DNA of 64,000 nt from Deltaproteobacteria bacterium GWC2_55_46 (GTDB lineage Bacteria; Desulfobacterota; GWC2-55-46): assembly GCA_001595385.3 (NCBI GenBank), contig LVEI03000003.1, positions 1 through 64,000 on the forward strand, given 5' to 3'. This document shows positions 1-64,000 of the stretch, piece by piece. The position numbers and the translations under genes were made by a program. Below the pieces are notes generated by a model. It was given only the letters and a program-made list of their open reading frames with translations, was not told where the DNA came from and ran no database searches. Each line of letters opens with the position of its first letter. Within the stretch, counting starts at the first letter, position 1.

Positions 1-2
1 CA

Positions 3-575
3 CACCGCAAGCGAAGGAACAAAGGCATCGGCAGAAAAGAGCGTAAGACCAAGATACCCAACCGCGTTCCCATAGACCAGCGGCCTCAAGCCGTTGAAAG
101 TCGCATCCAGTTCGGCCACTGGGAAGGCGACAGCCTGGTCTCCAGAAAGAGCCTTGCAGCCCTCAACTCCTTGGTGGAGCGCAAGAGCAGGTATCTTATG
201 CTTACCAAGCTCGACGCCAAGACAGCGGAGGCCACCTATAATGCCGTTGTGGAGAGACTCGGAGACCTACCGTCAAAGGCCAGACGGACCATGACCTTCG
301 ATAACGGCACCGAGAATTCAAGGCATGAGGCCATTACATCGGCAATAGGCATCAAGTGCTACTTCGCGCGCCCCTACGCCTCATGGCAGCGCGGCACAAA
401 CGAACATGTAAACGGCCTCATCAGGTGGTACTTGCCCAAGGGCACCGACTTCAGTAAGATAACGGACGACCAGATCGCCAGAATCGAGTTCTTAATCAAC
501 AACAGACCCAGAAAATGCCTGGGCTTCAAAAAACCAATCGAAGTAGCTGCTCCCTTCGTTGCACTTCGAGGTTGA
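3..575 (+). CDS. IS30-family transposase, 5'-truncated by the window edge
   Basis: The reading frame is open from base 3, so the N-terminal HTH part lies outside the window. What remains is the DDE integrase-like catalytic domain of an IS30 transposase: the first Asp lies in GHWEGD (about bases 117-134), the second in TFDNGTE, and the catalytic Glu in RGTNEHVNGLIRWYLPKG, followed by the family-typical NNRPRKCLGFKKP near the C-terminus. The enzyme cuts and joins the ends of its own insertion sequence. The TTG codon at 171 is internal, not the start. The inverted repeat at the right end could not be placed. Bases 576-802, up to the next gene, hold no gene. Confidence 0.93.
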   Translation, partial: HRKRRNKGIGRKERKTKIPNRVPIDQRPQAVESRIQFGHWEGDSLVSRKSLAALNSLVERKSRYLMLTKLDAKTAEATYNAVVERLGDLPSKARRTMTFDNGTENSRHEAITSAIGIKCYFARPYASWQRGTNEHVNGLIRWYLPKGTDFSKITDDQIARIEFLINNRPRKCLGFKKPIEVAAPFVALRG

Positions 576-802
576 ATTCGGGCTTTCAATTTATGACCTT
601 ACCGCCATTATATTTCAAACAGTAAGGGCTGGAAAACAAAACTGCGGTAACAAATTAGTTGAAGCTTCTATCAAGGCAAGTACGACTCAGCAAAAATGAT
701 GAGGCGTAGAAGCATCGTTGATGAGTTCAGCATCCCTAACACCGATCTCCTAAAGCAATTTTGCTTTGCAACGGATCAAAGGCATAATGATCTTATATTT
801 TT

Positions 803-3800
803 TTAGCGTCCGTAAATCTCTTCACGCCGCTCTTCTTCCAGGGCACGCTCCATATATGCCTTTGTGTAGGCACTCCCCGCCCTTCCAATTTCTTGAATGC
901 CAGGATCATTATTTTCGCAAAGCTCGCTAAAACGATGTACCCATGCTGACCAAAAAGCCGATTCTTTTCCTGTCCATGACCAACTATAACCCTGGATAGC
1001 ATCTGCAACATCTTTTGGTGAATACCCTGCGCTTAAAGCCACCTTTGCCTTCTCCACCCATTCTTTACTCCAAGGTTTCTCATGCTCCCATTTGATGGGT
1101 GCTAAATGAATACGGCTGTACACCTTCTTTGAAAGCAATAATCTATATAAGCTAAGATCGTCTCCTACCAAGTCGGCGGCAATCTCGGCATGACCAAAAT
1201 CGTCCGGCAATGCCTCCAATATTTTCCTGCGCGCTTCAATATCAAGTGAACGGATCGCCTTGTCGCATACGTCATAAAAATTCCTATACACGGAGCGTTC
1301 GTTAAATAAATTTGTCATTAGCCACTCTTGGGCAAGCGCCGAATCCTTAGCCAAGATCTCTCCCAGCCAGTAATCGTTTTCCTCCAAACGGAGAATCGCC
1401 TTCCGCCAATCTTCACCTAAGGAACCGATAGCTTTATCCTTCATCGCTTGCCAAATCCCAAGGGCGGCCTTGCTCGCAACTGAGTCGTTCTCATGTCGCA
1501 AAAGTAGAGTGCGGGTATCTTCAGGCACCTCGCCCCTCAGACAAAGAATTTCCACGGTCTGGTCAAAACCCTCCAGCTTGTGCATGACCTTATCAAGAAT
1601 ATCCGATGGCGGTGAGGTCATGGTTAAAAAAATTAAAATCGGTGCGTATTTATACTGAGGCGACTCCAGGCACTCGATGGAAATAGATTCCCATTCGGCT
1701 TCTTTGGCATTGACTGCTTCTCGCAAGAAAGGCACGACAAGGTCCGAAGGCAAGTTGGCCTCTATTGCTTTTCTTATCCAAGGAATTCTTTGTTTAACTC
1801 CTTTTGCCAATAATCCGCATAAATGTGGCGTCATTCTCGGCCAGCTTTTACCTGAGGCTTTGGCTTCAGCCTCGGCTTTTGCGATAAGTTCTATAACAAG
1901 CGCATGGTCTTTACTACTCAATTCCTTTGATAACTCTTCCACTGCTGACATCTGCCGCTTATGCTCAGTCTCCCAATCTTCTTCTATTCTCTCTCCTGGA
2001 AAAAAAATTTCAAAATATTTATCCAGGGGTACTTCGATTTCTATCCCTTTATTTTCAGCGATCTCTTTAATCTTTTGGAGCACGGCAGGATGCCCATGTG
2101 CTAAGCTAATGACATCTTTAATCATTTGGGTGACTATAGTCTTCACGATCTTATAAAATTCTTCAGGGTCTATTCTGACATTGGGTCCTGGATAGGCAAT
2201 ATTGCGAATTATCGTCAATATATGAGGCCAGTTCGATTCCCCATATGCCCTGATTATCTCGAAGGCTTTTGACCATAGATCCCCGATTCCTTTCAAATCC
2301 TGCGGAGTGACCACCCCATGAGAGAAGGTCACTGACATCCCAGAGCCCGGGTCTTGAGTGACTCTGTCAAATCTGGGCAGGAATACGAATGTTAAGGCAT
2401 GAAGCCCCACATGTGCGTCTCCACCGCCTGATAACCATTTTGAAATAGCATCAAGAAGCAGAGCTCTCCTTGAAATGACATCTTTGCTTCCAGGCCATGC
2501 AGACTTTATCCAATCTTCAATTAATCTAAGGGGATGGTCCGTTGTTGAATTAAGGGGACGCTCATCGCCAGTGGCAGCACTTAGAAGCAATGGAATAATA
2601 GATTCTGGAATATTACCTAAACACGCATGGGAAAGTTCTATCAACATCTCAGGATGTCGGCTCAGCGCCGTTCTTGACTCTTCTGGGCCCATCCATGCAT
2701 AAGCCACCCAAGCACTTTGAGGTTGGATTCTTTCCAGTAAATCGAGTAGGTCTGATGACGGTATGATAGCGCCTCGCGCTTTTGCACCAATTAACGTAAA
2801 AATGGTATCTCCAAGGTCTGGGCTGTTAACAATAAAGTACTCCGCATTTAATGACGTCGGGCCACTGTAAAATACATCCCTGACAAGAGGATAGCGTAAC
2901 TCCGCTGGTATTACTGAAAGTCGATCACGGCCGATATCGCGCAGGACACCTCCAGAAGCAAGCCCAGCCGTTATGGCCCTTACCCGAATCGATGTGAGTT
3001 CCAGCCCCTTGGCAACGCTTTCCATAGTCATGCCGGAATCCCCACCCATTGCAAAAGCCGCCAGGACATCCGTTGCTTCCTTTCCAACCAACGGCTCAAA
3101 AGAGGTGCGTATGGAACTGCTGAGCGCGTCGCCTAAGGCTACTCTACGAACGTCCCCCTGGAGGCAGAGATAAGAGAGGGTAACTGCAAGGCCTGGCCGA
3201 CCTTGAGCCTGATCCACGATTGATCTTACAAGCTCAACAGGCCCTCCTATCCCGGTATTTTTTATGACTTCGACAATGTGGTCGCGTGTCAAAAGATCAA
3301 GCTTGTGGATTTGAGAATCAGGCAGACTTAATATTCCCCTGATGGACTCTACGCCTCCTGGCCAACTGGACGTCAATATATCGAAGGAAATACCAAGCGC
3401 TCTTCTTAGTTGCAGAAGGTTCAAAAGCAAATCATTCCGTATATGGGCATCATCAACTATGATTGCTTTCGGTTGGGCGTCCCTTATCGCGCTGGCAAGA
3501 GATGTCCTGTCATCTGCTACGGCAAACAATCCTCCGCCGTCTTTGGCAAACTTGTGAAGCAGGAAGGTTTTACCCGAGCCTGGTTGACCAACCAATACGC
3601 GATCTCCAGAAGTGTTATTCAGCCACGAAAGGTCTGCATCGCGTCCAATGAGGGCATCGCCTATCAAAGGACGAAAACTGACAGGCACGACAGACAGGGC
3701 AGGCGGCTCCCCGGTTAGATTGAGAAGCTCACGGCACCAATGGGAATTGTGATAAAGCCGATCGGCTAAAGCGGCCTGGTCGTAAATTTGAATGAGCGTA

Positions 3801-4150
3801 AACCCCAACTCGGTTGCACGCTCCTCTAAATTCTTGCGTTTCTGCCCTGACAAAGCTTGTGATGTTGCAAGAATCGCTTCTCGACGAGGGCCTCCTTTGG
3901 AAATATAGGTTTCTAAATTAGAGGTAAGATTTCCAATTACATCGACTGATGTAGTGCTGACCAATGGGAAAGGACGCCCTTTCCCATCTGCGACTGCCCC
4001 ATCCATGCCTGCATCTGCTCCCCCTCGAATGGGAACCAAAGTCGGCCATTCAGCCCTCAGAAGGTCAGCGGCGCATTGTTCGAAAAGTTCCGGGTCTAAC
4101 TGGCCGTTAAGTCCTTCAATTATTTTTTTATAAAATGGGTCGCGTGTCAT
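803..4150 (-). CDS. STAND-like P-loop NTPase with nuclease-like N-terminal domain
   Basis: 1115 residues. Residues 1-150 resemble a restriction-endonuclease-like fold: an early FEQCAADLL helix, then GADAGMDG (44-51), then a strand with VSTTS where the family normally carries the catalytic Glu/Gln-x-Lys. Walker A is GQPGSGKT (188-195) and Walker B AIIVDDAH (229-236). The long remainder looks alpha-helical and repeat-like, as in the sensor part of STAND ATPases. No transmembrane segment is seen. The ATG follows the stop of the upstream small ORF without a gap, implying translational coupling, and the gene is last in the hsd operon. Architecture and setting resemble Avs-type antiphage NTPases, but membership of a named family is inference. 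Nuclease activity is doubtful because the catalytic Lys motif is not obvious. Confidence 0.75.
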   Translation of the reverse strand: MTRDPFYKKIIEGLNGQLDPELFEQCAADLLRAEWPTLVPIRGGADAGMDGAVADGKGRPFPLVSTTSVDVIGNLTSNLETYISKGGPRREAILATSQALSGQKRKNLEERATELGFTLIQIYDQAALADRLYHNSHWCRELLNLTGEPPALSVVPVSFRPLIGDALIGRDADLSWLNNTSGDRVLVGQPGSGKTFLLHKFAKDGGGLFAVADDRTSLASAIRDAQPKAIIVDDAHIRNDLLLNLLQLRRALGISFDILTSSWPGGVESIRGILSLPDSQIHKLDLLTRDHIVEVIKNTGIGGPVELVRSIVDQAQGRPGLAVTLSYLCLQGDVRRVALGDALSSSIRTSFEPLVGKEATDVLAAFAMGGDSGMTMESVAKGLELTSIRVRAITAGLASGGVLRDIGRDRLSVIPAELRYPLVRDVFYSGPTSLNAEYFIVNSPDLGDTIFTLIGAKARGAIIPSSDLLDLLERIQPQSAWVAYAWMGPEESRTALSRHPEMLIELSHACLGNIPESIIPLLLSAATGDERPLNSTTDHPLRLIEDWIKSAWPGSKDVISRRALLLDAISKWLSGGGDAHVGLHALTFVFLPRFDRVTQDPGSGMSVTFSHGVVTPQDLKGIGDLWSKAFEIIRAYGESNWPHILTIIRNIAYPGPNVRIDPEEFYKIVKTIVTQMIKDVISLAHGHPAVLQKIKEIAENKGIEIEVPLDKYFEIFFPGERIEEDWETEHKRQMSAVEELSKELSSKDHALVIELIAKAEAEAKASGKSWPRMTPHLCGLLAKGVKQRIPWIRKAIEANLPSDLVVPFLREAVNAKEAEWESISIECLESPQYKYAPILIFLTMTSPPSDILDKVMHKLEGFDQTVEILCLRGEVPEDTRTLLLRHENDSVASKAALGIWQAMKDKAIGSLGEDWRKAILRLEENDYWLGEILAKDSALAQEWLMTNLFNERSVYRNFYDVCDKAIRSLDIEARRKILEALPDDFGHAEIAADLVGDDLSLYRLLLSKKVYSRIHLAPIKWEHEKPWSKEWVEKAKVALSAGYSPKDVADAIQGYSWSWTGKESAFWSAWVHRFSELCENNDPGIQEIGRAGSAYTKAYMERALEEERREEIYGR

Positions 4151-4450
4151 TTATTTAAAATACTTTTTCATCTTCCTGCTTTGAAGAAGTACTATCCCAT
4201 GTTTTATTAAAACCTTTTCTATTGTGGCTGGCAAATCCATTAAAGTATGAAACTGTAGCGGATTGAGTGGCCTGATTCCATGCGGTTCATTTGGCTCCAT
4301 TCTGACAACACCACTTGCCCAAGCATTTTTTGGTATTACTTCCCCTTGGCCCTCGGCTATATTATTTGTTCAAAAACGGATTTTTACTTCTATCATTTTT
4401 TCGCCATGTGTAGCCAACTGGGCTGTCACGTTGTTATTTTGTTTTCTCAT
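4151..4450 (-). pseudogene. Small conserved-looking gene interrupted by an in-frame TGA
   Basis: ATG at 4450 has a good Shine-Dalgarno (AAGGAG, 7 nt away). The frame runs 26 codons, meets TGA at 4370-4372 (codon 27), then continues open for 72 more codons to TAA at 4151-4153, which abuts the ATG of the NTPase gene. Codons 8-26 read VTAQLATHGEKMIEVKIRF, and after the TGA TNNIAEGQGEVIPKNAW and later FHTLMDLPATIEKVLIKHGI. This is compositionally normal protein sequence on both sides, without a frame change. TGA differs from TGG (Trp) by one base. The simplest reading is a recent nonsense mutation. Readthrough or a sequence error cannot be excluded. Function unknown; context suggests a partner of the NTPase or of the type I system. 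Confidence 0.7.
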
Positions 4451-4501
4451 TATAATCTCCTTGTAAGAAAAAATACTTCTCCTAAAGCTAATTATTTGAC
4501 A

Positions 4502-5692
4502 TCAATACAGCTCTCCCTTAAACGCCTTATCTAAAACAGACGGCAGCATGGCGTTGAGCTCTGCCGTGGTTTCAGCCTGAAGATGTTTCAGCGCATCCAC
4601 CTTTGCCTGTAGGCCGTCCAGGTAGGCGACGATGCGGCGTTGTTCGGGAAGAGGGGGAACAGGTATTTCAAATGCCTCAATCTGAGCCTTAGTGAATCCC
4701 TGTCGTGTCGCCCCCTTTTGCTGATCATTGATAAAACTTTGAATCAATGGCTGACTAAGCCAATACATTAGGTATCTTGAACTTAAAGACTCGTCTGGCC
4801 GTATAATAGCAACATGCTGATTAACATTTGCTTCCATCAAATCTAAAGGAGCACAAGCAACACGACCAATTGAGGCTCCTGTGATATTAAGAAGGACGTC
4901 GTTTTGTCTAACCTTAGTATTAGACATGGAATCATGAGTCTTTATATCAATGAAGGCTATATTTTCCCACTGAAACTTACGCATTCTCACGTTCATGCTA
5001 CGTATAAACGGAATGCCTGTTGATAAATATGTAGCTCGACCTCCTTTTGGTGTAGAGCCGCTACCGATTTTTGAAACTAATTTCGACAGATGCTTCCGTT
5101 CAAAATTTAGTTCAGCAAACGCTTCTCCAACTGCTGATTCAAACAAGGCCTCCGCCTCTTCTACTGCTTGTCGCCGGAGGCCGCGTGCCTCTTCTATCTT
5201 TGCGGCCAGTTCCTCAAGCCTCGCCACTATCCGCTTTTGCTCTGAGAGTGGGGGTAGGGGAATTTCTATCTCTAAGAACCGTTCGGGGCGGATACGATTT
5301 TTGCCACTTGTCCCACGAGATTTTTCATCACACTTTTCCCAAAAGTTCCTTGTCTTAGTCTGCCAATGAAACCATTTTGAATCCAATTTTTTTTTAATAG
5401 GAGTAAATATTGGGAACTCTCCAGAAGCATAACAACCTTCAAGTTGCTCGGATACAACCGCCACACTTCCGTTTCTTGCCCAAATCTTATTCACAATGAT
5501 ATCATCTGCCTCAACTCGCGAAAACGTCTTGTACTTTGTTTGCCCTCCGTCGATTGTTTCACGCTCATAAGCACCTTCACCCCACAGTCTGACACCTATT
5601 TGACGGTATTCAACACCTGGGATAGGTGTTTCAGGACGTTCAACTGGCGAGATAACCTCTCCCAACGGCACCATAGGCCAAGCCTTACTCAC
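4502..5692 (-). CDS. hsdS: Type I restriction-modification specificity subunit
   Basis: 396 residues with the two-fold layout of HsdS: target-recognition domain 1, a conserved helix opening with PLPPLSEQKRIVARLEEL, target-recognition domain 2, and a second helix opening with PVPPLPEQRRIVAYLDGL. The two helices form the coiled coil that spaces the half-sites of a bipartite recognition sequence and binds two HsdM subunits. Start ATG 5692 overlaps the stop of the upstream nuclease gene by 4 nt (ATGA), so the two are co-translated. It follows hsdM in the operon, separated from it by the YhcG-type gene. The DNA sequence recognised cannot be read from the protein. Confidence 0.95.
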   Translation of the reverse strand: MSKAWPMVPLGEVISPVERPETPIPGVEYRQIGVRLWGEGAYERETIDGGQTKYKTFSRVEADDIIVNKIWARNGSVAVVSEQLEGCYASGEFPIFTPIKKKLDSKWFHWQTKTRNFWEKCDEKSRGTSGKNRIRPERFLEIEIPLPPLSEQKRIVARLEELAAKIEEARGLRRQAVEEAEALFESAVGEAFAELNFERKHLSKLVSKIGSGSTPKGGRATYLSTGIPFIRSMNVRMRKFQWENIAFIDIKTHDSMSNTKVRQNDVLLNITGASIGRVACAPLDLMEANVNQHVAIIRPDESLSSRYLMYWLSQPLIQSFINDQQKGATRQGFTKAQIEAFEIPVPPLPEQRRIVAYLDGLQAKVDALKHLQAETTAELNAMLPSVLDKAFKGELY

Positions 5693-6879
5693 CTCTTAGC
5701 CCTCCTGCCTGTCTTCAATGCCGTCCGTTCCTCGATGATTTTTCTTGTCTTATCAACTTCGGCCGCAAGGGTCTTTTCGGCCGGCAGGGCAGTACGGTAT
5801 TCGGCGGCCAAGACCTTGTTAGGGAGCCCTTCAAGGGCGTAATGGGCCACAGCATGGTCCTTCTGGGCGCAAAGGATCAGGCCAACAGGCGGGTTTTCAT
5901 CGGAATGGGTCCAATGCTCACGGGCGTAATTGAGGTAAAGGTGCATCTGCCCGGCATCGGCATGGGTAAACTTGCCAAGCTTCAAGTCTATTATCACAAG
6001 GCACCGGAGGCGGCGATGGTAAAAGAGGAGATCTACCCGGTACCACTCATCTCCAACACGCAAGCGGCGCTGACGGCCGACAAATGCGAAATCACCTCCA
6101 AGCTCAAGGAGGAAACTTTCAAGTTGATGGACGAGGGCCGCTTCCAGGTCGTTCTCCGAGTATTCATCCTTCAGCCCCAGGAACTCCAATACAAACGGGT
6201 CCTTGATCTCCTCCTCGGGGTTAACTATGTCTCCGGAAAGCTGTTTGCCTCCCTTCTTGAGCATGGCGGCCTTGTTTCTGGAGAGCATCGTGCGCTCATA
6301 AAACTGGCAATCGATCTGCCTTTCCAGCTGGCGAACGGTCCACCCTCCGCGCAATCCCTCCTTTTCGTAAAAGGCGCGGGCGTCAGGACTTTTTACAGAA
6401 AGGAGTTTTACATAATTAGACCAGGGAAGAGGGAAGCGTTGTGCAATTTCAGATAGGCTAAATTGTGCAGACACCGTCTGCATTTTTTCATCGCTTAATT
6501 GGCCGGACGCTGTCTGACTTTTTTGAAATGATAAAGAACTATCTAATTGTGCAGACGCTGTCTGCACAATTGAGGCGTATGCCAAATAGAAAGACCTGAT
6601 CTGGAAAAGATTCCTTCTGCCAAACCCCCGCCCAAATCTCTTAGTTAAATCCTCTGAAAGCCTTTCTATGAGCTGCTCTCCGTAATCGGCTTTAATGCGT
6701 CCCTTCTGCTCATACTCCACAATCCTACGCCCTATTTCCCAATAGGTCGCGGTCATGACGGCGTTTGTGGCCCTTGCAGAGGCGCGGCGGGCAGATTCAA
6801 GAAGCTCGGCTACACCGCTAAGAACAGTATTGTAACCGGCTAATTTTTGATTTTTTGGAGTAAGGGTTTTCTTTGCCAT
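5689..6879 (-). CDS. YhcG-type PD-(D/E)XK nuclease domain protein (DUF1016)
   Basis: 396 residues. The N-terminal part is DUF1016-like (ATYWEIGRRIVEYEQKG, FGRRNLFQIRSFYLAY), and the C-terminal part is a PD-(D/E)XK nuclease fold with core VDLLFYHRRLRCLVIIDLK. The middle (about residues 103-145) is a low-complexity insert with three repeats of a QTASAQL-like peptide, encoded by palindromic DNA repeats. The gene lies between hsdM (2-nt gap) and hsdS (4-nt overlap), so it is an integral operon member. YhcG-family genes are known passengers of type I R-M operons; their role is not settled. The ATG is followed by MAKKTLTPKNQKLAGYNTVL, a usual start for the family. Confidence 0.9.
   Translation of the reverse strand: MAKKTLTPKNQKLAGYNTVLSGVAELLESARRASARATNAVMTATYWEIGRRIVEYEQKGRIKADYGEQLIERLSEDLTKRFGRGFGRRNLFQIRSFYLAYASIVQTASAQLDSSLSFQKSQTASGQLSDEKMQTVSAQFSLSEIAQRFPLPWSNYVKLLSVKSPDARAFYEKEGLRGGWTVRQLERQIDCQFYERTMLSRNKAAMLKKGGKQLSGDIVNPEEEIKDPFVLEFLGLKDEYSENDLEAALVHQLESFLLELGGDFAFVGRQRRLRVGDEWYRVDLLFYHRRLRCLVIIDLKLGKFTHADAGQMHLYLNYAREHWTHSDENPPVGLILCAQKDHAVAHYALEGLPNKVLAAEYRTALPAEKTLAAEVDKTRKIIEERTALKTGRRAKR
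6461..6571. repeat. Three palindromic repeats inside the YhcG gene
   Basis: Three copies of a core of the form GCAGAC-N3-GTCTGC lie at 6466-6481, about 6501-6516 (degenerate: CGGACGCTGTCTGA) and 6545-6571. The last is a perfect palindrome with 12-nt arms (AATTGTGCAGAC) around GCT. They are translated into a repeated QTASAQL-type peptide. A fourth copy sits in non-coding DNA at 17338-17352, so the DNA element rather than only the peptide seems to be what recurs. Confidence 0.75.
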
Positions 6880-6881
6880 AT

Positions 6882-8429
6882 CTAAATTCCCTTTTTCAGA
6901 ACCTGTCTTATCTCAGCCATAATCTCCAGAATGCGTTCTTCCTTCTTTACGATATCTTCCACCAGCTTCTCGGGCGGCATGTGCTCAAAATCCTGCTTGC
7001 TGTTCGGATTTTTGATATCGAGGTTAAACCCATTTTCAATGATACTCTTGACCGGCACCTTCCAGGCCAGCTCATTTTTCTTGCGGTTCTTCCACCAAGC
7101 AAGGCAAGGCTTGAATTCATCAAACTGGATGGGCTGGGTCTTGGTATAGTTCTTTTTCCCTGTTGGCAAGGGGTGCTCGTAATACCATACCTCTTTTGTA
7201 GGGCCGGAACGGTCAAAGAAAAGAAGGTTGGTCGGTATGCCTGTATAAGGCGCGAATACTCCGTTTGGAAGGCGGATAATAGTATGGAGATTAAAGTCCT
7301 TGAGGAGCTCTTCTTTTATCCTTGCGCAGACGCCATCCCCGAAAAGGGTGCCGTTCGGAACGACCACGCCTGCCCGCCCTCCATATTCGGAGCCGTAACC
7401 AGGCCGTTTGAGCTTACGCATGATGAGCTGAAGAAAAAGAAGCGCTGTCTCGGCGGTCTGCTTCTCCGGAGGAAAATTTGAAAGTATGCCCTTTTCCTCC
7501 TCACCGCCAAAAGGCGGGTTGGTGATTATGATATCGACGCGGTCCTTGTCCCCTATCTCTTTAAGAGGAAAGCGGAGTGCGTTGCCAGGGTCTATCTGCG
7601 GGGATTCAAGGCCATGCAAAAGCAGGTTCATCTGGGCAAGGAGATATGGAAGATTTTTTGCTTCTCCTCCACGAATGCTTCCGGTCTGCAATAACTCGCG
7701 GTCTTTAACCGTCTTGCACTGCTTTTCGAGATGATTGAACGCCTCCACTATAAATCCGCCTGTGCCGCACGCCGGGTCAAGAACTGTTTCACCGAGACGC
7801 GGGTCTAAAGCATCAACCATAAAACGGACAACCGCACGGGGTGTATAGAACTCGCCGGAATCTCCGGCGGCGTCCCGCATCTCCTTGAGCATTGACTCAT
7901 AAAGGTGTCCAAGAGTGTGTATCTCATCGGAAGATGTAAAATGGATGCCGTTGACCTTATTGATTACATCCCGCAACAGATAGCCATTTATCATGCGGTT
8001 TACGGTGCCCTTGAATACCGTCGCTACAACATCGCGCCTGTCTCCCCCGTTTGCGCCCTGCAAAGTACGGAGATAGGAAAAAAGACCCGGGCCGCGCTTC
8101 CCGTCCGGACGCATCGCCTCATCATTGTTTACAAATGCTATAAGCTCATCGCCCGTAATCCCGTCCTCTTTTGAGGCCCAGTCGCGCCAACGGTAAGGCG
8201 GCTCTATGGCTGGACGGAACCTTTTGCCCGAAAGAACAGCTTCCTGCTCCCTGATGCTCTCCATATCGTCAAGGAATTTGAGGAACATGATCCAGGTAAG
8301 CATGGGCAGACGGTCAAGATCGCCATTCAGCCCCTTGTCTTTCCTCATTATGTCACGGGCGGATTTTACGAGACTGCCAAGCTGCTGGGCGGTAGTTAAT
8401 GGCTGTTTGCTGTCCTTAGCTCTTGGCAT
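6882..8429 (-). CDS. hsdM: Type I restriction-modification N6-adenine methyltransferase subunit
   Basis: 515 residues. An N-terminal helical HsdM domain precedes a Rossmann methyltransferase core with SAM-binding motif I DPACGTGG (218-225) and catalytic motif IV NPPF (304-307), diagnostic of N6-adenine methylases. FYTPRAV (194-200) is also typical. With HsdS it methylates the recognition site; with HsdR it forms the restriction complex. The start overlaps the preceding small gene by 14 nt, and the next gene begins 2 nt after its stop. Both motifs are intact, so it is probably active. Confidence 0.97.
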   Translation of the reverse strand: MPRAKDSKQPLTTAQQLGSLVKSARDIMRKDKGLNGDLDRLPMLTWIMFLKFLDDMESIREQEAVLSGKRFRPAIEPPYRWRDWASKEDGITGDELIAFVNNDEAMRPDGKRGPGLFSYLRTLQGANGGDRRDVVATVFKGTVNRMINGYLLRDVINKVNGIHFTSSDEIHTLGHLYESMLKEMRDAAGDSGEFYTPRAVVRFMVDALDPRLGETVLDPACGTGGFIVEAFNHLEKQCKTVKDRELLQTGSIRGGEAKNLPYLLAQMNLLLHGLESPQIDPGNALRFPLKEIGDKDRVDIIITNPPFGGEEEKGILSNFPPEKQTAETALLFLQLIMRKLKRPGYGSEYGGRAGVVVPNGTLFGDGVCARIKEELLKDFNLHTIIRLPNGVFAPYTGIPTNLLFFDRSGPTKEVWYYEHPLPTGKKNYTKTQPIQFDEFKPCLAWWKNRKKNELAWKVPVKSIIENGFNLDIKNPNSKQDFEHMPPEKLVEDIVKKEERILEIMAEIRQVLKKGI

Positions 8430-8700
8430 TTTCCGCTATAGCTCTCAGGTATTTTTCCCAAATTTTGTTTCTAACGTCAGACTCTGCTTGATCAATCAGA
8501 TGACTTACAGCATCATAACCGATCTGTTGCTCAAGATCATATCTTGTCGTAAAATCAACATGATAAGAATAGCCATTCGCCGGCTTGTCTTCTATGAAAG
8601 CCCGAATAATATATTCATCTATATCACCCTTAGATACCTTAATCTGGTAATTTTTACCATCGAACTGGAATTGTTTTGCGTGTTTTGGTAATTCCTTCAT
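8416..8700 (-). CDS. Small protein of unknown function in the hsd operon
   Basis: 94 residues, charged and soluble, rich in Asp, Glu and Lys, with no motif I recognise. ATG 8700 follows an AGGAGG ribosome-binding site by 6 nt, and the last 14 nt overlap hsdM in another frame. That spacing and overlap are good evidence for a real, co-translated gene between hsdR and hsdM. Its function is unknown; accessory or anti-restriction roles are possible but nothing in the sequence shows one. Confidence 0.75.
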   Translation of the reverse strand: MKELPKHAKQFQFDGKNYQIKVSKGDIDEYIIRAFIEDKPANGYSYHVDFTTRYDLEQQIGYDAVSHLIDQAESDVRNKIWEKYLRAIAENAKS

Positions 8701-8751
8701 ACATACCTCCTATCATTTTGTTCATTTACAAAAATATTCATGAGTAAAACT

Positions 8752-11121
8752 TTAGTCCGCATAAAGAAGCGTTTGCATTTGATTTACGGCATCCCTCAAT
8801 CTTTCCGGCCCGCCAAACATCGCGGCAATCTCCAAAGTATTTCCATGTTCCGATATTGGCGGTACTTTGAGAACATCAGGGATAACGAACTGAGCCGTGC
8901 CGTGCTCCGCGTATTTTTCCAAAAGCTCATTAAGTATGGCCTTTGCTTCAGGCCCGAACTGGTCAAAGAAGTCCTTCTTGTCTTTACGCAACCGGTCGGC
9001 CCGCTCCCGCCTTGTGCGTAGCGGCGAGTTAAAGGCTATATGACAAAGGAGATCGAACGGGTCAGCGTCAGGCTGATTTGCAGATTCAGCCAGGTCATCG
9101 AAGTTTATCCCCCGCTCTTCAAGTTTTGCTATGATTTCTGAGCGTTGGACAGGGTCGGCCCATAATGTCTGCACCTCAGCAGCATTCGGGTACAGCATTC
9201 GGACCTTCTCCGCGGCATAGTCGGTGAACTTGACAACACGGAGCTGTTTTCCATCAGGGTCAAGTTCGTAAACAAGATGGGTGGTAACCTCTACAAAACC
9301 ATTATCAACATAGTATCTTTTCGGTTCTGCAGTGGGCGGCTCTGTGATGAGAGGAGGCTTTATATCTATAACTATTCCTTCATCCAAGATATCCTCTGAC
9401 TCGGTAACCTCTTCTTTTGTTACCTGTCCGGCCTCATCTACCACCTGCTCGCTTATAAGCGAAGGCTCCCCGTCAAAGGCAGGGTCGGCAAAAAGCCTTG
9501 TTGCGCTCCCAGTGTAATCAACGATGCTGAAGTAGAGCTTCCCGTAGTCATCCCTGACGCGAGTGCCCCTGCCTATTATCTGTTTGAACTCGGTCATGGA
9601 GTTGATTACCCTGGCAAGGACGACATTTTTACAGGTCGGTGCGTCAACCCCTGTGGTAAGTAGCTGTGATGTTGTTAGTATTACCGGCGTATTTGTCTCA
9701 AGCTCCTGGAATTTACTTAAGTATCCGCGCCCGATATCACCTTCATCAGAGGTAACCCTGCATACATAGTCAGGATGCCGCTGAACAAGGTCTGCATTCA
9801 GGTTATTAAGAGCGCGGCGCATTTCATCTGCATGTTCCTGGTTAACGCAAAAAACTATCGTCTTGGCAAAGCGGTCTGTTTTTCTCAGAAACTCTGTCAA
9901 ATGTCTTGCCATAGCTTCGGTACGAGCCCGCAAAGCAACAACCCTCTCAAAATCCTTTGTGTGGTATTCTCCGTCAGGTATTTCACGGCCATACCTGTCA
10001 AGCTCCCCCTGACTGGGACGCCAGCCAGCAGCATCGAAAGTCGTAATCACCCGGTGGACACGGTAGGGAGCCAGGAAACCGTCTTCTATCCCCTGCTTGA
10101 GGCTGTATTGATATATGGGATTGCCAAAATAACCGTAGGTGTCCCTGTTGTCGTCGCAAAGGGGTGTGGCCGTCATGCCAAGTTGATAGGCTGTTTTAAA
10201 ATACTCAAGGATCTCCCGCCAGTTGCTTTCATCACTTGCGCTGCCGCGATGACACTCATCTACGATGACGAGATCAAAAAAATCCGGAGAGTACTCTTTG
10301 TAAAGCCCAGGCCTTCGGTCATCTCTCGCGATAGCCTGATAAGTAGCAAAGTACATCTCGCGGGCCTTATTCGCTTCACCGTTTTCTATCTTCCAGCGGG
10401 CATCGCCGAAGGGCGCGAATGTCTTATCCTTTGGATCGTCCACCAGAATATTTCTATCAGCGAGGTAAAGGATTTTAGGGCGGCGGTAATCTCCTGTGCG
10501 GTTCCAACGGGCGTTCCAGAGCTTCGTGCATATCTGAAAGGCAACCACCGTTTTTCCAGTGCCTGTGGCCATGGTCAAAAGGATGCGACGTTTGCCTTGT
10601 AGAACCGCCTGGACAGCCCTGTTTATAGCAATATCCTGATAATAACGCGGAGTTTTCCCGCTTGAATGGTCATAAGGTGTAAGAAGCAGGTTGGCGGTTG
10701 AATCTTCATCAAGGCCATGGCCAATGCGAAGACGTTTCCAGAGCTCTTCGGGCGTAGGAAATGACTTAAGCTGAAGCTCCTTGCCGCTAAAATAGTCAAA
10801 TTCTATGATGTCGTGGCCGTTGGTCGAATAGGCAAACTTCAGCCCGAGGATTTCAGCATAGTCCTTGGCCTGCTGTAGTCCATCGCCAGGAGCTTTGTAA
10901 TGGGCCTTGGCTTCTACGATAGCCAAAGGGAAGTCGCGAGTATATCGCAAGAGATAGTCAGCCCTCTTTTGGGGGCGACGCCTTACCCTGGTTCCGGCAA
11001 CTACGATTCTGCCGTCAGTAAAGGTCTTCTGCTCCGTAAAGGAGTGCGGGTCGTTATCCCACCCAGCCTCAACTAGCTTGGGAACTACAAATTTTCGGCA
11101 GGTATCGGCTTCGTTAAACAT
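8752..11121 (-). CDS. hsdR: Type I restriction endonuclease, motor and nuclease subunit
   Basis: 789 residues. An N-terminal PD-(D/E)XK nuclease has Asp55 and the EAK motif (Glu70, Lys72). A superfamily 2 helicase motor follows, with Walker A TGTGKT (186-191), DECH (288-291) and TATP (317-320). The helical C-terminal region contacts HsdM/HsdS. The length fits the shorter, EcoEI-like HsdR group. HsdR translocates DNA using ATP and cleaves at a distance from unmethylated sites. It is the first gene of the leftward operon; the 51-nt gap to the next gene carries that gene's ribosome-binding site. All key residues are present. Confidence 0.96.
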   Translation of the reverse strand: MFNEADTCRKFVVPKLVEAGWDNDPHSFTEQKTFTDGRIVVAGTRVRRRPQKRADYLLRYTRDFPLAIVEAKAHYKAPGDGLQQAKDYAEILGLKFAYSTNGHDIIEFDYFSGKELQLKSFPTPEELWKRLRIGHGLDEDSTANLLLTPYDHSSGKTPRYYQDIAINRAVQAVLQGKRRILLTMATGTGKTVVAFQICTKLWNARWNRTGDYRRPKILYLADRNILVDDPKDKTFAPFGDARWKIENGEANKAREMYFATYQAIARDDRRPGLYKEYSPDFFDLVIVDECHRGSASDESNWREILEYFKTAYQLGMTATPLCDDNRDTYGYFGNPIYQYSLKQGIEDGFLAPYRVHRVITTFDAAGWRPSQGELDRYGREIPDGEYHTKDFERVVALRARTEAMARHLTEFLRKTDRFAKTIVFCVNQEHADEMRRALNNLNADLVQRHPDYVCRVTSDEGDIGRGYLSKFQELETNTPVILTTSQLLTTGVDAPTCKNVVLARVINSMTEFKQIIGRGTRVRDDYGKLYFSIVDYTGSATRLFADPAFDGEPSLISEQVVDEAGQVTKEEVTESEDILDEGIVIDIKPPLITEPPTAEPKRYYVDNGFVEVTTHLVYELDPDGKQLRVVKFTDYAAEKVRMLYPNAAEVQTLWADPVQRSEIIAKLEERGINFDDLAESANQPDADPFDLLCHIAFNSPLRTRRERADRLRKDKKDFFDQFGPEAKAILNELLEKYAEHGTAQFVIPDVLKVPPISEHGNTLEIAAMFGGPERLRDAVNQMQTLLYAD

Positions 11122-11303
11122 TCAATTATTTGCAAACCTCGATAGACCCTTGGCTGTAGAGCCTTGATATATTCTAAAATCTTTATCTTTGCCTTCGCCA
11201 TATCTTTATCTTAATCAGGCCTTGATATACAAAAAACTGGCACATCCACTTCGAACTATGAGCGCCTCAGTTCCTCGTCCCGAGGGGATTCCCTTAGCAT
11301 ACT

Positions 11304-11543
11304 TTATCCTTTTTTAGGCTTTTTGCCCTTTATCAACGTCATCAAATCATTGGGTTCACAGTCAAAATAAATCAGGAGTCTTTCCAAGTCCTTGCGTTTA
11401 ATGTTGTAGCCCTGGTTAGTGGCTATTCTTGTAAGTGTGAGCTTCTTAATGCCGGTAGCTTCTTCGATAGTCCGATAGGTGATCTTCCGTCCCTCCACGG
11501 CGCTTTTCCGCTCTATCAAAGCCTTTAGGTTTATAAGTAGCAT
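11304..11543 (-). CDS. XRE-like HTH regulator, probable controller of the hsd operon
   Basis: 79 residues from the ATG at 11543. A Cro/C1-type helix-turn-helix is visible: TIEEATGIKKLTLTRIATNQ (about 25-44), then KRKDLERLLIYFDCEPNDLM, the usual XRE tail. The frame is open back to an ATG at 11594, but that would start 2 nt from a strong palindrome and add a Trp/Phe-rich leader. A GGTGG sequence 5 nt before 11543 supports the shorter form. It lies about 180 nt upstream of hsdR in the same direction. The position, small size and adjacent operator suggest autoregulation and control of the R-M operon; that is inference. Confidence 0.8.
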   Translation of the reverse strand: MLLINLKALIERKSAVEGRKITYRTIEEATGIKKLTLTRIATNQGYNIKRKDLERLLIYFDCEPNDLMTLIKGKKPKKG

Positions 11544-11595
11544 CGACCACCAGAAAGCGAAATTTGAAGCTTGACAGGCGCGAAATAATACCATT

Positions 11596-11628
11596 ATACT
11601 ATACTATCAAATTTTGATAGTATAGTAT
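11596..11628. promoter_or_regulatory. 33-bp perfect palindrome, likely XRE operator
   Basis: Two 16-nt arms (ATACTATACTATCAAA and its complement) flank one central base. The element lies 53 nt upstream of the XRE start and contains TATACT/TATAGT hexamers that could be -10 boxes in either direction. Size and symmetry fit a dimeric or tetrameric regulator site. Confidence 0.7.
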
Positions 11629-11747
11629 CTATTCAAAATACCATATGGTTGAAAAATGGTACCCACATTTATATTCCAAAATTGGCAAAATTGCAACAAA
11701 AAATGAAAAACGTGCTTCAGGGTAAATAACAGCGGAGGAGGATAAAT

Positions 11748-12134
11748 ATGGATGTTCTTCTGGTAGCGGCGGTATTGTTCGTCGCTTTAATTGTTTTCAG
11801 TTTACTTGGAAGAAGCAACAAGACTACAGAGCTTGACGATGAAATTAGGAATCTCCGGGAAAGGATAATCGTCGTGACTTCAACCAGCCTACCGGACAAG
11901 GCGGTAAAAAGCGCAATTGGGAATGTTACGGGCATCTCGGCAACGGCTGCGTCGACCGACAGAGGGTTCAGGAAGGCTGAAAAAGAGGCGCTGGCTGATA
12001 TCATGCGGCAGGGGATTCAGATTGGCGCAAATGCCATCATTGATCTCAAGATGACCACCGGGAGTTACGAAGAGCAGGGCTCCAAGTGGGTAGTCTCGAA
12101 GGTCGTCTATTATGGGACGGCTGTAAGGGTGTGA
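11748..12134 (+). CDS. YbjQ/UPF0145-family protein with N-terminal membrane anchor
   Basis: 128 residues. One hydrophobic segment at residues 3-20 (LLVAAVLFVALIVFSLL) is followed by a YbjQ-like domain: IIVVTSTSLPDKAVKSAIGNV, an A-K-E-A helix, GANAIIDLKM, and a C-terminal YYGTAVRV. Family members are small beta-alpha proteins of uncertain role, sometimes labelled heavy-metal-binding. The start has an excellent ribosome-binding site (GGAGGAGG). The gene is monocistronic with its own terminator. Function unknown. Confidence 0.85.
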   Translation: MDVLLVAAVLFVALIVFSLLGRSNKTTELDDEIRNLRERIIVVTSTSLPDKAVKSAIGNVTGISATAASTDRGFRKAEKEALADIMRQGIQIGANAIIDLKMTTGSYEEQGSKWVVSKVVYYGTAVRV

Positions 12135-12177
12135 CGAGAAATATTCAAAGAGATTGTTGATCGTAATTGCCTATGGG

Positions 12178-12211
12178 AAAGAGGCTCCTGATTTGAGCCA
12201 GGAGCCTCTTT
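12178..12211. terminator. Bidirectional intrinsic terminator
   Basis: A perfect 13-bp stem (AAAGAGGCTCCTG) with a 8-nt loop. T-rich on one side and A-rich on the other, it lies between two convergent genes and can serve both. Confidence 0.85.
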
Positions 12212-12260
12212 GTCGAGTGGCTGGAATAGGGAGTTTTTGTCATCGCCTTACAACAACTGT

Positions 12261-12869
12261 TTACTGATGTGTAAGCCCTGCCAGGGCGGCATTTATCGAG
12301 CGCGCCGGAATAAGACGTTTTGCTTTTCTGCTCGACTGAGGGTCTGGCCTTATCTCGATTTCGCCCATTTCGGTAAGAAGGCGGACATCCTTCAAAACTC
12401 TGCTGTAATCGCGCCGCAGCCTCTTGGCGAGGCCATAGACGCTTATACCGGGGTTGCAGACCACGGTCTTTAAAACCGCGCGACGCATCCTTGGAAGGCG
12501 CGCCACCTCGGCGCTTACTGGATACTGGGAATCCCCGGCGGCAATCACGCCCCATATCGCGTCCCAAGCGTCAAGGTACGATGCTTCAAGTGGTATGTTT
12601 TTATCAAACCCCTTCCTCACTTCGGGCCAAATAGTTATAAACTTCTCATCGCCAAGCTCTTCACGGAGCCAGTCCATTGGCAAATGGAGAAACGACTGGA
12701 CAAAAACCCGCATGTGTTCCTCAGGCCCTTTACCGATAATCCCGCGCCATTTTTTGTATGTCATTCGCCCGCTCCAGAAAGCAGCCCGAAGGATCATTCC
12801 CTTATCCATTACCTCAATACCTCGTCTAAGTATGGTGATATCGAACGCCTTGTTACCAGCATACCTCAC
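12261..12869 (-). CDS. Winged-helix DNA-binding protein of unknown function
   Basis: 202 residues from a GTG start at 12869. Residues about 130-165 form a winged HTH: LKTVVCNPGISVYGLAKRLRRDYSRVLKDVRLLTEMGEIEI, the pattern of MarR/ArsR-like proteins. The first 120 residues are not recognised. A start at Met21 (12809) is possible. The gene is divergent from the Fic gene with a 195-bp shared promoter region, so it may regulate that gene; this is inference from position only. Confidence 0.65.
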   Translation of the reverse strand: MRYAGNKAFDITILRRGIEVMDKGMILRAAFWSGRMTYKKWRGIIGKGPEEHMRVFVQSFLHLPMDWLREELGDEKFITIWPEVRKGFDKNIPLEASYLDAWDAIWGVIAAGDSQYPVSAEVARLPRMRRAVLKTVVCNPGISVYGLAKRLRRDYSRVLKDVRLLTEMGEIEIRPDPQSSRKAKRLIPARSINAALAGLTHQ

Positions 12870-13028
12870 TCTCTGTATAATAAATCAAGGAAAACTCTGG
12901 TTGGCAATATCGATCCGTACAGGTTTGCCTACGGCATCATCCCCATAGACTTGTAAGTCTTGACTGCGCGGCAGAGCTTACCGGAACCCACAAATCCATC
13001 CTCTTTAAAAAAGCACTTTACAAAAACC

Positions 13029-13057
13029 TTGACGTAAATTTTGCATAACGCTATATT
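13029..13057 (+). promoter_or_regulatory. Sigma-70-type promoter of the Fic gene (leaderless mRNA)
   Basis: TTGACG (13029-13034), a 17-nt spacer, and TATATT (13052-13057). The downstream ATG at 13064 lies 7 nt after the -10 box, where transcription would begin, and no ribosome-binding site is present between them. That predicts a leaderless transcript. Confidence 0.65.
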
Positions 13058-13063
13058 CCTAAA

Positions 13064-14083
13064 ATGTATAAGCCCAGTTTCGACATAAGTCCGCGGCTCT
13101 TAAGCCTGGTTACATTGGCCACTGAAACCCGGGCTTGGGTCAACTCGGCTGTGGTGGATGTTCCGTGGCTGCCGACCCTTCAGAGAGAAACCGCTGCGAG
13201 GCTGGCCCATTCCTCCACGGCCATCGAGGGGAACCCCCTGACGCTTGCAGAGGTGGAGGCCATCGCCCGCGGAGAGGAAATCGGGGCAAAAGCCAAAGAC
13301 AGGCAGGAGATACTAAACGCCCTTGCAGCCATGAATTGGGTTTGGAACAAGAAGGCTGAGGCTCCCATAAAGGAGTCTGACCTATTGCGCCTTCACGGGG
13401 TTCTCACGCGCAAGGTTCTGCCTGACGAACAATCAGGACATTACAAGACCCGTCAAAACAGGATAGTCGACCACAGGGGCATTACTGTCTATACGCCCCC
13501 TCCGCCGGATAAGGCCCGCCCGCTCACGCTGGAGCTGCTCGAATGGATAAATTCCAAGGAGTCGGAAACCCTGCATCCTGTAATCGTAGGCGCCATAGTC
13601 CATCACCGCCTTGTCTCAATCCATCCCTTCGCTGACGGTAACGGCCGCATCTCAAGGGCGCTCGCGATATGGCTCCTTTACTCAAGAGGCTTTGATACCC
13701 ATCATCTCTTTGCCCTTGACGAGTACTTCGAGCAGAAGAGGCAACTTTATTACCAGAAGATCCAACAGGCCAGGGATCTTGATGACGATCTAAGCTACTG
13801 GCTCGAATACGTCGCAGAGGGTGTAGTTGAGACTTTGAACACGGTAAAGGAGCGCATACTTTCGCTCAAGATAGCGATTGCCGCACCGCGCATGTTGCTT
13901 ACGAAACGGCAGGAGGACATCCTGCGTTTTCTGAGGGACAGAGGCCGCGTCAAAGCTCCTGATATAGAAAAGGCATTCTCCGTTACAAGGGCGCGCGTCA
14001 GCCAGGTTATCAAGCCATTAATAGACGCGGGTCTCGTTATCAGGGAGGGGCAAACAAGGGCTACGACATACCGGCTGCCGTAG
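13064..14083 (+). CDS. Fic-family AMP-transferase with C-terminal winged helix
   Basis: 339 residues. Fic core motif HPFADGNGR (187-195) is intact: His187 and the phosphate-binding loop needed for transfer of AMP (or another nucleotide) to hydroxyl groups of target proteins. An autoinhibitory helix carries STAIEGN (51-57), the [S/T]xxxE[G/N] motif with Glu55, placed N-terminal to the Fic core (class II self-inhibited type). The last 65 residues look like a winged helix (VKAPDIEKAFSVTRARVSQVIKPLIDAGLV). The target is unknown. Start chosen at the only ATG after the promoter. Family members act as regulators or toxins; no separate antitoxin is needed for class II. Confidence 0.93.
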   Translation: MYKPSFDISPRLLSLVTLATETRAWVNSAVVDVPWLPTLQRETAARLAHSSTAIEGNPLTLAEVEAIARGEEIGAKAKDRQEILNALAAMNWVWNKKAEAPIKESDLLRLHGVLTRKVLPDEQSGHYKTRQNRIVDHRGITVYTPPPPDKARPLTLELLEWINSKESETLHPVIVGAIVHHRLVSIHPFADGNGRISRALAIWLLYSRGFDTHHLFALDEYFEQKRQLYYQKIQQARDLDDDLSYWLEYVAEGVVETLNTVKERILSLKIAIAAPRMLLTKRQEDILRFLRDRGRVKAPDIEKAFSVTRARVSQVIKPLIDAGLVIREGQTRATTYRLP

Positions 14084-14133
14084 GCCCTTCAGTATATGAG
14101 AGAGCTTGCCAAATATCCTATTTGGAATATAGC

Positions 14134-14430
14134 TCACGGCTCAGGTATTTTTTGCTCGTCTTTAGACTTTCTTGCCCCTCCCCGTGACCGGTTTTCCGAA
14201 ATGTCAGGCCGCCAGCAAACATTTAAAAGTAATACCGGATGGACATTACAGGCACGGCATACCGGAGGCGTAAAAGACTCTACATGCAATAAATAGTCAT
14301 TCCAGACATTTCTACAGCGTGGACACTGTAATGACAGGAGAATTGTCCCATCAAGAGTTTGCTTTCGTTCTTCCCTTTCACGTTTCTGCCTTTCCATAAA
14401 AGTCAGATATTTTGCGTGCTTTTCATCCAT
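14134..14430 (-). CDS. Small zinc-ribbon-like hypothetical protein
   Basis: 98 residues. A charged helix at the N-terminus (FMERQKREREERKQ) is followed by two Cys pairs, CPRC and CRAC, about 25 residues apart, suggesting one zinc ribbon, and then a basic tail. The start has an AAAGGAG site 6 nt upstream. Nothing identifies the function. Confidence 0.55.
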   Translation of the reverse strand: MDEKHAKYLTFMERQKREREERKQTLDGTILLSLQCPRCRNVWNDYLLHVESFTPPVCRACNVHPVLLLNVCWRPDISENRSRGGARKSKDEQKIPEP

Positions 14431-14596
14431 TCATGCTCCTTTCGATCCAGGCCTCTATATCACGGTCTGCCGCCAAGTGTTTCCATGCACGGCGGCAAGT
14501 AATACAAAACCACCTTCCGTCTTCACGGTTAAGGACGATATTTATCGAGCACCTTTTGATTTAAAAAATTATGTCAGTGGGAGTTGGGGGCGGCTG

Positions 14597-14821
14597 CTAC
14601 TCATCACCCCAGGCCATGGCCTGGGCGAACCTTGCCGCATCTTCTTTAGATCTGCCGTGTCTGACAAGAACCGTATATACTTCGAATTCCTTTTCTTCTG
14701 GGGTTTTGCAATGATCAGTGTTGATGATTATGGTATCCACTGGTTGAAGGATACCCAGAATATTCATGAGCATTTTATCGTCTTCAATATCGACTTCAGG
14801 GGTTTTGCATTCGATACCCAT
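14597..14821 (-). CDS. Small acidic hypothetical protein
   Basis: 74 residues from the ATG at 14821, chosen because GGAGG lies 6 nt upstream; an in-frame start 15 nt earlier has no such site. Acidic, with no recognised motif; the C-terminus HGRSKEDAARFAQAMAWGDE is helical. It faces the same way as the zinc-ribbon gene 167 nt downstream. Function unknown. Confidence 0.5.
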   Translation of the reverse strand: MGIECKTPEVDIEDDKMLMNILGILQPVDTIIINTDHCKTPEEKEFEVYTVLVRHGRSKEDAARFAQAMAWGDE

Positions 14822-14996
14822 CTGAACCTCCTCCAACTTATTCCTGAATGATATTACCTTCGTTATCGGAATTCAAGCCGTCGCTCAAAGTAGAGCGGGT
14901 TTTTACGGTTAACTTAGTCAACATTGTTTGGCAAGGGCAGCTATGGGAGAAGGTCGAACTCTTAGATGAAAAACCTGGGCAGACGTTTTTACTTTT

Positions 14997-15398
14997 TTAT
15001 AGCTCGGTCAATACTTTACTCTCCAGTATCTGTCGAACAAGATCTTTAAGCTCCTTCGGCTCCAAAGGCTTTTCCATAAATCTCAGATTATTTTTCCTGA
15101 AAAAGGAGAAATAATCCTCCTCACAAGACCCGGTGAAAAAGATAATCCTCTCTTTTATCCCGGAAAGGGTCTTTACAGCCTCTTTGTAAAACTCCATGCC
15201 GTTCATTACCGGCATATTCATATCGACGATCAATACGTCATAGGATGTAACAGCGCTCCTCGCAAGTGCTTCCCTGCCATTTCTGGCGTATTCCACTGCG
15301 CCTTCTTCCGCAAGGATTATCCTGAGCGCTTTGCCGATCATCTCCTCATCATCGACCACGAGGATTTTTCTACGCACATCTTCCATGTTTTTACCCAT
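14997..15398 (-). CDS. Stand-alone response-regulator receiver protein
   Basis: 133 residues from ATG 15398 (a second ATG at 15386 is also possible). A complete receiver domain: acidic pair in VVDDEE, phospho-accepting Asp in VLIVDMNMPVMNG, switch Thr in FFTGS, Lys in EKPLEP. No output domain, so it acts through a partner protein, as CheY or Spo0F do. No kinase is adjacent. It is transcribed divergently from an XRE regulator, with an inverted repeat between them. Confidence 0.9.
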   Translation of the reverse strand: MGKNMEDVRRKILVVDDEEMIGKALRIILAEEGAVEYARNGREALARSAVTSYDVLIVDMNMPVMNGMEFYKEAVKTLSGIKERIIFFTGSCEEDYFSFFRKNNLRFMEKPLEPKELKDLVRQILESKVLTEL

Positions 15399-15522
15399 AA
15401 CAAAAACCAAATTGATTATACTGCGCTGGTTATAAAAACAGCACATCTCCATCAGAGCCCTCAGATAATGTCCTGCAGGCACATTTATATCTAAAAAACA
15501 ACATCAATAAGAATAATTTATA

Positions 15523-15563
15523 CCTATTGGGAACCTTTTTGTCAATAAAAAGTTCCCAATAGG
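15523..15563. promoter_or_regulatory. Inverted repeat between receiver and XRE genes
   Basis: CCTATTGGGAAC at 15523-15534 and its exact complement at 15552-15563, 17 nt apart, in the divergent intergenic region. Likely operator, probably of the adjacent XRE protein. Confidence 0.6.
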
Positions 15564-15602
15564 ATATTCATTTTTATTCGAAAAAAGGTAAATATCGAGG
15601 AT

Positions 15603-15926
15603 ATGAAAATGCACGAAAAAAGGTTGATAGGACTCAGGATCAAAGAGCTTAGAAAAAACAAGGGCTTATCCCAGGAAGAACTTGCGGCAAAGGCCGAGAC
15701 AAGCCCGAATTACCTCAGCCGCATGGAGAGGGGTACAGAAAACCCTACCCTGGAGATGCTCATAAAGATTTCAAGGTCGCTGGGTGTAGAGATGTGGGAA
15801 CTTTTTGACTTTGGGCATGAAGGGAGTCAGAAGGAAATAAAGGAATCCCTGATGAAGTTTATCAAGGAAGCTGATGAAGAAAAAATCAAGCTCACTGTGA
15901 AAATTCTGAGGGCCATGCTAAGATAA
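15603..15926 (+). CDS. XRE-family HTH transcriptional regulator
   Basis: 107 residues. Cro/C1 HTH spans residues 9-65 (GLRIKELRKNKGLSQEELAAKAETSPNYLSRMERGTENPTLEMLIKISRSL, read in pieces), followed by a Lys/Glu-rich helical tail that may mediate dimerisation. GAGG precedes the first ATG; a second ATG lies two codons later. Divergent from the receiver gene, sharing the inverted repeat. Probably represses that region and itself; inference from layout. Confidence 0.88.
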   Translation: MKMHEKRLIGLRIKELRKNKGLSQEELAAKAETSPNYLSRMERGTENPTLEMLIKISRSLGVEMWELFDFGHEGSQKEIKESLMKFIKEADEEKIKLTVKILRAMLR

Positions 15927-16098
15927 TGTCGTGGTCTGCTCCGAATTACCTGTCAACTCCCGCCTTTTAACGTCTGCTCTGGAGATTCCTTCTTTCTCTT
16001 TCTAAGGCCTGCTCAGTCCGCATATAATGCAAATTCGAATTCTTCCATTCGGGTTTTTTACCCTGGGTCTACTAAATCGTTAGTTAGGGGTCTTTTAT

Positions 16099-17280
16099 AT
16101 GCAAGAAAAAATACGGATTACCAGAAAGGATCTATACGAGCAGGTTTGGTCCGAGCCCATGGTCAAGCTTGCCAAGAAATATGGAGTATCGGATGTAGGG
16201 CTCAGGAAAAGATGTCTAAAGTTGAATATCCCCGTGCCCCCTGTCGGCTATTGGCAAAAGAAGGAGTTTGGAAAGGCTGCCCCTTCGCCTCCCCTACCGC
16301 CTTTTGAGGGAAACGAAAATATTGAATTCCATATAGCGCTGGAAAAAGAGAATGACCGCCCTATTGACGAGGAACAATATAAGGAGGCCGAAGAAAAAAT
16401 AGCTTTTGAAAGAGACGAGAGAAACCGAATACATGTTTCTTCCATCCTTAGGTCTCCACACCCACTCGTTGCTCAAACCAAGGAGTACTTTGAAAACTTA
16501 GAACCATCTAGATTTAGTTCCGACAAAGGTCTTTTGAACGGTTACGGCGATAAGTGCCTTAATATGCGTGTCAGCAAGGAAAGCCTACCCCGCGCATTAC
16601 GCATCATGAACGCCTTGATCAAAGCATGCGATGCAAGAGGCTTTCGTATCTCCGTTGTGGCTGAAGACCAATACGCCTATAGTAAATCTTATAAGACCTG
16701 TGTGTCTGTTCTTGGAGAGACGATAGAGTTCGGTTTGCTGGAGTTTCTCAAGCAAACAAAGCGAAAGCTTTCGCCGACCGAGAGGAAAGACAGGCCTTGG
16801 GCAAATGAATTCGAATTCAGCCACAATCCTTCCGGAAGACTAACGTTTGAGATTAAAACATGGGGATGTCCCCGTAAGAATTGGGCTGATTCCGAAAAGA
16901 AAAAACTTGAGGACTGCCTTAATGACTTCATAGTAGGGCTTATCAAGGCCGCTGTGGAGCTAAGGACTAGAGCTATCGAAAGGGAACGAGAGGCGCGTAG
17001 AAGAGAGGAACAGCAACGCCGACAGGAGGAGATCGCCAGACGAAAGCGGGAAGAGGAAGCGCGACTTCAGACCCTTCTGAATCAGACCGAGAACTGGTAC
17101 AGGAGCAAACAGATTCGGGAATACATCCAAGCAGTAAAGGATGATGCCATCCGGAAGAACGGCTGCATTGAGCCGGGGAGCGAACTCGACAAATGGCTTA
17201 CCTGGGCGAACCAGCAGGCGGACCGCTTTGACCCTTTAATAGAGAGCCGCCCTTCGATTCCTGGCAAGGATAAATTGTAA
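16099..17280 (+). CDS. HTH/coiled-coil protein of unknown function
   Basis: 393 residues. The N-terminus RKDLYEQVWSEPMVKLAKKY followed by GVSDVGLRKRCLKLNIPVPPVGYWQKK looks like a homeodomain-like HTH used by a widespread uncharacterised protein type that I recognise from mobile regions but cannot name. Residues about 290-335 are an Arg/Glu-rich coiled coil. The middle has no motif I know. Monocistronic, G+C lower than the core. Function unknown; a nucleic-acid-binding role is plausible. Confidence 0.75.
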   Translation: MQEKIRITRKDLYEQVWSEPMVKLAKKYGVSDVGLRKRCLKLNIPVPPVGYWQKKEFGKAAPSPPLPPFEGNENIEFHIALEKENDRPIDEEQYKEAEEKIAFERDERNRIHVSSILRSPHPLVAQTKEYFENLEPSRFSSDKGLLNGYGDKCLNMRVSKESLPRALRIMNALIKACDARGFRISVVAEDQYAYSKSYKTCVSVLGETIEFGLLEFLKQTKRKLSPTERKDRPWANEFEFSHNPSGRLTFEIKTWGCPRKNWADSEKKKLEDCLNDFIVGLIKAAVELRTRAIEREREARRREEQQRRQEEIARRKREEEARLQTLLNQTENWYRSKQIREYIQAVKDDAIRKNGCIEPGSELDKWLTWANQQADRFDPLIESRPSIPGKDKL

Positions 17281-17337
17281 ACGGCAAAACAGCCCACACC
17301 TAAAACGCCGGGCCTCACTTAATAATAATGAGAAATT

Positions 17338-17352
17338 GCAGACAGCGTCTGC
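17338..17352. repeat. Non-coding copy of the GCAGAC/GTCTGC palindrome
   Basis: GCAGAC-AGC-GTCTGC followed by ACAAT, matching the repeats within the YhcG gene 10.8 kb away. Confidence 0.7.
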
Positions 17353-17541
17353 ACAATCCTAAAGGCATTCTCATACAGTCCAGACTTGACCGTATTGACT
17401 AGTTGGCTACATGGTTGCTAAAAAAGCGACATGGCGAATCTTCTGTAATTGAAGACTATAAAGCAGTTAAGTCTTTATGCTACTCAATTATGAATCACGG
17501 CAACCAACAAAACCAATATTCCGAAAACACATGAGGGACGC

Positions 17542-18570
17542 ATGAAAGCAGGCAGAAACGACCCATGTTCCTGCGGAAGCGGCAAAAAGTTCAAGAAGTG
17601 CTGTATGTCTGGACTGGCCACCAAGTCGCTACTTCCAGGGGCGCAGGAAATATCAGAGGAAATCAGGAAGGAATTCGCTGACCGTCCGGCAGGCTCTCTC
17701 GCCGAGGCTCAGGCAGTTGCCAATCGCGTCATGGAACGCAGGAACCTGACACCCCTCGTTGAATTCTCCGGCCTGTCGCCTGAACAGATGCACAGGTTTC
17801 TGGATTTTCCTTTTTCCTCTCCTGGCATTGCCTTCTTTGCCGAAGAGCTAGACCGGCAGCCTGAGGCGCCTGTCGTGAAGCTCTTTTCTCTCCTCGCCGA
17901 CGCAATAGGCACGGACGGACTTAAGGCCACGGCTAAGGGTAACTTGCCGAGGCAGTTCTGTCAGGAGGCGGCTAGGGCTTATTGGGAGATGTATCCGGAT
18001 CAGGCTCTCTTGGGCGGAATAAACACGGAGCCTGATTTTTTTGACTTACACACCGTTAAGATTGTGGCCGGCATGGCCGGGCTGATCAGGAAGTACAGAG
18101 ACAGGTTTATCCTCACAAAAAAGTGCCGCCTTGCTATGGAAAGTGGCATGGGCGGCGTTTACCTGGAGCTCTTCAGGACTTATACCCAGACATTCAACTG
18201 GGCGTACCGCGACCGCTACCCGGACCTTGCCATCGTGCAACGCTCATTCCTCTACACTCTTTATCTCCTTCATAAGTACGGCGGTGAGTTCAGGCCGCCA
18301 GAATTCTATATGGAGAAGTTTATTCAGGCCTTTCCCATGGCCCTTGCGGAAGTCCCTGACCGCCCCTACGCAACCAGCGAGAAAACAGTCGGCAGGTGCT
18401 ACGCCTTCCGTAGTCTTGAAGGCTTCGCTGAGTTTTTCGGTCTGGCCGAGATAAAGGTCTTTTCCAGGGAGTTTTTGATGAGGAAGTATGAAATAAAGAA
18501 GAGTCCGCTCCTGGACACACTGGTAACTTTCCGGGTAGGACCGGGCATTCAAGCTAAAACATTGCCTTGA
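17542..18570 (+). CDS. SEC-C zinc-motif protein of unknown function
   Basis: 342 residues. The first 22 residues hold a SEC-C motif, GRNDPCSCGSGKKFKKCC, with Cys-x-Cys and Cys-Cys zinc ligands as at the C-terminus of SecA; here it is N-terminal and the rest is unrelated to SecA. The remaining 320 residues appear mainly alpha-helical and are not recognised. Stand-alone SEC-C proteins are common and functionally undefined. Isolated gene, same strand as the HTH protein upstream. Confidence 0.75.
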   Translation: MKAGRNDPCSCGSGKKFKKCCMSGLATKSLLPGAQEISEEIRKEFADRPAGSLAEAQAVANRVMERRNLTPLVEFSGLSPEQMHRFLDFPFSSPGIAFFAEELDRQPEAPVVKLFSLLADAIGTDGLKATAKGNLPRQFCQEAARAYWEMYPDQALLGGINTEPDFFDLHTVKIVAGMAGLIRKYRDRFILTKKCRLAMESGMGGVYLELFRTYTQTFNWAYRDRYPDLAIVQRSFLYTLYLLHKYGGEFRPPEFYMEKFIQAFPMALAEVPDRPYATSEKTVGRCYAFRSLEGFAEFFGLAEIKVFSREFLMRKYEIKKSPLLDTLVTFRVGPGIQAKTLP

Positions 18571-18684
18571 ATACATTTACAATCGCTGTCGGCCTTTCCC
18601 TGCAAGATATCCGAGACACCTAAGAAGCAAGCCACTGAACCATCAAAACGCCAAACGCACCAAACACGCTGAAGGGGGCGAATC

Positions 18685-19068
18685 TTAGGCCTCCACGGTC
18701 TCCGAGCCTGCAAATCTCTCTGGGTGTCTACGCTGTCTAGTTCTTATCCTCTGTTTGACGTGCTGAGCAGTTTTTATGAGGAAAGAAATCATATTTGGAT
18801 CGATCCCAAAGACCTGACAGCACATATAGGCCACCCCCATCGGAGTCTTATTCATGTCTTCCGTAAAGGCTTCTTCCATCCAGTTGTTAATTTTAAGCCA
18901 CTTGCTCTTTGGATATACCAAGTGGCTGACCCATTCAAACCGCTTAAGCCGCTCTTCTTCGCTAAAACATTCGAACAGGGTTTCAACAAAGTGCCTCTGG
19001 TACGCCTCTTCAAGACGGCTTACATGCCCTGCGAGACGCGCCACCCTTTCCTTGAGACTGCTCCTCAT
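18685..19068 (-). CDS. Hypothetical protein, paralogue A
   Basis: 127 residues from the ATG at 19068, chosen because GGGAGG lies 6 nt upstream; the earlier in-frame start 30 nt away lacks a site. It shares with the next gene upstream a block FVETLFECFSEEERLKRFEWV, then YPKSKWLKINNWMEE, DMNKTP, and a C-terminal ISFLIKTAQHVKQRIRTR. Basic C-terminus; no named domain. About 40-45% identical by eye to paralogue B. Function unknown. Confidence 0.65.
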   Translation of the reverse strand: MRSSLKERVARLAGHVSRLEEAYQRHFVETLFECFSEEERLKRFEWVSHLVYPKSKWLKINNWMEEAFTEDMNKTPMGVAYMCCQVFGIDPNMISFLIKTAQHVKQRIRTRQRRHPERFAGSETVEA

Positions 19069-19214
19069 ATCAATCCTCCCTTTCTGTACGCCCCTCAATC
19101 GCCGGGCGGCTTCTTATTTGCACTGCATCAAGAAACATCGCCACCCTAACCAAAACGCTGAACCGCTGAAACGCCAAAGAGCACCAAACGCGCCAAACCA
19201 CTGAAGGGTCCACG

Positions 19215-19592
19215 TCATACCTCTCCAGCCTCCCTCAAATCCGCAAATTCCTCTGGGTGTAAGCGCCTTCTCGCCCGAACCCTCAGCTTGACCCTCTGCG
19301 CTGTCTTTATGAGGAACGGCAGCATCTTCGGGTTGATCCTGAAATAACTGACAGCTATAAAAGCTGTCTTTCGGGGAGTCTTGTTCATATCCCGCCTGAA
19401 CTGCCCCTCCATCCACCTCTCCACCTTGCTCCACCTGGTCCTGGGATAGGCATAATGGCAAACCCACTGAACCAAGCGGGAACGGTCTTTTTCACCAAAC
19501 GCACTGAAAAGGCTTTCCACAAAAGCCTGCCGAGAAGACTGGTCAAGCTCGGCTACAGTCTGAACCAACTCTGCAATTTTTGTATTTACCAT
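19215..19592 (-). CDS. Hypothetical protein, paralogue B
   Basis: 125 residues from ATG 19592 (GGTGGA 5 nt upstream; the GTG nine bases earlier has no site). It matches paralogue A along its length: FVESLFSAFGEKDRSRLVQWV, YPRTRWSKVERWMEG, DMNKTP, LPFLIKTAQRVKLRVRAR. The tandem arrangement points to duplication. The intergenic stretches downstream of both carry similar text (CACCAAACGCGCCAAACC-like), so the duplicated unit may include flanking DNA. Function unknown. Confidence 0.65.
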   Translation of the reverse strand: MVNTKIAELVQTVAELDQSSRQAFVESLFSAFGEKDRSRLVQWVCHYAYPRTRWSKVERWMEGQFRRDMNKTPRKTAFIAVSYFRINPKMLPFLIKTAQRVKLRVRARRRLHPEEFADLREAGEV

Positions 19593-20383
19593 ACCGTCCA
19601 CCGTGATAGATGATTAGAACAAAGACGCGCTGAAGGGAGCCGTAGAACCGTTTTCATGGCGTCCCGGCAAATTTTTATACGGTCAACATATAAAGTCTTA
19701 TATGTTATGTCGTTAAAAACCCGATAAAACCGTTTTTGAACGCACTACCCCTTTATTGAGGGACAGTTTAAAAAAAAACGGTTTCGGCGAGGCCTACTGA
19801 AACGTTAAGTTGCCATACGCAACTCTTGAGGAGATTTGATCTCCAAGTATGTATTACCGCGGGAGATGGAGAATTGGTTGGCTGCTGGCGAGAAAATCTT
19901 AAAAATGCGGGAAAGAGATTCAGATCCGAAGCATGCTTCGTAAAATCTAAAAAGCAGTCGATTCAGTCCGTATCGTTTTCTGGCGAGGTGCTCTACGGTC
20001 TCTACTTTTTTAAAAATCGCCTGGGCAGATGCTCTCTACAACGTTCAGGAACAAACAATCAAGTATCTGCTTTAGCAAAAGAGCCGCTGTTTCTATAATG
20101 TGATGAGAAATGGGCTAAATTTGTCCCTTTTAACGATTTGCCCCCTCATTCTTCGAGGGAAATGGGACAAATTTGGGCCCTACGGAGGTAATATGTTGAT
20201 ATGGCGGAAAAAATCGCGCCATGCAAACTTCAGCAATGTAATGTCGATAAAGGTATCTGAGTTTTTGTTTTGTAATAGATCTATGAGGCAAGGGGATTGT
20301 TTGATAAGAATTACTTTATGAGAAATATCGGTGTAGCAGTCACCACGTTTTGCAAGTTTTTAAAGGCCAGAACACAGCATGTC
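19593..20383. other. Intergenic region without a convincing gene
   Basis: 791 bp. Short ORFs here lack ribosome-binding sites and family features. Two structures stand out: AACATATAA with its complement at 19685-19706, and a longer inverted repeat at 20112-20127 / 20164-20180 built on AAATTTGTCCC. Possible promoter or degenerate sequence. Confidence 0.5.
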
Positions 20384-21481
20384 CTATGGAAAAGCTGGGT
20401 ATGTAGTAGTTTCGACAAGCTGGAGCTTCCCCCTGCTACGTAATTGTAGGATTTGCTTGCCAAGTTCTTCCGCCAACCGAACCGGAACCGAATTTCCAAT
20501 CTGAAGCGCAATATGCGTGTTACAACCTAAGAAAACATATCCATCAGGGTATGACTGAAGAGCGGCAGCTTCGCGCAGACTAATCGCTCTATCCTGAGTC
20601 GGATGTCCGTATCTTCCATTGGAAATGCTGTGACATCGGCCTGTCAGAGTAGGGGCGGGTGCATTCCATGCCATTCTTCCGTACACATCCGTGTGACCTT
20701 CATAGTTCTTTTTATGGCATTCGAGCCGGAGATGTTCCGGCCAGACTCGCCTATCGCCGCCATCATGTGGCGTATTACGGAGACGTTCCATATTCAAAGG
20801 GGCTACCGAAGCCGACACATGGTTTGGAATGCCTGGGTGGCATTCCCCTGCTCTGATGGGAGGAAAATGAGAAATCGCCTGATAAACCGTCTTGAATGGC
20901 AGAAGTGACGGTCCGTATTTCGGTTTGGGCAACGAGGGTTTAATGCCTCTCATAGCAATCATAACCAAGCGGCGACGATTTTGAGGCACGCCATATTGCT
21001 TCGCATCGAGCACTTCGTAAACGTACTGATATCCATTTCTTTCAAGTAGTCTCAAGAACCTACGAAAAGTACTATTCCCTGGAACTTTGGCAATCCCCGG
21101 AACATTTTCGATAAGAACCTGCCCAGGCAAGGCGGCTTCGACCAATCTGCCGAACTCGCTCAGCAGTGTGGCAGATTGCAAACGCTTCTTACCCTTGCGC
21201 TGTTGACTGAATGGCTGACACGGAGCACATCCGGCAAAAAGCATATCCCGAAAAGAATCTGTCCGTGCGAGCCTTTTCAATTCCTTCACATCAACTTTCT
21301 TTATGTCAGTGTGGACAAACCGTGTGCCAGAGTTGTTATATTCATATGTGGAGCAACATCTTTCGTCTTTGTCAAACCCGGCAATGACGTTAATACCCGC
21401 GTCCAGAAGGCCGCGAGTCATCCCGCCTGCACCACAAAAAAAATCAATGGCTTTAATAGACATCCTCTCTTTTACTCTCAT
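20384..21481 (-). CDS. DNA cytosine-C5 methyltransferase
   Basis: 365 residues from ATG 21481, which begins 2 nt after the stop of the upstream gene; ATG 21463 (MSIKAIDFFCG) is an alternative. Motifs: I DFFCGAGGMTRGL, IV with catalytic Cys GCAPCQPFS, VI ENVPG, VIII QNRRRLVMIA, X QIGNSVPVRLA. All are intact, so it should transfer a methyl group from SAM to cytosine C5. The recognition domain (between VIII and X) cannot be decoded. Last gene of the four-gene Vsr/kinase/receiver/methylase operon; the usual partner, a cognate type II endonuclease, is absent. Confidence 0.95.
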   Translation of the reverse strand: MRVKERMSIKAIDFFCGAGGMTRGLLDAGINVIAGFDKDERCCSTYEYNNSGTRFVHTDIKKVDVKELKRLARTDSFRDMLFAGCAPCQPFSQQRKGKKRLQSATLLSEFGRLVEAALPGQVLIENVPGIAKVPGNSTFRRFLRLLERNGYQYVYEVLDAKQYGVPQNRRRLVMIAMRGIKPSLPKPKYGPSLLPFKTVYQAISHFPPIRAGECHPGIPNHVSASVAPLNMERLRNTPHDGGDRRVWPEHLRLECHKKNYEGHTDVYGRMAWNAPAPTLTGRCHSISNGRYGHPTQDRAISLREAAALQSYPDGYVFLGCNTHIALQIGNSVPVRLAEELGKQILQLRSRGKLQLVETTTYPAFP

Positions 21482-21483
21482 AG

Positions 21484-22584
21484 TTATGTCGCTATAATTT
21501 CTTCGCACCAAGCCTCCAAATCCCGATCAGGCAATCCCGGTCGACACGCGTTCTGCATGTAGGCCCATGATATCATTTCCCGAAAAGGACTATCAATTGA
21601 CGCTATCCTTAGATAAGGCTTGCTCTCGAGGCCTATATTATTTAGAGGAATCAGTTCCAACTTTTGCAAATAGGCAGCCATGGAAGGAATTCTATCTGGT
21701 AATGCAGGAAATGGGATTATTGTCTTGAAGTAACCCTGAGACAAAACAGTTTTACTCAGATTTTTCTTAGCATCTTTTTTTATAGATGGGCTTGCAGAAA
21801 TCTCAGCACCGACTTTTTGCAAACCTTCTTTGATGGGTATGCAACAGGCAACCAGCACATTCTCAACCTTCGGCGAACGGCCTGGTGATGAAACCATGTC
21901 GCATGACGGAGTCAGGACTATACGAAATGAAGACGAGTCTGTGGCAGAACCGTCTGCTTTTCTCAAAACGTCACCCAGCTTGGGATCTGCACTGACTGGG
22001 GGGCAAAGATATTTCTCCCAGCTTGCCAGCTTCTCTCCATGTCTGGAGAGGTCATCCATCAACGCGGCCAAACGCCTTCTACCAGACCTTTGAATCGCAT
22101 CACTTCGTTTCGTAGAGTCTGTAAAAGCTTTGAATGCATAAGGAGCTACTTCCCTGAGAGCAAGTGCGAATTCCTTGAGAATGTGCTTTTCAGCCTCATG
22201 CAGAGATACAACATGAGGGCGCATCTCTTCAATCTTGGCTTTTAATTTAGAAACGGACCTACTTCCTTTTTTAATACAGCTTACAAAAGGATGCTTTTCC
22301 TTGGTTTCTTCAATAAGCTCAGGATGCGCCGAATATACAATAATCGGACAAAAGCGGTTTTTCCAAATCTGATCATAAACATCAACTCCAGGGGCTTTGG
22401 GCTCTGAAGAAAATCCGCCTGCAACAAGATCCAGAATAACTACATCTGGATTAAAGCGATCCATGGTTTCTTCAACCTGCGAAAAGTTATCTATTTGACA
22501 CGTGCTAATGCTACCATCTGTCTTAAGATTACTGATGACAGGTTCAACGCTTTTCGGTTCATCATCTATAAACAACAGACGCAT
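21484..22584 (-). CDS. Receiver-domain protein with uncharacterised C-terminal domain
   Basis: 366 residues. N-terminal receiver: FIDDEP (Asp7, Asp8), phospho-acceptor in VVILDLVAGG (Asp52), switch Ser in VYSAH, Lys in CIKKGS. The C-terminal 240 residues are not a known DNA-binding output; they contain VLTPSCDMV and VLVACCIPI, and may be a binding or enzymatic domain. AGGAGG lies 7 nt before the ATG, and the gap to the kinase-like gene is 4 nt. It is the probable phospho-acceptor of that protein. Role in the operon unknown; may gate the methylase or nuclease. Confidence 0.85.
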   Translation of the reverse strand: MRLLFIDDEPKSVEPVISNLKTDGSISTCQIDNFSQVEETMDRFNPDVVILDLVAGGFSSEPKAPGVDVYDQIWKNRFCPIIVYSAHPELIEETKEKHPFVSCIKKGSRSVSKLKAKIEEMRPHVVSLHEAEKHILKEFALALREVAPYAFKAFTDSTKRSDAIQRSGRRRLAALMDDLSRHGEKLASWEKYLCPPVSADPKLGDVLRKADGSATDSSSFRIVLTPSCDMVSSPGRSPKVENVLVACCIPIKEGLQKVGAEISASPSIKKDAKKNLSKTVLSQGYFKTIIPFPALPDRIPSMAAYLQKLELIPLNNIGLESKPYLRIASIDSPFREMISWAYMQNACRPGLPDRDLEAWCEEIIAT

Positions 22585-22588
22585 ACTT

Positions 22589-24769
22589 TTACCTCCTACC
22601 TTCTCGTGTATCCTTCAGCGGCAGATCGAAAGCAAAAGATGCTCCGCCTATTGTCCCGGGGTGTTTAACAGACATGCGACCACCGTATTGCGCCACCAAC
22701 TCCGATGCGACGGTAAGCCCCATGCCGATTCCGCCGGGTTTCCTGGTAACGCCAGGCCAGAAGACCTTTTCGACATCATCTTCATGCAGGCCTGGTCCGG
22801 TATCGTGAACCCATACCCTGACACGCGTATCCTCATTGATGATTACAAGCCGAAATTCAAGTTTACGTTTCTCCTTTGGAACCTGGCTCAGCCAGTAGGA
22901 TGCGTTGGTGATAAGATTCAATAAAATCGCATCGAGTTCACCGGGGTCTACCTCAACATGGGTCGCTGTGTCAGGCACATGATAATTAATGTTATTTCGT
23001 TTGATTTCACCACTCAGGAGTGTAAGGCACTCCCGTATGCGTTCCTCCAGGACGGAATTGCGCTTTCTGCGTCTGAAAGATCGACTTGCCAGCGGGGAAA
23101 ACGTATCGGCAAGTGTTTCCAGCGAGTTAACGGCATCGTCAGCGCAACTATACTCTCCAGCGAGATCCTTGTCCTTAAACGGCCCGAATCTGCTCTTGAT
23201 AAACTCAAGAAAACTTCCGAAAGCAGTTGTTCTGTTCCTTATCTCATGAACAAGCATTTGAGCTATCGTACCAACTGTAGCCATTCGGCTGTAATAAACA
23301 AAACGTTCTTGAATAGCCTTGCGTGCGGAATCAATGGAGGCATTGAAAGCACGTAGGACAGGCACTGCCTCGGTAGCCTGAGCACCCTCCTCGGCAAGGG
23401 CTATGACCTCGGCAAGCAGCCCCTCGGTAGACAGCTCCCCAAACAGGTCCTCCATCGGTTTTTCACGTTCTGGCTTGATGCGCTCCACATTACGTTCATT
23501 TTCGAGAAGACCGACAATTGCTGCAAGAAGCTCTTCAAATTCTGCCACCTCAAGACTCGATACCAAGCGCTCACGGTCACTGGTGTCTCGGATTCCAGGA
23601 TTTTTTTCGGCAGAGATTGAAACATAGCCAACGAGTTGGCTTGTGCTCATTCGTTCACCTACTCTACTGACACGCCTCAAGTCGAGCCCCAGCCAGTCGC
23701 GAGCATTATCGGATTTTGGCAGAACAAGAACGCCGTCACGGTACACGGAAATACCCTTGTGCGTACGAATGGTTTTACGGACCTGACTTTTTTGAAAATC
23801 GAATCTGTCTGCTATCTCCTGGGTATCTTCAGCTCCGATGTCCCATGCACGGATTTCGAAGGAAAAGGGACCGCAAATCGGTTTCTTTTCGTCAAATTTC
23901 AAGCGTGTGCTATCCTGAATGCTGTCAAGAACCTGCTTCCATGTCAGGTGTAGGTCTCTCTTTCTCTTTTTGCCTTCTTTTATAGGATTAAATCTATATG
24001 TACATTTTACAGCACCATTATTGTCAACCTCACCCGTGATTCTATACTTCGGCTTGGAGAGGAAGTAAGGCGCTTCAATTTTGACCGTATTCGTTTCTGC
24101 TTCTCCATGCCTCAACAAAAAAATTTTAAAATCCACTATGTCAGCGAATGGCGAAATCAGGCGTGCAAGATTTTCTTCAAGGTCAGCAATCTTCTCGTTA
24201 TCCCATTGTCCATTAAGCCCGTATATCCGTAATCGAGTTCCGGAAATGCGGAATGGCGTGTTTTCCGGATACTGTCGACAATTCGCGAAGCAGGCAGAAA
24301 TATCATCTCCTTCGGCAAGGCTCGACCAATTAACGGTTACCTCCCAACAATCGGATCCCTTGGCTTGAGTCAACATGTTTAAGCGGTTCCCTAAACGAGC
24401 AACGGAAAGTCGTCCAAGCCCCTTTTCTCCGACAACACGACGTATTTTTTTATCACTCTCTACGAACGGGTTCTTTTCCTTAAACGGGGTTGCAACGAGG
24501 CACCATACATCTTCGATGCTCCACCTGCTCATCCCGTTGCCGTCATCTTCGATCTCGAGATAGTCACCTTCATTGGGATCATTACAAAATCTAATCCAAA
24601 CGTTACCGGCAAACGCATCATATGAATTCTTAACCAATTCAATTACGGCGACCACATCATTCGTGACAAGATCGGCACCCAGTGCAGCAAACACTCTTGG
24701 ATGCATGCGGAAGGGGATCTTGTTGAATCCGTTTTTATTATTAGATGTATTTTCCGCCATCGGCTTCAC
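22589..24769 (-). CDS. Dual GHKL ATPase: MutL/MORC-like N-terminus fused to a histidine-kinase core
   Basis: 726 residues from GTG 24769, which overlaps the vsr stop (GTGA) with GGAG 5 nt upstream; ATG 24760 is an alternative. First GHKL module: N-box AVIELVKNSYDA (Glu44, Asn48), DDGNGM (75-80), GEKGLGR (114-120). Second module: H-box LVHEIRN with His508, N-box NLITNAS, DTGPG (656-660), GGIGMGL. No transmembrane segment, so it is cytoplasmic. The first module resembles Hsp90/MutL/MORC ATPases, which act as ATP-driven clamps; the second is a complete kinase. Next to a receiver protein, a phosphorelay triggered by the clamp is a reasonable inference. Confidence 0.9.
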   Translation of the reverse strand: MKPMAENTSNNKNGFNKIPFRMHPRVFAALGADLVTNDVVAVIELVKNSYDAFAGNVWIRFCNDPNEGDYLEIEDDGNGMSRWSIEDVWCLVATPFKEKNPFVESDKKIRRVVGEKGLGRLSVARLGNRLNMLTQAKGSDCWEVTVNWSSLAEGDDISACFANCRQYPENTPFRISGTRLRIYGLNGQWDNEKIADLEENLARLISPFADIVDFKIFLLRHGEAETNTVKIEAPYFLSKPKYRITGEVDNNGAVKCTYRFNPIKEGKKRKRDLHLTWKQVLDSIQDSTRLKFDEKKPICGPFSFEIRAWDIGAEDTQEIADRFDFQKSQVRKTIRTHKGISVYRDGVLVLPKSDNARDWLGLDLRRVSRVGERMSTSQLVGYVSISAEKNPGIRDTSDRERLVSSLEVAEFEELLAAIVGLLENERNVERIKPEREKPMEDLFGELSTEGLLAEVIALAEEGAQATEAVPVLRAFNASIDSARKAIQERFVYYSRMATVGTIAQMLVHEIRNRTTAFGSFLEFIKSRFGPFKDKDLAGEYSCADDAVNSLETLADTFSPLASRSFRRRKRNSVLEERIRECLTLLSGEIKRNNINYHVPDTATHVEVDPGELDAILLNLITNASYWLSQVPKEKRKLEFRLVIINEDTRVRVWVHDTGPGLHEDDVEKVFWPGVTRKPGGIGMGLTVASELVAQYGGRMSVKHPGTIGGASFAFDLPLKDTREGRR

Positions 24770-25260
24770 CTTTTCTCCGTTTTAGGATAGCTACCTTTGT
24801 AAGGCGATCTTGGAATGGAAAGTGTACACTGACGTGACTTTAAAAACTCTGCAGCACGAATAGCTATTCTGTCCAGACTTTCTCCCCTGACGACGCCCGG
24901 CCGTCGGAAGCTGCACTCCCAAATCACAAGGACACGCCAGCCGATTTCTTTAAGTTTGTGAATGGTATCCCTGTCTCGACAGCGGTTTCCTTCAAGCTTC
25001 TCCTTCCACCAGGTACGCCGTGTCTTTGGTATCTGCGAAAGGTGGCACCCATGGTGATGCCAAAAACATCCGTGCATGAAGATAACCGCAGAGTATTTAG
25101 GGAAGACCATATCCGGCTTGCCAGGCAGGTCGTGCCGATGCAGCCGAAATCGAAAGCCCATAGCAAAGAGACGCCGGCGCATTTCCAATTCAAGCTTTGT
25201 GTTCTTGGATCGAACGGCCGACATCATACGACTTCTGATTTCTTTACTTACTTTGGACAC
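24766..25260 (-). CDS. vsr: Vsr-type DNA mismatch endonuclease
   Basis: 164 residues. Vsr core: RSRMMSAVRSKNTKLELEMRRRL, catalytic Asp in LPGKPDMVFP, zinc and active-site region FMHGCFWHHHGCHL, and WRVLVIWECSFR near the end. Vsr nicks 5' of the T in T:G mismatches that arise from deamination of 5-methylcytosine. First gene of the operon whose last gene is a C5 methylase, the normal Vsr companion; the two intervening genes are unusual. In the absence of another nuclease it could also act as the effector. Confidence 0.95.
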   Translation of the reverse strand: MSKVSKEIRSRMMSAVRSKNTKLELEMRRRLFAMGFRFRLHRHDLPGKPDMVFPKYSAVIFMHGCFWHHHGCHLSQIPKTRRTWWKEKLEGNRCRDRDTIHKLKEIGWRVLVIWECSFRRPGVVRGESLDRIAIRAAEFLKSRQCTLSIPRSPYKGSYPKTEKR

Positions 25261-25333
25261 CTTATTAACTCATAATCATATCATCTTGGTAAGGTGAAGG
25301 GAACTCTTATGGGGCCTCACTACATCAAGCCTA

Positions 25334-25387
25334 CCAGGCGACTCTGCGGTAATGTCCATCGTAAATCATACTGAATTTGTCGCCTGG
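25334..25387. promoter_or_regulatory. Inverted repeat upstream of the vsr operon
   Basis: CCAGGCGAC at 25334-25342 and its exact complement at 25379-25387, 36 nt apart. It lies 74 nt upstream of the vsr start, in the operon's promoter region. Operator or stem-loop; undecided. Confidence 0.45.
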
Positions 25388-25693
25388 AAGGCGATGGATT
25401 TTAAATCCCATTGTGTGAGCTAATTAGTTAATTATCATACATGGTTAAGCGCTTTTCATGCAATATGTTTTTGACCTTATTTGCAAATTAATGACGGAGA
25501 CCGTCTATTATCTGAACAATGTTGAAAATGAGCATTTGTGGTAGAGAGCTTTAACTTTCCTTCGCATCGTTTGATCTCCAGTCGGATATCGAGGCGACTT
25601 TTCAAATCATGCTCCTTATCCCAATAACGAGCATTGGTTCGCTTTTTGCCCAGTTGGAACCAGCAAGATGTCGCATCACTTTCCATTCAGAAG

Positions 25694-25884
25694 TTGACTA
25701 ACAAAGGAACTCAGTTCCCCTTTTGGTCAACAGTGGACTCAAGAGGAACATAGGTTCCATTTTTGGTCAACTTGCACATAATGCGGACACGATGACCGCG
25801 TATTGGACTCGAAGACGACATCCTCATGTCGCTTTCCGGTCTAAAGTTGACTCCAAAGTGACATCCTCATGTCGCCTTTTAGTC
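25694..25884. repeat. Array of nested palindromes (about 36-bp units)
   Basis: Four units share one design: outer GAC...GTC, A-rich/T-rich flanks, and an inner palindrome. Units: 25694-25730 (inner GGAAC-tca-GTTCC), 25735-25770 (GGAAC-atag-GTTCC), 25806-25841 (CGACAT-cctc-ATGTCG) and 25849-25884 (GACAT-cctc-ATGTC). A weaker unit lies at 25783-25800. Larger nested pairs continue at 25900-25948 (GCGGAC/GTCCGC) and 25962-26018 (GGCAC..GGAC..GTCC..GTGCC), the latter overlapping the 3' end of the HTH gene. Confidence 0.7.
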
Positions 25885-25967
25885 CATTTGACACCTCAGG
25901 CGGACTTAGATTGAGCTTTGGGATAAATAGACCCGTCGAACTGTCCGCTTTTTGCGTCATTGGCACA

Positions 25968-26726
25968 TCAAACGGACTCTGGCGCGCGCTGGGAGGGCTC
26001 TGGTCCGCTCTTGGTGCCATCTGTCATTCCATGCGGACCTTGGTCTCGCTTCCACTCGGCAATATGTTCTTTTGAGAACACGCCTCGCCCTTCTTTTCTC
26101 AGCCTTCCTTTTTGCGCCAGCCGGCGTATATGTCTAGTGCTTACGCCAAGCACTTTAGCGACCTCCTTGGTGCGAAGGGTCTTCTTATTGTAGAGATCTG
26201 CGCGAACTCTGCCCAGTAGGTCGACCACATAATCCGTTATGGAGCGAAATATTTCTCGCGTTGGTATGCCTCCAGCACACCTTATATCAAGCCAAGCTTT
26301 CAACCTATCGGCCTCAGCTTTAGCGCCGCTCATTAGCAACACCATTCTCAAGTTTTGGAAAGGCTTGTAATCAAAATCCTTCAAGCTCTCTCTTGCTGCT
26401 TTCCGCCACTTCCTGTAGGCCGTCCTCCTCGAAAAGCCGATTACTTGAATCAATTTTAGATACTCGCGCTTGGTAACAATATCAGAGAGGAAAAGATATT
26501 CTATATCCGTGTTCGACAGCTTATAAGTTCTGATGTCCTCATACATGACCTTCCTATAGAGTAGTTCATTGAGCAGTTCCCTCCTGAATGAGGGCGCCTC
26601 CTTATTTGCAGCCTGCGTTTCACGGGGCGTACTCATCTTTGCATTATCCGGGACAGCGGGCTTATCGGCCCCATCCAGACCCTGATCCGGCCTTCCCGTG
26701 GCATTTATTACCGTGTGTTCCTCCAT
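25968..26726 (-). CDS. HTH DNA-binding protein of unknown function
   Basis: 252 residues; AAGGAGGG 6 nt before ATG 26726 fixes the start. C-terminal part (about 185-232) is a MerR/excisionase-like HTH: LRTKEVAKVLGVSTRHIRRLAQKGRL, then a wing GRGVFSKEHIAEW. The N-terminal 60 residues are low in structure; the middle (about 65-170) is helical and unrecognised, with an R-x-A-Y-RKWRKAAR patch. Divergent from the excisionase/integrase pair, so it may be the island's regulator or a DNA-architecture protein. The C-terminal tail is encoded in the palindrome-rich DNA. Confidence 0.7.
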   Translation of the reverse strand: MEEHTVINATGRPDQGLDGADKPAVPDNAKMSTPRETQAANKEAPSFRRELLNELLYRKVMYEDIRTYKLSNTDIEYLFLSDIVTKREYLKLIQVIGFSRRTAYRKWRKAARESLKDFDYKPFQNLRMVLLMSGAKAEADRLKAWLDIRCAGGIPTREIFRSITDYVVDLLGRVRADLYNKKTLRTKEVAKVLGVSTRHIRRLAQKGRLRKEGRGVFSKEHIAEWKRDQGPHGMTDGTKSGPEPSQRAPESV

Positions 26727-26964
26727 AAATTCCCTCCTTCAGGTATCTATAGCCTCTTCTACTCCTACTTATATATTACTTTTTTTGTTCAATTTTTAGA
26801 AAACCCCTGAATTTATTAAATATTTTTCAATACAGCGATTTGTTTGGGGCTAAGGTTTTCGATGGAAAAAATGCATAAGCAAGAGCAGGGGAAGGGGACT
26901 TGGCGGTAATACGCAGATATGGAGCTAAAACGCTCCAAATTCAAAAAGGAGCGGGTCGCAAGGG

Positions 26965-27174
26965 ATGAAACTTCTCAGCGTTAAAGAAATCTGCGTGCTC
27001 ATCCAGGCAAAGCCATCCACCATCTACCAATGGGCAGAGCTCGGGCAGATCCCGTGCTTCAAGATAAACGGCCTCCTGCGGTTTGAGGAAAAGGAGATCC
27101 TCGACTGGCTAAAGGATCAGAAAAGGGTGTATAATGTCGGCCGTGCAGGTAGAAGGCCCGGAAAGGAGGTATAG
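26965..27174 (+). CDS. Excisionase-like HTH protein
   Basis: 69 residues forming a single MerR-like winged HTH: LLSVKEICVLIQAKPSTIYQWAELGQIPCFKINGLLRFEEKEILDWL, in pieces, typical of Xis/AlpA recombination-directionality factors. The integrase starts 4 nt after its stop, so the two are co-expressed. It probably bends the attachment-site DNA and directs excision of the island. Confidence 0.85.
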   Translation: MKLLSVKEICVLIQAKPSTIYQWAELGQIPCFKINGLLRFEEKEILDWLKDQKRVYNVGRAGRRPGKEV

Positions 27175-27178
27175 GCAA

Positions 27179-28345
27179 ATGGGCCTCTACAAACGAAAGG
27201 ACTCGCCGCACTGGTGGATGTCCTTCAAGATAGGAAACCGGCGGATTTTCGAATCCACCGGCACTGAGAATAAAAAGCTCGCTCAGCGAAAGCACGCAAA
27301 CAGGTTAATCGAGCTGGAGGAAAGGCAGCTCGGCTCGTCAGCTAAGATCGACGGGAAAACGCCTTTTTGCGACCTCGCGAACCAGGTTCTAAAGTGGGCA
27401 GAATGGCAACGGGCCTACAAGGACAAGAAAACTCATGTCAAGTACCTCATCGAGGCGTTCGGCAATCTCGCGCTCAAGGATTTCACGACGCGCACGGTTG
27501 AGCTCTACTACCGCGGCTTTACCGATTCCGGCAGGACAGTCTCGACGGCAAACAGGTACCTTCAGACGTTGAAGGCGATGTTCACCAAGGCCGTTGAATG
27601 GGATCTGGTTGAAGAAGAGGTCTTGAAGCGCGTGCGCCGGGTCAAGCTGTTGCCGGAGAACAACAGGCGCTTACGGTTCCTTTCAAGGGTGGAAGGGCAG
27701 GCACTTATAAACGCCTGCGAGCCGCACTTGAAGCCTATCGTGATAACCGCGCTCAATACCGGCATGAGGAGAGAGGAGATACTTTCCCTCGAATGGGGAA
27801 AGCACGTTGACCTGAAGCACGGGTTCATACTCCTCGACAGGACCAAGAACGGCGAGCGACGCGAGGTTCCCATCAACCAGATCTTGAAGGGCGTGTTCCA
27901 GGGCCTTGTGCGGCACATCAACAGCCCCTATGTTTTCACGGACAAGGCTGGCAGGAGGTTCAGGGACCTGAAGCGGTCTTTTTCATCGGCCTGCAGGAAA
28001 GCGGAATGGGACAAGTGTTCGGCCTGTAGCTTTGAGCGGCAAAAATCCGGGGAAGAGAGCCCGGGCAATTGTCCTCAATGCGGCAAGGAGATGTTCCGGG
28101 TAGCCGGGATCAATGACTTCCGTTTTCACGACCTAAGGCATACCTTCGCAAGCTGGCTCGTGATGGCAGGGGTTGACCTTACGACCGTGAGCAGGCTCCT
28201 TGGCCACAAGAGCCTTACGATGACGCTTCGGTACTCGCACCTTGCGCCGTCGCACATGGTCAAGGCGGTCGCTGTCCTTGAAAACGGTTACGATTTGGTT
28301 ACGCTGGGTGAAAAAGAGGGTAGAGAACGACGCGCAACCCCATAA
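27179..28345 (+). CDS. Tyrosine integrase of the island
   Basis: 388 residues from ATG 27179 (AGGAGG 9 nt upstream); the upstream in-frame start lies inside the excisionase gene. Arm-binding-like N-terminus (GLYKRKDSPHWWMSFKIGNRR), SAM-like core-binding domain (about 60-155), catalytic domain with Arg197 (NTGMRREE), Lys223, His317-x-x-Arg320, His343 (LLGHKS) and nucleophile Tyr352. A Cys4 insert lies between the Lys and His-x-x-Arg motifs: Cys280, Cys283, Cys298, Cys301, a likely zinc ribbon. The stop lies 53 nt from the 3' end of an initiator tRNA gene, the likely target site. Confidence 0.95.
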   Translation: MGLYKRKDSPHWWMSFKIGNRRIFESTGTENKKLAQRKHANRLIELEERQLGSSAKIDGKTPFCDLANQVLKWAEWQRAYKDKKTHVKYLIEAFGNLALKDFTTRTVELYYRGFTDSGRTVSTANRYLQTLKAMFTKAVEWDLVEEEVLKRVRRVKLLPENNRRLRFLSRVEGQALINACEPHLKPIVITALNTGMRREEILSLEWGKHVDLKHGFILLDRTKNGERREVPINQILKGVFQGLVRHINSPYVFTDKAGRRFRDLKRSFSSACRKAEWDKCSACSFERQKSGEESPGNCPQCGKEMFRVAGINDFRFHDLRHTFASWLVMAGVDLTTVSRLLGHKSLTMTLRYSHLAPSHMVKAVAVLENGYDLVTLGEKEGRERRATP

Positions 28346-28351
28346 GCAGAA

Positions 28352-28389
28352 AGGCCGTAACCCCTTTATTTTCAAAGGAATTACGGCCT
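28352..28389 (+). terminator. Intrinsic terminator of the integrase
   Basis: AGGCCGTAA and TTACGGCCT form a 9-bp stem, extended by CTTT/AAAG inside, 7 nt after the integrase stop codon. Confidence 0.7.
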
Positions 28390-28397
28390 CAGGAATT

Positions 28398-28475
<78 letters not shown>

Positions 28476-28745
28476 TAGTCTCATCAATTCAATCTTTCAA
28501 GACAGTCATAGTAACAACTGGCGGTTTCTTTGTCAACCCTATTATCGGAAAAAACAGTGGAATCTGCGAAAAAGCCCTTTATGGGAAGACGTCTAAGGAC
28601 AGGACCCTTCTTACCCTCGATCCCCTCTCATCGAGGGAGGGGAGGTTCAGACCCTTTCCCTTCTTTAGAAAAGAGGAGAACAATATTATGGGATTTAAAT
28701 GCCTGGATTACAACGCCACACTCGCATTTGACAGCGCGCGCCGGT

Positions 28746-30392
28746 CTACATCTTATCCGGCGCTGACACACCGAGGAGGGCAAGGCCGTTGGCTACAACC
28801 GTCGCCACCGCCCTGCAAAGAAGGAGCCTCGCCCCGGTCTGCTCCGGGTCGTCGGTTACGACCCTGGTCTTGTTGTAATAAGGATGGAAGAGGCCCGCAA
28901 GCTCCATAAGGTAGAAAGTTATCCTGTGGGGCTCCATGGCGAAGGCGCTTCTTTCGACCAGCTCTTCAAAGGCGCCAAGGCGCTTAATGAGCTCCGTCTC
29001 CTCCTTGCCGTCGAGCCTTGAGAGGAGCTTCGCGTCGAAATGTTCAGGTACTCTTATGCCCTTTTCAGCGGCAAAGCCGATGATGCTCTTTATGCGGGCA
29101 TGGCAATACTGGACATAGTAGACCGGGTTTTCAGGTGCCTGGCTCTTGGCAAGCTCAAGGTCGAAGTCGAGCTGCGCGTCAGGCCGCCTCATCAAGAAGA
29201 AGAAGCGGCACGCGTCAGAGCCGACCTCGTCCATCACCTGCCGAAGCGTTACGAACTCGCCCTCCCTCTTGCCCATGGGCACCGGCACGCCCTTCCTCAG
29301 AAGGGCCACAAGCTGTATGAAGATGACCTTGAGCGCCGAGTCGTCGTAGCCGAGGGCGCGCATCACCGCCCTTATCCTGCCCTCGTAGCCGTGGTGGTCT
29401 GCGCCCCAGATATTCACAAGGGCGTCATAGCCCCGCTCGGCCTTGTCCCTGTGATAGGCTATGTCAGAGGCGAAATAAGTCCTCTCGCCGTCGGCCTTTA
29501 TGAGCACCCTGTCCTTGTCATCCCCGAAATCCGTCGTCCTGAACCAGACCGCCCCCTCGGATTCGTATATGTACCCCTTCTCCTTGATGGCCTCTATGGC
29601 GCCTGCCACCTTGCCTGTGTCATCAAGGCTCTTTTCACTGAACCAGACGTCAAAGGTGATGCCGAAGGCTTCGAGGTCGCGCCTTATCATATCGAGCATC
29701 GCCGCAGAGCCGTAGTCCTTGTAGCCTGGCGCGCCAGCTCCACCTTCTCCGTACTTCGCGAGGTACTCCTTTGCGATATCCTTTATGTACTCGCCCTTAT
29801 AGTAGTCCTGCGGGAACTCGACCTTCTGCCCCTTAAGCTCTTCCACGCGGAGGCGGACCGATTCGCCGAGCGTATACACCTGCCTTCCGGCGTCGTTTAT
29901 ATAATATTCTTTTGTGACCTCGTACCCCGCGGCCTTTAATATCCGGGCTAAAGAATCGCCCACGGCCGCGCCCCTGCCGTGGCCTATGTGCAGCGGGCCC
30001 GTGGGGTTGGCGCTTACGAACTCGACCTGGACCTTCTTCCTGCCCCCGGCATCACTCCTGCCGAACTGGGCGCCCTTCCCGATGATATTCTCAAGGATGG
30101 AGAGCCAGAAGGTCCTCTTGAGGAAGATATTTATAAAGCCGGGACCAGCGACCTCGCACTTTTCCACGTCCGGATGGGCGGAGATCCTCTCGGCAACGGC
30201 CTTTGCTATTTCTCTGGGCTGCTTTTTCTCAAGCGGGGCCAGGAGCATCGCGATGTTAGTCGAAAAATCGCCGAACTCCTCCTTCTTCGGCCTGTCGAGA
30301 AGGACCTCCGGCAGCTTCTCTACCGTTACAATCCCATCGCCCCTCGCGGCCTCTATCGCGCCCGCGACTATCCCCGCAACACCTGCCCTCAT
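28746..30392 (-). CDS. argS: Arginyl-tRNA synthetase
   Basis: 548 residues from ATG 30392, which overlaps the stop of the upstream amidase gene by 4 nt (ATGA). Class I synthetase: N-terminal Add-1 domain, HIGH motif in PTGPLHIGHGRG, ENPVYYVQYCHAR region, and a C-terminal anticodon-binding domain ending FHPYYNKTRV..RLLLCRAVATV. The KMSKS loop is the degenerate form usual for ArgS (PMGKREG). It charges tRNA-Arg with arginine. First core gene beyond the island; high G+C. Bases 28475-28745, between tRNA and stop, hold no gene. Confidence 0.97.
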   Translation of the reverse strand: MRAGVAGIVAGAIEAARGDGIVTVEKLPEVLLDRPKKEEFGDFSTNIAMLLAPLEKKQPREIAKAVAERISAHPDVEKCEVAGPGFINIFLKRTFWLSILENIIGKGAQFGRSDAGGRKKVQVEFVSANPTGPLHIGHGRGAAVGDSLARILKAAGYEVTKEYYINDAGRQVYTLGESVRLRVEELKGQKVEFPQDYYKGEYIKDIAKEYLAKYGEGGAGAPGYKDYGSAAMLDMIRRDLEAFGITFDVWFSEKSLDDTGKVAGAIEAIKEKGYIYESEGAVWFRTTDFGDDKDRVLIKADGERTYFASDIAYHRDKAERGYDALVNIWGADHHGYEGRIRAVMRALGYDDSALKVIFIQLVALLRKGVPVPMGKREGEFVTLRQVMDEVGSDACRFFFLMRRPDAQLDFDLELAKSQAPENPVYYVQYCHARIKSIIGFAAEKGIRVPEHFDAKLLSRLDGKEETELIKRLGAFEELVERSAFAMEPHRITFYLMELAGLFHPYYNKTRVVTDDPEQTGARLLLCRAVATVVANGLALLGVSAPDKM

Positions 30393-31219
30393 CCCTTTGC
30401 CTCTGTTATCCTGGCGTACTCGCCGGGCCTTCTGTCCTTCAGGAAGACCCACTCGCTCCTGACGGCTGACACCTCGCCCAGGTCTATCTCGGCGAGCACC
30501 ACCCCTTCGGAAGCCCCGCTCGGCTTCTCTATCATCTCTCCGTCAGGCCCGCAGCAAAAACTCTTTCCGTAGAACTCATGCTTGTATTCCTTGCCGACCC
30601 TGTTCACCCTGAAGACGAAAAACGAGTTGGCGTGGGCAGAGGCGGCTATGGCCCTCTCCCATTTCCTGTACGAATGCTCGAAGGCCGAGGCGGTGAGCGC
30701 CAGCACAAGCTCCGCCCCTTTCAACGCCAGTATCCTCCAACCCTCCGGGAAGAATACGTCCCAGCATATCTGGACGCCTATCTTGCCGTAAGGGGTATCG
30801 AAGACCGGGAAGCCGAGATCGCCGGGGCTGAAATACGCCCTCTCCTCCCAGAGCGGTATCTGGGGCACATGCACCTTGCGGTACTTGCCGATGATGCCGT
30901 CAGGGCCGACTACATAAGCCGTGTTGAAGTACTTGCCGTTATCCTCTTCGAAGACCCCGCCGACGAGAACGGCATTGTGCCTCGTGGCCGCCTCCTTGAG
31001 GAATGTAACGGTCGGGCCGTCCTCTTTTTCAGCGTAAGAGAAGTTCTTCTGGTCGATAGAGGCAGGGAACCATGGCGAGCTGAAGAGCTGAGGCAGGGCT
31101 ATTACCTTCGCGCCCTCCTTCGCCGCCAACTCGACCAGCATCGCGGCCTTTGAGATGTTCCTCTCCCTGTCAGGGCCTGCCGCAAGCTGTATGCCTGCCG
31201 TCTTTATCTTCTTTTTCAT
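30389..31219 (-). CDS. Carbon-nitrogen hydrolase (nitrilase superfamily, N-carbamoylputrescine amidase-like)
   Basis: 276 residues covering the whole nitrilase fold. The catalytic Lys lies in KYRKVHVP and the nucleophilic Cys in VQICWDVFFPEG. The position of the third catalytic residue, Glu, reads ALPQLFSSPWFP, with Gln where family members have LPELF or LQELF. Overall order and spacing otherwise match AguB-like amidases, which release ammonia and CO2 from N-carbamoyl amines. If the Gln is real the enzyme may be altered or inactive. Upstream gene of an argS pair. Confidence 0.85.
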   Translation of the reverse strand: MKKKIKTAGIQLAAGPDRERNISKAAMLVELAAKEGAKVIALPQLFSSPWFPASIDQKNFSYAEKEDGPTVTFLKEAATRHNAVLVGGVFEEDNGKYFNTAYVVGPDGIIGKYRKVHVPQIPLWEERAYFSPGDLGFPVFDTPYGKIGVQICWDVFFPEGWRILALKGAELVLALTASAFEHSYRKWERAIAASAHANSFFVFRVNRVGKEYKHEFYGKSFCCGPDGEMIEKPSGASEGVVLAEIDLGEVSAVRSEWVFLKDRRPGEYARITEAKG

Positions 31220-31253
31220 CTCTGGTTATTGATGGCGAGTTGTTTACGGCGGG

Positions 31254-31580
31254 TCAATTCACGCCTTCTTGCCGGGTGGAAGCCGCTTTCGGCTCTTCAA
31301 GCTTATAGACAATCTCGTTCCTGCCCAGCTTGCCCAGCTCCTTCCTTGCTATCTGCCCTATATAGCGCTTGTCCTTCTCAAGGAGCCTTATCTTCTCCTC
31401 AAGGCCGCTGTTCTCTTTCTCAAGGCCCTTGTTGTACGCGAGTATCCCGTCCCTTTCCTTCTTGACCCTGTAGAGCTCAAGTACGCCCTTATCGCCGAAA
31501 ACCGCGGCGATGCCCACGAAAAGGAGCACCACGAGCACGATTACGTGCGTTTTTTTCAATCCCTCAAGGTTTTTTCTCAT
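31254..31580 (-). CDS. ftsB: FtsB/DivIC-like septum formation initiator
   Basis: 108 residues from ATG 31580. A short cytoplasmic N-terminus (KNLEGLKKT), one transmembrane helix (VIVLVVLLFVGIAAVFG), a coiled coil of about 40 residues, then a conserved RYIGQIARKELGKLGRNEIVYKL. This is the FtsB architecture: a bitopic inner-membrane protein that with FtsL and FtsQ activates septal peptidoglycan synthesis. The longer in-frame start adds 16 residues without a ribosome-binding site. It lies 34 nt upstream of the amidase gene, same strand. Confidence 0.85.
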   Translation of the reverse strand: MRKNLEGLKKTHVIVLVVLLFVGIAAVFGDKGVLELYRVKKERDGILAYNKGLEKENSGLEEKIRLLEKDKRYIGQIARKELGKLGRNEIVYKLEEPKAASTRQEGVN

Positions 31581-31777
31581 TGGGCCTTTCCGAAGGATAG
31601 GATTACCAGAGTGAACCTGAAAAGTCAAGGGATACGGCTATAAAATGGCCTGTTTTCAGAGGATAAATCCCCTCTCGTAAAGTTGTTGACACGGCCTGCC
31701 CGGCCGAATAATATATAGGCTGTTTTTTCTCACGCGAACGGATGGCCGGCGACTGCTTACCGCGGGAGGTATCGAAC

Positions 31778-32155
31778 ATGAACAGGCTCAATTGCCCGAA
31801 GTGTGAGAACCCTTTTTTTACTACCGCCAGAGAACCGCGCATGCCTTGCCCTCACTGCGGCTTCGTGACAAAAGCGCACGAGCCTGACAGGAGGATTCTC
31901 TCCAGACAGCCAACCCAGAAACTCTGCGACATATTGAGGGGCGAGGTAAGGATACCGGTCAAGACCGTGGACCTGTCCCATACCGGGCTCGGCATAAAGA
32001 TGATGGGATACCTGCCTTTTGACAGCTTCGATAACGTGAGCGTCTTTGTAAGGGAGCTTGAGATGGAACGGACCGCAGAGGTGGTCTGGACCAGGAAGTT
32101 CTACGGCATCTCAAGGGCCGGGCTGAGGTTTACAGACGGCCCCCTCACCGGGTGA
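31778..32155 (+). CDS. Zinc-ribbon/PilZ-like domain protein
   Basis: 125 residues from ATG 31778, 8 nt after GGGAGG. N-terminal ribbon with CPKC and CPHC; the rest fits a PilZ-type fold (VRIPVKTVDLSHTGLGIKM, about 60-82; AEVVWTRKFYGISRAGLRFTD, about 100-120). PilZ domains bind cyclic di-GMP through RxxxR and [D/N]xSxxG motifs; here DLSHTG matches the second and the Arg motif is less clear (LRGEVR). Probably a small cyclic di-GMP adaptor; the partner is not adjacent. Confidence 0.75.
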   Translation: MNRLNCPKCENPFFTTAREPRMPCPHCGFVTKAHEPDRRILSRQPTQKLCDILRGEVRIPVKTVDLSHTGLGIKMMGYLPFDSFDNVSVFVRELEMERTAEVVWTRKFYGISRAGLRFTDGPLTG

Positions 32156-32210
32156 GGCCTGAATAAAAACCTTCAGGCAAGGTTGACCGGCAACAACAGT
32201 ATCTACCCGG

Positions 32211-33854
32211 CTATCGATAGCCCAGTTCGTCGGCTTTTCTCAGCAGGGCACGGGCCCTTTCATAATCTCCCATATCCCCATAGAAGGCGCCTAATTGGTA
32301 GTAGGCCGCCCCTAACGACGGCTTAAGGCTTATCGCCTTGAGAAAGTCCTCATGAGCCCCCTTCGGCTCTCCGAGCGCCCTTAGCGATATGCCCCTGTTT
32401 AAATATGCCTCGGCGTAACCAGGGCTCAAGCTGATAGCCGTTGTAAAATCTTCGACAGCCTTCCTCTGGTCTCCGATGGACGAGTAAGCAAGCCCCCTGT
32501 CTATGTACGTGTCCGGGTAGTCCGGCCGGAGGCGAATGGCTGACGTATAATCTCCGATCGCCTTGGCGTACTCCTTATTATCATCGTAGGCGTACCCCCT
32601 GTTTATATAGGCCAGGGGGGCCTCTGCAGGGTACCGCTCTATCTCATATGACCAGATGGTCACAGAGTCCTTCCATATGCCTATCTGCTTTATGGTAAGG
32701 AAAGAGAGCATGGCGGCCACTAAAAGAAAGAGCAAGGCGGTTACGACCCTCTTTGCTCCGCCTCTTTCAAAGACAGATGAGATGACAGCGCCTGTAAAGA
32801 GGAATATCACTATCGACGGCATATAGGAGTACCTGTCGGCGGCACCCTGCCCCCCTACCTGCACAAGGCCGATCACAGGCAGCAGGGTAACGAGATAGGT
32901 CAGCCACACCGCCAGAGGGCCCCGCCTGCTCCTTGCCATGAATAACACAAGGGCCGTTATGGCTATCAATACGATGAGAGCGCCAAGGTATTCAAGGCTT
33001 AATACATCCGAAGGCAGCTTGCGTGGATAATATGGCGCGAGGCCGGTCGGCATGAGCATCTTGTAAAGGTAGAACGCGTAGCCCTTTACAGACACCCAGA
33101 AGCGCGCCGATAGCGGGTGCCCCTCAAGGGTCGTTAACGCCACGCCCTGGATCCAGACCGTCACAACGGAAGAGAAGGCGCTCAAGGCGAAGAAGGGCAG
33201 CTTTTCCATGATGGATATTAATCCTGTCAAAGGCCGCCTGTAGTAGAAGTCGATTATGACGAGGACCGCGGGGATGGTCACGGCCATGGGCTTGGCAAGG
33301 ATAGCAAGCGCAAAGAAGAGAAAGGCAAGGGAATAGTAAAAGGGCCTTCCTGATCCTTTTTTCAAGTAACCGAGATAGGCGAGGATGGCCAGGATAGAGA
33401 AGAAGGCGCTCAGGACGTCCTTCCGTTCGGCTATCCACGCCACAGACTCCACATGGATAGGGTGGAGCCCAAAGAGCGCCGCCGTAACGAATGCCGCGAC
33501 CGCCCCTCTTCTATCCCATCCGATGACGGCAGCCGCGAGCATCCCTGCGAGGAAAGTATTGAGGGCATGGAAGATAACGTTGGTGAGGTGATAGCCGAAA
33601 GGGTCGAGCCCCCAGACCGCATAGTCAACGGCAAGGGAAAGCATCGTCAACGGGTGCCAGTTATAGACCATCGGCCCGGTAAAGGCGCTTTTAATGAGAC
33701 CTGCCCCAAGAGTCCTTATCTGAAGGTTGCTGTATACATAGGCGCCATCGTCCCAGTTGATGAATGAGTTGCCAAGCGCGGGAATATATGCGGCAAAGGT
33801 CAAAAAGGCGGCGATGAGGGACAGGTATATGGAGTAGCTTCGTCTTTCTTTCAT
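32211..33854 (-). CDS. TMTC-like GT-C membrane protein with C-terminal TPR repeats
   Basis: 547 residues. About ten to eleven transmembrane helices (residues 10-400), with NSFINWDDGAYVYSN in the first periplasmic loop, the acidic DD motif of GT-C glycosyltransferases, and HPIHVESVAWIAERKD in a later loop. Four TPR units follow (about 420-545), for example ALAYINRGYAYDDNKEYAKAIGDY. Bacterial proteins of this type resemble eukaryotic TMTC O-mannosyltransferases; substrate unknown. A paralogue lies at 60114-61841. Divergent from dcd. Confidence 0.85.
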   Translation of the reverse strand: MKERRSYSIYLSLIAAFLTFAAYIPALGNSFINWDDGAYVYSNLQIRTLGAGLIKSAFTGPMVYNWHPLTMLSLAVDYAVWGLDPFGYHLTNVIFHALNTFLAGMLAAAVIGWDRRGAVAAFVTAALFGLHPIHVESVAWIAERKDVLSAFFSILAILAYLGYLKKGSGRPFYYSLAFLFFALAILAKPMAVTIPAVLVIIDFYYRRPLTGLISIMEKLPFFALSAFSSVVTVWIQGVALTTLEGHPLSARFWVSVKGYAFYLYKMLMPTGLAPYYPRKLPSDVLSLEYLGALIVLIAITALVLFMARSRRGPLAVWLTYLVTLLPVIGLVQVGGQGAADRYSYMPSIVIFLFTGAVISSVFERGGAKRVVTALLFLLVAAMLSFLTIKQIGIWKDSVTIWSYEIERYPAEAPLAYINRGYAYDDNKEYAKAIGDYTSAIRLRPDYPDTYIDRGLAYSSIGDQRKAVEDFTTAISLSPGYAEAYLNRGISLRALGEPKGAHEDFLKAISLKPSLGAAYYQLGAFYGDMGDYERARALLRKADELGYR

Positions 33855-33997
33855 CTTATCGGCTTGCGAGGCGGAGGTTCCAATTTGTGTTTAAACGTAA
33901 CATATTGCCGGCTGAAAGGTAAATACAAAAGAGGATGGCGGCCACAGGTTAAAAAAACTTTTCATCTCTGCCTTTTTCCTGTATTATATTCGCACTT

Positions 33998-35140
33998 ATG
34001 TCTGAAAAAAAACAGGGCGTATTCAGCTGCCAGACTATAACCAGGGCCATAGCCCGCAAGCACGTCGCCTCAATGGGCCTCCCCATCGAAGAAGCGCAGG
34101 TCCAGCCCGCGAGCATGGACTTGAGGCTCGGGCCAAAGGCGTACAGGCTCATATCGAGCTTCCTGCCCGAAGAGAACGGCGTCATGGAAAGGATACACAC
34201 CCATGACGTCTACGGCTCGGACCTCGTCATGTACGAGACCGACATCTCTAACGGCGGCATCCTTGAGCGTGGGCACGTATACCTCGTTCCCCTCATAGAG
34301 GAATTAAACCTGCCCAGGGACGTACGCGGCAGGGCAAACCCGAAATCAACCACAGGCCGCCTCGATATATTCGCCAGGGTGCTGACCGACAGGAACCCCA
34401 GGTTCGACGACATAGCCTGCGGCTACAAGGGCGGCCTTTACCTCGAGGTCATGCCCAGGTCCTTTACCATCAAGGTGAAGGAAGGGCTCTCGCTCGTCCA
34501 GCTCCGCCTCATACGCGGCGAGTGCGCGCTTACGGACTCGAAGCTTAAAGCGCTTCACAAGGACTCGCGCCTTCTCTTCAATGGCGAAGACCACCTCGCC
34601 CAGGAAGATATAAAGGTGTCGAAGGGCCTGTTTATGTCGGTAGACTTGAGCGGGGCCAACCCGGATGGCATAATCGGGTACAAATCCAAGAAGAACAGCC
34701 ACGTCGTAGACCTCACCAAGAAGAACCACTACAACATCGCCGACTTCTGGGAACCGATACACCGGAACAGCAAAGGTACGCTCATACTCGAACCCGAGGA
34801 GTTCTACATCCTTTCGTCAAAGGAGAAGATAAGGATACCCCCCAGGTACGCAGCCGAGATGGTCGCCTATGAAGCGGGCTCAGGAGAACTTCGCACCCAT
34901 TACGCCGGCTTCTTCGACCCGGGCTTCGGCTTCGGCGGCAAGGGCGAGGTAAAGGGCACGAAAGCGGTCCTCGAGGTGCGTGCGCACGACGTGCCGTTCA
35001 TGATCGGCGACGGGCAGACCTTCTGCAAGCTCTTCTTCGAGCGCATGGCCGAGGTGCCGGACAAGGTCTATGGCCCCAGGATAGGCTCGTCCTATCAATA
35101 TCAGAGCATAACGCTCAGCAAGCAGTTCAAAAGTTTATGA
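33998..35140 (+). CDS. dcd: dCTP deaminase, long two-domain form
   Basis: 380 residues, about twice a single Dcd. Two related dUTPase-fold halves: QPASMDLRLG (about 33-42) and RGRANPKSTTGR (about 111-122) in the first; YEAGSGELRTHYAGFFDPGFGFG in the second (about 285-310), as in the long 2'-deoxycytidine-triphosphate deaminase group. It converts dCTP to dUTP plus ammonia for thymidylate synthesis. Its last codons overlap the next gene by ATGA. Before the inserted R-M cassette, ftsK would have been its direct neighbour. Confidence 0.93.
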   Translation: MSEKKQGVFSCQTITRAIARKHVASMGLPIEEAQVQPASMDLRLGPKAYRLISSFLPEENGVMERIHTHDVYGSDLVMYETDISNGGILERGHVYLVPLIEELNLPRDVRGRANPKSTTGRLDIFARVLTDRNPRFDDIACGYKGGLYLEVMPRSFTIKVKEGLSLVQLRLIRGECALTDSKLKALHKDSRLLFNGEDHLAQEDIKVSKGLFMSVDLSGANPDGIIGYKSKKNSHVVDLTKKNHYNIADFWEPIHRNSKGTLILEPEEFYILSSKEKIRIPPRYAAEMVAYEAGSGELRTHYAGFFDPGFGFGGKGEVKGTKAVLEVRAHDVPFMIGDGQTFCKLFFERMAEVPDKVYGPRIGSSYQYQSITLSKQFKSL

Positions 35141-36147
35141 AACCTAAAATAAGGTTCATCGACTTATTCGCAGGAATCGGCGGCTTTAGAATCGCTGCGG
35201 ACGAGTTTTTTCGCAACCACCGCATCAAAGCCAAATGCGTTTTCTCTTGCGAAATCGATTCGCATTGCAGGACTGCATATTCCTCGAATTTTGGCGACAA
35301 CCCCTTCCCGGATATAACAAAAAAAGACCCAAAAGACATCCCTGAACATGAAATTCTTTTTGCAGGCTTTCCTTGTCAGCCGTTCAGCATTATCGGCAAC
35401 GGGAAAGGTTTCGACGATGCAAGGGGCACCCTTTTCTTCGAAATAGCCAAAATCTTAAAAGAACAAAAGCCAAAAGCTTTTATTTTGGAAAATGTAAAAA
35501 GATTTGTGAATCACAACAATGGTCAAACATTGAAAAGAATTCTGGAAACATTAAGGGGATTAGATTATGAGGTGGATTATAAAGTTTTAAATGCGCTTGA
35601 TTTCGGCTTACCTCAAAAAAGAGAGCGAGTCTTTATAGTGGGTTTTTACAAGCCAAGATCGCCTGTTTTATTTACATGGCCTCAAAAACATTATCTTTTC
35701 ACGCCGCTATCTGACATCTTGGAAACAAATGTCCATCCAAAGCATTTTGCTTCTGAAAAAATTCTACTAAAACGCAAAACCATGCACAAATCAAAATATA
35801 AGCCTGCGATATGGCATGAGAACAAGGCTGGCAATATAAGTTCGTATCCCTTTTCATGTGCCTTAAGAGCTGGAGCTTCATACAATTATTTATTAGTTAA
35901 TGGCGAACGTAGATTGACGCCGAGGGAGATGCTCAGATTGCAAGGCTTTCCTGATTCTTTTAAAACGGTCGTCCCGGATTCGCAAGTCAGAAAGCAAGCA
36001 GGGAATTCTGTGCCGGTAAATGTCGTTAAAGCTGTTTTAGAATCCGTTTGGCACAAACTAAAAAACGAACTGGATTTAATTAAAAAGAACTCATCGAAGG
36101 AAACCCATGGCAGAAGAAAAAACACCGCGATTGAGAACCGTTTTTAA
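35137..36147 (+). CDS. Type II DNA cytosine-C5 methyltransferase
   Basis: 336 residues. Motifs I DLFAGIGGFR, IV GFPCQPFS with catalytic Cys, VI LENVKRF, VIII QKRERVFIVGF, X QAGNSVPVNVV. ATG overlaps the dcd stop (ATGA), so translation depends on dcd. The following endonuclease gene overlaps its 3' end by 41 nt. A+T-rich against its neighbours, a sign of transfer. It protects host sites by 5-methylcytosine; the sequence recognised is unknown. Confidence 0.96.
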   Translation: MKPKIRFIDLFAGIGGFRIAADEFFRNHRIKAKCVFSCEIDSHCRTAYSSNFGDNPFPDITKKDPKDIPEHEILFAGFPCQPFSIIGNGKGFDDARGTLFFEIAKILKEQKPKAFILENVKRFVNHNNGQTLKRILETLRGLDYEVDYKVLNALDFGLPQKRERVFIVGFYKPRSPVLFTWPQKHYLFTPLSDILETNVHPKHFASEKILLKRKTMHKSKYKPAIWHENKAGNISSYPFSCALRAGASYNYLLVNGERRLTPREMLRLQGFPDSFKTVVPDSQVRKQAGNSVPVNVVKAVLESVWHKLKNELDLIKKNSSKETHGRRKNTAIENRF

Positions 36148-36877
36148 GGTTCCGCCGCCTTTCCCATTAAACAAGTTTCCAACAGATTTTCCGTATAAAT
36201 TAGCAAAAGAACTCGTATATTTGCTTGCCACAAAAGGAAAGCCCGTTCTGGAAGGGGCAGAGTGGGAAGAAATTTTTGCAACTTGCATAGGCGCAATTTG
36301 GAAACCCTCTAACGTCGGATTGGACGATGTGGTTTTGGATGCCTGCGCATGGGGGGCAAAAACCGTTAAAGCGGCAAAACCTGCCAAACAGAAAAGAATA
36401 CGCCTGATTTCCGGACGGAATTCTCCGGCCTTTTCTTTTGGAGTACGCAATTTCGACAAAATCAACGAAAACGATTTAGGCAAACAAATTCTATCAATTT
36501 GGAATGAGCGCGTTTCAGGCATAAGGAAAACTCATAAGCACTTAAGGACAGTAGTGCTAATCAAGTCTAATTTTTTGGATGAACTGGCTATATTCGAATT
36601 CGAGACAATACGCTATGACCCTGAACTATATTTTTGGAAACGGAATAAACGGAATAATCTTGAGGGCTATGAAAAAGCCAGCAAAAAGCATATTTTCACA
36701 TGGCAGCCGCATGGCTCACAATTCACAATCATTGAAGATGTGCCAGATGATTGCACAATAATAAAAATCAAAACACCTCAAAAAACAAATAAAGAAGCTT
36801 TTCTCAAAAATATCGGCTTCGATAAAACTTGGTTCACTGTTTACAAGAAAAATGCCCGAGAGAATCTCGAAACTTAA
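36107..36877 (+). CDS. Putative type II restriction endonuclease
   Basis: 256 residues. A PD-(D/E)XK-like core is suggested by VGLDDVVLDACAWGAKTVKA (about 78-97): Asp, then Ala-x-Lys, close in form to D-x(n)-(E/A)-x-K active sites. I do not recognise a named family. Position decides the call: overlapping a C5 methylase by 41 nt and a Vsr gene by 26 nt, in a three-gene AT-rich insert, is the classic type II layout. It should cut the site that the methylase protects. Confidence 0.75.
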   Translation: MAEEKTPRLRTVFKVPPPFPLNKFPTDFPYKLAKELVYLLATKGKPVLEGAEWEEIFATCIGAIWKPSNVGLDDVVLDACAWGAKTVKAAKPAKQKRIRLISGRNSPAFSFGVRNFDKINENDLGKQILSIWNERVSGIRKTHKHLRTVVLIKSNFLDELAIFEFETIRYDPELYFWKRNKRNNLEGYEKASKKHIFTWQPHGSQFTIIEDVPDDCTIIKIKTPQKTNKEAFLKNIGFDKTWFTVYKKNARENLET

Positions 36878-37268
36878 GCGTTCTCAAATAATGAGGGCTG
36901 TAAAATCAAAGCGCAATATTTCAACAGAGCTTGCGCTTATAGAAATTCTCAAAACCTTCAAAATACGAGGATGGCGAAGGAATTACATTCTTTTTGGCAG
37001 CCCTGATTTCGTCTTTCCGAAGAAGAAAATCGTGATTTTTGCGGACGGCTGTTTTTGGCATGGACATAAATGTCGTAATACAAAACCCGCCTCAAACATC
37101 GAATATTGGAATGACAAATTGAAAAGAAACAAAAAAAGGGATCGCCTTGTTACGAAAGAACTGATAAGTCGAGGCTGGCAAGTAATTAGAATTTGGGAAT
37201 GTACTATTAAGTCAAAAAGCAAATTGCCTTCCAAACTCGTTCGTTTTTTAAGCGAACTTCAAAAATGA
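36852..37268 (+). CDS. vsr: Vsr-type endonuclease of the type II cassette
   Basis: 138 residues. RSQIMRAVKSKRNISTELALIEIL, catalytic Asp in FGSPDFVFPKKK, zinc/active-site block FADGCFWHGHKC, and WQVIRIWECTI at the end. Repairs T:G mismatches created by deamination of the methylated cytosine. It overlaps the endonuclease gene by 26 nt. Diverged from the Vsr at 24766-25260 (different length and sequence), so the two were acquired separately. Confidence 0.95.
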   Translation: MPERISKLKRSQIMRAVKSKRNISTELALIEILKTFKIRGWRRNYILFGSPDFVFPKKKIVIFADGCFWHGHKCRNTKPASNIEYWNDKLKRNKKRDRLVTKELISRGWQVIRIWECTIKSKSKLPSKLVRFLSELQK

Positions 37269-37284
37269 CTTTACCCGGACCATA

Positions 37285-39432
37285 ATGGCCAAAGCCAACC
37301 CAAAACAGGAAAAAGATAACGGCATCATGCAGGAGATATTGGGCATTGCCCTCTTCGCCTTTGCCATGTATTCAGGCATCAGCCTCTTCTCATATGGCAG
37401 TGAATCCAACTGGGGCGGTTTTCTCGGGGATATACTCTCCAGCGTCTTCCTGAAATCCATCGGATATACCTCTTACGTCTTCCCGTTCATCCTCACCCTG
37501 CTCTCCGTTGGCCTGATGCTGAGGCGCTTTTTCCGGTTCAGGATAGTCGTCCCGGTAAGTTTCATCCTCTTTGTCCTTTCCACCTCGTCTCTTCTAAGCC
37601 TCCTGTCATCCACAGGGGAGGCGGGCGGCTTTACCGGCGCGTTCCTAAGCTCTCTTCTTGCCGATTTGGTCGGGGCAACGGGCTCGATCATCTTCCTTTC
37701 AGCCGTCATCCTCATAGCGTTCCTCGTCGCAACAGGGCTATCCGTCATACAGATAGCCCTGAAGGCGCTCCCTCCGACCGTCTCGGTCTTCAAGGCCATT
37801 ATGGACAAGGCGCGCTCGGGCAGGAAAGATGAAGCCGACGTCGAAGAAGAACCTGAAGACGAACCGGCGCCGAAGAAGGTAAGATCGGCGGAGGAGAAGC
37901 CTAAAGAGAAGGAAAAGGGCGCGGCGGCCCCGGCCATCATCGCCCCGAAGATACATAACAAGAGGCCGGTGGAAGAGCCGGAAGAGGCGCTCGAGTTCAC
38001 GCCTCCCAAGGGCAGCTTCATGCTCCCCCCTCTTTCGCTCCTCGACGCGGTGCCCAAAAAGGGCAGCTCTATAGATGACAAGGCTTTGCTTGCGAACTCG
38101 CAGGTGCTGGAGAAAAAGCTCCTTGACTTCGGCATCGAAGGGCGGGTGCTTGAGGTAAGGCCGGGGCCGGTCGTAACGATGTACGAGTTCGAGCCGGCAC
38201 CCGGGGTAAAGGTCGGGAGGATAACGAACCTCTCTGACGACCTCGCGCTCGCGATGAAGGCGATGTCCATAAGGATAATAGCCCCCATACCGGGCAAGGC
38301 GGTCGTAGGCATCGAGGTCCCGAACCAGACCAGAGACATGATAATGCTCCGTGAGATGATGGAGTGCCCCGCCTTCTCGAAGAGCCGCTCAAGGCTCTCG
38401 CTCGCCCTCGGCAAGGACATCTCCGGCGCTCCATATGTGGCGGACCTCGCGAGGATGCCACATCTTCTGGTAGCCGGCGCGACGGGCACAGGGAAGAGCG
38501 TATCCGTAAACGCGATGATATTGAGCTTCCTTTTCAAGGCGACTCCGGAGGATGTGCGCTTCCTCATGGTCGACCCCAAGATGCTCGAGCTTTCGGCCTA
38601 CGAGGGCATACCCCACCTTATTACCCCCGTCATAACCGACCCCAAGAAGGCGGCAGGTGCGCTAAGGAGCATAGTAACGGAGATGGGCAGGCGATATAAG
38701 CTCATGGCCGAGAAGGGCGCGAAGAACATCGAGAAGTATAACCAGATGGTCGAGGACGCCAACAAATCAGACGAGAAGAAGCTGCCGTTCATAGTCGTCA
38801 TAATAGACGAGCTTGCGGACCTCATGATGACATCAGGGAAAGACGTCGAGGAATGCCTAGTGCGCCTCTCACAGATGGCGAGGGCATCTGGAATACACCT
38901 TATGATAGCGACACAGCGCCCTTCGGTCGACGTAGTCACGGGCCTTATCAAGACCAACTTCCCCGCGAGGATCGCCTTCCAGCTGCCTTCAAGGACCGAT
39001 TCGAGGACCATCATAGACGCCGGAGGGGCTGAGACCCTCCTCGGGCAGGGGGACATGCTCTTCCTGCCGCCGGGCACCTCGAAGCTCCAGAGGATACACG
39101 GGGCTTACGTTTCAGAGACCGAGATAAAACGTGTGACGGATTTCTGGAAGAAGCAGGGCGCCCCGGCATACGAGGAGATAGTCATAGAAGAGAACGAAAG
39201 CGCGCTCATAGACGAGGACGCCGACCTGGGCGAAGAGTTCCTGAGGAGATACGACGAGGCGGTGGCGCTCGCCGCCACCCTTGAGATGATATCGACATCG
39301 TATGTACAGCGGAGGTTCAGAATAGGCTACAACACCGCCGCGAGGATAATAGAGAAGATGGAGAAGGAGGGCGTCGTAGGCCCTGCCCAGGGGAGCCGCC
39401 CAAGGGAAGTGCTACTGCGTAAACCCACATGA
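37285..39432 (+). CDS. ftsK: FtsK/SpoIIIE DNA translocase
   Basis: 715 residues. Four predicted transmembrane helices (to about residue 160), an acidic Pro/Ala/Lys linker, the alpha/beta motor with Walker A GATGTGKS and Walker B VVIIDELADLMM, LSQMARASGIHLMIATQRPS, and a C-terminal gamma winged helix (STSYVQRRFRIGYNTAARIIEKME) that reads polar KOPS-type sites. It pumps chromosome ends through the septum and activates XerCD. No strong ribosome-binding site; 16 nt after the inserted Vsr gene. Confidence 0.96.
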   Translation: MAKANPKQEKDNGIMQEILGIALFAFAMYSGISLFSYGSESNWGGFLGDILSSVFLKSIGYTSYVFPFILTLLSVGLMLRRFFRFRIVVPVSFILFVLSTSSLLSLLSSTGEAGGFTGAFLSSLLADLVGATGSIIFLSAVILIAFLVATGLSVIQIALKALPPTVSVFKAIMDKARSGRKDEADVEEEPEDEPAPKKVRSAEEKPKEKEKGAAAPAIIAPKIHNKRPVEEPEEALEFTPPKGSFMLPPLSLLDAVPKKGSSIDDKALLANSQVLEKKLLDFGIEGRVLEVRPGPVVTMYEFEPAPGVKVGRITNLSDDLALAMKAMSIRIIAPIPGKAVVGIEVPNQTRDMIMLREMMECPAFSKSRSRLSLALGKDISGAPYVADLARMPHLLVAGATGTGKSVSVNAMILSFLFKATPEDVRFLMVDPKMLELSAYEGIPHLITPVITDPKKAAGALRSIVTEMGRRYKLMAEKGAKNIEKYNQMVEDANKSDEKKLPFIVVIIDELADLMMTSGKDVEECLVRLSQMARASGIHLMIATQRPSVDVVTGLIKTNFPARIAFQLPSRTDSRTIIDAGGAETLLGQGDMLFLPPGTSKLQRIHGAYVSETEIKRVTDFWKKQGAPAYEEIVIEENESALIDEDADLGEEFLRRYDEAVALAATLEMISTSYVQRRFRIGYNTAARIIEKMEKEGVVGPAQGSRPREVLLRKPT

Positions 39433-40070
39433 TAAAGAGCTTTATCACCATATTTTCGCTCATCATCATTGCGCCCTCTATCGCGGCGGCTGATGAGGCT
39501 TCAAGGATAGTCGCCAGGCTCCAGCAGGCCTACGAGGCGATCTCAACCGTGCAGGCCTCTTTTACGCAGGAGGTATCCTCAAAGGGGCTTAAGCAGAAAC
39601 AGCTCTCGAGCGGCAGGGTCTGGTTCAAGAAGCCCGGCAAGATGCGCTGGGAGTACGCCTCCCCCGAAGGCGACCTCATAGTGAGCGACGGCAGGACGTT
39701 CTGGCTCTACCAGAGCGATCTTAACCAGGTCATTGAACAAAAGATCGCGGGCGCGGCCTCTTCGATGGCTACCGATTTCCTCTCCGGCGTGGGAGAGCTC
39801 AACAGGGACTTCCACATAGCCCTCGCGGGCTCCGAGGAAGGCTTCTACAGGCTTAAGCTCACCCCGAAAAAGGCAGAGCCCAGCTTAAAGGCGCTTCTCC
39901 TTGACGTGGACAAGGGAAGCTTCCTTATAAAAAGGAGTTCGGTGGCAGACAACTTCGGGACAGAGACCATTATAGAGCTCAACGATATAAAGACCAACGA
40001 GCCCTTAAAAGACAAGCTCTTCAAGTTCACGCCGCCAAAGGGCGCCCAGGTAGTGCGGCCCCTGAAATAA
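39429..40070 (+). CDS. lolA: Outer-membrane lipoprotein carrier LolA
   Basis: 213 residues. Signal peptide [20 protein letters not shown], then the LolA fold: [36 protein letters not shown], in pieces, and [14 protein letters not shown]. It shuttles lipoproteins across the periplasm from LolCDE. ATG overlaps the ftsK stop (ATGA). Its presence supports a Gram-negative envelope. Confidence 0.95.
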
Positions 40071-40093
40071 AAATAAAAAACGGAGGAGTAAAG

Positions 40094-40582
40094 ATGCCGT
40101 CATTCGATATCGTCTCAAAAACAGACATACAGGAAGTCGACAACGCCGTGAACCAGGCCATCAAGGAGATGCAACAGCGCTATGACTTCAAGGGCTCGAA
40201 GAGCGAGATAAAATGGGAGAAGAAGGACGACATAACGATACTTGCCGATGACGACGGCAAGCTCAGGAACGTCATCGACATACTGCAGACAAAGCTCGTA
40301 AAGCGCGGCGTAGCCCTTAAATCGCTCGAATACGGAAAGGTGGAGGACGCCTCAGGCAACATGAAGAGGCAGGTCATCAAGGTCCTCCAGGGCATACCTT
40401 CCGACAAGGCCAAGGAGATAACAAAACTCGTAAAGGATAGCAAGCTCAAGGTCCAGACCCAAATAATGGACGACCAGATAAGGGTCACCGCCAAAAAGAT
40501 AGACGACCTGCAGGAGGCCATCCAGACCATCAAGGCGAAGGACATGGACATAAGCCTCCAGTTCATGAACATGAGGTCGTAA
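40094..40582 (+). CDS. YajQ-family nucleotide-binding protein
   Basis: 162 residues of normal family length: [20 protein letters not shown] at the start, [11 protein letters not shown], and FMNMRS at the end. Two tandem ferredoxin-like domains. Some YajQ homologues bind cyclic di-GMP and act as transcription co-factors; this function is not proven for all members. GGAGGAG lies 7 nt before the ATG. Part of the ftsK-lolA run. Confidence 0.95.
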
Positions 40583-40587
40583 GCCAG

Positions 40588-41523
40588 GTGGCTGGATGGA
40601 TAGAGATACGGGCGACTGGCCCGGCTGACGCAAAAGATGCCGCCTCAGCGGCTCTCATTTCTGCCGGAAGCCCCGGAGTGCTCGAAGAGACAAAGGCCGA
40701 AGCCTCAGGCCGCCTCGTCTCCTTCAGCCGCTGGGAGGATGAGACCGCTGAAGAGGCAGACGATTCTACCGTGGCGGCGCTAAAGGCCTATTTGCCGGAA
40801 GGCGCCGAAAAAAAACTTAAGGACGTAAGCGAACGGCTCGGCAGGATCGATTGGTCGGTTGCGACGTCATTTCTCAAGGAGACCGACTGGTCGGAGAAGT
40901 GGAAAAAAGGGCTCCGCCCGGTGAGGGTCAGCCGCAAGGGTCTTACAATCGTCGTAAAACCCACCTGGAATAAATCCAGGAGAAAGCCCGGGGAAAAGAT
41001 AATCGGAATAGACCCTGGCATGGCCTTCGGCACAGGCGGCCACGCCACGACCAGGATGTGCCTGGCGGCCATCCTCTGGCTTTCGCAGGACAAGAAACTG
41101 CCTGCCGCGCCGCACATCCTTGACGTCGGCACCGGCACAGGGGTGTTGGCGATAGCGGCCAAAAAGCTCGGCTTCAAAAAGGCCATAGGCACAGACATAG
41201 ACAAGGTAGCGCTTAAGGTTGCGAGGAAGAACGCCCGGCTCAACAGGGCCCAAGTCACGATCAGCGGGACACCCATTGAGTCCGTCAAGGGGCGCTTCGC
41301 GGTTGTTGCCGCCAACATACTCGCCAAAGAGCTTATCAAGCTCTCCAGTCCGATAAGCGGCCGCGTGAGCCCCGGCGGATGGCTCATCCTTTCAGGCATA
41401 CTCTCCCATGAAAAAGAAAAAGTAGCCGAGGCATATTCAAAAGAGGGAATGAGGCTCGTGAAGGCCTACTCTTCAAAAGAGTGGACCGCCCTTGTCTTTT
41501 TAAGCCCGAAGGACCGTCCATGA
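40588..41523 (+). CDS. prmA: Ribosomal protein L11 methyltransferase
   Basis: 311 residues from GTG 40588, 5 nt after yajQ. The N-terminal substrate domain (WIEIRATGPADAKDAASAAL) and SAM-binding core with DPGMAFGTGGHATTRMCL and ILDVGTGTGVLAIAAKKLG; VVAANILAKEL is the NPxx-type motif. PrmA trimethylates L11 of the ribosome. Overlaps rsmE by 4 nt. Confidence 0.95.
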   Translation: MAGWIEIRATGPADAKDAASAALISAGSPGVLEETKAEASGRLVSFSRWEDETAEEADDSTVAALKAYLPEGAEKKLKDVSERLGRIDWSVATSFLKETDWSEKWKKGLRPVRVSRKGLTIVVKPTWNKSRRKPGEKIIGIDPGMAFGTGGHATTRMCLAAILWLSQDKKLPAAPHILDVGTGTGVLAIAAKKLGFKKAIGTDIDKVALKVARKNARLNRAQVTISGTPIESVKGRFAVVAANILAKELIKLSSPISGRVSPGGWLILSGILSHEKEKVAEAYSKEGMRLVKAYSSKEWTALVFLSPKDRP

Positions 41524-42257
41524 GAAGGTTCTTTGTAGAAGAGATGGACGAACGCTCAACGGAAGTGGAGCTTACGGGCGATGAGTTCTACCACCTCAAC
41601 AAGGTATTGAGGCTCGACAGGGGCGCATCCGTCAGGCTCTTTAACGGCAGGGGGCTTGAGCTTACAGGCGTTATAGATACGCTGGGCAAAAGCTCGGCGG
41701 TCGTTGTAATTGAGGGTCTCGCAGACTCCGTCAAGGAAAGCCCTCTTTCGCTCGTCCTCCTTCAGGCCCTCATCAAGGGCGATAAGCCCGACTTCATAGT
41801 GCAGAAGGCGACAGAGCTTGGAGTGAAGGAGGTCTGCTTCTACCAGACGCCCAGGACGGTCGCCAGGGTCGAGGCCGAGCGGGCGGGGACAAGGCTCCAC
41901 AGGTGGAAGAAGGTCTCCATCGAGGCCGCGAAACAGTGCGGAAGGAGCGTGCTGCCGGAGATAAGGCTCGCCCCTGACCTCAAGGTGGCGCTGGAAAGCT
42001 GTTCAGACGGCCTGAGGCTTCAGCTCTGGGAGAAGACTGGCGCGGCCGGGTTAAAAGATACCCTTGCTGCGGCGAATGGCGCTCTTAAAGTCGCGGTCCT
42101 CGTTGGCCCCGAAGGCGGGCTTTCCAATGAAGAGGCTCGCGAGGCTGAAACGAAAGGCTTCAGGAAAGTGGGCCTCGGCCCGCGCATATTAAGGGCCGAG
42201 ACCGCCGCGGTGGCGGTGCTCTCAATCGTTCAGCACGCGCTCGGGGACCTTAATTAG
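41520..42257 (+). CDS. rsmE: 16S rRNA U1498 N3-methyltransferase
   Basis: 245 residues from ATG 41520 (ATGA overlap with prmA). N-terminal PUA-like domain (RRFFVEEMDERS, HLNKVLRLDRGASVRLFNGRG), then a SPOUT knot with VGPEGGLSNEEAREAE and LGPRILRAETAAVAVLSIVQ. It methylates U1498 in helix 44 of 16S rRNA. Last gene of the run. Confidence 0.95.
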   Translation: MRRFFVEEMDERSTEVELTGDEFYHLNKVLRLDRGASVRLFNGRGLELTGVIDTLGKSSAVVVIEGLADSVKESPLSLVLLQALIKGDKPDFIVQKATELGVKEVCFYQTPRTVARVEAERAGTRLHRWKKVSIEAAKQCGRSVLPEIRLAPDLKVALESCSDGLRLQLWEKTGAAGLKDTLAAANGALKVAVLVGPEGGLSNEEAREAETKGFRKVGLGPRILRAETAAVAVLSIVQHALGDLN

Positions 42258-42466
42258 TCTTTCACGAGCACGTGGACAGGTCCGTTTATCGGGTCTATCC
42301 GGTTGAGGTTCAGCAGCTTTTCTATGAGCGCGGACGTGAGCATGGTCCCTTTCGTCGCCAGGAGCCGCCCCTTTCCTGTTACCAGGTCCCAAACAGCATA
42401 ACTAAAGACGACCGACAATTTAGCCTTGACAACCGGAGGCGTTAATATTATTTTATTTGTTCCTTT
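42254..42466 (-). pseudogene. Remnant resembling the C-terminal domain of an HD-GYP-type regulator
   Basis: Reading leftward, 70 codons are open up to TAA at 42254-42256, overlapping the rsmE stop. The protein reads YAVWDLVTGKGRLLATKGTM, then LTSALIEKLLNLNRI and PVHVLVKD, similar in feel to the short beta-rich domain seen beside HD-GYP/HDOD modules. There is no ATG or GTG in frame; the only common alternative is TTG at 42418, without a ribosome-binding site. A stop at 42467-42469 and tRNA-Phe close the upstream side. Most likely a decayed gene end. Confidence 0.4.
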
Positions 42467-42471
42467 TTAGC

Positions 42472-42547
42472 GGCCAGGTAGCTCAGTCGGTAGAGCAGGG
42501 GACTGAAAATCCCCGTGTCGGGGGTTCAACTCCCTCCCTGGCCACCA
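42472..42547 (+). tRNA. tRNA-Phe (GAA)
   Basis: 76 nt with encoded CCA. Acceptor GGCCAGG/CCTGGCC, anticodon stem GGGGA/TCCCC with loop CTGAAAA (anticodon GAA), T-loop TTCAACT. All stems pair. Confidence 0.97.
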
Positions 42548-42555
42548 TTAAAATC

Positions 42556-42585
42556 AAGGGGTCAGGCGAATTCGCCTGACCCCTT
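42556..42585 (+). terminator. Terminator after tRNA-Phe
   Basis: A perfect 30-bp palindrome (arm AAGGGGTCAGGCGAA) running into TTTTT. Confidence 0.85.
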
Positions 42586-42695
42586 TTTAGTTGACCCGCT
42601 TGACTTGTTGCCCACTCTTCTTCCCTTCCATATTGCCTTTACATGGGCAGTTATGGTAATAATCTAAATAAGACTCAAGCGAAGGAGCTTTAAAA

Positions 42696-42872
42696 ATGGC
42701 TGACCTGACGATAGACATAACCTGCCCGAGCTGCCAGAACGTCTTCAAGAAAAAAGCCCGCGACCTCAAGGACGGCGCTGTCGTAAAGTGCCCCAAGTGC
42801 GAAGACCAGACCACTATCAAGGGCGACATGTTCACGGACATGGTAAAGAACCTTGAAAAAGGCAACGCCTGA
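42696..42872 (+). CDS. Small zinc-ribbon protein
   Basis: 58 residues. Two Cys pairs, CPSC (10-13) and CPKC (32-35), in ADLTIDITCPSCQNVFKKKA and GAVVKCPKCEDQTTI, form a one-ribbon protein; the C-terminus is helical (FTDMVKNLEKGNA). Start supported by GAAGGAG 8 nt upstream. Similar tiny ribbon proteins occur in many genomes; the function is unknown. Confidence 0.8.
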   Translation: MADLTIDITCPSCQNVFKKKARDLKDGAVVKCPKCEDQTTIKGDMFTDMVKNLEKGNA

Positions 42873-43115
42873 AGCTTATCTCCGGGGTGCGGAAGCTTCC
42901 GCGCCCCCTGATTTTCCCGTCAAGCCCGTCCATTTCTTCCAATACGTCTCACCCCCGCTGGATCTGTCTTTAACGCGTCTTGACAAACATCGTTATTGCC
43001 ATAGAATCCTCATAGGGGAAAACTTTTCCGAGACGCGCTTTTCACTTCCGTAAGCCTGATCTGAGTACACCTTATAAAACCGGACTCTATCGAGCCTTCC
43101 CCAAGGAGGAAGAAG

Positions 43116-43238
43116 ATGCTTTCTGCCATATCCAGGCGATCCGATAAGCATACGATGGAAGGGTTCTATCAAGCTCAGGCCGGAAACACAGCCTTCCACG
43201 CCCCCGATCTCATAGAGACGCCTCGTCATCATGGGTAA
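43116..43238 (+). CDS. 40-residue upstream ORF coupled to inositol-phosphate synthase
   Basis: ATG 43116 has an excellent ribosome-binding site (AAGGAGG, 6-7 nt away), while the synthase ATG at 43231 has none. The ORF (LSAISRRSDKHTMEGFYQAQ...) ends at 43236-43238, 5 nt past the synthase start, so ribosomes finishing it can reinitiate on the synthase. Whether the peptide itself matters is unknown. Confidence 0.5.
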   Translation: MLSAISRRSDKHTMEGFYQAQAGNTAFHAPDLIETPRHHG

Positions 43239-44439
43239 GACAGGCATATTCTTCATCGGCGCTTCCGGATATATCGCTACCGTAGTGATGGCTGGCGCGT
43301 TGGCCATCAGGAAAGGCATATCGGGACGGACCGGCATGGTCACCGGCCTGCCGGAGTTCTCAGGCCTCGCCCTTGCCGATCCAGCCGAGATGGCCTTCGG
43401 CGGGTGGGAGATAAGGTCCGCCACGCCGCTTGAGAGCGCCTGCAACTTCTTCAAAAGCTCTCAGCTCCCTTCTGAAGAGCTGCTCCCGCACATTAAGGGA
43501 GATCTCATGGAAATCTCCCGGAACATATGCCGCGGCATAACGACCAACTGCGGGAAGACGATAGAGTCCTTATCTGCCGGCGCGGAGGAGCCGATGACGC
43601 TCGCGGCCCAGGTCAACCGGCTAAGGGGCGATATAAACGGCTTCCGGGAGCGGAACTCGCTTCAGTGCGTGATAGTAGTGAACCTCGCCTCCACCGAGCC
43701 GCCGATCGAGGCCTGCCCTGCCCACGCCACCCTTGCCGGGCTCAAGGCATCTATCGAGGATGACCGGTCCACGGAAGTCCGGGCCTCCACGCTTTATGCT
43801 TACGCCGCCATACTTGAAGGCTGCCCGTACATAAACTTTACGCCGTCCAACGCCGCCCTTTTGCCGGCGCTCATAGAGCTCGCCGAAAAAACCGGCGTCC
43901 CGGTCATGGGAAATGACGGCAAGACAGGCGAGACACTGGTCAAATCAGCCCTTATACCCATGTTCATGTACAGGAACCTCGACGTCCTTTCATGGGAGGG
44001 CTTCAATATCCTGGGCAACATGGACGGCAAGGTCTTAAGCGACCCGGAGAACAGGGAGTCCAAGATAATCAGCAAGGACGGGATACTCTCCAAGTCGCTG
44101 GGCTACACCCCCCATTCAAAGGTGCACATCGAGTACGTCCCATCCCTCGACGACCAGAAGACGGCTTGGAACTTTATCCACTTCAGAGGTTTCCTGGGAA
44201 CGAAGATGTCACTTCAGTTCACCTGGCAGGGGTATGATTCAATGCTCGCGGCCCCTCTGGTCCTCGACCTCGCCAGGCTCTCCGAGCTGGCGAAAAGAAG
44301 GGGTGAGGCCGGGATAATGCGGCAGCTCGCCTCGTTTTTCAAGGCGCCGATAGGGGTTGACGAGCACCTGTTCTACGAGCAGTCCCACATGCTCTTTCAA
44401 TACACGAAAGAGGCGCAACATAACGGAGTGCACACATGA
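43231..44439 (+). CDS. ino1: Myo-inositol-1-phosphate synthase
   Basis: 402 residues. NAD-binding FIGASGYIATVV at the start, then VVNLASTEPP, NFTPSN, MGNDGKTGETLVKSALIPMF and NILGNMDGKVLSDPENRESK, the hallmark blocks of the family. It converts glucose 6-phosphate to inositol 1-phosphate with bound NAD+. In bacteria the product feeds inositol lipids or compatible solutes. It overlaps the next gene by 4 nt (ATGA). Confidence 0.93.
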   Translation: MGKTGIFFIGASGYIATVVMAGALAIRKGISGRTGMVTGLPEFSGLALADPAEMAFGGWEIRSATPLESACNFFKSSQLPSEELLPHIKGDLMEISRNICRGITTNCGKTIESLSAGAEEPMTLAAQVNRLRGDINGFRERNSLQCVIVVNLASTEPPIEACPAHATLAGLKASIEDDRSTEVRASTLYAYAAILEGCPYINFTPSNAALLPALIELAEKTGVPVMGNDGKTGETLVKSALIPMFMYRNLDVLSWEGFNILGNMDGKVLSDPENRESKIISKDGILSKSLGYTPHSKVHIEYVPSLDDQKTAWNFIHFRGFLGTKMSLQFTWQGYDSMLAAPLVLDLARLSELAKRRGEAGIMRQLASFFKAPIGVDEHLFYEQSHMLFQYTKEAQHNGVHT

Positions 44440-45299
44440 GGTTCTCATTCAGCACGAATGCGTTTATACGGAATTCGGTAGTCGAGGCGGTGGAGAAGAT
44501 AGCCGCCGCCGGGTACGAGGGCGTGGAGCTTCTGGCCGACACACCACATCTGTACATGCACGACGTAAAGGAAGCAGACATAAGAAAGCTCAAAACGGCC
44601 ATTTCAAGGACGGGGATAAAGGTATCGAATATAAACGCCAATACCGTGCGCGGCTACTCGGAGTCCGGCCACGGAGATCCGCTTTTCGAGCCGTGCCTCA
44701 CAGACCCGGACCGCGAAATAAGGGAATGGCGGGTCGATTACACGAAAAGATGCGTGGACCTCGCCAGGCATCTCGGTTCCGCGAACGTCAGCGTCACCTC
44801 CGGGCCCATTCAGCCGGAGACCACGCCGGAGGAGAGCATAGAGCTCCTTAAGAAGTCGCTTAAGAGCATCGTCAGGTACGCCGAGGAAAAAAGGGTCTTC
44901 GTGGGCCTTGAGTACGAGCCGGGCCTGCTCATCGAGTCGAGCTCCGAGCTTGTCTGCCTCATAAACGAGATCGGCTCATCATCCCTCGGCGCCAACCTGG
45001 ACCTTGGGCACAGCCACCTGCTCGGCGAAGAGCCGGCATCCACGCTCGACCTCCTCGAAGGGAAGATCTTCCACGTGCGTCTGGAGGAGATAAAAGGGAG
45101 GAGACAGACTACACCCGGCGCAGAGGAGATGGACTTCCGACACATCCTCTCGCTCTTCCAGAAGAACTCGTATCATGGTTTCATAACCCTGGACCTCTAC
45201 GCGCACCCGCTGAGGCCTGAAGAGGCGGCGAGGAAATCCGTTCAGTTCCTCAAGGGCATGAAGGTATGGAACGGGGATTGCCTGGGAAATGTCCGTTAG
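44436..45299 (+). CDS. Sugar-phosphate isomerase/epimerase-like TIM-barrel protein
   Basis: 287 residues of the xylose-isomerase-like/AP-endonuclease-2 fold: FSTNAFIRNSVVEAVEKIAAAGYEGVELLAD, metal-site Glu in FVGLEYEPG, NLDLGHSHLLGE, FHVRLEEIKGRR, and GFITLDLY. Metal ligands Glu, Asp, His and Glu are visible. Substrate unknown. The coupling to inositol-phosphate synthase suggests a shared inositol-related or sugar pathway. Confidence 0.85.
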   Translation: MRFSFSTNAFIRNSVVEAVEKIAAAGYEGVELLADTPHLYMHDVKEADIRKLKTAISRTGIKVSNINANTVRGYSESGHGDPLFEPCLTDPDREIREWRVDYTKRCVDLARHLGSANVSVTSGPIQPETTPEESIELLKKSLKSIVRYAEEKRVFVGLEYEPGLLIESSSELVCLINEIGSSSLGANLDLGHSHLLGEEPASTLDLLEGKIFHVRLEEIKGRRQTTPGAEEMDFRHILSLFQKNSYHGFITLDLYAHPLRPEEAARKSVQFLKGMKVWNGDCLGNVR

Positions 45300-45344
45300 G
45301 TTTTTACACGCCGGATAGTGTGCGCGGGGCGCTTTTGACCTCTC

Positions 45345-46076
45345 TTAGCGCCCCAGCATCTTTTTAAGCCTTAAAGCGTCGGTAGCCGCGTACCCTGCCT
45401 CGTCGTTATCAAAGTAGCAGTATACGGCCTTGACCTTCTTCTTCCAACCCCTTATGAACCGGGCCCAATCTTTTAAAGCCTCGTCGGTGTACTGCCCCCT
45501 GTACTTTCCGGCAGGGCCGTGGAGCCTGATGTAGATAAAGTCAGCCGTGACCTCCCGGGGCGAAAGCAAAAAGTCGAAATCAAAGATGCAAAAGGCTGAG
45601 TTTCTTTCCCTTAAAAGACCGTAGACGCCGGGGTCGAACCAGCTCGGGTCCCTGCACTCGAAGGCGAACCTGTACCCTTTTGGCAACGCCTCGAGGAAAG
45701 CGCCGAGCCTTAAGGTATTTACGTTCCACCTTGGCGGAAGCTGAAATAATATGGGACCGAGCTTCTCTGCGAGGATATCAGCCCGCTCGATAAAGTTCCT
45801 GACAGGCCCTTCCGGGTCCTTAAGCCTTTTGACGTGAGTTATAAAGCGGCTCGCCTTGAGGGCGAAGATAAAGCCCTCCGGGCTTTTTTCCTTCCAGTGC
45901 GTGAAGGTCTCTTCTTCGGGGAGCCTGTAGAACGTGTTATTTACTTCGACGGTATTGAAGCGGCTGGAGTAGTGATCGAAGAGCCTGGTCTTGCGGATAT
46001 CTTCAGGATAGAACGGGCCTATCCAGTGCCCGTATTGCCAGCCGGAAGTAGCTATGAATACACCTTCCTCATCCAC
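45345..46076 (-). CDS. DUF72 domain protein
   Basis: 243 residues. DUF72 TIM-barrel blocks: ATSGWQYGHWIGPFYPEDI, FNTVEVNNTFYRLPEEETF, ILFQLPPRW, FAFECRDPSWF, YIRLHGPAGKYRGQY, YCYFDNDEAGYAATDALRL. The family is widespread and uncharacterised. GGAGGG precedes the ATG. Convergent with the upstream isomerase gene. Confidence 0.93.
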   Translation of the reverse strand: MDEEGVFIATSGWQYGHWIGPFYPEDIRKTRLFDHYSSRFNTVEVNNTFYRLPEEETFTHWKEKSPEGFIFALKASRFITHVKRLKDPEGPVRNFIERADILAEKLGPILFQLPPRWNVNTLRLGAFLEALPKGYRFAFECRDPSWFDPGVYGLLRERNSAFCIFDFDFLLSPREVTADFIYIRLHGPAGKYRGQYTDEALKDWARFIRGWKKKVKAVYCYFDNDEAGYAATDALRLKKMLGR

Positions 46077-46140
46077 GGCTCCCTCCTTTAGCGCGGCATT
46101 TGCCGCCTGTATGGGAACGGCCGGATTTAACCAGATTTTG

Positions 46141-46258
46141 TCAGGCTGTTCAAATGCTCCATTTGCGAGGCTTTGATGAATGAGGCGTACTTCTTTGGTA
46201 CGCCGTAGTAGAAGCTCCTGAAGCCAACGATGCAGATGGACTTTTTCAGCAGCATGCT
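46141..46258. repeat. Dispersed 120-bp repeat, copy 1
   Basis: Begins TCAGGCTGTTCAAATG, centre ATGAGGCGTACTT / GGTACGCCG (inverted pair GGCGTAC/GTACGCC), and ends CTTTTTCAGCAGCATGC. Shares the core and layout with copies at 52106-52226 and 57425-57543. Confidence 0.75.
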
Positions 46259-46260
46259 AA

Positions 46261-46309
46261 AAAAAACACGGCGGAGCCGGTAAGGGATTGCGCCCTTTCC
46301 GGTCCGCCG
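46261..46309 (-). terminator. Strong terminator of the lipoprotein gene
   Basis: On the minus strand a CGGCGG..CCGG stem (46269-46309) with AAAGGG/CCCTTT extension is followed by eight T residues. A smaller GGCGGC/GCCGCC hairpin (46331-46348) lies just before it. Confidence 0.75.
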
Positions 46310-46357
46310 GTTCTTTGACCTTGACAACAAGGCGGCTGATACGCCGCCTGAAGCCTC

Positions 46358-46549
46358 TTACTTCGCGGGCTCGGCGGGAGCGGGCTGCGCGGGAGCGGCA
46401 GGCTGCTCAGCCGGGGCTGCAGGGGCGGCGGGCTGCTGCTCAGCCGGGGCTGCGGGAGCCGGGGCCGGCGCTTCCTGCTTCTTGCAGGCCACGACGAGGG
46501 TTGAGAAACCGAACAGGGCTACTACGAGAGCGAATCCGAGCTTTTTCAT
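46358..46549 (-). CDS. Small Ala/Pro/Gln-rich lipoprotein
   Basis: 63 residues. Signal sequence KKLGFALVVALFGFSTLVVAC ends in a lipobox (LVVAC), so Cys22 is the likely lipidated residue. Then CKKQEAPAPAPAAPAEQQP and further Pro-Ala repeats to the end. GAAGGAG is upstream. A membrane-anchored low-complexity protein of unknown role, possibly a spacer in the envelope. Confidence 0.75.
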   Translation of the reverse strand: MKKLGFALVVALFGFSTLVVACKKQEAPAPAPAAPAEQQPAAPAAPAEQPAAPAQPAPAEPAK

Positions 46550-47024
46550 TTTTTACTTTCTCCTTCTGTTTTAAATGTTTTTTTCTGACTTGCTATCGTT
46601 GACGAATGGTTTTTTAAACCCCCCTGAAAGGTGCGATCCGCCTCCTTTCCAAGGGGCCTACTTCACCTCGAACGAGTAGGCGCATATATTTTCCCTTCTA
46701 CAAAAAAATCCTTAACGGCTGTACCGAAAAGGATAGCTGAAATTATAGGACAATCATAGCTGTACAGACAAGTCTTGTCAAACCAGCCCTTAAAGCGGAT
46801 CATACTATGGGCCAGCCAACTGTTAACACCTGAAAGGATCGATTGACAAGACTAATAACCCGGGAAGCCGCGCCAGAAAGGCAACATTCACAAAACCCTG
46901 GCCTATATTAAAGCCAGGGTTAAAAGAGCTTTTGCGTCGCGCCGGTTAATTCAGACAATTTACCCAAACTGGGGCTGGTTGTAAACAAAAAAATCAACAC
47001 GCGTTGAAAATAACCGTCCCGTCC
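46550..47024. other. Intergenic region, no gene seen
   Basis: 475 bp upstream of two minus-strand genes. It contains a hairpin CCTACT/AGTAGG (about 46658-46680) and a 9-bp inverted repeat AACCCTGGC/GCCAGGGTT (46894-46921) downstream of the cytochrome gene, a possible terminator. No ORF or RNA family recognised. Confidence 0.5.
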
Positions 47025-47789
47025 TCATTCGACCCGTATATTAAGCTCTTCTGAGAAGAGTATGCGCCCGGAAGGCCTCTGGAAAAAGCCCGCGGTCTCC
47101 GCGTTCTCCGTTCCGTACAGGAATGCCGCGGCCATCGTGTAAGCCCCGCGCTCTACCGGCGCCTTGAGCCTGAACGTTACGGTGCCTTCCGGGAAAAGGT
47201 CCCTGCCCGGATCGAACTGCTGCTTCTCTATGGTTATATAGTTCAAGTCCCTCGGGAGCCCCTTGCCCCTCTTTTCAAGCCAGCCCTTTTGTATCTTGCC
47301 GTCCTGGCCCACCACTTCCGGCTCGCCGATTATCCTCCAGCCATCTGATGCCACGGGCCTTGCCTGGAACCTCAAGGCCCTGTCGACCAGCATCAGGCAG
47401 ACCGCCGGGCCATTGCCACCCCTGACCTTTACAGTGACGGTCAGCTCTTCCCCGGCCTTGACCTCCCCCGGCGCCGAGAGCGTTACGGAAGATTTTGAGT
47501 CTATAAGCTTCGCTATCCTGATAACCTCATCCTTCTGCTCCTTTGTAAGCTCTATATAGGGCGAAGGCGGAAGTGGCGCTCGCACAAGGCTATAGTGCTT
47601 CGTCTCCGGCAGCTCTGCCCTGGCTGCCTCGGGCGGCAATTCAGGCATGTACTCGGCCTTTGCCGCTGAATGGCAGGAGGCGCAAAAGGGTCCGGTATCG
47701 GTCAAGTAAAACGGGGTCCCGTTCGGATAGGCGAGAGCGCCAACGGGCGCGAGCATTACCGAGAGCGCTAAAAAAACTGTTTTCTTCAC
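47025..47789 (-). CDS. Periplasmic monoheme cytochrome c with Ig-like domain
   Basis: 254 residues from a GTG start (AGGAGG 6 nt upstream). Signal peptide KKTVFLALSVMLAPVGALA, then one heme site CASCH (about 36-40). After a Pro-rich stretch, residues 95-254 look beta-rich: VTLSAPGEVKAGEELTVTVKV is a typical immunoglobulin-like/fibronectin-like strand pair. Probably an exported electron-transfer protein with a binding domain. Divergent from the histidine kinase. Confidence 0.75.
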   Translation of the reverse strand: MKKTVFLALSVMLAPVGALAYPNGTPFYLTDTGPFCASCHSAAKAEYMPELPPEAARAELPETKHYSLVRAPLPPSPYIELTKEQKDEVIRIAKLIDSKSSVTLSAPGEVKAGEELTVTVKVRGGNGPAVCLMLVDRALRFQARPVASDGWRIIGEPEVVGQDGKIQKGWLEKRGKGLPRDLNYITIEKQQFDPGRDLFPEGTVTFRLKAPVERGAYTMAAAFLYGTENAETAGFFQRPSGRILFSEELNIRVE

Positions 47790-47989
47790 GCTTACCTCCT
47801 GTTTTTCCGATTATGGAAAGGGATTTAGGCTGTCAAAACGGGTTATTGTATAAATTTACACGCCAAATTGAACCTGTCAAGCTTGACGAAAGCCAAGAAA
47901 TAAAGAATATTCAGTATGGGGGAGCAGGAACGCCTTCCGTTCCGCGGGATAGCCGCGCCCCAAATTCAAATACCGAGCCAGGACCGGCA

Positions 47990-50206
47990 ATGGACGATAA
48001 TAGGCCCAGAGACGGAAACAGGGGAAAGAGCGTAATACCAGAGCTCAAGCTGTACAAATCGCCATGGGGTATCCTGACTGTAATAATCCTTTCAATCCTC
48101 TTCTCCGAACTTTGCGTGAAGATAATACTCCATCTGCTTAAAGATCGCGTTTCCCCGCCTTATATCGCCTTGCTTGACGTACCATTGCACATCATCATAC
48201 TATCCCCGGTCCTGTTCCTGTTCATCTTTCGCCCGCTTCTTCATATCATAAAGGAACGCCGCGAGGCGGAGCGGGCCCTCCTGCGGGAAAAAGACAGGTT
48301 CCAGCGTTATCTCAAGGTAGCTGGCGTAATCGTCGTCGTCCTTGACAGGGACGGCAGGGTAGAGCTCATCAACAGGAAAGGCTGCGACGTGCTCGGCTGG
48401 AGTGAGGACGAGATACTTGGCAGGAACTGGTTCGACAACTTCATACCGGGAAGGCTGAGGGAAGAGGTCTTCCTTGAGTTCTCACACCTTATTTCAGGGG
48501 ATATTGAGTCTGAAGGGTATTTCGAGAACCCTGTGCTCACAAGGAGCGGCGCCGAGAGGACGGTCCTCTGGCACAATATAATACTAAAGGAGAGCGGCAG
48601 GGTCACGGGCACGCTAAGCTCCGGCGAGGACATAACGGAAAGGAAGCGCACGGAGGCGGCCTTGAAGGAGAGCGAGGCGCGCTACCGCCTTGTGCACAAT
48701 ACCGCTTTTGACGGGATAATGATCGCCAGCGCCCAGGACAGGATCATCGACTGCAACGAAAGCGCCGAAAGGATATTCGGCTACACCAGGGACGAGCTCG
48801 TGGGCCAGGAGGTGACCATACTTATCCCTGATCGCTACAAAAGGGCGCACAAGGAGGGATTGAAGAGGTTCCTTGAGTCGGGCGATAGCAAGATACAGGG
48901 CATGATAATGGAATACAAGGGCATAAGGAAGAACGGAGAGGTCTTCCCCCTTGAGCTGGCCCTCAATAACTTCACCCTGGGCGGCATCATCCACTTCACG
49001 GCCATGATCCGGGACATAACCGAGAGGAAGCGCGCGGAGCGGGAAAGGGAGATGATACAGTCCCGCCTGAGCCAGTCGCAGAAGATGGAGGCCATCGGCA
49101 GGTTCGCCGGGGGCATAGCGCACGACTTCAACAACATACTTACCTCCATCCGCGGCAACGCCGAACTCGCCCTTGAGGATATGAAAAAGACAGACCCACT
49201 CTACCCCAAGCTCGAAGGCATAGTGACATCGGTCCTGCTCGCCTCCAGGCTCACCCGGCAACTCCTGCTCTTCAGCCGCGGACAGCCCTTTGAGCTCGTG
49301 CCGTTGAATATGAATAAGCTCATCGAGGACCTGCTCATGATGATAACCCGCATAATAGGCGAGGATATCATCATCTCGACGAACCTCGCGCCCAACTTAT
49401 GCCTTATCGAGGCCGACGAGGGCAACATGGAGCAGGTGCTGATGAACCTCGCCGTAAACGCGAAGGACGCCATGCCCGAAGGCGGAAGACTCTCGATTTC
49501 GACCGAGAACGTCATCATAGACCAGAAGAAGGCCGCTGCCATCCCGGAGGCGCTCCCTTGCGAGGCCATATGCCTTACGGTGGCCGACACGGGCGCAGGC
49601 ATCGAAAAAGAGCTTATCCCCCGGATCTTCGAGCCCTTTTTCACGACCAAAGAGGCGGGCAAGGGGATGGGCTTCGGCCTCTCTATAGTCTACGGCATCG
49701 TAAAACAGCACAACGGCTGGATAACCGTATCGAGCGAGCACGGCAAGGGCGCGACCTTCAAGATATATTTTCCTGTTATAACAAAAAAGCGCGGCGGCGA
49801 AGCGCCCCCACCGAAGCTCCCCGGCGGGTCAGGCCAAAAGATACTCCTGGTAGATGGCGAACAACACGCCAGGGAGTTCACGAGCGTGGCCCTTGCGGAG
49901 CACGGCTTCATGGTCACAACGGCAGCCAGCGCCAGGGAAGCTTTAGATGCCATGGAAAAAAAGGACGGGGCGTTCGAACTCCTCCTGAGCGATGTTGTGC
50001 TCGACGACCAGAGCGGGTTGCAGCTCGCGGCAGAGGTACGCGAGAAAAACCCTGATATAAAGGTCATCCTGACCATCAACCATATCGAGAAGGAAGAGCC
50101 TCCGGTTAAAGCCAGGCGGCACGTCATTCTTAAGAAACCCTATTCGGTCTCAAGCCTTCTCAAAGCGGTAGTAGACACACTCGGGATCAAACAAGGCGGG
50201 CCATGA
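47990..50206 (+). CDS. Hybrid PAS sensor histidine kinase
   Basis: 738 residues from ATG 47990 (AGGACC upstream); a longer start at 47813 is possible, but earlier in-frame codons lie over the opposite cytochrome gene. Two transmembrane helices (about 25-80), two PAS domains (about 105-230 and 230-355), HisKA with phospho-acceptor His in GIAHDFNNIL, HATPase (NLAVNAKDAM, DTGAGI, GKGMGFGLSIV), and a C-terminal receiver with Asp in LLLSDVVLDDQSG. An inner-membrane sensor with internal relay. Signal unknown. Confidence 0.93.
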   Translation: MDDNRPRDGNRGKSVIPELKLYKSPWGILTVIILSILFSELCVKIILHLLKDRVSPPYIALLDVPLHIIILSPVLFLFIFRPLLHIIKERREAERALLREKDRFQRYLKVAGVIVVVLDRDGRVELINRKGCDVLGWSEDEILGRNWFDNFIPGRLREEVFLEFSHLISGDIESEGYFENPVLTRSGAERTVLWHNIILKESGRVTGTLSSGEDITERKRTEAALKESEARYRLVHNTAFDGIMIASAQDRIIDCNESAERIFGYTRDELVGQEVTILIPDRYKRAHKEGLKRFLESGDSKIQGMIMEYKGIRKNGEVFPLELALNNFTLGGIIHFTAMIRDITERKRAEREREMIQSRLSQSQKMEAIGRFAGGIAHDFNNILTSIRGNAELALEDMKKTDPLYPKLEGIVTSVLLASRLTRQLLLFSRGQPFELVPLNMNKLIEDLLMMITRIIGEDIIISTNLAPNLCLIEADEGNMEQVLMNLAVNAKDAMPEGGRLSISTENVIIDQKKAAAIPEALPCEAICLTVADTGAGIEKELIPRIFEPFFTTKEAGKGMGFGLSIVYGIVKQHNGWITVSSEHGKGATFKIYFPVITKKRGGEAPPPKLPGGSGQKILLVDGEQHAREFTSVALAEHGFMVTTAASAREALDAMEKKDGAFELLLSDVVLDDQSGLQLAAEVREKNPDIKVILTINHIEKEEPPVKARRHVILKKPYSVSSLLKAVVDTLGIKQGGP

Positions 50207-50260
50207 TTTATTTGAACACTACCGCCTGGAAGGCGGCAGGTTCGAAAAACAGTCGGCTGA

Positions 50261-50324
50261 ATCTCCCCCTTTTCCAAAGGGGGACTAAGGGGGATTATAA
50301 ACCCCCCTTTAGGAAAGAGGGGGA
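50261..50324. repeat. G/C-run inverted repeat element
   Basis: CCCCCTTT-tcc-AAAGGGGG followed after 17 nt by CCCCCCTTT-agg-AAAGAGGGGG: two hairpins of related sequence in tandem. It lies just past the kinase gene and may act as terminator or REP-type element. Confidence 0.65.
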
Positions 50325-50505
50325 CCGGGAATATCCATCGCTTCCATTTGATATCGCGCTTTCAGCCTGGCATAGGACGTAAGCTTGAAAATCTCATGGC
50401 GAGGGATTTTAAATCCCATTGTGAGACATTATTCAGAATTCCCTAGAGATTGCTTCATCGTAAAAAAGTTACTCGCAATTGCAATAATGAACATATTTGA
50501 GCCTC

Positions 50506-51216
50506 TCAAGGGCTTGCCGCCCTGTGGTGAAGAGGATAGCCCATCATCCAGCCGTGCTCACGGGCGCTGAAGCGGCTGTTCCTGCCTATTATGAGATGGT
50601 CGTGGACAAAAAGGTCTACGGCGGCGGCGGCCCTGTCCAGCACCTTCGCAAGCTGCCTGTCCATGCCCGATGGCGTCGGGTCCCCGCTCGGGTGGTTGTG
50701 TACGAAAATGACGCCGTGTGCGTTATGTCTGAAGGCCCTTTCTATCGCCTTCCTGGGATAGACCACGGTCTGGTTTATCGTCCCCTCGTGGAGCACCTCG
50801 ACTGCGACCACCTCTTTTTTAAGGCCAAGGTATACAGCCAGGAACTTCTCGACCCTCTCGCCTGAAAGCGTCAGGCTCAAGTAATCAAGGAGGCCCGCCG
50901 GATCGGTCTCAACGCTCCTGCCGAGCGCTCGTTCCTTGAGGTACGCCCCGGCTGCCTCTTTCAGCAGCTTTATGAAGATGGCCGCGTTATCCCCAAGGCA
51001 GGCCGCGCCCTTAAGCTCATCAGAGGCGGCATCCATGACGCCCCTTAAGTTCCTGAACCTCTTAAGCAGCTGGGCTGAAGCGGCCACTGGGTCCTTTCTC
51101 GGAGCGGCATAGGAGACGATAAGCTCAAGTATCTCCTCCTTGCACAACCGCACCGGCCCTCCGGCCTTGAAGCGCGAGCGCAAGTCGTTCCGCTCTTTTG
51201 AGGGATCAGCGTTCAT
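50506..51216 (-). CDS. radC: RadC/JAB1-MPN metalloprotease-fold protein
   Basis: 236 residues. N-terminal helix-hairpin-helix-like part (KEEILELIVSYAAPRKDPVAASAQLL), then the MPN+ domain with Glu in VEVLHEGTINQTVVYPR and the JAMM motif VFVHNHPSGDPTPSGMD (His-x-His..Ser..Asp). Named RadC for a historical link to repair; the true function is unknown. Complete metal ligands. Confidence 0.93.
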   Translation of the reverse strand: MNADPSKERNDLRSRFKAGGPVRLCKEEILELIVSYAAPRKDPVAASAQLLKRFRNLRGVMDAASDELKGAACLGDNAAIFIKLLKEAAGAYLKERALGRSVETDPAGLLDYLSLTLSGERVEKFLAVYLGLKKEVVAVEVLHEGTINQTVVYPRKAIERAFRHNAHGVIFVHNHPSGDPTPSGMDRQLAKVLDRAAAAVDLFVHDHLIIGRNSRFSAREHGWMMGYPLHHRAASP

Positions 51217-51439
51217 CGTGCGATCATCCGGGTAGTATTTGCCTTTCCTCTCAAGAGGCTATTTCGCGACTGCCTCAGGAACCGATCCGTCCGTGCATGG
51301 AATGGCTTTCGGTCCATATTATACAGCCGGTCGCCATCCCCTTTCCCCTGCACTTTGGTACAGGGGCCTTCCGGGCTAAATTTTATATTTTACATCTATG
51401 CCGGTTAAAAAAAAACTGATATCCTAGTCAGTTACGTTG

Positions 51440-51470
51440 CATGCCCTTTGCCTGTTAAAACCAGGGCATG
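51440..51470. promoter_or_regulatory. Inverted repeat covering the luxI start codon
   Basis: CATGCCCT (51440-51447) and AGGGCATG (51463-51470) are perfect complements; the second arm contains the start ATG and the only ribosome-binding-like AGGG. It could be a lux-box-like operator or an mRNA hairpin hiding the start. Confidence 0.45.
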
Positions 51471-52184
51471 GATATACTATTCGAGGAATCGGGCTTTGTA
51501 GTCAAGAAGGTCTCAGCGCCAGAGGAGTTCGCGGCGGTGTGGAGGCTCCGGCACGACGTCTTCGCCGGGGAGCTCAAGTGGGTCCCTGAAGACCCGAACG
51601 GGGTCGAGGTCGATAGCTACGACAGCTTCTCCGAGACGATCGGGGTATTGGGCCCCGGCATGGAGCCGGTAGGAAGCCTGAGGATGATAAAGGCGCCAAG
51701 GCCCTTCATGATAGACAAGGAATTCGCGTGCCTCATGCCTGAGGGGGCCAGCATAGAGCGCACCCCGGAGGTCGCCGAAATAACCAGGCTCTGCGTCAAA
51801 AAAGAGTTCCGCTCGAGCAATTGCGAGCCGAACATCACTTTTCTCCTCTACAAGGGCCTTTATCACTGGAACCTTATGAACGGCGTAAGATACTCCGCGA
51901 TGGTGGTCGACAACAGGTGCTACAGGATATTGAGGCTCGCGTGCCTTCCGGTTGAGGCCGTCGGAAGCTTCATAACGATGCCAGACGGGGTAAAGGCCGC
52001 GGTCTGCATGCTCGACTGGCGCAGGTTCGAAACCGAGGCCTCGATAAAAAGGCCGGAGTACTATGAGTGGATGACCGGCAGATCGCTGAAGGACTCAGAT
52101 CATATTCAGGCTATTCAAAAAGGCCAATACGCAAGGAGCCGGGAAATGAGGGACGAGGCGTACTCACCTTGTACGCCGCAGTGA
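51468..52184 (+). CDS. LuxI-family acyl-homoserine lactone synthase
   Basis: 238 residues. Conserved LuxI residues all sit at standard spacing: Arg28, Phe32, Trp38, Glu47, Asp49, Asp52, then Arg72 and the EITR pair Glu104/Arg107. Makes an acyl-HSL from SAM and an acyl donor. The last 26 or so codons (from QAIQKG on, ending REMRDEAYSPCTPQ) are encoded by a dispersed repeat. No strong ribosome-binding site. Convergent with luxR. Confidence 0.88.
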   Translation: MDILFEESGFVVKKVSAPEEFAAVWRLRHDVFAGELKWVPEDPNGVEVDSYDSFSETIGVLGPGMEPVGSLRMIKAPRPFMIDKEFACLMPEGASIERTPEVAEITRLCVKKEFRSSNCEPNITFLLYKGLYHWNLMNGVRYSAMVVDNRCYRILRLACLPVEAVGSFITMPDGVKAAVCMLDWRRFETEASIKRPEYYEWMTGRSLKDSDHIQAIQKGQYARSREMRDEAYSPCTPQ

Positions 52185-52226
52185 CGAATCTTGAAGACGA
52201 CGCCGCAGATTCGGCACTCGGCCTGC
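52106..52226. repeat. Dispersed 120-bp repeat, copy 2 (overlaps luxI 3' end)
   Basis: TCAGGCTATTCAAAAAGG start, central GAGGCGTACT/GTACGCCGCAG, shared tail TTGAAGACGACGCCGCAGAT with copy 3. Extends from inside luxI to the luxR stop. Confidence 0.75.
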
Positions 52227-52957
52227 TATACTACCAGGCCGCTATCAAGGGCGATCGCTATAGCATGCGCTTTATTCACGGCGTTCAGCTTCCTCTCTAT
52301 ATTCTGAACGTGGAACTTGACCGTCCTCTCGCTTATGCTGAGTATGACCGATATCTCCCAGTTCGTCTTCCCCTCTTTCATCCAGCCGAGCACCTCTTTC
52401 TCCCTCACCGATATATCCACCTCCGCCCTTGACTGGATGCCGCAGATCCTTACGAGGGCCAGGTGGACATGGGGTGTCACGATGTCGAGTACCTTGAGGT
52501 GGTGCGGGTTGAACCTGTCCTGGTCGCTTGCGAAGGAGAATATGCTCCCCTTTGGGCCGTCCGAGCTTATGCCGCTGGATATGCCGTACCGGAGCCTGAA
52601 CTCGGAGGCCTTGTGCATGAGGTCGGCGTAAGGCTTCTCCGGGTACCTGCGCATCGCCTCCGCCCAGGTGTACGGCCTGGAAGACTCATAATTGAAAAGG
52701 AAGACCGGGTCGTCCTTATATAGCTCCTCTGAAGTATACATGCCCGCCCATTCGCCCGGCCAGTTGTGGTTGGCTACCTTGAGGAGCCTGCCTGTAGATG
52801 TCTCACCGAGCGCGCAAACGCTCATGTCAGCCGAGACAAGCTCCTTTATCCTCCCGGTCACGGCGATGACGTCTGTCTCGGTCCTGCATGCCAGAGATGC
52901 CTGTATGATGTCCAGTATCTCGGCAAGCTCTCTTTTGGAGAAGTCCTTGTACTCCAT
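52226..52957 (-). CDS. LuxR-family acyl-HSL-responsive transcription factor
   Basis: 243 residues. Autoinducer-binding domain with the invariant ligand residues Trp70, Tyr74, Asp83, Pro84 and Trp98, then a LuxR HTH (about 181-243: VREKEVLGWMKEGKTNWEIS and ERTVKFHVQNIERKLNAVNK). Expected to bind the signal of the adjacent synthase and activate or repress genes. AAGGAGG upstream; preceded 24 nt by a HTH-less paralogue. Confidence 0.93.
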   Translation of the reverse strand: MEYKDFSKRELAEILDIIQASLACRTETDVIAVTGRIKELVSADMSVCALGETSTGRLLKVANHNWPGEWAGMYTSEELYKDDPVFLFNYESSRPYTWAEAMRRYPEKPYADLMHKASEFRLRYGISSGISSDGPKGSIFSFASDQDRFNPHHLKVLDIVTPHVHLALVRICGIQSRAEVDISVREKEVLGWMKEGKTNWEISVILSISERTVKFHVQNIERKLNAVNKAHAIAIALDSGLVV

Positions 52958-52981
52958 CTCAGCTTCCCTCCTTTTAGCAGG

Positions 52982-53560
52982 TCATCTCATCTGAAAACCT
53001 AACGAGGGCACGTCCCAGTGAGGAACGGCGCCAACAGGCTTAACCGAATTTACAAGGGCCCGGCTGAAGTGCATGGTAAGTATGTCTATTATCCTCTTGT
53101 GGCGGCTTGTGAACCTGTCCCTTTCGCCGGAGAAGCTGAAGATCGCGACCTGGTCGGCAACGGGCACGTATATGGCCCCTGATATGCCGAACTTCAGGCC
53201 GTAATCTCCTGCGTCCCTTATTAAGGCCCTGGCCCCGGGGTCTTCGTAGTGCCTGAAGACGTCGGACCAGAGCTGGGTCATGGCGTATCTGGAATGGAAC
53301 CGGACCACCGGGTCGTGCAGATGAAGGTTCTCAGAGGAATAGCGCTCGACCCATTCTTCCGGGTAGTTGCCGTTGACAAAGGCATTCACGTGCGGCAGGC
53401 CGGCTTCGACAAGGCCGCATACGGCGAACTCCGCCTCGAAAAGCTCCCTTGCCTTGAGGATGAGCTCCCTCAGGCCATGGGTGCTCGAGCACTTCTGCGA
53501 ACGCTCGATGAGCTCGAGTATCGTTACAAGCTCTTCTTTTGAAAGGTCGTCGAAGGACAC
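52982..53560 (-). CDS. LuxR-type autoinducer-binding protein without DNA-binding domain
   Basis: 192 residues. The ligand pocket residues Trp70, Tyr74, Asp83, Pro84 and Trp98 occupy exactly the same numbers as in the downstream LuxR, and FGISGAIYVP matches its YGISSGISS, so the two are duplicates. It ends after HWDVPSLGFQMR with no HTH, nor is there an HTH in another frame before the next gene. Could bind signal and sequester it, or form inactive dimers with LuxR. First gene of the pair. Confidence 0.88.
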   Translation of the reverse strand: MSFDDLSKEELVTILELIERSQKCSSTHGLRELILKARELFEAEFAVCGLVEAGLPHVNAFVNGNYPEEWVERYSSENLHLHDPVVRFHSRYAMTQLWSDVFRHYEDPGARALIRDAGDYGLKFGISGAIYVPVADQVAIFSFSGERDRFTSRHKRIIDILTMHFSRALVNSVKPVGAVPHWDVPSLGFQMR

Positions 53561-53587
53561 GCTGACCTCCTTGATGGAAGGTACCGC

Positions 53588-54163
53588 CTATTGCCTTGCC
53601 TCTTTCACCGCCGAATGGCATTTGAAGCAGTTCCTGGTCGGGAAGGCCACCTTGTCGTGGCACTTGCCGCAGAACCGCCCTTTCCATATCCCGGCCATGG
53701 AGATACGAGTTGCTCCGGCCTTTTTCTTGAAGAGCCTCGGATGGCATGTGGAGCAGTTGAGCCATACCGTATGCGCAGAGTGCGGGAATATGACATCCGG
53801 CATGAATGACATCTTGGACCTTATGAGGATCTCCCCGTCGAACTCCTCTTTGTCGCCGGCCTTGAGCCTTGGGAGAGAGCCGTCGATCGTCTCTTTGGGC
53901 GAGATGAGTCCGTCTTCGATGGCCTTTGCCCAGTCGACAAAGCCATATTGATCGACTGGGAGGTGCTGAAGGGATATGACGTCAGGGGTAGGGTCTATGA
54001 GGCCGTACCTGTTCTTCTTCAATTCCCCTGGTTTTTTCTTATACTCAAAGTTGGGCCAGTCGGCAGGGGCCGGGTCCATAGAGGCAAACTCCTCGCTCAG
54101 GGAGGCCTCTGGAAGGAGCAGGAGAAGGGCCATAATAAGGCTTTTCAGTCCGAGCTTCAGCAT
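53588..54163 (-). CDS. Periplasmic triheme cytochrome c
   Basis: 191 residues. Signal peptide to about residue 23 (LKSLIMALLLLLPEASLS), a region of unknown fold, then three heme sites CSTCH, CGKCH and CFKCH in the last 60 residues, with extra His residues (FPHSAH) as axial ligands: a c7-like triheme domain. Typical of metal- or sulfur-respiring deltaproteobacteria. Upstream of the luxR pair on the same strand, 27 nt gap; common regulation is possible. Confidence 0.88.
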   Translation of the reverse strand: MLKLGLKSLIMALLLLLPEASLSEEFASMDPAPADWPNFEYKKKPGELKKNRYGLIDPTPDVISLQHLPVDQYGFVDWAKAIEDGLISPKETIDGSLPRLKAGDKEEFDGEILIRSKMSFMPDVIFPHSAHTVWLNCSTCHPRLFKKKAGATRISMAGIWKGRFCGKCHDKVAFPTRNCFKCHSAVKEARQ

Positions 54164-54347
54164 TTCGCGTGATCCAGCAGCCGCTTTTGTGGTTTAGTAT
54201 TTTTTTAAAATGAGTCGAAATAATAGCACAGGTATAACTTTTTCGCAAATTCAAAATTTCGGAAGGTCTCTGGCAAAAAAAGGATATCAGGATGGTTTAT
54301 CGATGAGGTGGTGAAAGGTCAAGCCGATTGGACATGCCCGCGAGACC

Positions 54348-56246
54348 TTAAGCGGAACCGCACTGCGCCTCCCCGGCCGCGTCGAACCTTGTGCCGCACC
54401 ATGGGCAGGCTATCCAGTCCGGCTGCCGCTCCCTGCCGCAGCAGGAACAGCCCGTTGCCATAGGGGCCTTGCAATAGTGGCATACCTTGGCCTCCGCTGG
54501 CACCGCCTTAAGGCAGACCGGGCAGACCCCTTCTTTCCCCTCAGCGTGCCTGCCCATGTAGATGACCCTGGCAAGCTCTTCGAGGGTGGTTATCCCGGCG
54601 GCGACCTTCTTAAGGCCGTCCATGTGCATGGGCTGCATCCCGGCTTCTATTCCGGCGCTCAATATCTCCTGCTCCGGCGCTTCGCCGGCGATGAGGGCCT
54701 TTATCTTGTTGTTTACGACAAGCACCTCAAAGATGCCTGTCCTTCCTGAGTACCCTGTATCAGCGCAGACCTTGCAGCCCGCGCCCCTGTAAAGCTTGCT
54801 CTTGCCGGACCACTTGACCCCGGCCTTCTTAAGTTCCTGCTCCGTGGGCGTGTACTCCTCCTTGCAGAACTGGCAGATCATCCTCACGAGCCTCTGGGCC
54901 ACGATGCCGTTGAGGGCCGTCGCCACCATGTACGAAGGGATACCCAGGTTCCTGAGCCTTGTTATAGAAGAGACAGCGTCGTTTGTATGGAGCGTAGAAA
55001 ATACCAGATGCCCCGTGAGAGAGGCCTGGTGCGCGATTATGGCCGTCTCATTGTCCCTCATCTCGCCGACGAGGATGACGTCAGGGTCCTGCCTCAAGAC
55101 GGACCTGAGGGTATATGAGAAGGTAAGCCCGGTCTTCTCGTTCACCGCTACCTGGTTCACGTCCTTTAGCTCATACTCGATGGGGTCCTCTATCGTTATT
55201 ACGTTGATCTCATCTTTCTTTATATGGCTGAGCATCGCGTACAGGGTCGATGTCTTGCCGGAGCCCGTGGGGCCGGTTACAAGCACCACGCCCTGGGGGC
55301 GCTCTATTACGTCGAGCGCCATTCCGAGCTCTTCTTTGAGGAACCCGACGGTATTTATGTCTACCATGGACGTCTTGGAGTCAAGGAGCCTCATGACGAC
55401 GGTCTCGCCGTACTGGGTCGGCAGTGAAGAGACCCTCACGTCCATGCTCTTCTCGCCGAGCCTCACCTTGAACCTGCCGTCCTGCGACACCCTCCTTTCG
55501 GCGATGTCCATCTTGGCCATGAGCTTTATCCTCGATACGACAGGCCCCTGCACCCACTTCGGCAGCTGCATCGTCTCCCGCATTATGCCGTCGACCCTTA
55601 TACGGAGCCTTACGGTCTTCTCCTGCGGCTCTATGTGGATGTCGCTCGCCCTGTTGTCGACCCCGTGGATAATTATCGAATCGACCATCTTGATGATGGG
55701 CGGGGCGGTCGATTTCTTGACCTGCTCGGAGAGGTCCCTGTTCGACTCTGTCTCGTGTATTATCTCCACGAGCCTGTCCTTCTTGAGGTCCCCGATGAGG
55801 TCCTCGATGGGCTCGTTCAGGTGATAGTACCTTGCGATGGCGGCTGTCACGTCGGAGATGGTGGCAACACAGGGCTGTATTTCCATGCCTGTAGAGAACC
55901 TCAGGTCGTCTATGGCGTTGAGGTTCAACGGGTCGGTCATCGCCACCCTCAAGACCTTCTTCTCATGGAAGAGCGGGACGAGGAGATACTGCTTGGCGAG
56001 CTTCTCGTTTACGAGCTTCAATGTCTCAGGGTCTGCCGTAGAGGAGGACATGTCCACGAAAGGCAGCCCTATCTGGTAAGAGAGGGTCTGGGCTATGTCT
56101 ATCTCTGTCGCGTAGCCCATCTTGACCAGTATGGCGCCGAGCCTTACGCCCTTATGGTCCTTGCCCGCGGCAAGCGCCTCGGCAAGCTGTTCCTCGGTTA
56201 TAAGGCCGGATTCGACCAGCAACTCGCCTATCTTTTTGACAGCCAT
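54348..56246 (-). CDS. GspE/PilB-type secretion ATPase with C-terminal zinc ribbons
   Basis: 632 residues. MshEN-like N-terminal domain (1-150), then the ATPase: Walker A GPTGSGKT (325-332), Asp box TIEDPIEY, Walker B ILVGEMRD (391-398), His box GHLVFSTLHTND, and the family's CxxC pair (CQFC, CKVC). An additional C-terminal tail has CPVC, CHYC, CSCC and CPWC, a double zinc ribbon not normal in this family. Powers type IV pilus or type II secretion assembly; no partner gene nearby. Confidence 0.92.
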   Translation of the reverse strand: MAVKKIGELLVESGLITEEQLAEALAAGKDHKGVRLGAILVKMGYATEIDIAQTLSYQIGLPFVDMSSSTADPETLKLVNEKLAKQYLLVPLFHEKKVLRVAMTDPLNLNAIDDLRFSTGMEIQPCVATISDVTAAIARYYHLNEPIEDLIGDLKKDRLVEIIHETESNRDLSEQVKKSTAPPIIKMVDSIIIHGVDNRASDIHIEPQEKTVRLRIRVDGIMRETMQLPKWVQGPVVSRIKLMAKMDIAERRVSQDGRFKVRLGEKSMDVRVSSLPTQYGETVVMRLLDSKTSMVDINTVGFLKEELGMALDVIERPQGVVLVTGPTGSGKTSTLYAMLSHIKKDEINVITIEDPIEYELKDVNQVAVNEKTGLTFSYTLRSVLRQDPDVILVGEMRDNETAIIAHQASLTGHLVFSTLHTNDAVSSITRLRNLGIPSYMVATALNGIVAQRLVRMICQFCKEEYTPTEQELKKAGVKWSGKSKLYRGAGCKVCADTGYSGRTGIFEVLVVNNKIKALIAGEAPEQEILSAGIEAGMQPMHMDGLKKVAAGITTLEELARVIYMGRHAEGKEGVCPVCLKAVPAEAKVCHYCKAPMATGCSCCGRERQPDWIACPWCGTRFDAAGEAQCGSA

Positions 56247-56279
56247 CTTATGACCCCGTTTTGATATGGCAGGCGTCTT

Positions 56280-57383
56280 TCAGACCCCGGCAAGTGTATA
56301 TCGCCTCGACCCAAGCCCCCTGGTTTGCGCGTACTCGAGCTGGACCTCCCAGTCGATTAAGGGGTGTACGCCCCTGAACTTGTCCCCTCCGGGGGCGTGC
56401 CCGCTTGCGAGGGCCGTCTCCCTGAATCCTTCCGCCGCGCACACCAGATCTGCCGCGGCCTGGTCTATGGCGACCGGGTCCGTTGAGGCGAGCACCCCTA
56501 TATCAGGGACTATCGGGGCGTCGTTATGCCCGTAGCAATCGCACGCCGGGCTGACCTGGTTTATGAAGGTCAAGTAAACGCACCTTCCGTCCTTGCCCTT
56601 CACGGCCCCCTCAAAGTGCTCGACCATCTTCTCCTGAAGCCTTCCCGGGGTCTCGTTCCACCTTACGTTTATCGTACCCTGCGGGCATACGGCTATGCAA
56701 TGGCCGCAGCCTATGCAGGCCCCGTCGTCTATGACAGCCGCGGCCCCGACCTCTATGGCGTCAGAGGGGCAGGCGGAGGCGCAGTCCCCGCACGCGGTGC
56801 ATCCATCGGGGTCTACCACCGGGGCGCAGCTCGAGTGCTGTGTGAGCTTCCCTTCGCGGCTCGCGCATCCCATGCCTACGTTCTTCAAAACCCCGCCGAA
56901 GCCGGTAAGCTCGTGGCATTTGAAGTGGCTTATAGCCACAAGCCCGTCAGCCGCCGCGACCTCTCTGGCTATGCTTACCTCATCGAGGTGGCGTCCCTGT
57001 ACCCTTATCGGCGTCCCGGCCTCTCCCCTTAAGCCGTCCGCGATGATAAGCGGGGCCGAGACCACGGCGAAGTCAAAGCCGTTCTCTATGGCGGTCCTCA
57101 GGTGGTCGACCGAATTGCCCCTCGTACCAACGTAAAGGGTGTTGGTATCGGTAAGGAACGGGCCTGCCCCTGTCTCCTTTATCCTGTCCACGACCCTTCT
57201 TACGAAGACCGGCCTCACGTAGGAGGCGTTCCCCTTCTCGCCGAAGTGGAGCTTTACGGCTATGAGGTGGCCGCCCCTGAACCTCTCCTTCAAGCCGACC
57301 CCGTCCAAAAGAGAATCTATCTTATCAAGGAGGTTCCTCTTCGGGGTCGTCCTCAAGTCCGCGAAAAATACCCTGGAAGTCAT
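56280..57383 (-). CDS. DUF362 iron-sulfur protein
   Basis: 367 residues. DUF362 domain (VFFADLRTTPKRNLLDKIDSLL, HFKCHELTGFGGVLKNVGMGC) with an inserted pair of [4Fe-4S] motifs, CTACGDCASACP and CIGCGHCIAVCP. Cytoplasmic. A redox role is likely; the exact reaction is not known. Common in anaerobes. Overlaps nothing; 33 nt upstream of the ATPase gene. Confidence 0.9.
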   Translation of the reverse strand: MTSRVFFADLRTTPKRNLLDKIDSLLDGVGLKERFRGGHLIAVKLHFGEKGNASYVRPVFVRRVVDRIKETGAGPFLTDTNTLYVGTRGNSVDHLRTAIENGFDFAVVSAPLIIADGLRGEAGTPIRVQGRHLDEVSIAREVAAADGLVAISHFKCHELTGFGGVLKNVGMGCASREGKLTQHSSCAPVVDPDGCTACGDCASACPSDAIEVGAAAVIDDGACIGCGHCIAVCPQGTINVRWNETPGRLQEKMVEHFEGAVKGKDGRCVYLTFINQVSPACDCYGHNDAPIVPDIGVLASTDPVAIDQAAADLVCAAEGFRETALASGHAPGGDKFRGVHPLIDWEVQLEYAQTRGLGSRRYTLAGV

Positions 57384-57424
57384 CCTGCTCCGGTTAAAGG
57401 TTGCTGAAAAACTTAAGATCAGGT

Positions 57425-57543
57425 TCAGGCTTCAATGAGGTCAAGATGCAAGGAGTCAAAAAATGAGGAATGAGGCGTACCTGGATGATACGCCGCTTTT
57501 GCCGTTTTGAAGACGACGCCGCGGATTGACCTTTTTCTGCCTG
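57425..57543. repeat. Dispersed 120-bp repeat, copy 3
   Basis: TCAGGCTTCAATGAGG start, centre ATGAGGCGTACCTG/ATACGCCG, tail GAAGACGACGCCGCGGATTG, ending against the rnj stop. Confidence 0.75.
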
Positions 57544-59217
57544 TTATATTTCTATGATGACAGGCAAAATGACAGGCCTCCGCTCAAGGGTCTTGTTGAA
57601 GTACCTCCTCAACGCCCTCCTCACCTCTTCCTTTACCTCGAGCTGCTCTTGTCTTGCCTCTACGTTTATGTTGTTCAGGGTCTCTACGACCACGCCCCTG
57701 GCGTTTTCCATGAGGTCAGGCCTCCCCTCTTCGAGGACAAGCCCCCTTGTGACTATCTCCGGGCCGTAGACTATCTCTCCTGTGGCGTTGTTTATGACGA
57801 CGACCGCCAGCACCATGCCGTCCTGGGCAAGGTGGCCCCTGTCCTTCAGGACCATCTCGCCTACGTCACCGACACCCTTGCCGTCGACGAAGACCCTCCC
57901 GTAGTCGACCTTCTCCCCCCTTACCAGGCCGTCTTGCGAAGAAAAGCCTACCACATCGCCGTCCTCGGCTATGACGATATTCTCCTGAGGGATGCCTACC
58001 TTCAAGGCGAGCCTGCCGTGCAGGACCAGGTGCCTGTACTCGCCGTGGACGGGCATGAAGTACTTAGGTCTAACCATGTTGAGCATTATCTTGAGCTCTT
58101 CCTGGCTGGCGTGGCCGGAGACGTGTACCTCGGAGACCTTCTCGTATATGACGTCCGCGCCCCTGCGGTACAGGTGGTTCATCATCGTGCTGATGGCCTT
58201 CTCGTGGCCGGGTATGAACTTGGAGGAGAGGATGACGGTGTCGCCTTTGGCGACCTTTATCTGCTTGTGGTTATCCATGGCCATGCGCGTAAGCGCGCTC
58301 ATGGGCTCGCCCTGGCTCCCGGTGGTAAGGAGCACCACCCGCTGGTGCGGGATCCCGTCGATGTCCTTTATGTCGGCCACTATGCCTTCGGGGACCTTGA
58401 GGTAGCCGAGCGTCCTCGCTATGCGGACGTTGGCGACCATGCTCTTGCCGTTAAGGACCACCTTCCTGCCGAACTTCTCGGCGGCGTCTATGACCTGCTG
58501 GACGCGGTGTATGTTCGAGGAGAAAGCCGCGACTATTATCCTGCCCTGGCACTTCCTGAATATCTCCTCGAGGTTATACCCTATCTCGCGCTCGGAGAGC
58601 GTATACCCTTCCCGCTCCACGTTGGTGGAATCGGACATGAGGAGAAGTACGCCGGACTCGCCGTACTCCGAGAACCTTGCGTAGTCCATCACCTCTCCGT
58701 CGACCGGGGTCTGGTCCATCTTGAAGTCCCCGGTATGTATTACCGTGCCCACAGGCGTCCTTATGGCGAGCCCGCAGCCGTCGACGATGGAATGGCTTAC
58801 GCGTATGAACTCTATGTCGAAGGGGCCGATCACGACCCTGTCCCTGGGGCGGACGGTCTCGAAGGTGGTGGAGGGCAGGAGGCCGAACTCGGAGAGCTTC
58901 TCCTCAATGAGCCCTATGGTGAGGGCGGTCCCGTATATCGGCGCGTTCACCTCGCGCAAAACGAACGGCAGCGCTCCGGTATGGTCCTCGTGGCCGTGGG
59001 TTATTACGAAGGCCTTTACCTTTTCCCTGTTCTTCCTGAGGTAGCTCACGTCCGGGATGACTATGTCTATGCCGAGCATGTAGTCCTCAGGGAACATGAG
59101 GCCGCAGTCGATGACTATGATGGAGTCTCCGTACTCCATCGCCGCCATGTTGAGGCCTATCTCCCCGAGCCCGCCAAGCGGGATTATCCGGAGGGTATCT
59201 TTTTCCTGCTCGCTCAT
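57544..59217 (-). CDS. rnj: Ribonuclease J
   Basis: 557 residues. Metallo-beta-lactamase core with HGHEDHTGALPF (His-x-His-x-Asp-His), beta-CASP domain (IIVAAFSSNIHRVQQVIDAA, SGHASQEELKIML, KYFMPVHGEYRHL), C-terminal domain. A 5' exo- and endonuclease in mRNA decay and rRNA maturation. Overlaps plsC by 4 nt (ATGA). Confidence 0.96.
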   Translation of the reverse strand: MSEQEKDTLRIIPLGGLGEIGLNMAAMEYGDSIIVIDCGLMFPEDYMLGIDIVIPDVSYLRKNREKVKAFVITHGHEDHTGALPFVLREVNAPIYGTALTIGLIEEKLSEFGLLPSTTFETVRPRDRVVIGPFDIEFIRVSHSIVDGCGLAIRTPVGTVIHTGDFKMDQTPVDGEVMDYARFSEYGESGVLLLMSDSTNVEREGYTLSEREIGYNLEEIFRKCQGRIIVAAFSSNIHRVQQVIDAAEKFGRKVVLNGKSMVANVRIARTLGYLKVPEGIVADIKDIDGIPHQRVVLLTTGSQGEPMSALTRMAMDNHKQIKVAKGDTVILSSKFIPGHEKAISTMMNHLYRRGADVIYEKVSEVHVSGHASQEELKIMLNMVRPKYFMPVHGEYRHLVLHGRLALKVGIPQENIVIAEDGDVVGFSSQDGLVRGEKVDYGRVFVDGKGVGDVGEMVLKDRGHLAQDGMVLAVVVINNATGEIVYGPEIVTRGLVLEEGRPDLMENARGVVVETLNNINVEARQEQLEVKEEVRRALRRYFNKTLERRPVILPVIIEI

Positions 59218-59927
59218 GCGGAGCTTCTCATGTCGTTATAAAGAGCCTCTACGGCCTTCTTTGTCATGTTCCTCAGCTCTTTTTCATCGGATGAGCCGAC
59301 GGGTATGGGTTTGCCTATGCTGATGCTCACCTTCGACGGCCTTATGATATGGCTACCCCTCTTCATTATCTCGAAGGTCCCTTTTATGGCCACGGGCACT
59401 ATTGGCGCGCCGCTTTTCCTGGCGAGCATGAAAGCGCCGCGCTTGAATGGCAGAAGCGCCCCGGTGGTAGACCTGGTGCCCTCGGGGAATATGAGGACAG
59501 AAGCGCCAGCCCTTATCTTCTCCGAGGCCTCCTCCATGCTCTTCATGGCCTCCACCGGGTTATCCCTGTCTATAGGGATGTAGCCGGCCAACCTCATCGA
59601 CCAGCCGAGAAAAGGCACCTTGAAGAGGCTCTTTTTAGCCACCCACCTGAACCTGACAGGCATATAGCCCTGCAACGCCGGTATATCGAAGGCGCCCTGA
59701 TGGTTTGAAAGGAATATTACAGGGGTATCCTTCGGGATGTTCTCGCCGCCCCTCAGGTCGACCTTTATCCCCGCAAGCCCTATAAGGCACCTCGACCAGA
59801 CGGCGCCTACGGAATGTATGATAGCCCGCTTGCTGTCAAAGACGCGGATGAGGGAGACCGCCAGAAAAACGAGAACGGTCAAGCTCATGCCCAAAAGCCA
59901 TACCAGAAGGGTCCTCACGATGGTCAT
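59214..59927 (-). CDS. plsC: 1-acyl-glycerol-3-phosphate acyltransferase
   Basis: 237 residues from ATG 59927; the open frame extends further but adds a Cys/Ser-rich leader. Membrane helix at the N-terminus (LLVWLLGMSLTVLVFLAVSL), acceptor motif NHQGAFD (H-x4-D), FPEGTRS. Transfers acyl groups to lysophosphatidate in phospholipid synthesis. Inner membrane. Confidence 0.92.
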   Translation of the reverse strand: MTIVRTLLVWLLGMSLTVLVFLAVSLIRVFDSKRAIIHSVGAVWSRCLIGLAGIKVDLRGGENIPKDTPVIFLSNHQGAFDIPALQGYMPVRFRWVAKKSLFKVPFLGWSMRLAGYIPIDRDNPVEAMKSMEEASEKIRAGASVLIFPEGTRSTTGALLPFKRGAFMLARKSGAPIVPVAIKGTFEIMKRGSHIIRPSKVSISIGKPIPVGSSDEKELRNMTKKAVEALYNDMRSSA

Positions 59928-60113
59928 GGTTTTAATCCCAGGGGGTACGGCGACCCCGGCTTCTTCTCCAGATTTTAATCGAGATAAATATAACACGCAA
60001 GAGCGGGAAATAGCAGAAAAAAATGGGTAACAGGGCGGCTTGTAAAGCATGCGATGAACGGGTATAATGACCTCCGGCCCCGGCCACTGTCCAGCATTTC
60101 AGCCCGCTAAAAC

Positions 60114-61841
60114 ATGATGAACAAAATAAACCCTGATACCGCAAAGCTCCTCGTACTATTGGCCGCCCTTATCGCCGCCGCCGTTACCTTCGGGGTCTAT
60201 ATCCCGTCCCTGGGCAACGGTTTCGTCAACTGGGACGACGACACATACGTGCTAAATAACATCTACATACAGGGGTTCAGCGCGGAGAACCTTGGCGTTA
60301 TCTTCTTTAAGGTGTTCTTTTCAAATTACGCGCCCCTGCACCTGCTGAGTTATTCGCTGGACTTCGCCATCTGGGGGCTCGACCCCTTCGGCTTCCACCT
60401 GACGAATTCCATATTGCACGCCGCGAATACCTTCCTTGTGGCCCTTTTGGCCGCCAGGCTCGCCGATACGAGGGGCTGCTTCGAGACAAAGGGGCTCTTC
60501 GTCATGGCGCTGGCCTCAGGGCTTCTTTTCGGGCTCCACCCGCTCCATGTAGAATCGGTTGCCTGGGTAACGGAGAGGAAAGACGTCCTGAACGCCCTGT
60601 TCTTCCTCTTCGGCCTCCACGCCTATCTGAGCTACTTGAAAGGCCCGTCAAGGCGCGCGTACTACATCCTGACCCTCTTCTTTTTCACTCTCTCGCTATT
60701 GTCCAAGGCCATGACCGTTACAATGCCGCTCGTGCTCCTCATGATCGACCTCTACCCGCTTGGAAGGCTCAAGACAGAAGGCCTGAAGCGCCTCATCATC
60801 GAGAAGCTCCCGTTCTTCGGTTTAAGCCTGCTGATAGCGCTCATCTCGATATGGTCGCAGAGCGGGGCATTGGCTCCTATCGAAAAACTGCCCCTTGACG
60901 ACAGGCTCCATGTGGCTGCCAGGGGGGCGCTCTTTTATATCTACAAGAGCCTTGTGCCGCTCGGCCTTGCCCCACTTTACCCCAGGGACTTCGCGATGGG
61001 CTTTAACCTGTGGTTCGCCGCTTATACAATCGTACTGGCTTCCATAACCGCTCTTGCCGTACTGGCGCTCAAAAGGACCGGGGCGCCGCTTTCAGCGTGG
61101 GGCTACTACCTCGTGACCCTCTTGCCGGTAATCGGCATCATGCAGGCCGGGAGGCAGGCGGCTGCCGACAGGTATACGTATATCCCCAGCATAGGCCTCG
61201 TAATACTTGTAGCGGCCGGGGCCGCGTACCTCGTCCAGAAGAAAAAGGCCTTTGTCCCTGTACTGGCCGCAATAACCTTACTCTCCGCGCTCTTATCCTT
61301 TTTAACAGTCAGGCAGACAGGCGTCTGGAAGGACTCTGCAGCGCTCTGGACCCGGGAGATAAAGGTCTTCCCGGAATACCCCAACGGGCACGTTGGCCGG
61401 GGGCTCACATATGTCTTTGCCGGCGACTTCAATGGGGCTGTGGCCGACCTCGACAAGGGGATAGGGCTCAAGCCCGGCTCGAATCTCCTCTATGAGGCCT
61501 ACTTCTACCGGGGTATCGCCTTAAGCAGCCTCGGAAGGATCCAGGAGGGGCTCTCTGATTTCACCGCGGCCATCAACTTGAAACCAGATGAGAAGATTCC
61601 TTACAGGAACAGGGGAAACGCCTACATGAGGGCCGGAGAGCCTGACCTGGCCATCCGGGATCTCAAACAGGCGGCAGACCTTCCCCCTGTAGACGGGGGT
61701 GCCTTCATCGACCTCGGCCTGGCCTACATGAGGACGGGTGACCGGGAAAACGCCTATGAAAGCATGGAACGCGCCCTCGCGCTCGGGGACAAGGGCGCGC
61801 TCCCATACCTCAAAGAGCTGGAAGGTGCCAGGCAAAACTGA
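60114..61841 (+). CDS. TMTC-like GT-C membrane protein with TPR repeats, second copy
   Basis: 575 residues, same design as the protein at 32211-33854: GNGFVNWDDDTYVLNN in the first loop, HPLHVESVAWVTERKDVLNA, about ten transmembrane helices, then TPRs. The two are clear paralogues. Likely transfers sugar from a lipid carrier to an exported acceptor; acceptor unknown. Confidence 0.85.
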   Translation: MMNKINPDTAKLLVLLAALIAAAVTFGVYIPSLGNGFVNWDDDTYVLNNIYIQGFSAENLGVIFFKVFFSNYAPLHLLSYSLDFAIWGLDPFGFHLTNSILHAANTFLVALLAARLADTRGCFETKGLFVMALASGLLFGLHPLHVESVAWVTERKDVLNALFFLFGLHAYLSYLKGPSRRAYYILTLFFFTLSLLSKAMTVTMPLVLLMIDLYPLGRLKTEGLKRLIIEKLPFFGLSLLIALISIWSQSGALAPIEKLPLDDRLHVAARGALFYIYKSLVPLGLAPLYPRDFAMGFNLWFAAYTIVLASITALAVLALKRTGAPLSAWGYYLVTLLPVIGIMQAGRQAAADRYTYIPSIGLVILVAAGAAYLVQKKKAFVPVLAAITLLSALLSFLTVRQTGVWKDSAALWTREIKVFPEYPNGHVGRGLTYVFAGDFNGAVADLDKGIGLKPGSNLLYEAYFYRGIALSSLGRIQEGLSDFTAAINLKPDEKIPYRNRGNAYMRAGEPDLAIRDLKQAADLPPVDGGAFIDLGLAYMRTGDRENAYESMERALALGDKGALPYLKELEGARQN

Positions 61842-61891
61842 AACGGGAATAAGGCTTACGGACCGGCAGGGCCTCTTTAGGCAGCCTTTAA

Positions 61892-62542
61892 TCAGAAGAT
61901 GTAAGTGATACCCCCGAAGAGCTGGCTTGCCTGATAATCAAGCTCAAAATCGGTATGGCTGTATTCCAGGTCAGCGCGTGAATACTTGTATTCCGCGAAG
62001 AGGCCAAGCTTGGGGCTCGCTTCAAACTCAACCCCGCCCAGGAGCTGCCAGCCGAAAACCTCGTCATTCGTGTTGGGCAGGGTCGGAGCGACGCCGAGAA
62101 ATTGCGGGGAGAAGGAAGCGCCTTTAAGCTCGGAGTAAAAGTAACCGGCGCCTCCTCCCATGTATGGCCGTAGCCTGCCTTCAGGGCTACGAAGGATAAG
62201 GTTTATAGTCGCCGAGTAGAACGCATAGTCTCCGCGCGCGTCGATCTCTGTCGAGCTGCCTTTTACAGTCAACCTCTTCTGGTCCACAAAATGGCCGTTC
62301 AGGTCAAGTTCATAACCGAGATATGGGGCGCTTTCCAGCCATTTGCCCAGCTTGACCCCTATCGTCGGTCCGTTGCCGAATTCGAGATCTCCCGACCCGC
62401 TGCCGGGTTTTGCTTCGCTGAATGCTTCTGATACCGGAGGAAAGACCACGCCCGCGTATGGTTTTACATAAGAGCGCGCGTGTGTAAAGGCCGGGAACAG
62501 TAGCCCCATGGAAAAGGCCAGGACCGGTATCCATTTTTTCAT
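61892..62542 (-). CDS. Outer-membrane beta-barrel protein
   Basis: 216 residues from ATG 62542 (AGGAGGG 5 nt upstream). Signal peptide KKWIPVLAFSMGLLFPAFTHA, then eight or so alternating strands (YLGYELDLNGHF, FYSATINLILRS, LGLFAEYKYSRADLEY) ending in a terminal aromatic GGITYIF, the C-terminal Phe signature of BAM substrates. Resembles OmpA/OmpW-type barrels. Function unknown. Confidence 0.85.
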   Translation of the reverse strand: MKKWIPVLAFSMGLLFPAFTHARSYVKPYAGVVFPPVSEAFSEAKPGSGSGDLEFGNGPTIGVKLGKWLESAPYLGYELDLNGHFVDQKRLTVKGSSTEIDARGDYAFYSATINLILRSPEGRLRPYMGGGAGYFYSELKGASFSPQFLGVAPTLPNTNDEVFGWQLLGGVEFEASPKLGLFAEYKYSRADLEYSHTDFELDYQASQLFGGITYIF

Positions 62543-62801
62543 CAAGCCCTCCTTGATACCTGAGCGCGGCAACGCATTATTGAGCATCACATCAGAATAA
62601 GGGTTTGTCAACGGAGTGCTCCTGACGGCTCTGTCAAGCCGCCACGGGAACGGATCGAGGAGCCAATAAAAAAGATTGAGAATTAAAAAATTTTCGGGTA
62701 ATCTGTTGGAAAAGCGCGACAATCCATATCGGGTTCGATTGTAATTGTCAGGTATAGGTGACAGACACTTTTACCTTTGAAGCAAAAAGGAGAATATCCC
62801 A

Positions 62802-63209
62802 ATGGCAGGCGTTAATAAGGTCATATTGTTAGGCAATCTGGGTGCGGACCCGGAGATACGCTATACCCCCGGCGGGATGGCGGTGGTGAACTTCAGGCTC
62901 GCGACCAGCGAGACCAGGGCCAACAAGGAAGGGCAGAAGGAGACCAAGACCGAATGGCACAGGGTCGTAGCCTTCGGCAAGCTCGCTGAAGTTTGCGGCG
63001 AGTACCTTTCAAAGGGCAAACAGGTCTACATAGAAGGCAAGATCCAGACCCGTTCATGGGAAAAGGACGGTGAAAAGAAGTATACTACCGAGATCCTGGC
63101 GAACCAGATGCAGATGCTCGGCAGCAGGGAAAGCGGCGCGGCAGCAAGCGCCTCTGACGTGTCGGTCGACGAGATACCGCCATCGGACATAGACGACGTG
63201 CCGTTTTAG
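62802..63209 (+). CDS. ssb: Single-stranded DNA-binding protein
   Basis: 135 residues. OB fold ([55 protein letters not shown], in pieces), then a short linker and the acidic tail ending DIDDVPF that recruits repair and replication proteins. AAGGAG upstream. Confidence 0.97.
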
Positions 63210-63230
63210 AAATCGTCAGATAAAGCGCGT

Positions 63231-63256
63231 AAGCGGAAGCCGTAAGGCTTCCGCTT
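63231..63256 (+). terminator. Terminator of ssb
   Basis: AAGCGGAAGCC-gtaa-GGCTTCCGCTT, 11-bp stem followed by ATTTTTTT. Confidence 0.9.
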
Positions 63257-63335
63257 ATTTTTTTACGGGACCGGGTTGACTGGCAAGAGCTTAGAATGTA
63301 TATTGGATAGAAAAGAGACCCTTTCAAGGATAGAC

Positions 63336-64000
63336 ATGACCAGGCCAGAAGTAATCGCTCCAGCAGGAAACCTCGCCTCTTTAAAGGCCGCCGTCGACAG
63401 CGGCGCCGACGCCGTATACCTTGGCTTCAACGACGCTACCAACGCCCGCAACTTCGAAGGCCTCAACTTTACCTCATCTGAGCTTGCCGAGGGGATAAAG
63501 TACGTGCGCTCAAAGGGGCGGCAGTTCTACGTCGCCATCAATACCTTCCCGCAGGGGGAGGACTTCCCAAAATGGTACAAGGCCGTTGACAGCGCGATGG
63601 AGATGAAGGCCGACGCGGTCATCATCGCCAACGTGGGCGTGCTCCGCTACGCAAGGCAGAAGTACCCGGACGCGACCCTGCACCTTTCCACGCAGGCGAG
63701 CTCGTCGAACTACGAATCGATCAATTTCTACCGGAAGCACTTCGGCATAAAGCGCGTAGTCCTGCCGCGCGTCCTGACCATCGAGGAGATAAAGCACCTG
63801 AAGGAACGGACCGAGGTGGAGATAGAGGTCTTCGCCCTCGGGGGGCTCTGCATAAACATCGAGGGCAGGTGTTATCTGTCATCATACGTTACCGGGGCTT
63901 CGACCAATACCGAGGGGGCCTGCTCGCCTTCGCGCTTCGTCCGCTTCAATTCAAACGATGACGGCGGCATGTCTATCGCCCTCAACGGCATGACGCTCAA
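63336..64000 (+). CDS. Peptidase U32-family protein, 3'-truncated by the window edge
   Basis: 221 residues visible, open to the last base. Start ATG 63336 with AAGGA upstream. U32 signature: PEVIAPAGNLASLKAAVDSG, GADAVYLGFNDATNARNFEG, then TLHLSTQASSSNY and the Cys-containing GGLCINIEGRCYLSSYVTG and TNTEGACSPS. The family includes tRNA/rRNA hydroxylation factors and UbiU/UbiV, some binding [4Fe-4S]; the C-terminal part needed to tell them apart is missing. Confidence 0.9.
   Translation, partial: MTRPEVIAPAGNLASLKAAVDSGADAVYLGFNDATNARNFEGLNFTSSELAEGIKYVRSKGRQFYVAINTFPQGEDFPKWYKAVDSAMEMKADAVIIANVGVLRYARQKYPDATLHLSTQASSSNYESINFYRKHFGIKRVVLPRVLTIEEIKHLKERTEVEIEVFALGGLCINIEGRCYLSSYVTGASTNTEGACSPSRFVRFNSNDDGGMSIALNGMTL

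Follow-up and report, generated by a model that had tools for sequence, protein, structure and literature searches.

A probable, fairly recent nonsense mutation in a small accessory gene of a type I restriction-modification operon

The 64,000-nucleotide stretch of DNA analysed here (the window) carries a type I restriction-modification operon on its minus strand. It comprises hsdR (8752-11121), encoding a restriction enzyme with an EcoEI-like C-terminus, hsdM (6882-8429) for the methyltransferase, a gene for a DUF1016/YhcG nuclease (5689-6879; PADLOC PDC-S02) and hsdS (4502-5692) for the specificity subunit. Between hsdR and hsdM lies an ORF of 94 aa (8416-8700) that has a very strong Shine-Dalgarno (SD) sequence, overlaps the hsdM start and matched no family. 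As in known type I operons with an inserted DUF1016 nuclease gene, the genes are on one strand with short gaps and all three subunits are full length; the difference here is that a small ORF and a gene for a STAND-like NTPase are appended downstream. The NTPase gene (803-4150) is intact and encodes 1115 aa with the motifs GQPGSGKT (Walker A), IIVDDAH and GRPGLA. Its STAND assignment comes from these motifs as read in the sequence, the Pfam match being weak and found for a relative in another genome (G324) only (AAA_16, 3e-4; nSTAND3, 0.005).

The small gene begins with an ATG (4450-4448) properly spaced behind a good SD, AAGGAG (anti-SD duplex -8.0 kcal/mol). Its first 26 codons (4373-4450; MRKQNNNVTAQLATHGEKMIEVKIRF) hold the opening of a conserved core, from M19-I-E, and run into an in-frame TGA (4370-4372) whose next base is A (UGA-A). 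The same frame then continues through 72 further codons to a TAA (4151-4369, with the TAA at 4153-4151), and the ATG of the NTPase (4150-4148) follows with a gap of 0 nt. The earlier note on this DNA gave the coordinates of this layout exactly and omitted the strand, which is minus for both genes. The TGA is in the context TTTTTGA, where a slip by one base in either direction runs into a stop only a few codons on. Because the shifted frames close so soon, neither a one-base shift nor an indel error can explain the intact downstream frame, whereas a substitution can, and a frameshift bypass of the TGA at the T run was rejected on these grounds. No pronounced stem-loop was found 3' of the TGA, and the coding strand showed no terminator-like or promoter-like signal above chance that explains the site. 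An AlphaFold model of the read-through small protein was too poor for use (pLDDT 43).

UGA is a stop codon in this genome and the code is standard, as had been proposed. The genome encodes RF2 with its canonical CTTTGAC autoregulatory frameshift site (AGGAGCTTTCTTTGAC), an arrangement that makes sense only if UGA terminates. Using genes other than the examples of the earlier note, we also found that hsdS and the DUF1016 nuclease gene of the same operon both end in TGA. The tRNA genes of the genome, all 43 of which were located, include none with a UCA anticodon. The genome gave no tRNA-Sec match above the family cut-off, and the sub-threshold matches, checked with ARAGORN, were ordinary tRNAs. 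The anticodon stem of the tRNA-Trp is complete at 5 bp, and the molecule has G24 and A9; the changes that allow tRNA-Trp(CCA) variants to read UGA have been named (PMC13092985), and none of them is present here.

Queries with a single sequence, whether of the small protein or of the NTPase, found no relatives in the genome collection, plasmids, phages or viral contigs. Relatives of the small gene were reached only through a search in the class to which G324 belongs, for which the query was the small protein fused to the NTPase, and then with a profile. The class search returned four relatives of the small protein from one genus (50-60% identity, E-values of 7e-31 to 9e-25), and the profile search added one from a phage contig, the most distant copy at 46% identity. 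The sample thus consists of four genomes of a single genus, which are not independent witnesses, and one phage contig. Alignments of the four genomic relatives to the read-through query start at query residue 6, 11 or 12 and end at about residue 99, and all five alignments cross the TGA. All five reading frames are uninterrupted and all five relatives have Trp at the column of the TGA, within F-W-T; none has TGA at the site. The conserved core opens with M19-I-E-[VL] throughout.

Since the alignments of the relatives run through the TGA, the two halves are, judged by homology, one gene beyond chance. The view that a single gene is split by the TGA is thereby upheld, with Trp as the conserved residue at codon 27, and the outcome that was to refute it, homologues ending at codon 26, is contradicted by relatives that continue through the site. 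When viral contigs were scanned for the motif with either TGG or TGA allowed, only the known phage relative was recovered, with TGG; the other 18 of the 19 matches were rejected as chance reads of unrelated sequence. We likewise rejected a profile match in another genome (G330) that also holds a TGA: it scores 16-17 bits, its E-value is weak over the 395 genomes searched, it has no F-W-T, and its TGA lies elsewhere in the frame.

The small protein (about 99 aa) belongs to a rare, unannotated family that has no entry in Pfam, NCBIfam, PADLOC or PHROGs, and we found no solved structure related by sequence to it or to the NTPase. The closest relative (58% identity) comes immediately after a gene for a 749-aa DNA methylase (N6_N4_Mtase) whose N-terminus is nuclease-like by eye (locus L014, 10821-13389). 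The phage copy (locus L018, 5989-6249) is intact and sits among phage structural genes; its contig has genes for a terminase, a portal protein and a capsid protein, identified by reading the ORFs, so phages are also among the carriers of the family. The three other relatives are in unrelated neighbourhoods.

We consider it likely that the TGA arose naturally and fairly recently, by a nonsense mutation that turned a Trp codon of the small accessory gene into TGA. A conserved Trp codon near the start of the protein would have been converted to a stop. Ribosomes that initiate at the good SD would then make a 26-residue peptide that includes no more than the opening of the conserved core, and the small protein would be lost. 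The earlier note had left loss or bypass open as alternatives; loss is favoured because TGA occurs in none of the relatives and no suppressor tRNA was found, and conserved bypass of the TGA finds no support in the sequences compared.

The part of the gene beyond the TGA appears well preserved. Its 72 codons contain no second stop or frameshift and keep 17 of the 18 columns that are conserved in the other sequences, matching the result for the intact relatives when these were omitted one at a time. By a rough calculation, neutral divergence has stayed below about 0.13-0.21 substitutions per site since the lesion arose. Such preservation points either to recent damage or to constraint that still acts on the region. 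Among 48 genomes of the order no close orthologue of the small gene was found. This conservation also fits readings other than a nonsense mutation, as bypass or an assembly error predicts the same; from the sequence it would be expected alike under a recent mutation, a substitution error in the assembly or continuing constraint.

An assembly base error, with a sense codon and an intact gene in the true genome, is one of these, and we regard it as unlikely. A single substitution would account for everything; no other lesion was found, and both the operon and the remainder of the small gene are intact. Against this, the commonest long-read error is a one-base indel in the T run, which would shift the frame, and here the frame is kept; the genome is also in 3 contigs and 100% complete.

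Leaky reading of the stop, in which the near-cognate tRNA-Trp decodes UGA-A at a few percent and so supplies a low dose of the full-length protein and of coupled NTPase, which is tolerated or selected as dose control, seems quite improbable. The conserved residue, Trp, is the one that near-cognate reading would insert, and the downstream conservation is kept. An A following UGA, as is found here, raises leakiness in E. coli. This reading is opposed by the absence of TGA at the site in all five relatives, by a tRNA-Trp without suppressor features and by the want of a pronounced stem-loop after the TGA. The site does share a UGA at a conserved Trp position with genes read by the tRNA-Trp(CCA) variants (PMC13092985), but it differs from them in the 5-bp anticodon stem, G24 and A9 of the tRNA, in an intact RF2 and in that a single gene is affected. 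More specifically, low-level read-through by the normal tRNA-Trp could serve to control the amount of a small defence protein and, through coupling, that of a STAND-like NTPase that is possibly self-toxic; we regard this proposal as very improbable.

It is hardly credible that the 26-codon ORF stands on its own, as a genuine leader peptide or short gene, with the downstream frame a separate ORF or a chance one. A strong SD and a start codon do precede it, but the alignments of the relatives carry on without a break through the TGA, M19-I-E-V and F-W-T included, and the in-frame ATGs past the TGA (codons 51, 71 and 94) have SDs that are weak, missing or badly spaced; continuous homology already refutes this reading. 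Selenocysteine insertion or reassignment of UGA has a negligible probability, as it has only the bare in-frame TGA in its favour and is opposed by the lack of a tRNA-Sec above the cut-off (the weaker matches being ordinary tRNAs), by relatives with Trp and not Cys, by RF2 with its autoregulatory site and by the TGA codons that end neighbouring genes.

A nonsense mutation in the small gene may also reach the NTPase. The NTPase start has no SD (anti-SD +0.3 kcal/mol), and its gap of 0 nt from the small-gene stop falls within the coupling range of about -8 to +10 nt (PMC10666635). Since the start has no SD and directly follows that stop, NTPase translation is probably reduced by the TGA. The premature TGA leaves ribosomes 219 nt short of the NTPase start; in reporters of native gene pairs of E. 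coli and Haloferax, coupling was almost entirely lost once the upstream stop was moved 20-38 nt away (PMC10666635). Ribosomes stopping 219 nt ahead of an SD-less start would thus be expected to fail in termination-reinitiation coupling, and less NTPase would be made. The leader of the NTPase gene is A/U-rich and weakly folded (-4.8 kcal/mol), which may allow some SD-independent initiation. The reduction suggested by the earlier note is plausible. The pair resembles known termination-reinitiation coupled pairs (PMC6728339, PMC10666635) in being unidirectional, with a 0-nt gap and an SD-less downstream gene, and in such pairs an early upstream stop is expected to uncouple the downstream gene, as here. 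The differences are that the premature stop here would be natural and that the coupling is deduced from sequence.

The idea of the small gene and the NTPase as a conserved module is not supported by the relatives found. A whole-genome search of the phylum yielded one NTPase relative, full length and 45% identical (in G324); it stands alone after an apparent transposase remnant, with no small gene upstream and with a strong SD of its own (anti-SD -12.2 kcal/mol). Conversely, no relative of the small gene was found beside such an NTPase.

The description of the defence module as disarmed also proved too strong, as hsdR, hsdM, hsdS, the DUF1016 nuclease gene and the NTPase gene are all full length; the type I restriction-modification genes, which lie upstream, should be unaffected by the TGA. 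The mutation is ordinary in kind. It matches nonsense-mutated accessory genes of other bacterial defence islands in that a single premature stop interrupts a gene that is otherwise intact and has intact relatives, and the island here is, like theirs, horizontally acquired; there is no difference in kind, and the possible knock-on effect on a coupled NTPase is a detail. Its value lies in being a clear and checkable case, in a defence operon, of a probable natural nonsense mutation that may also impair the adjacent ATPase gene by disrupting translational coupling. A further outcome is a rare and unannotated family of small proteins, encoded next to a gene for a DNA methylase, within a restriction-modification operon and in the genome of a phage.

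Positions 1-28474 of the window are island-like, with a GC content of about 42-53%, compared with about 55% past 27 kb, and a tyrosine recombinase gene (27134-28345) lies beside a tRNA-Met gene (28401-28474). A second defence-like cluster, also on the minus strand (20384-25260), has overlapping or near-overlapping genes for a Vsr endonuclease, a 726-aa protein with two HATPase_c-type matches, a response-regulator-like protein and a C5 cytosine methyltransferase. A transposase remnant (171-575; rve core, IS30-like by eye) lies right where the contig begins, 200-odd bases past the end of the NTPase gene, and the contig may end at this repeat.
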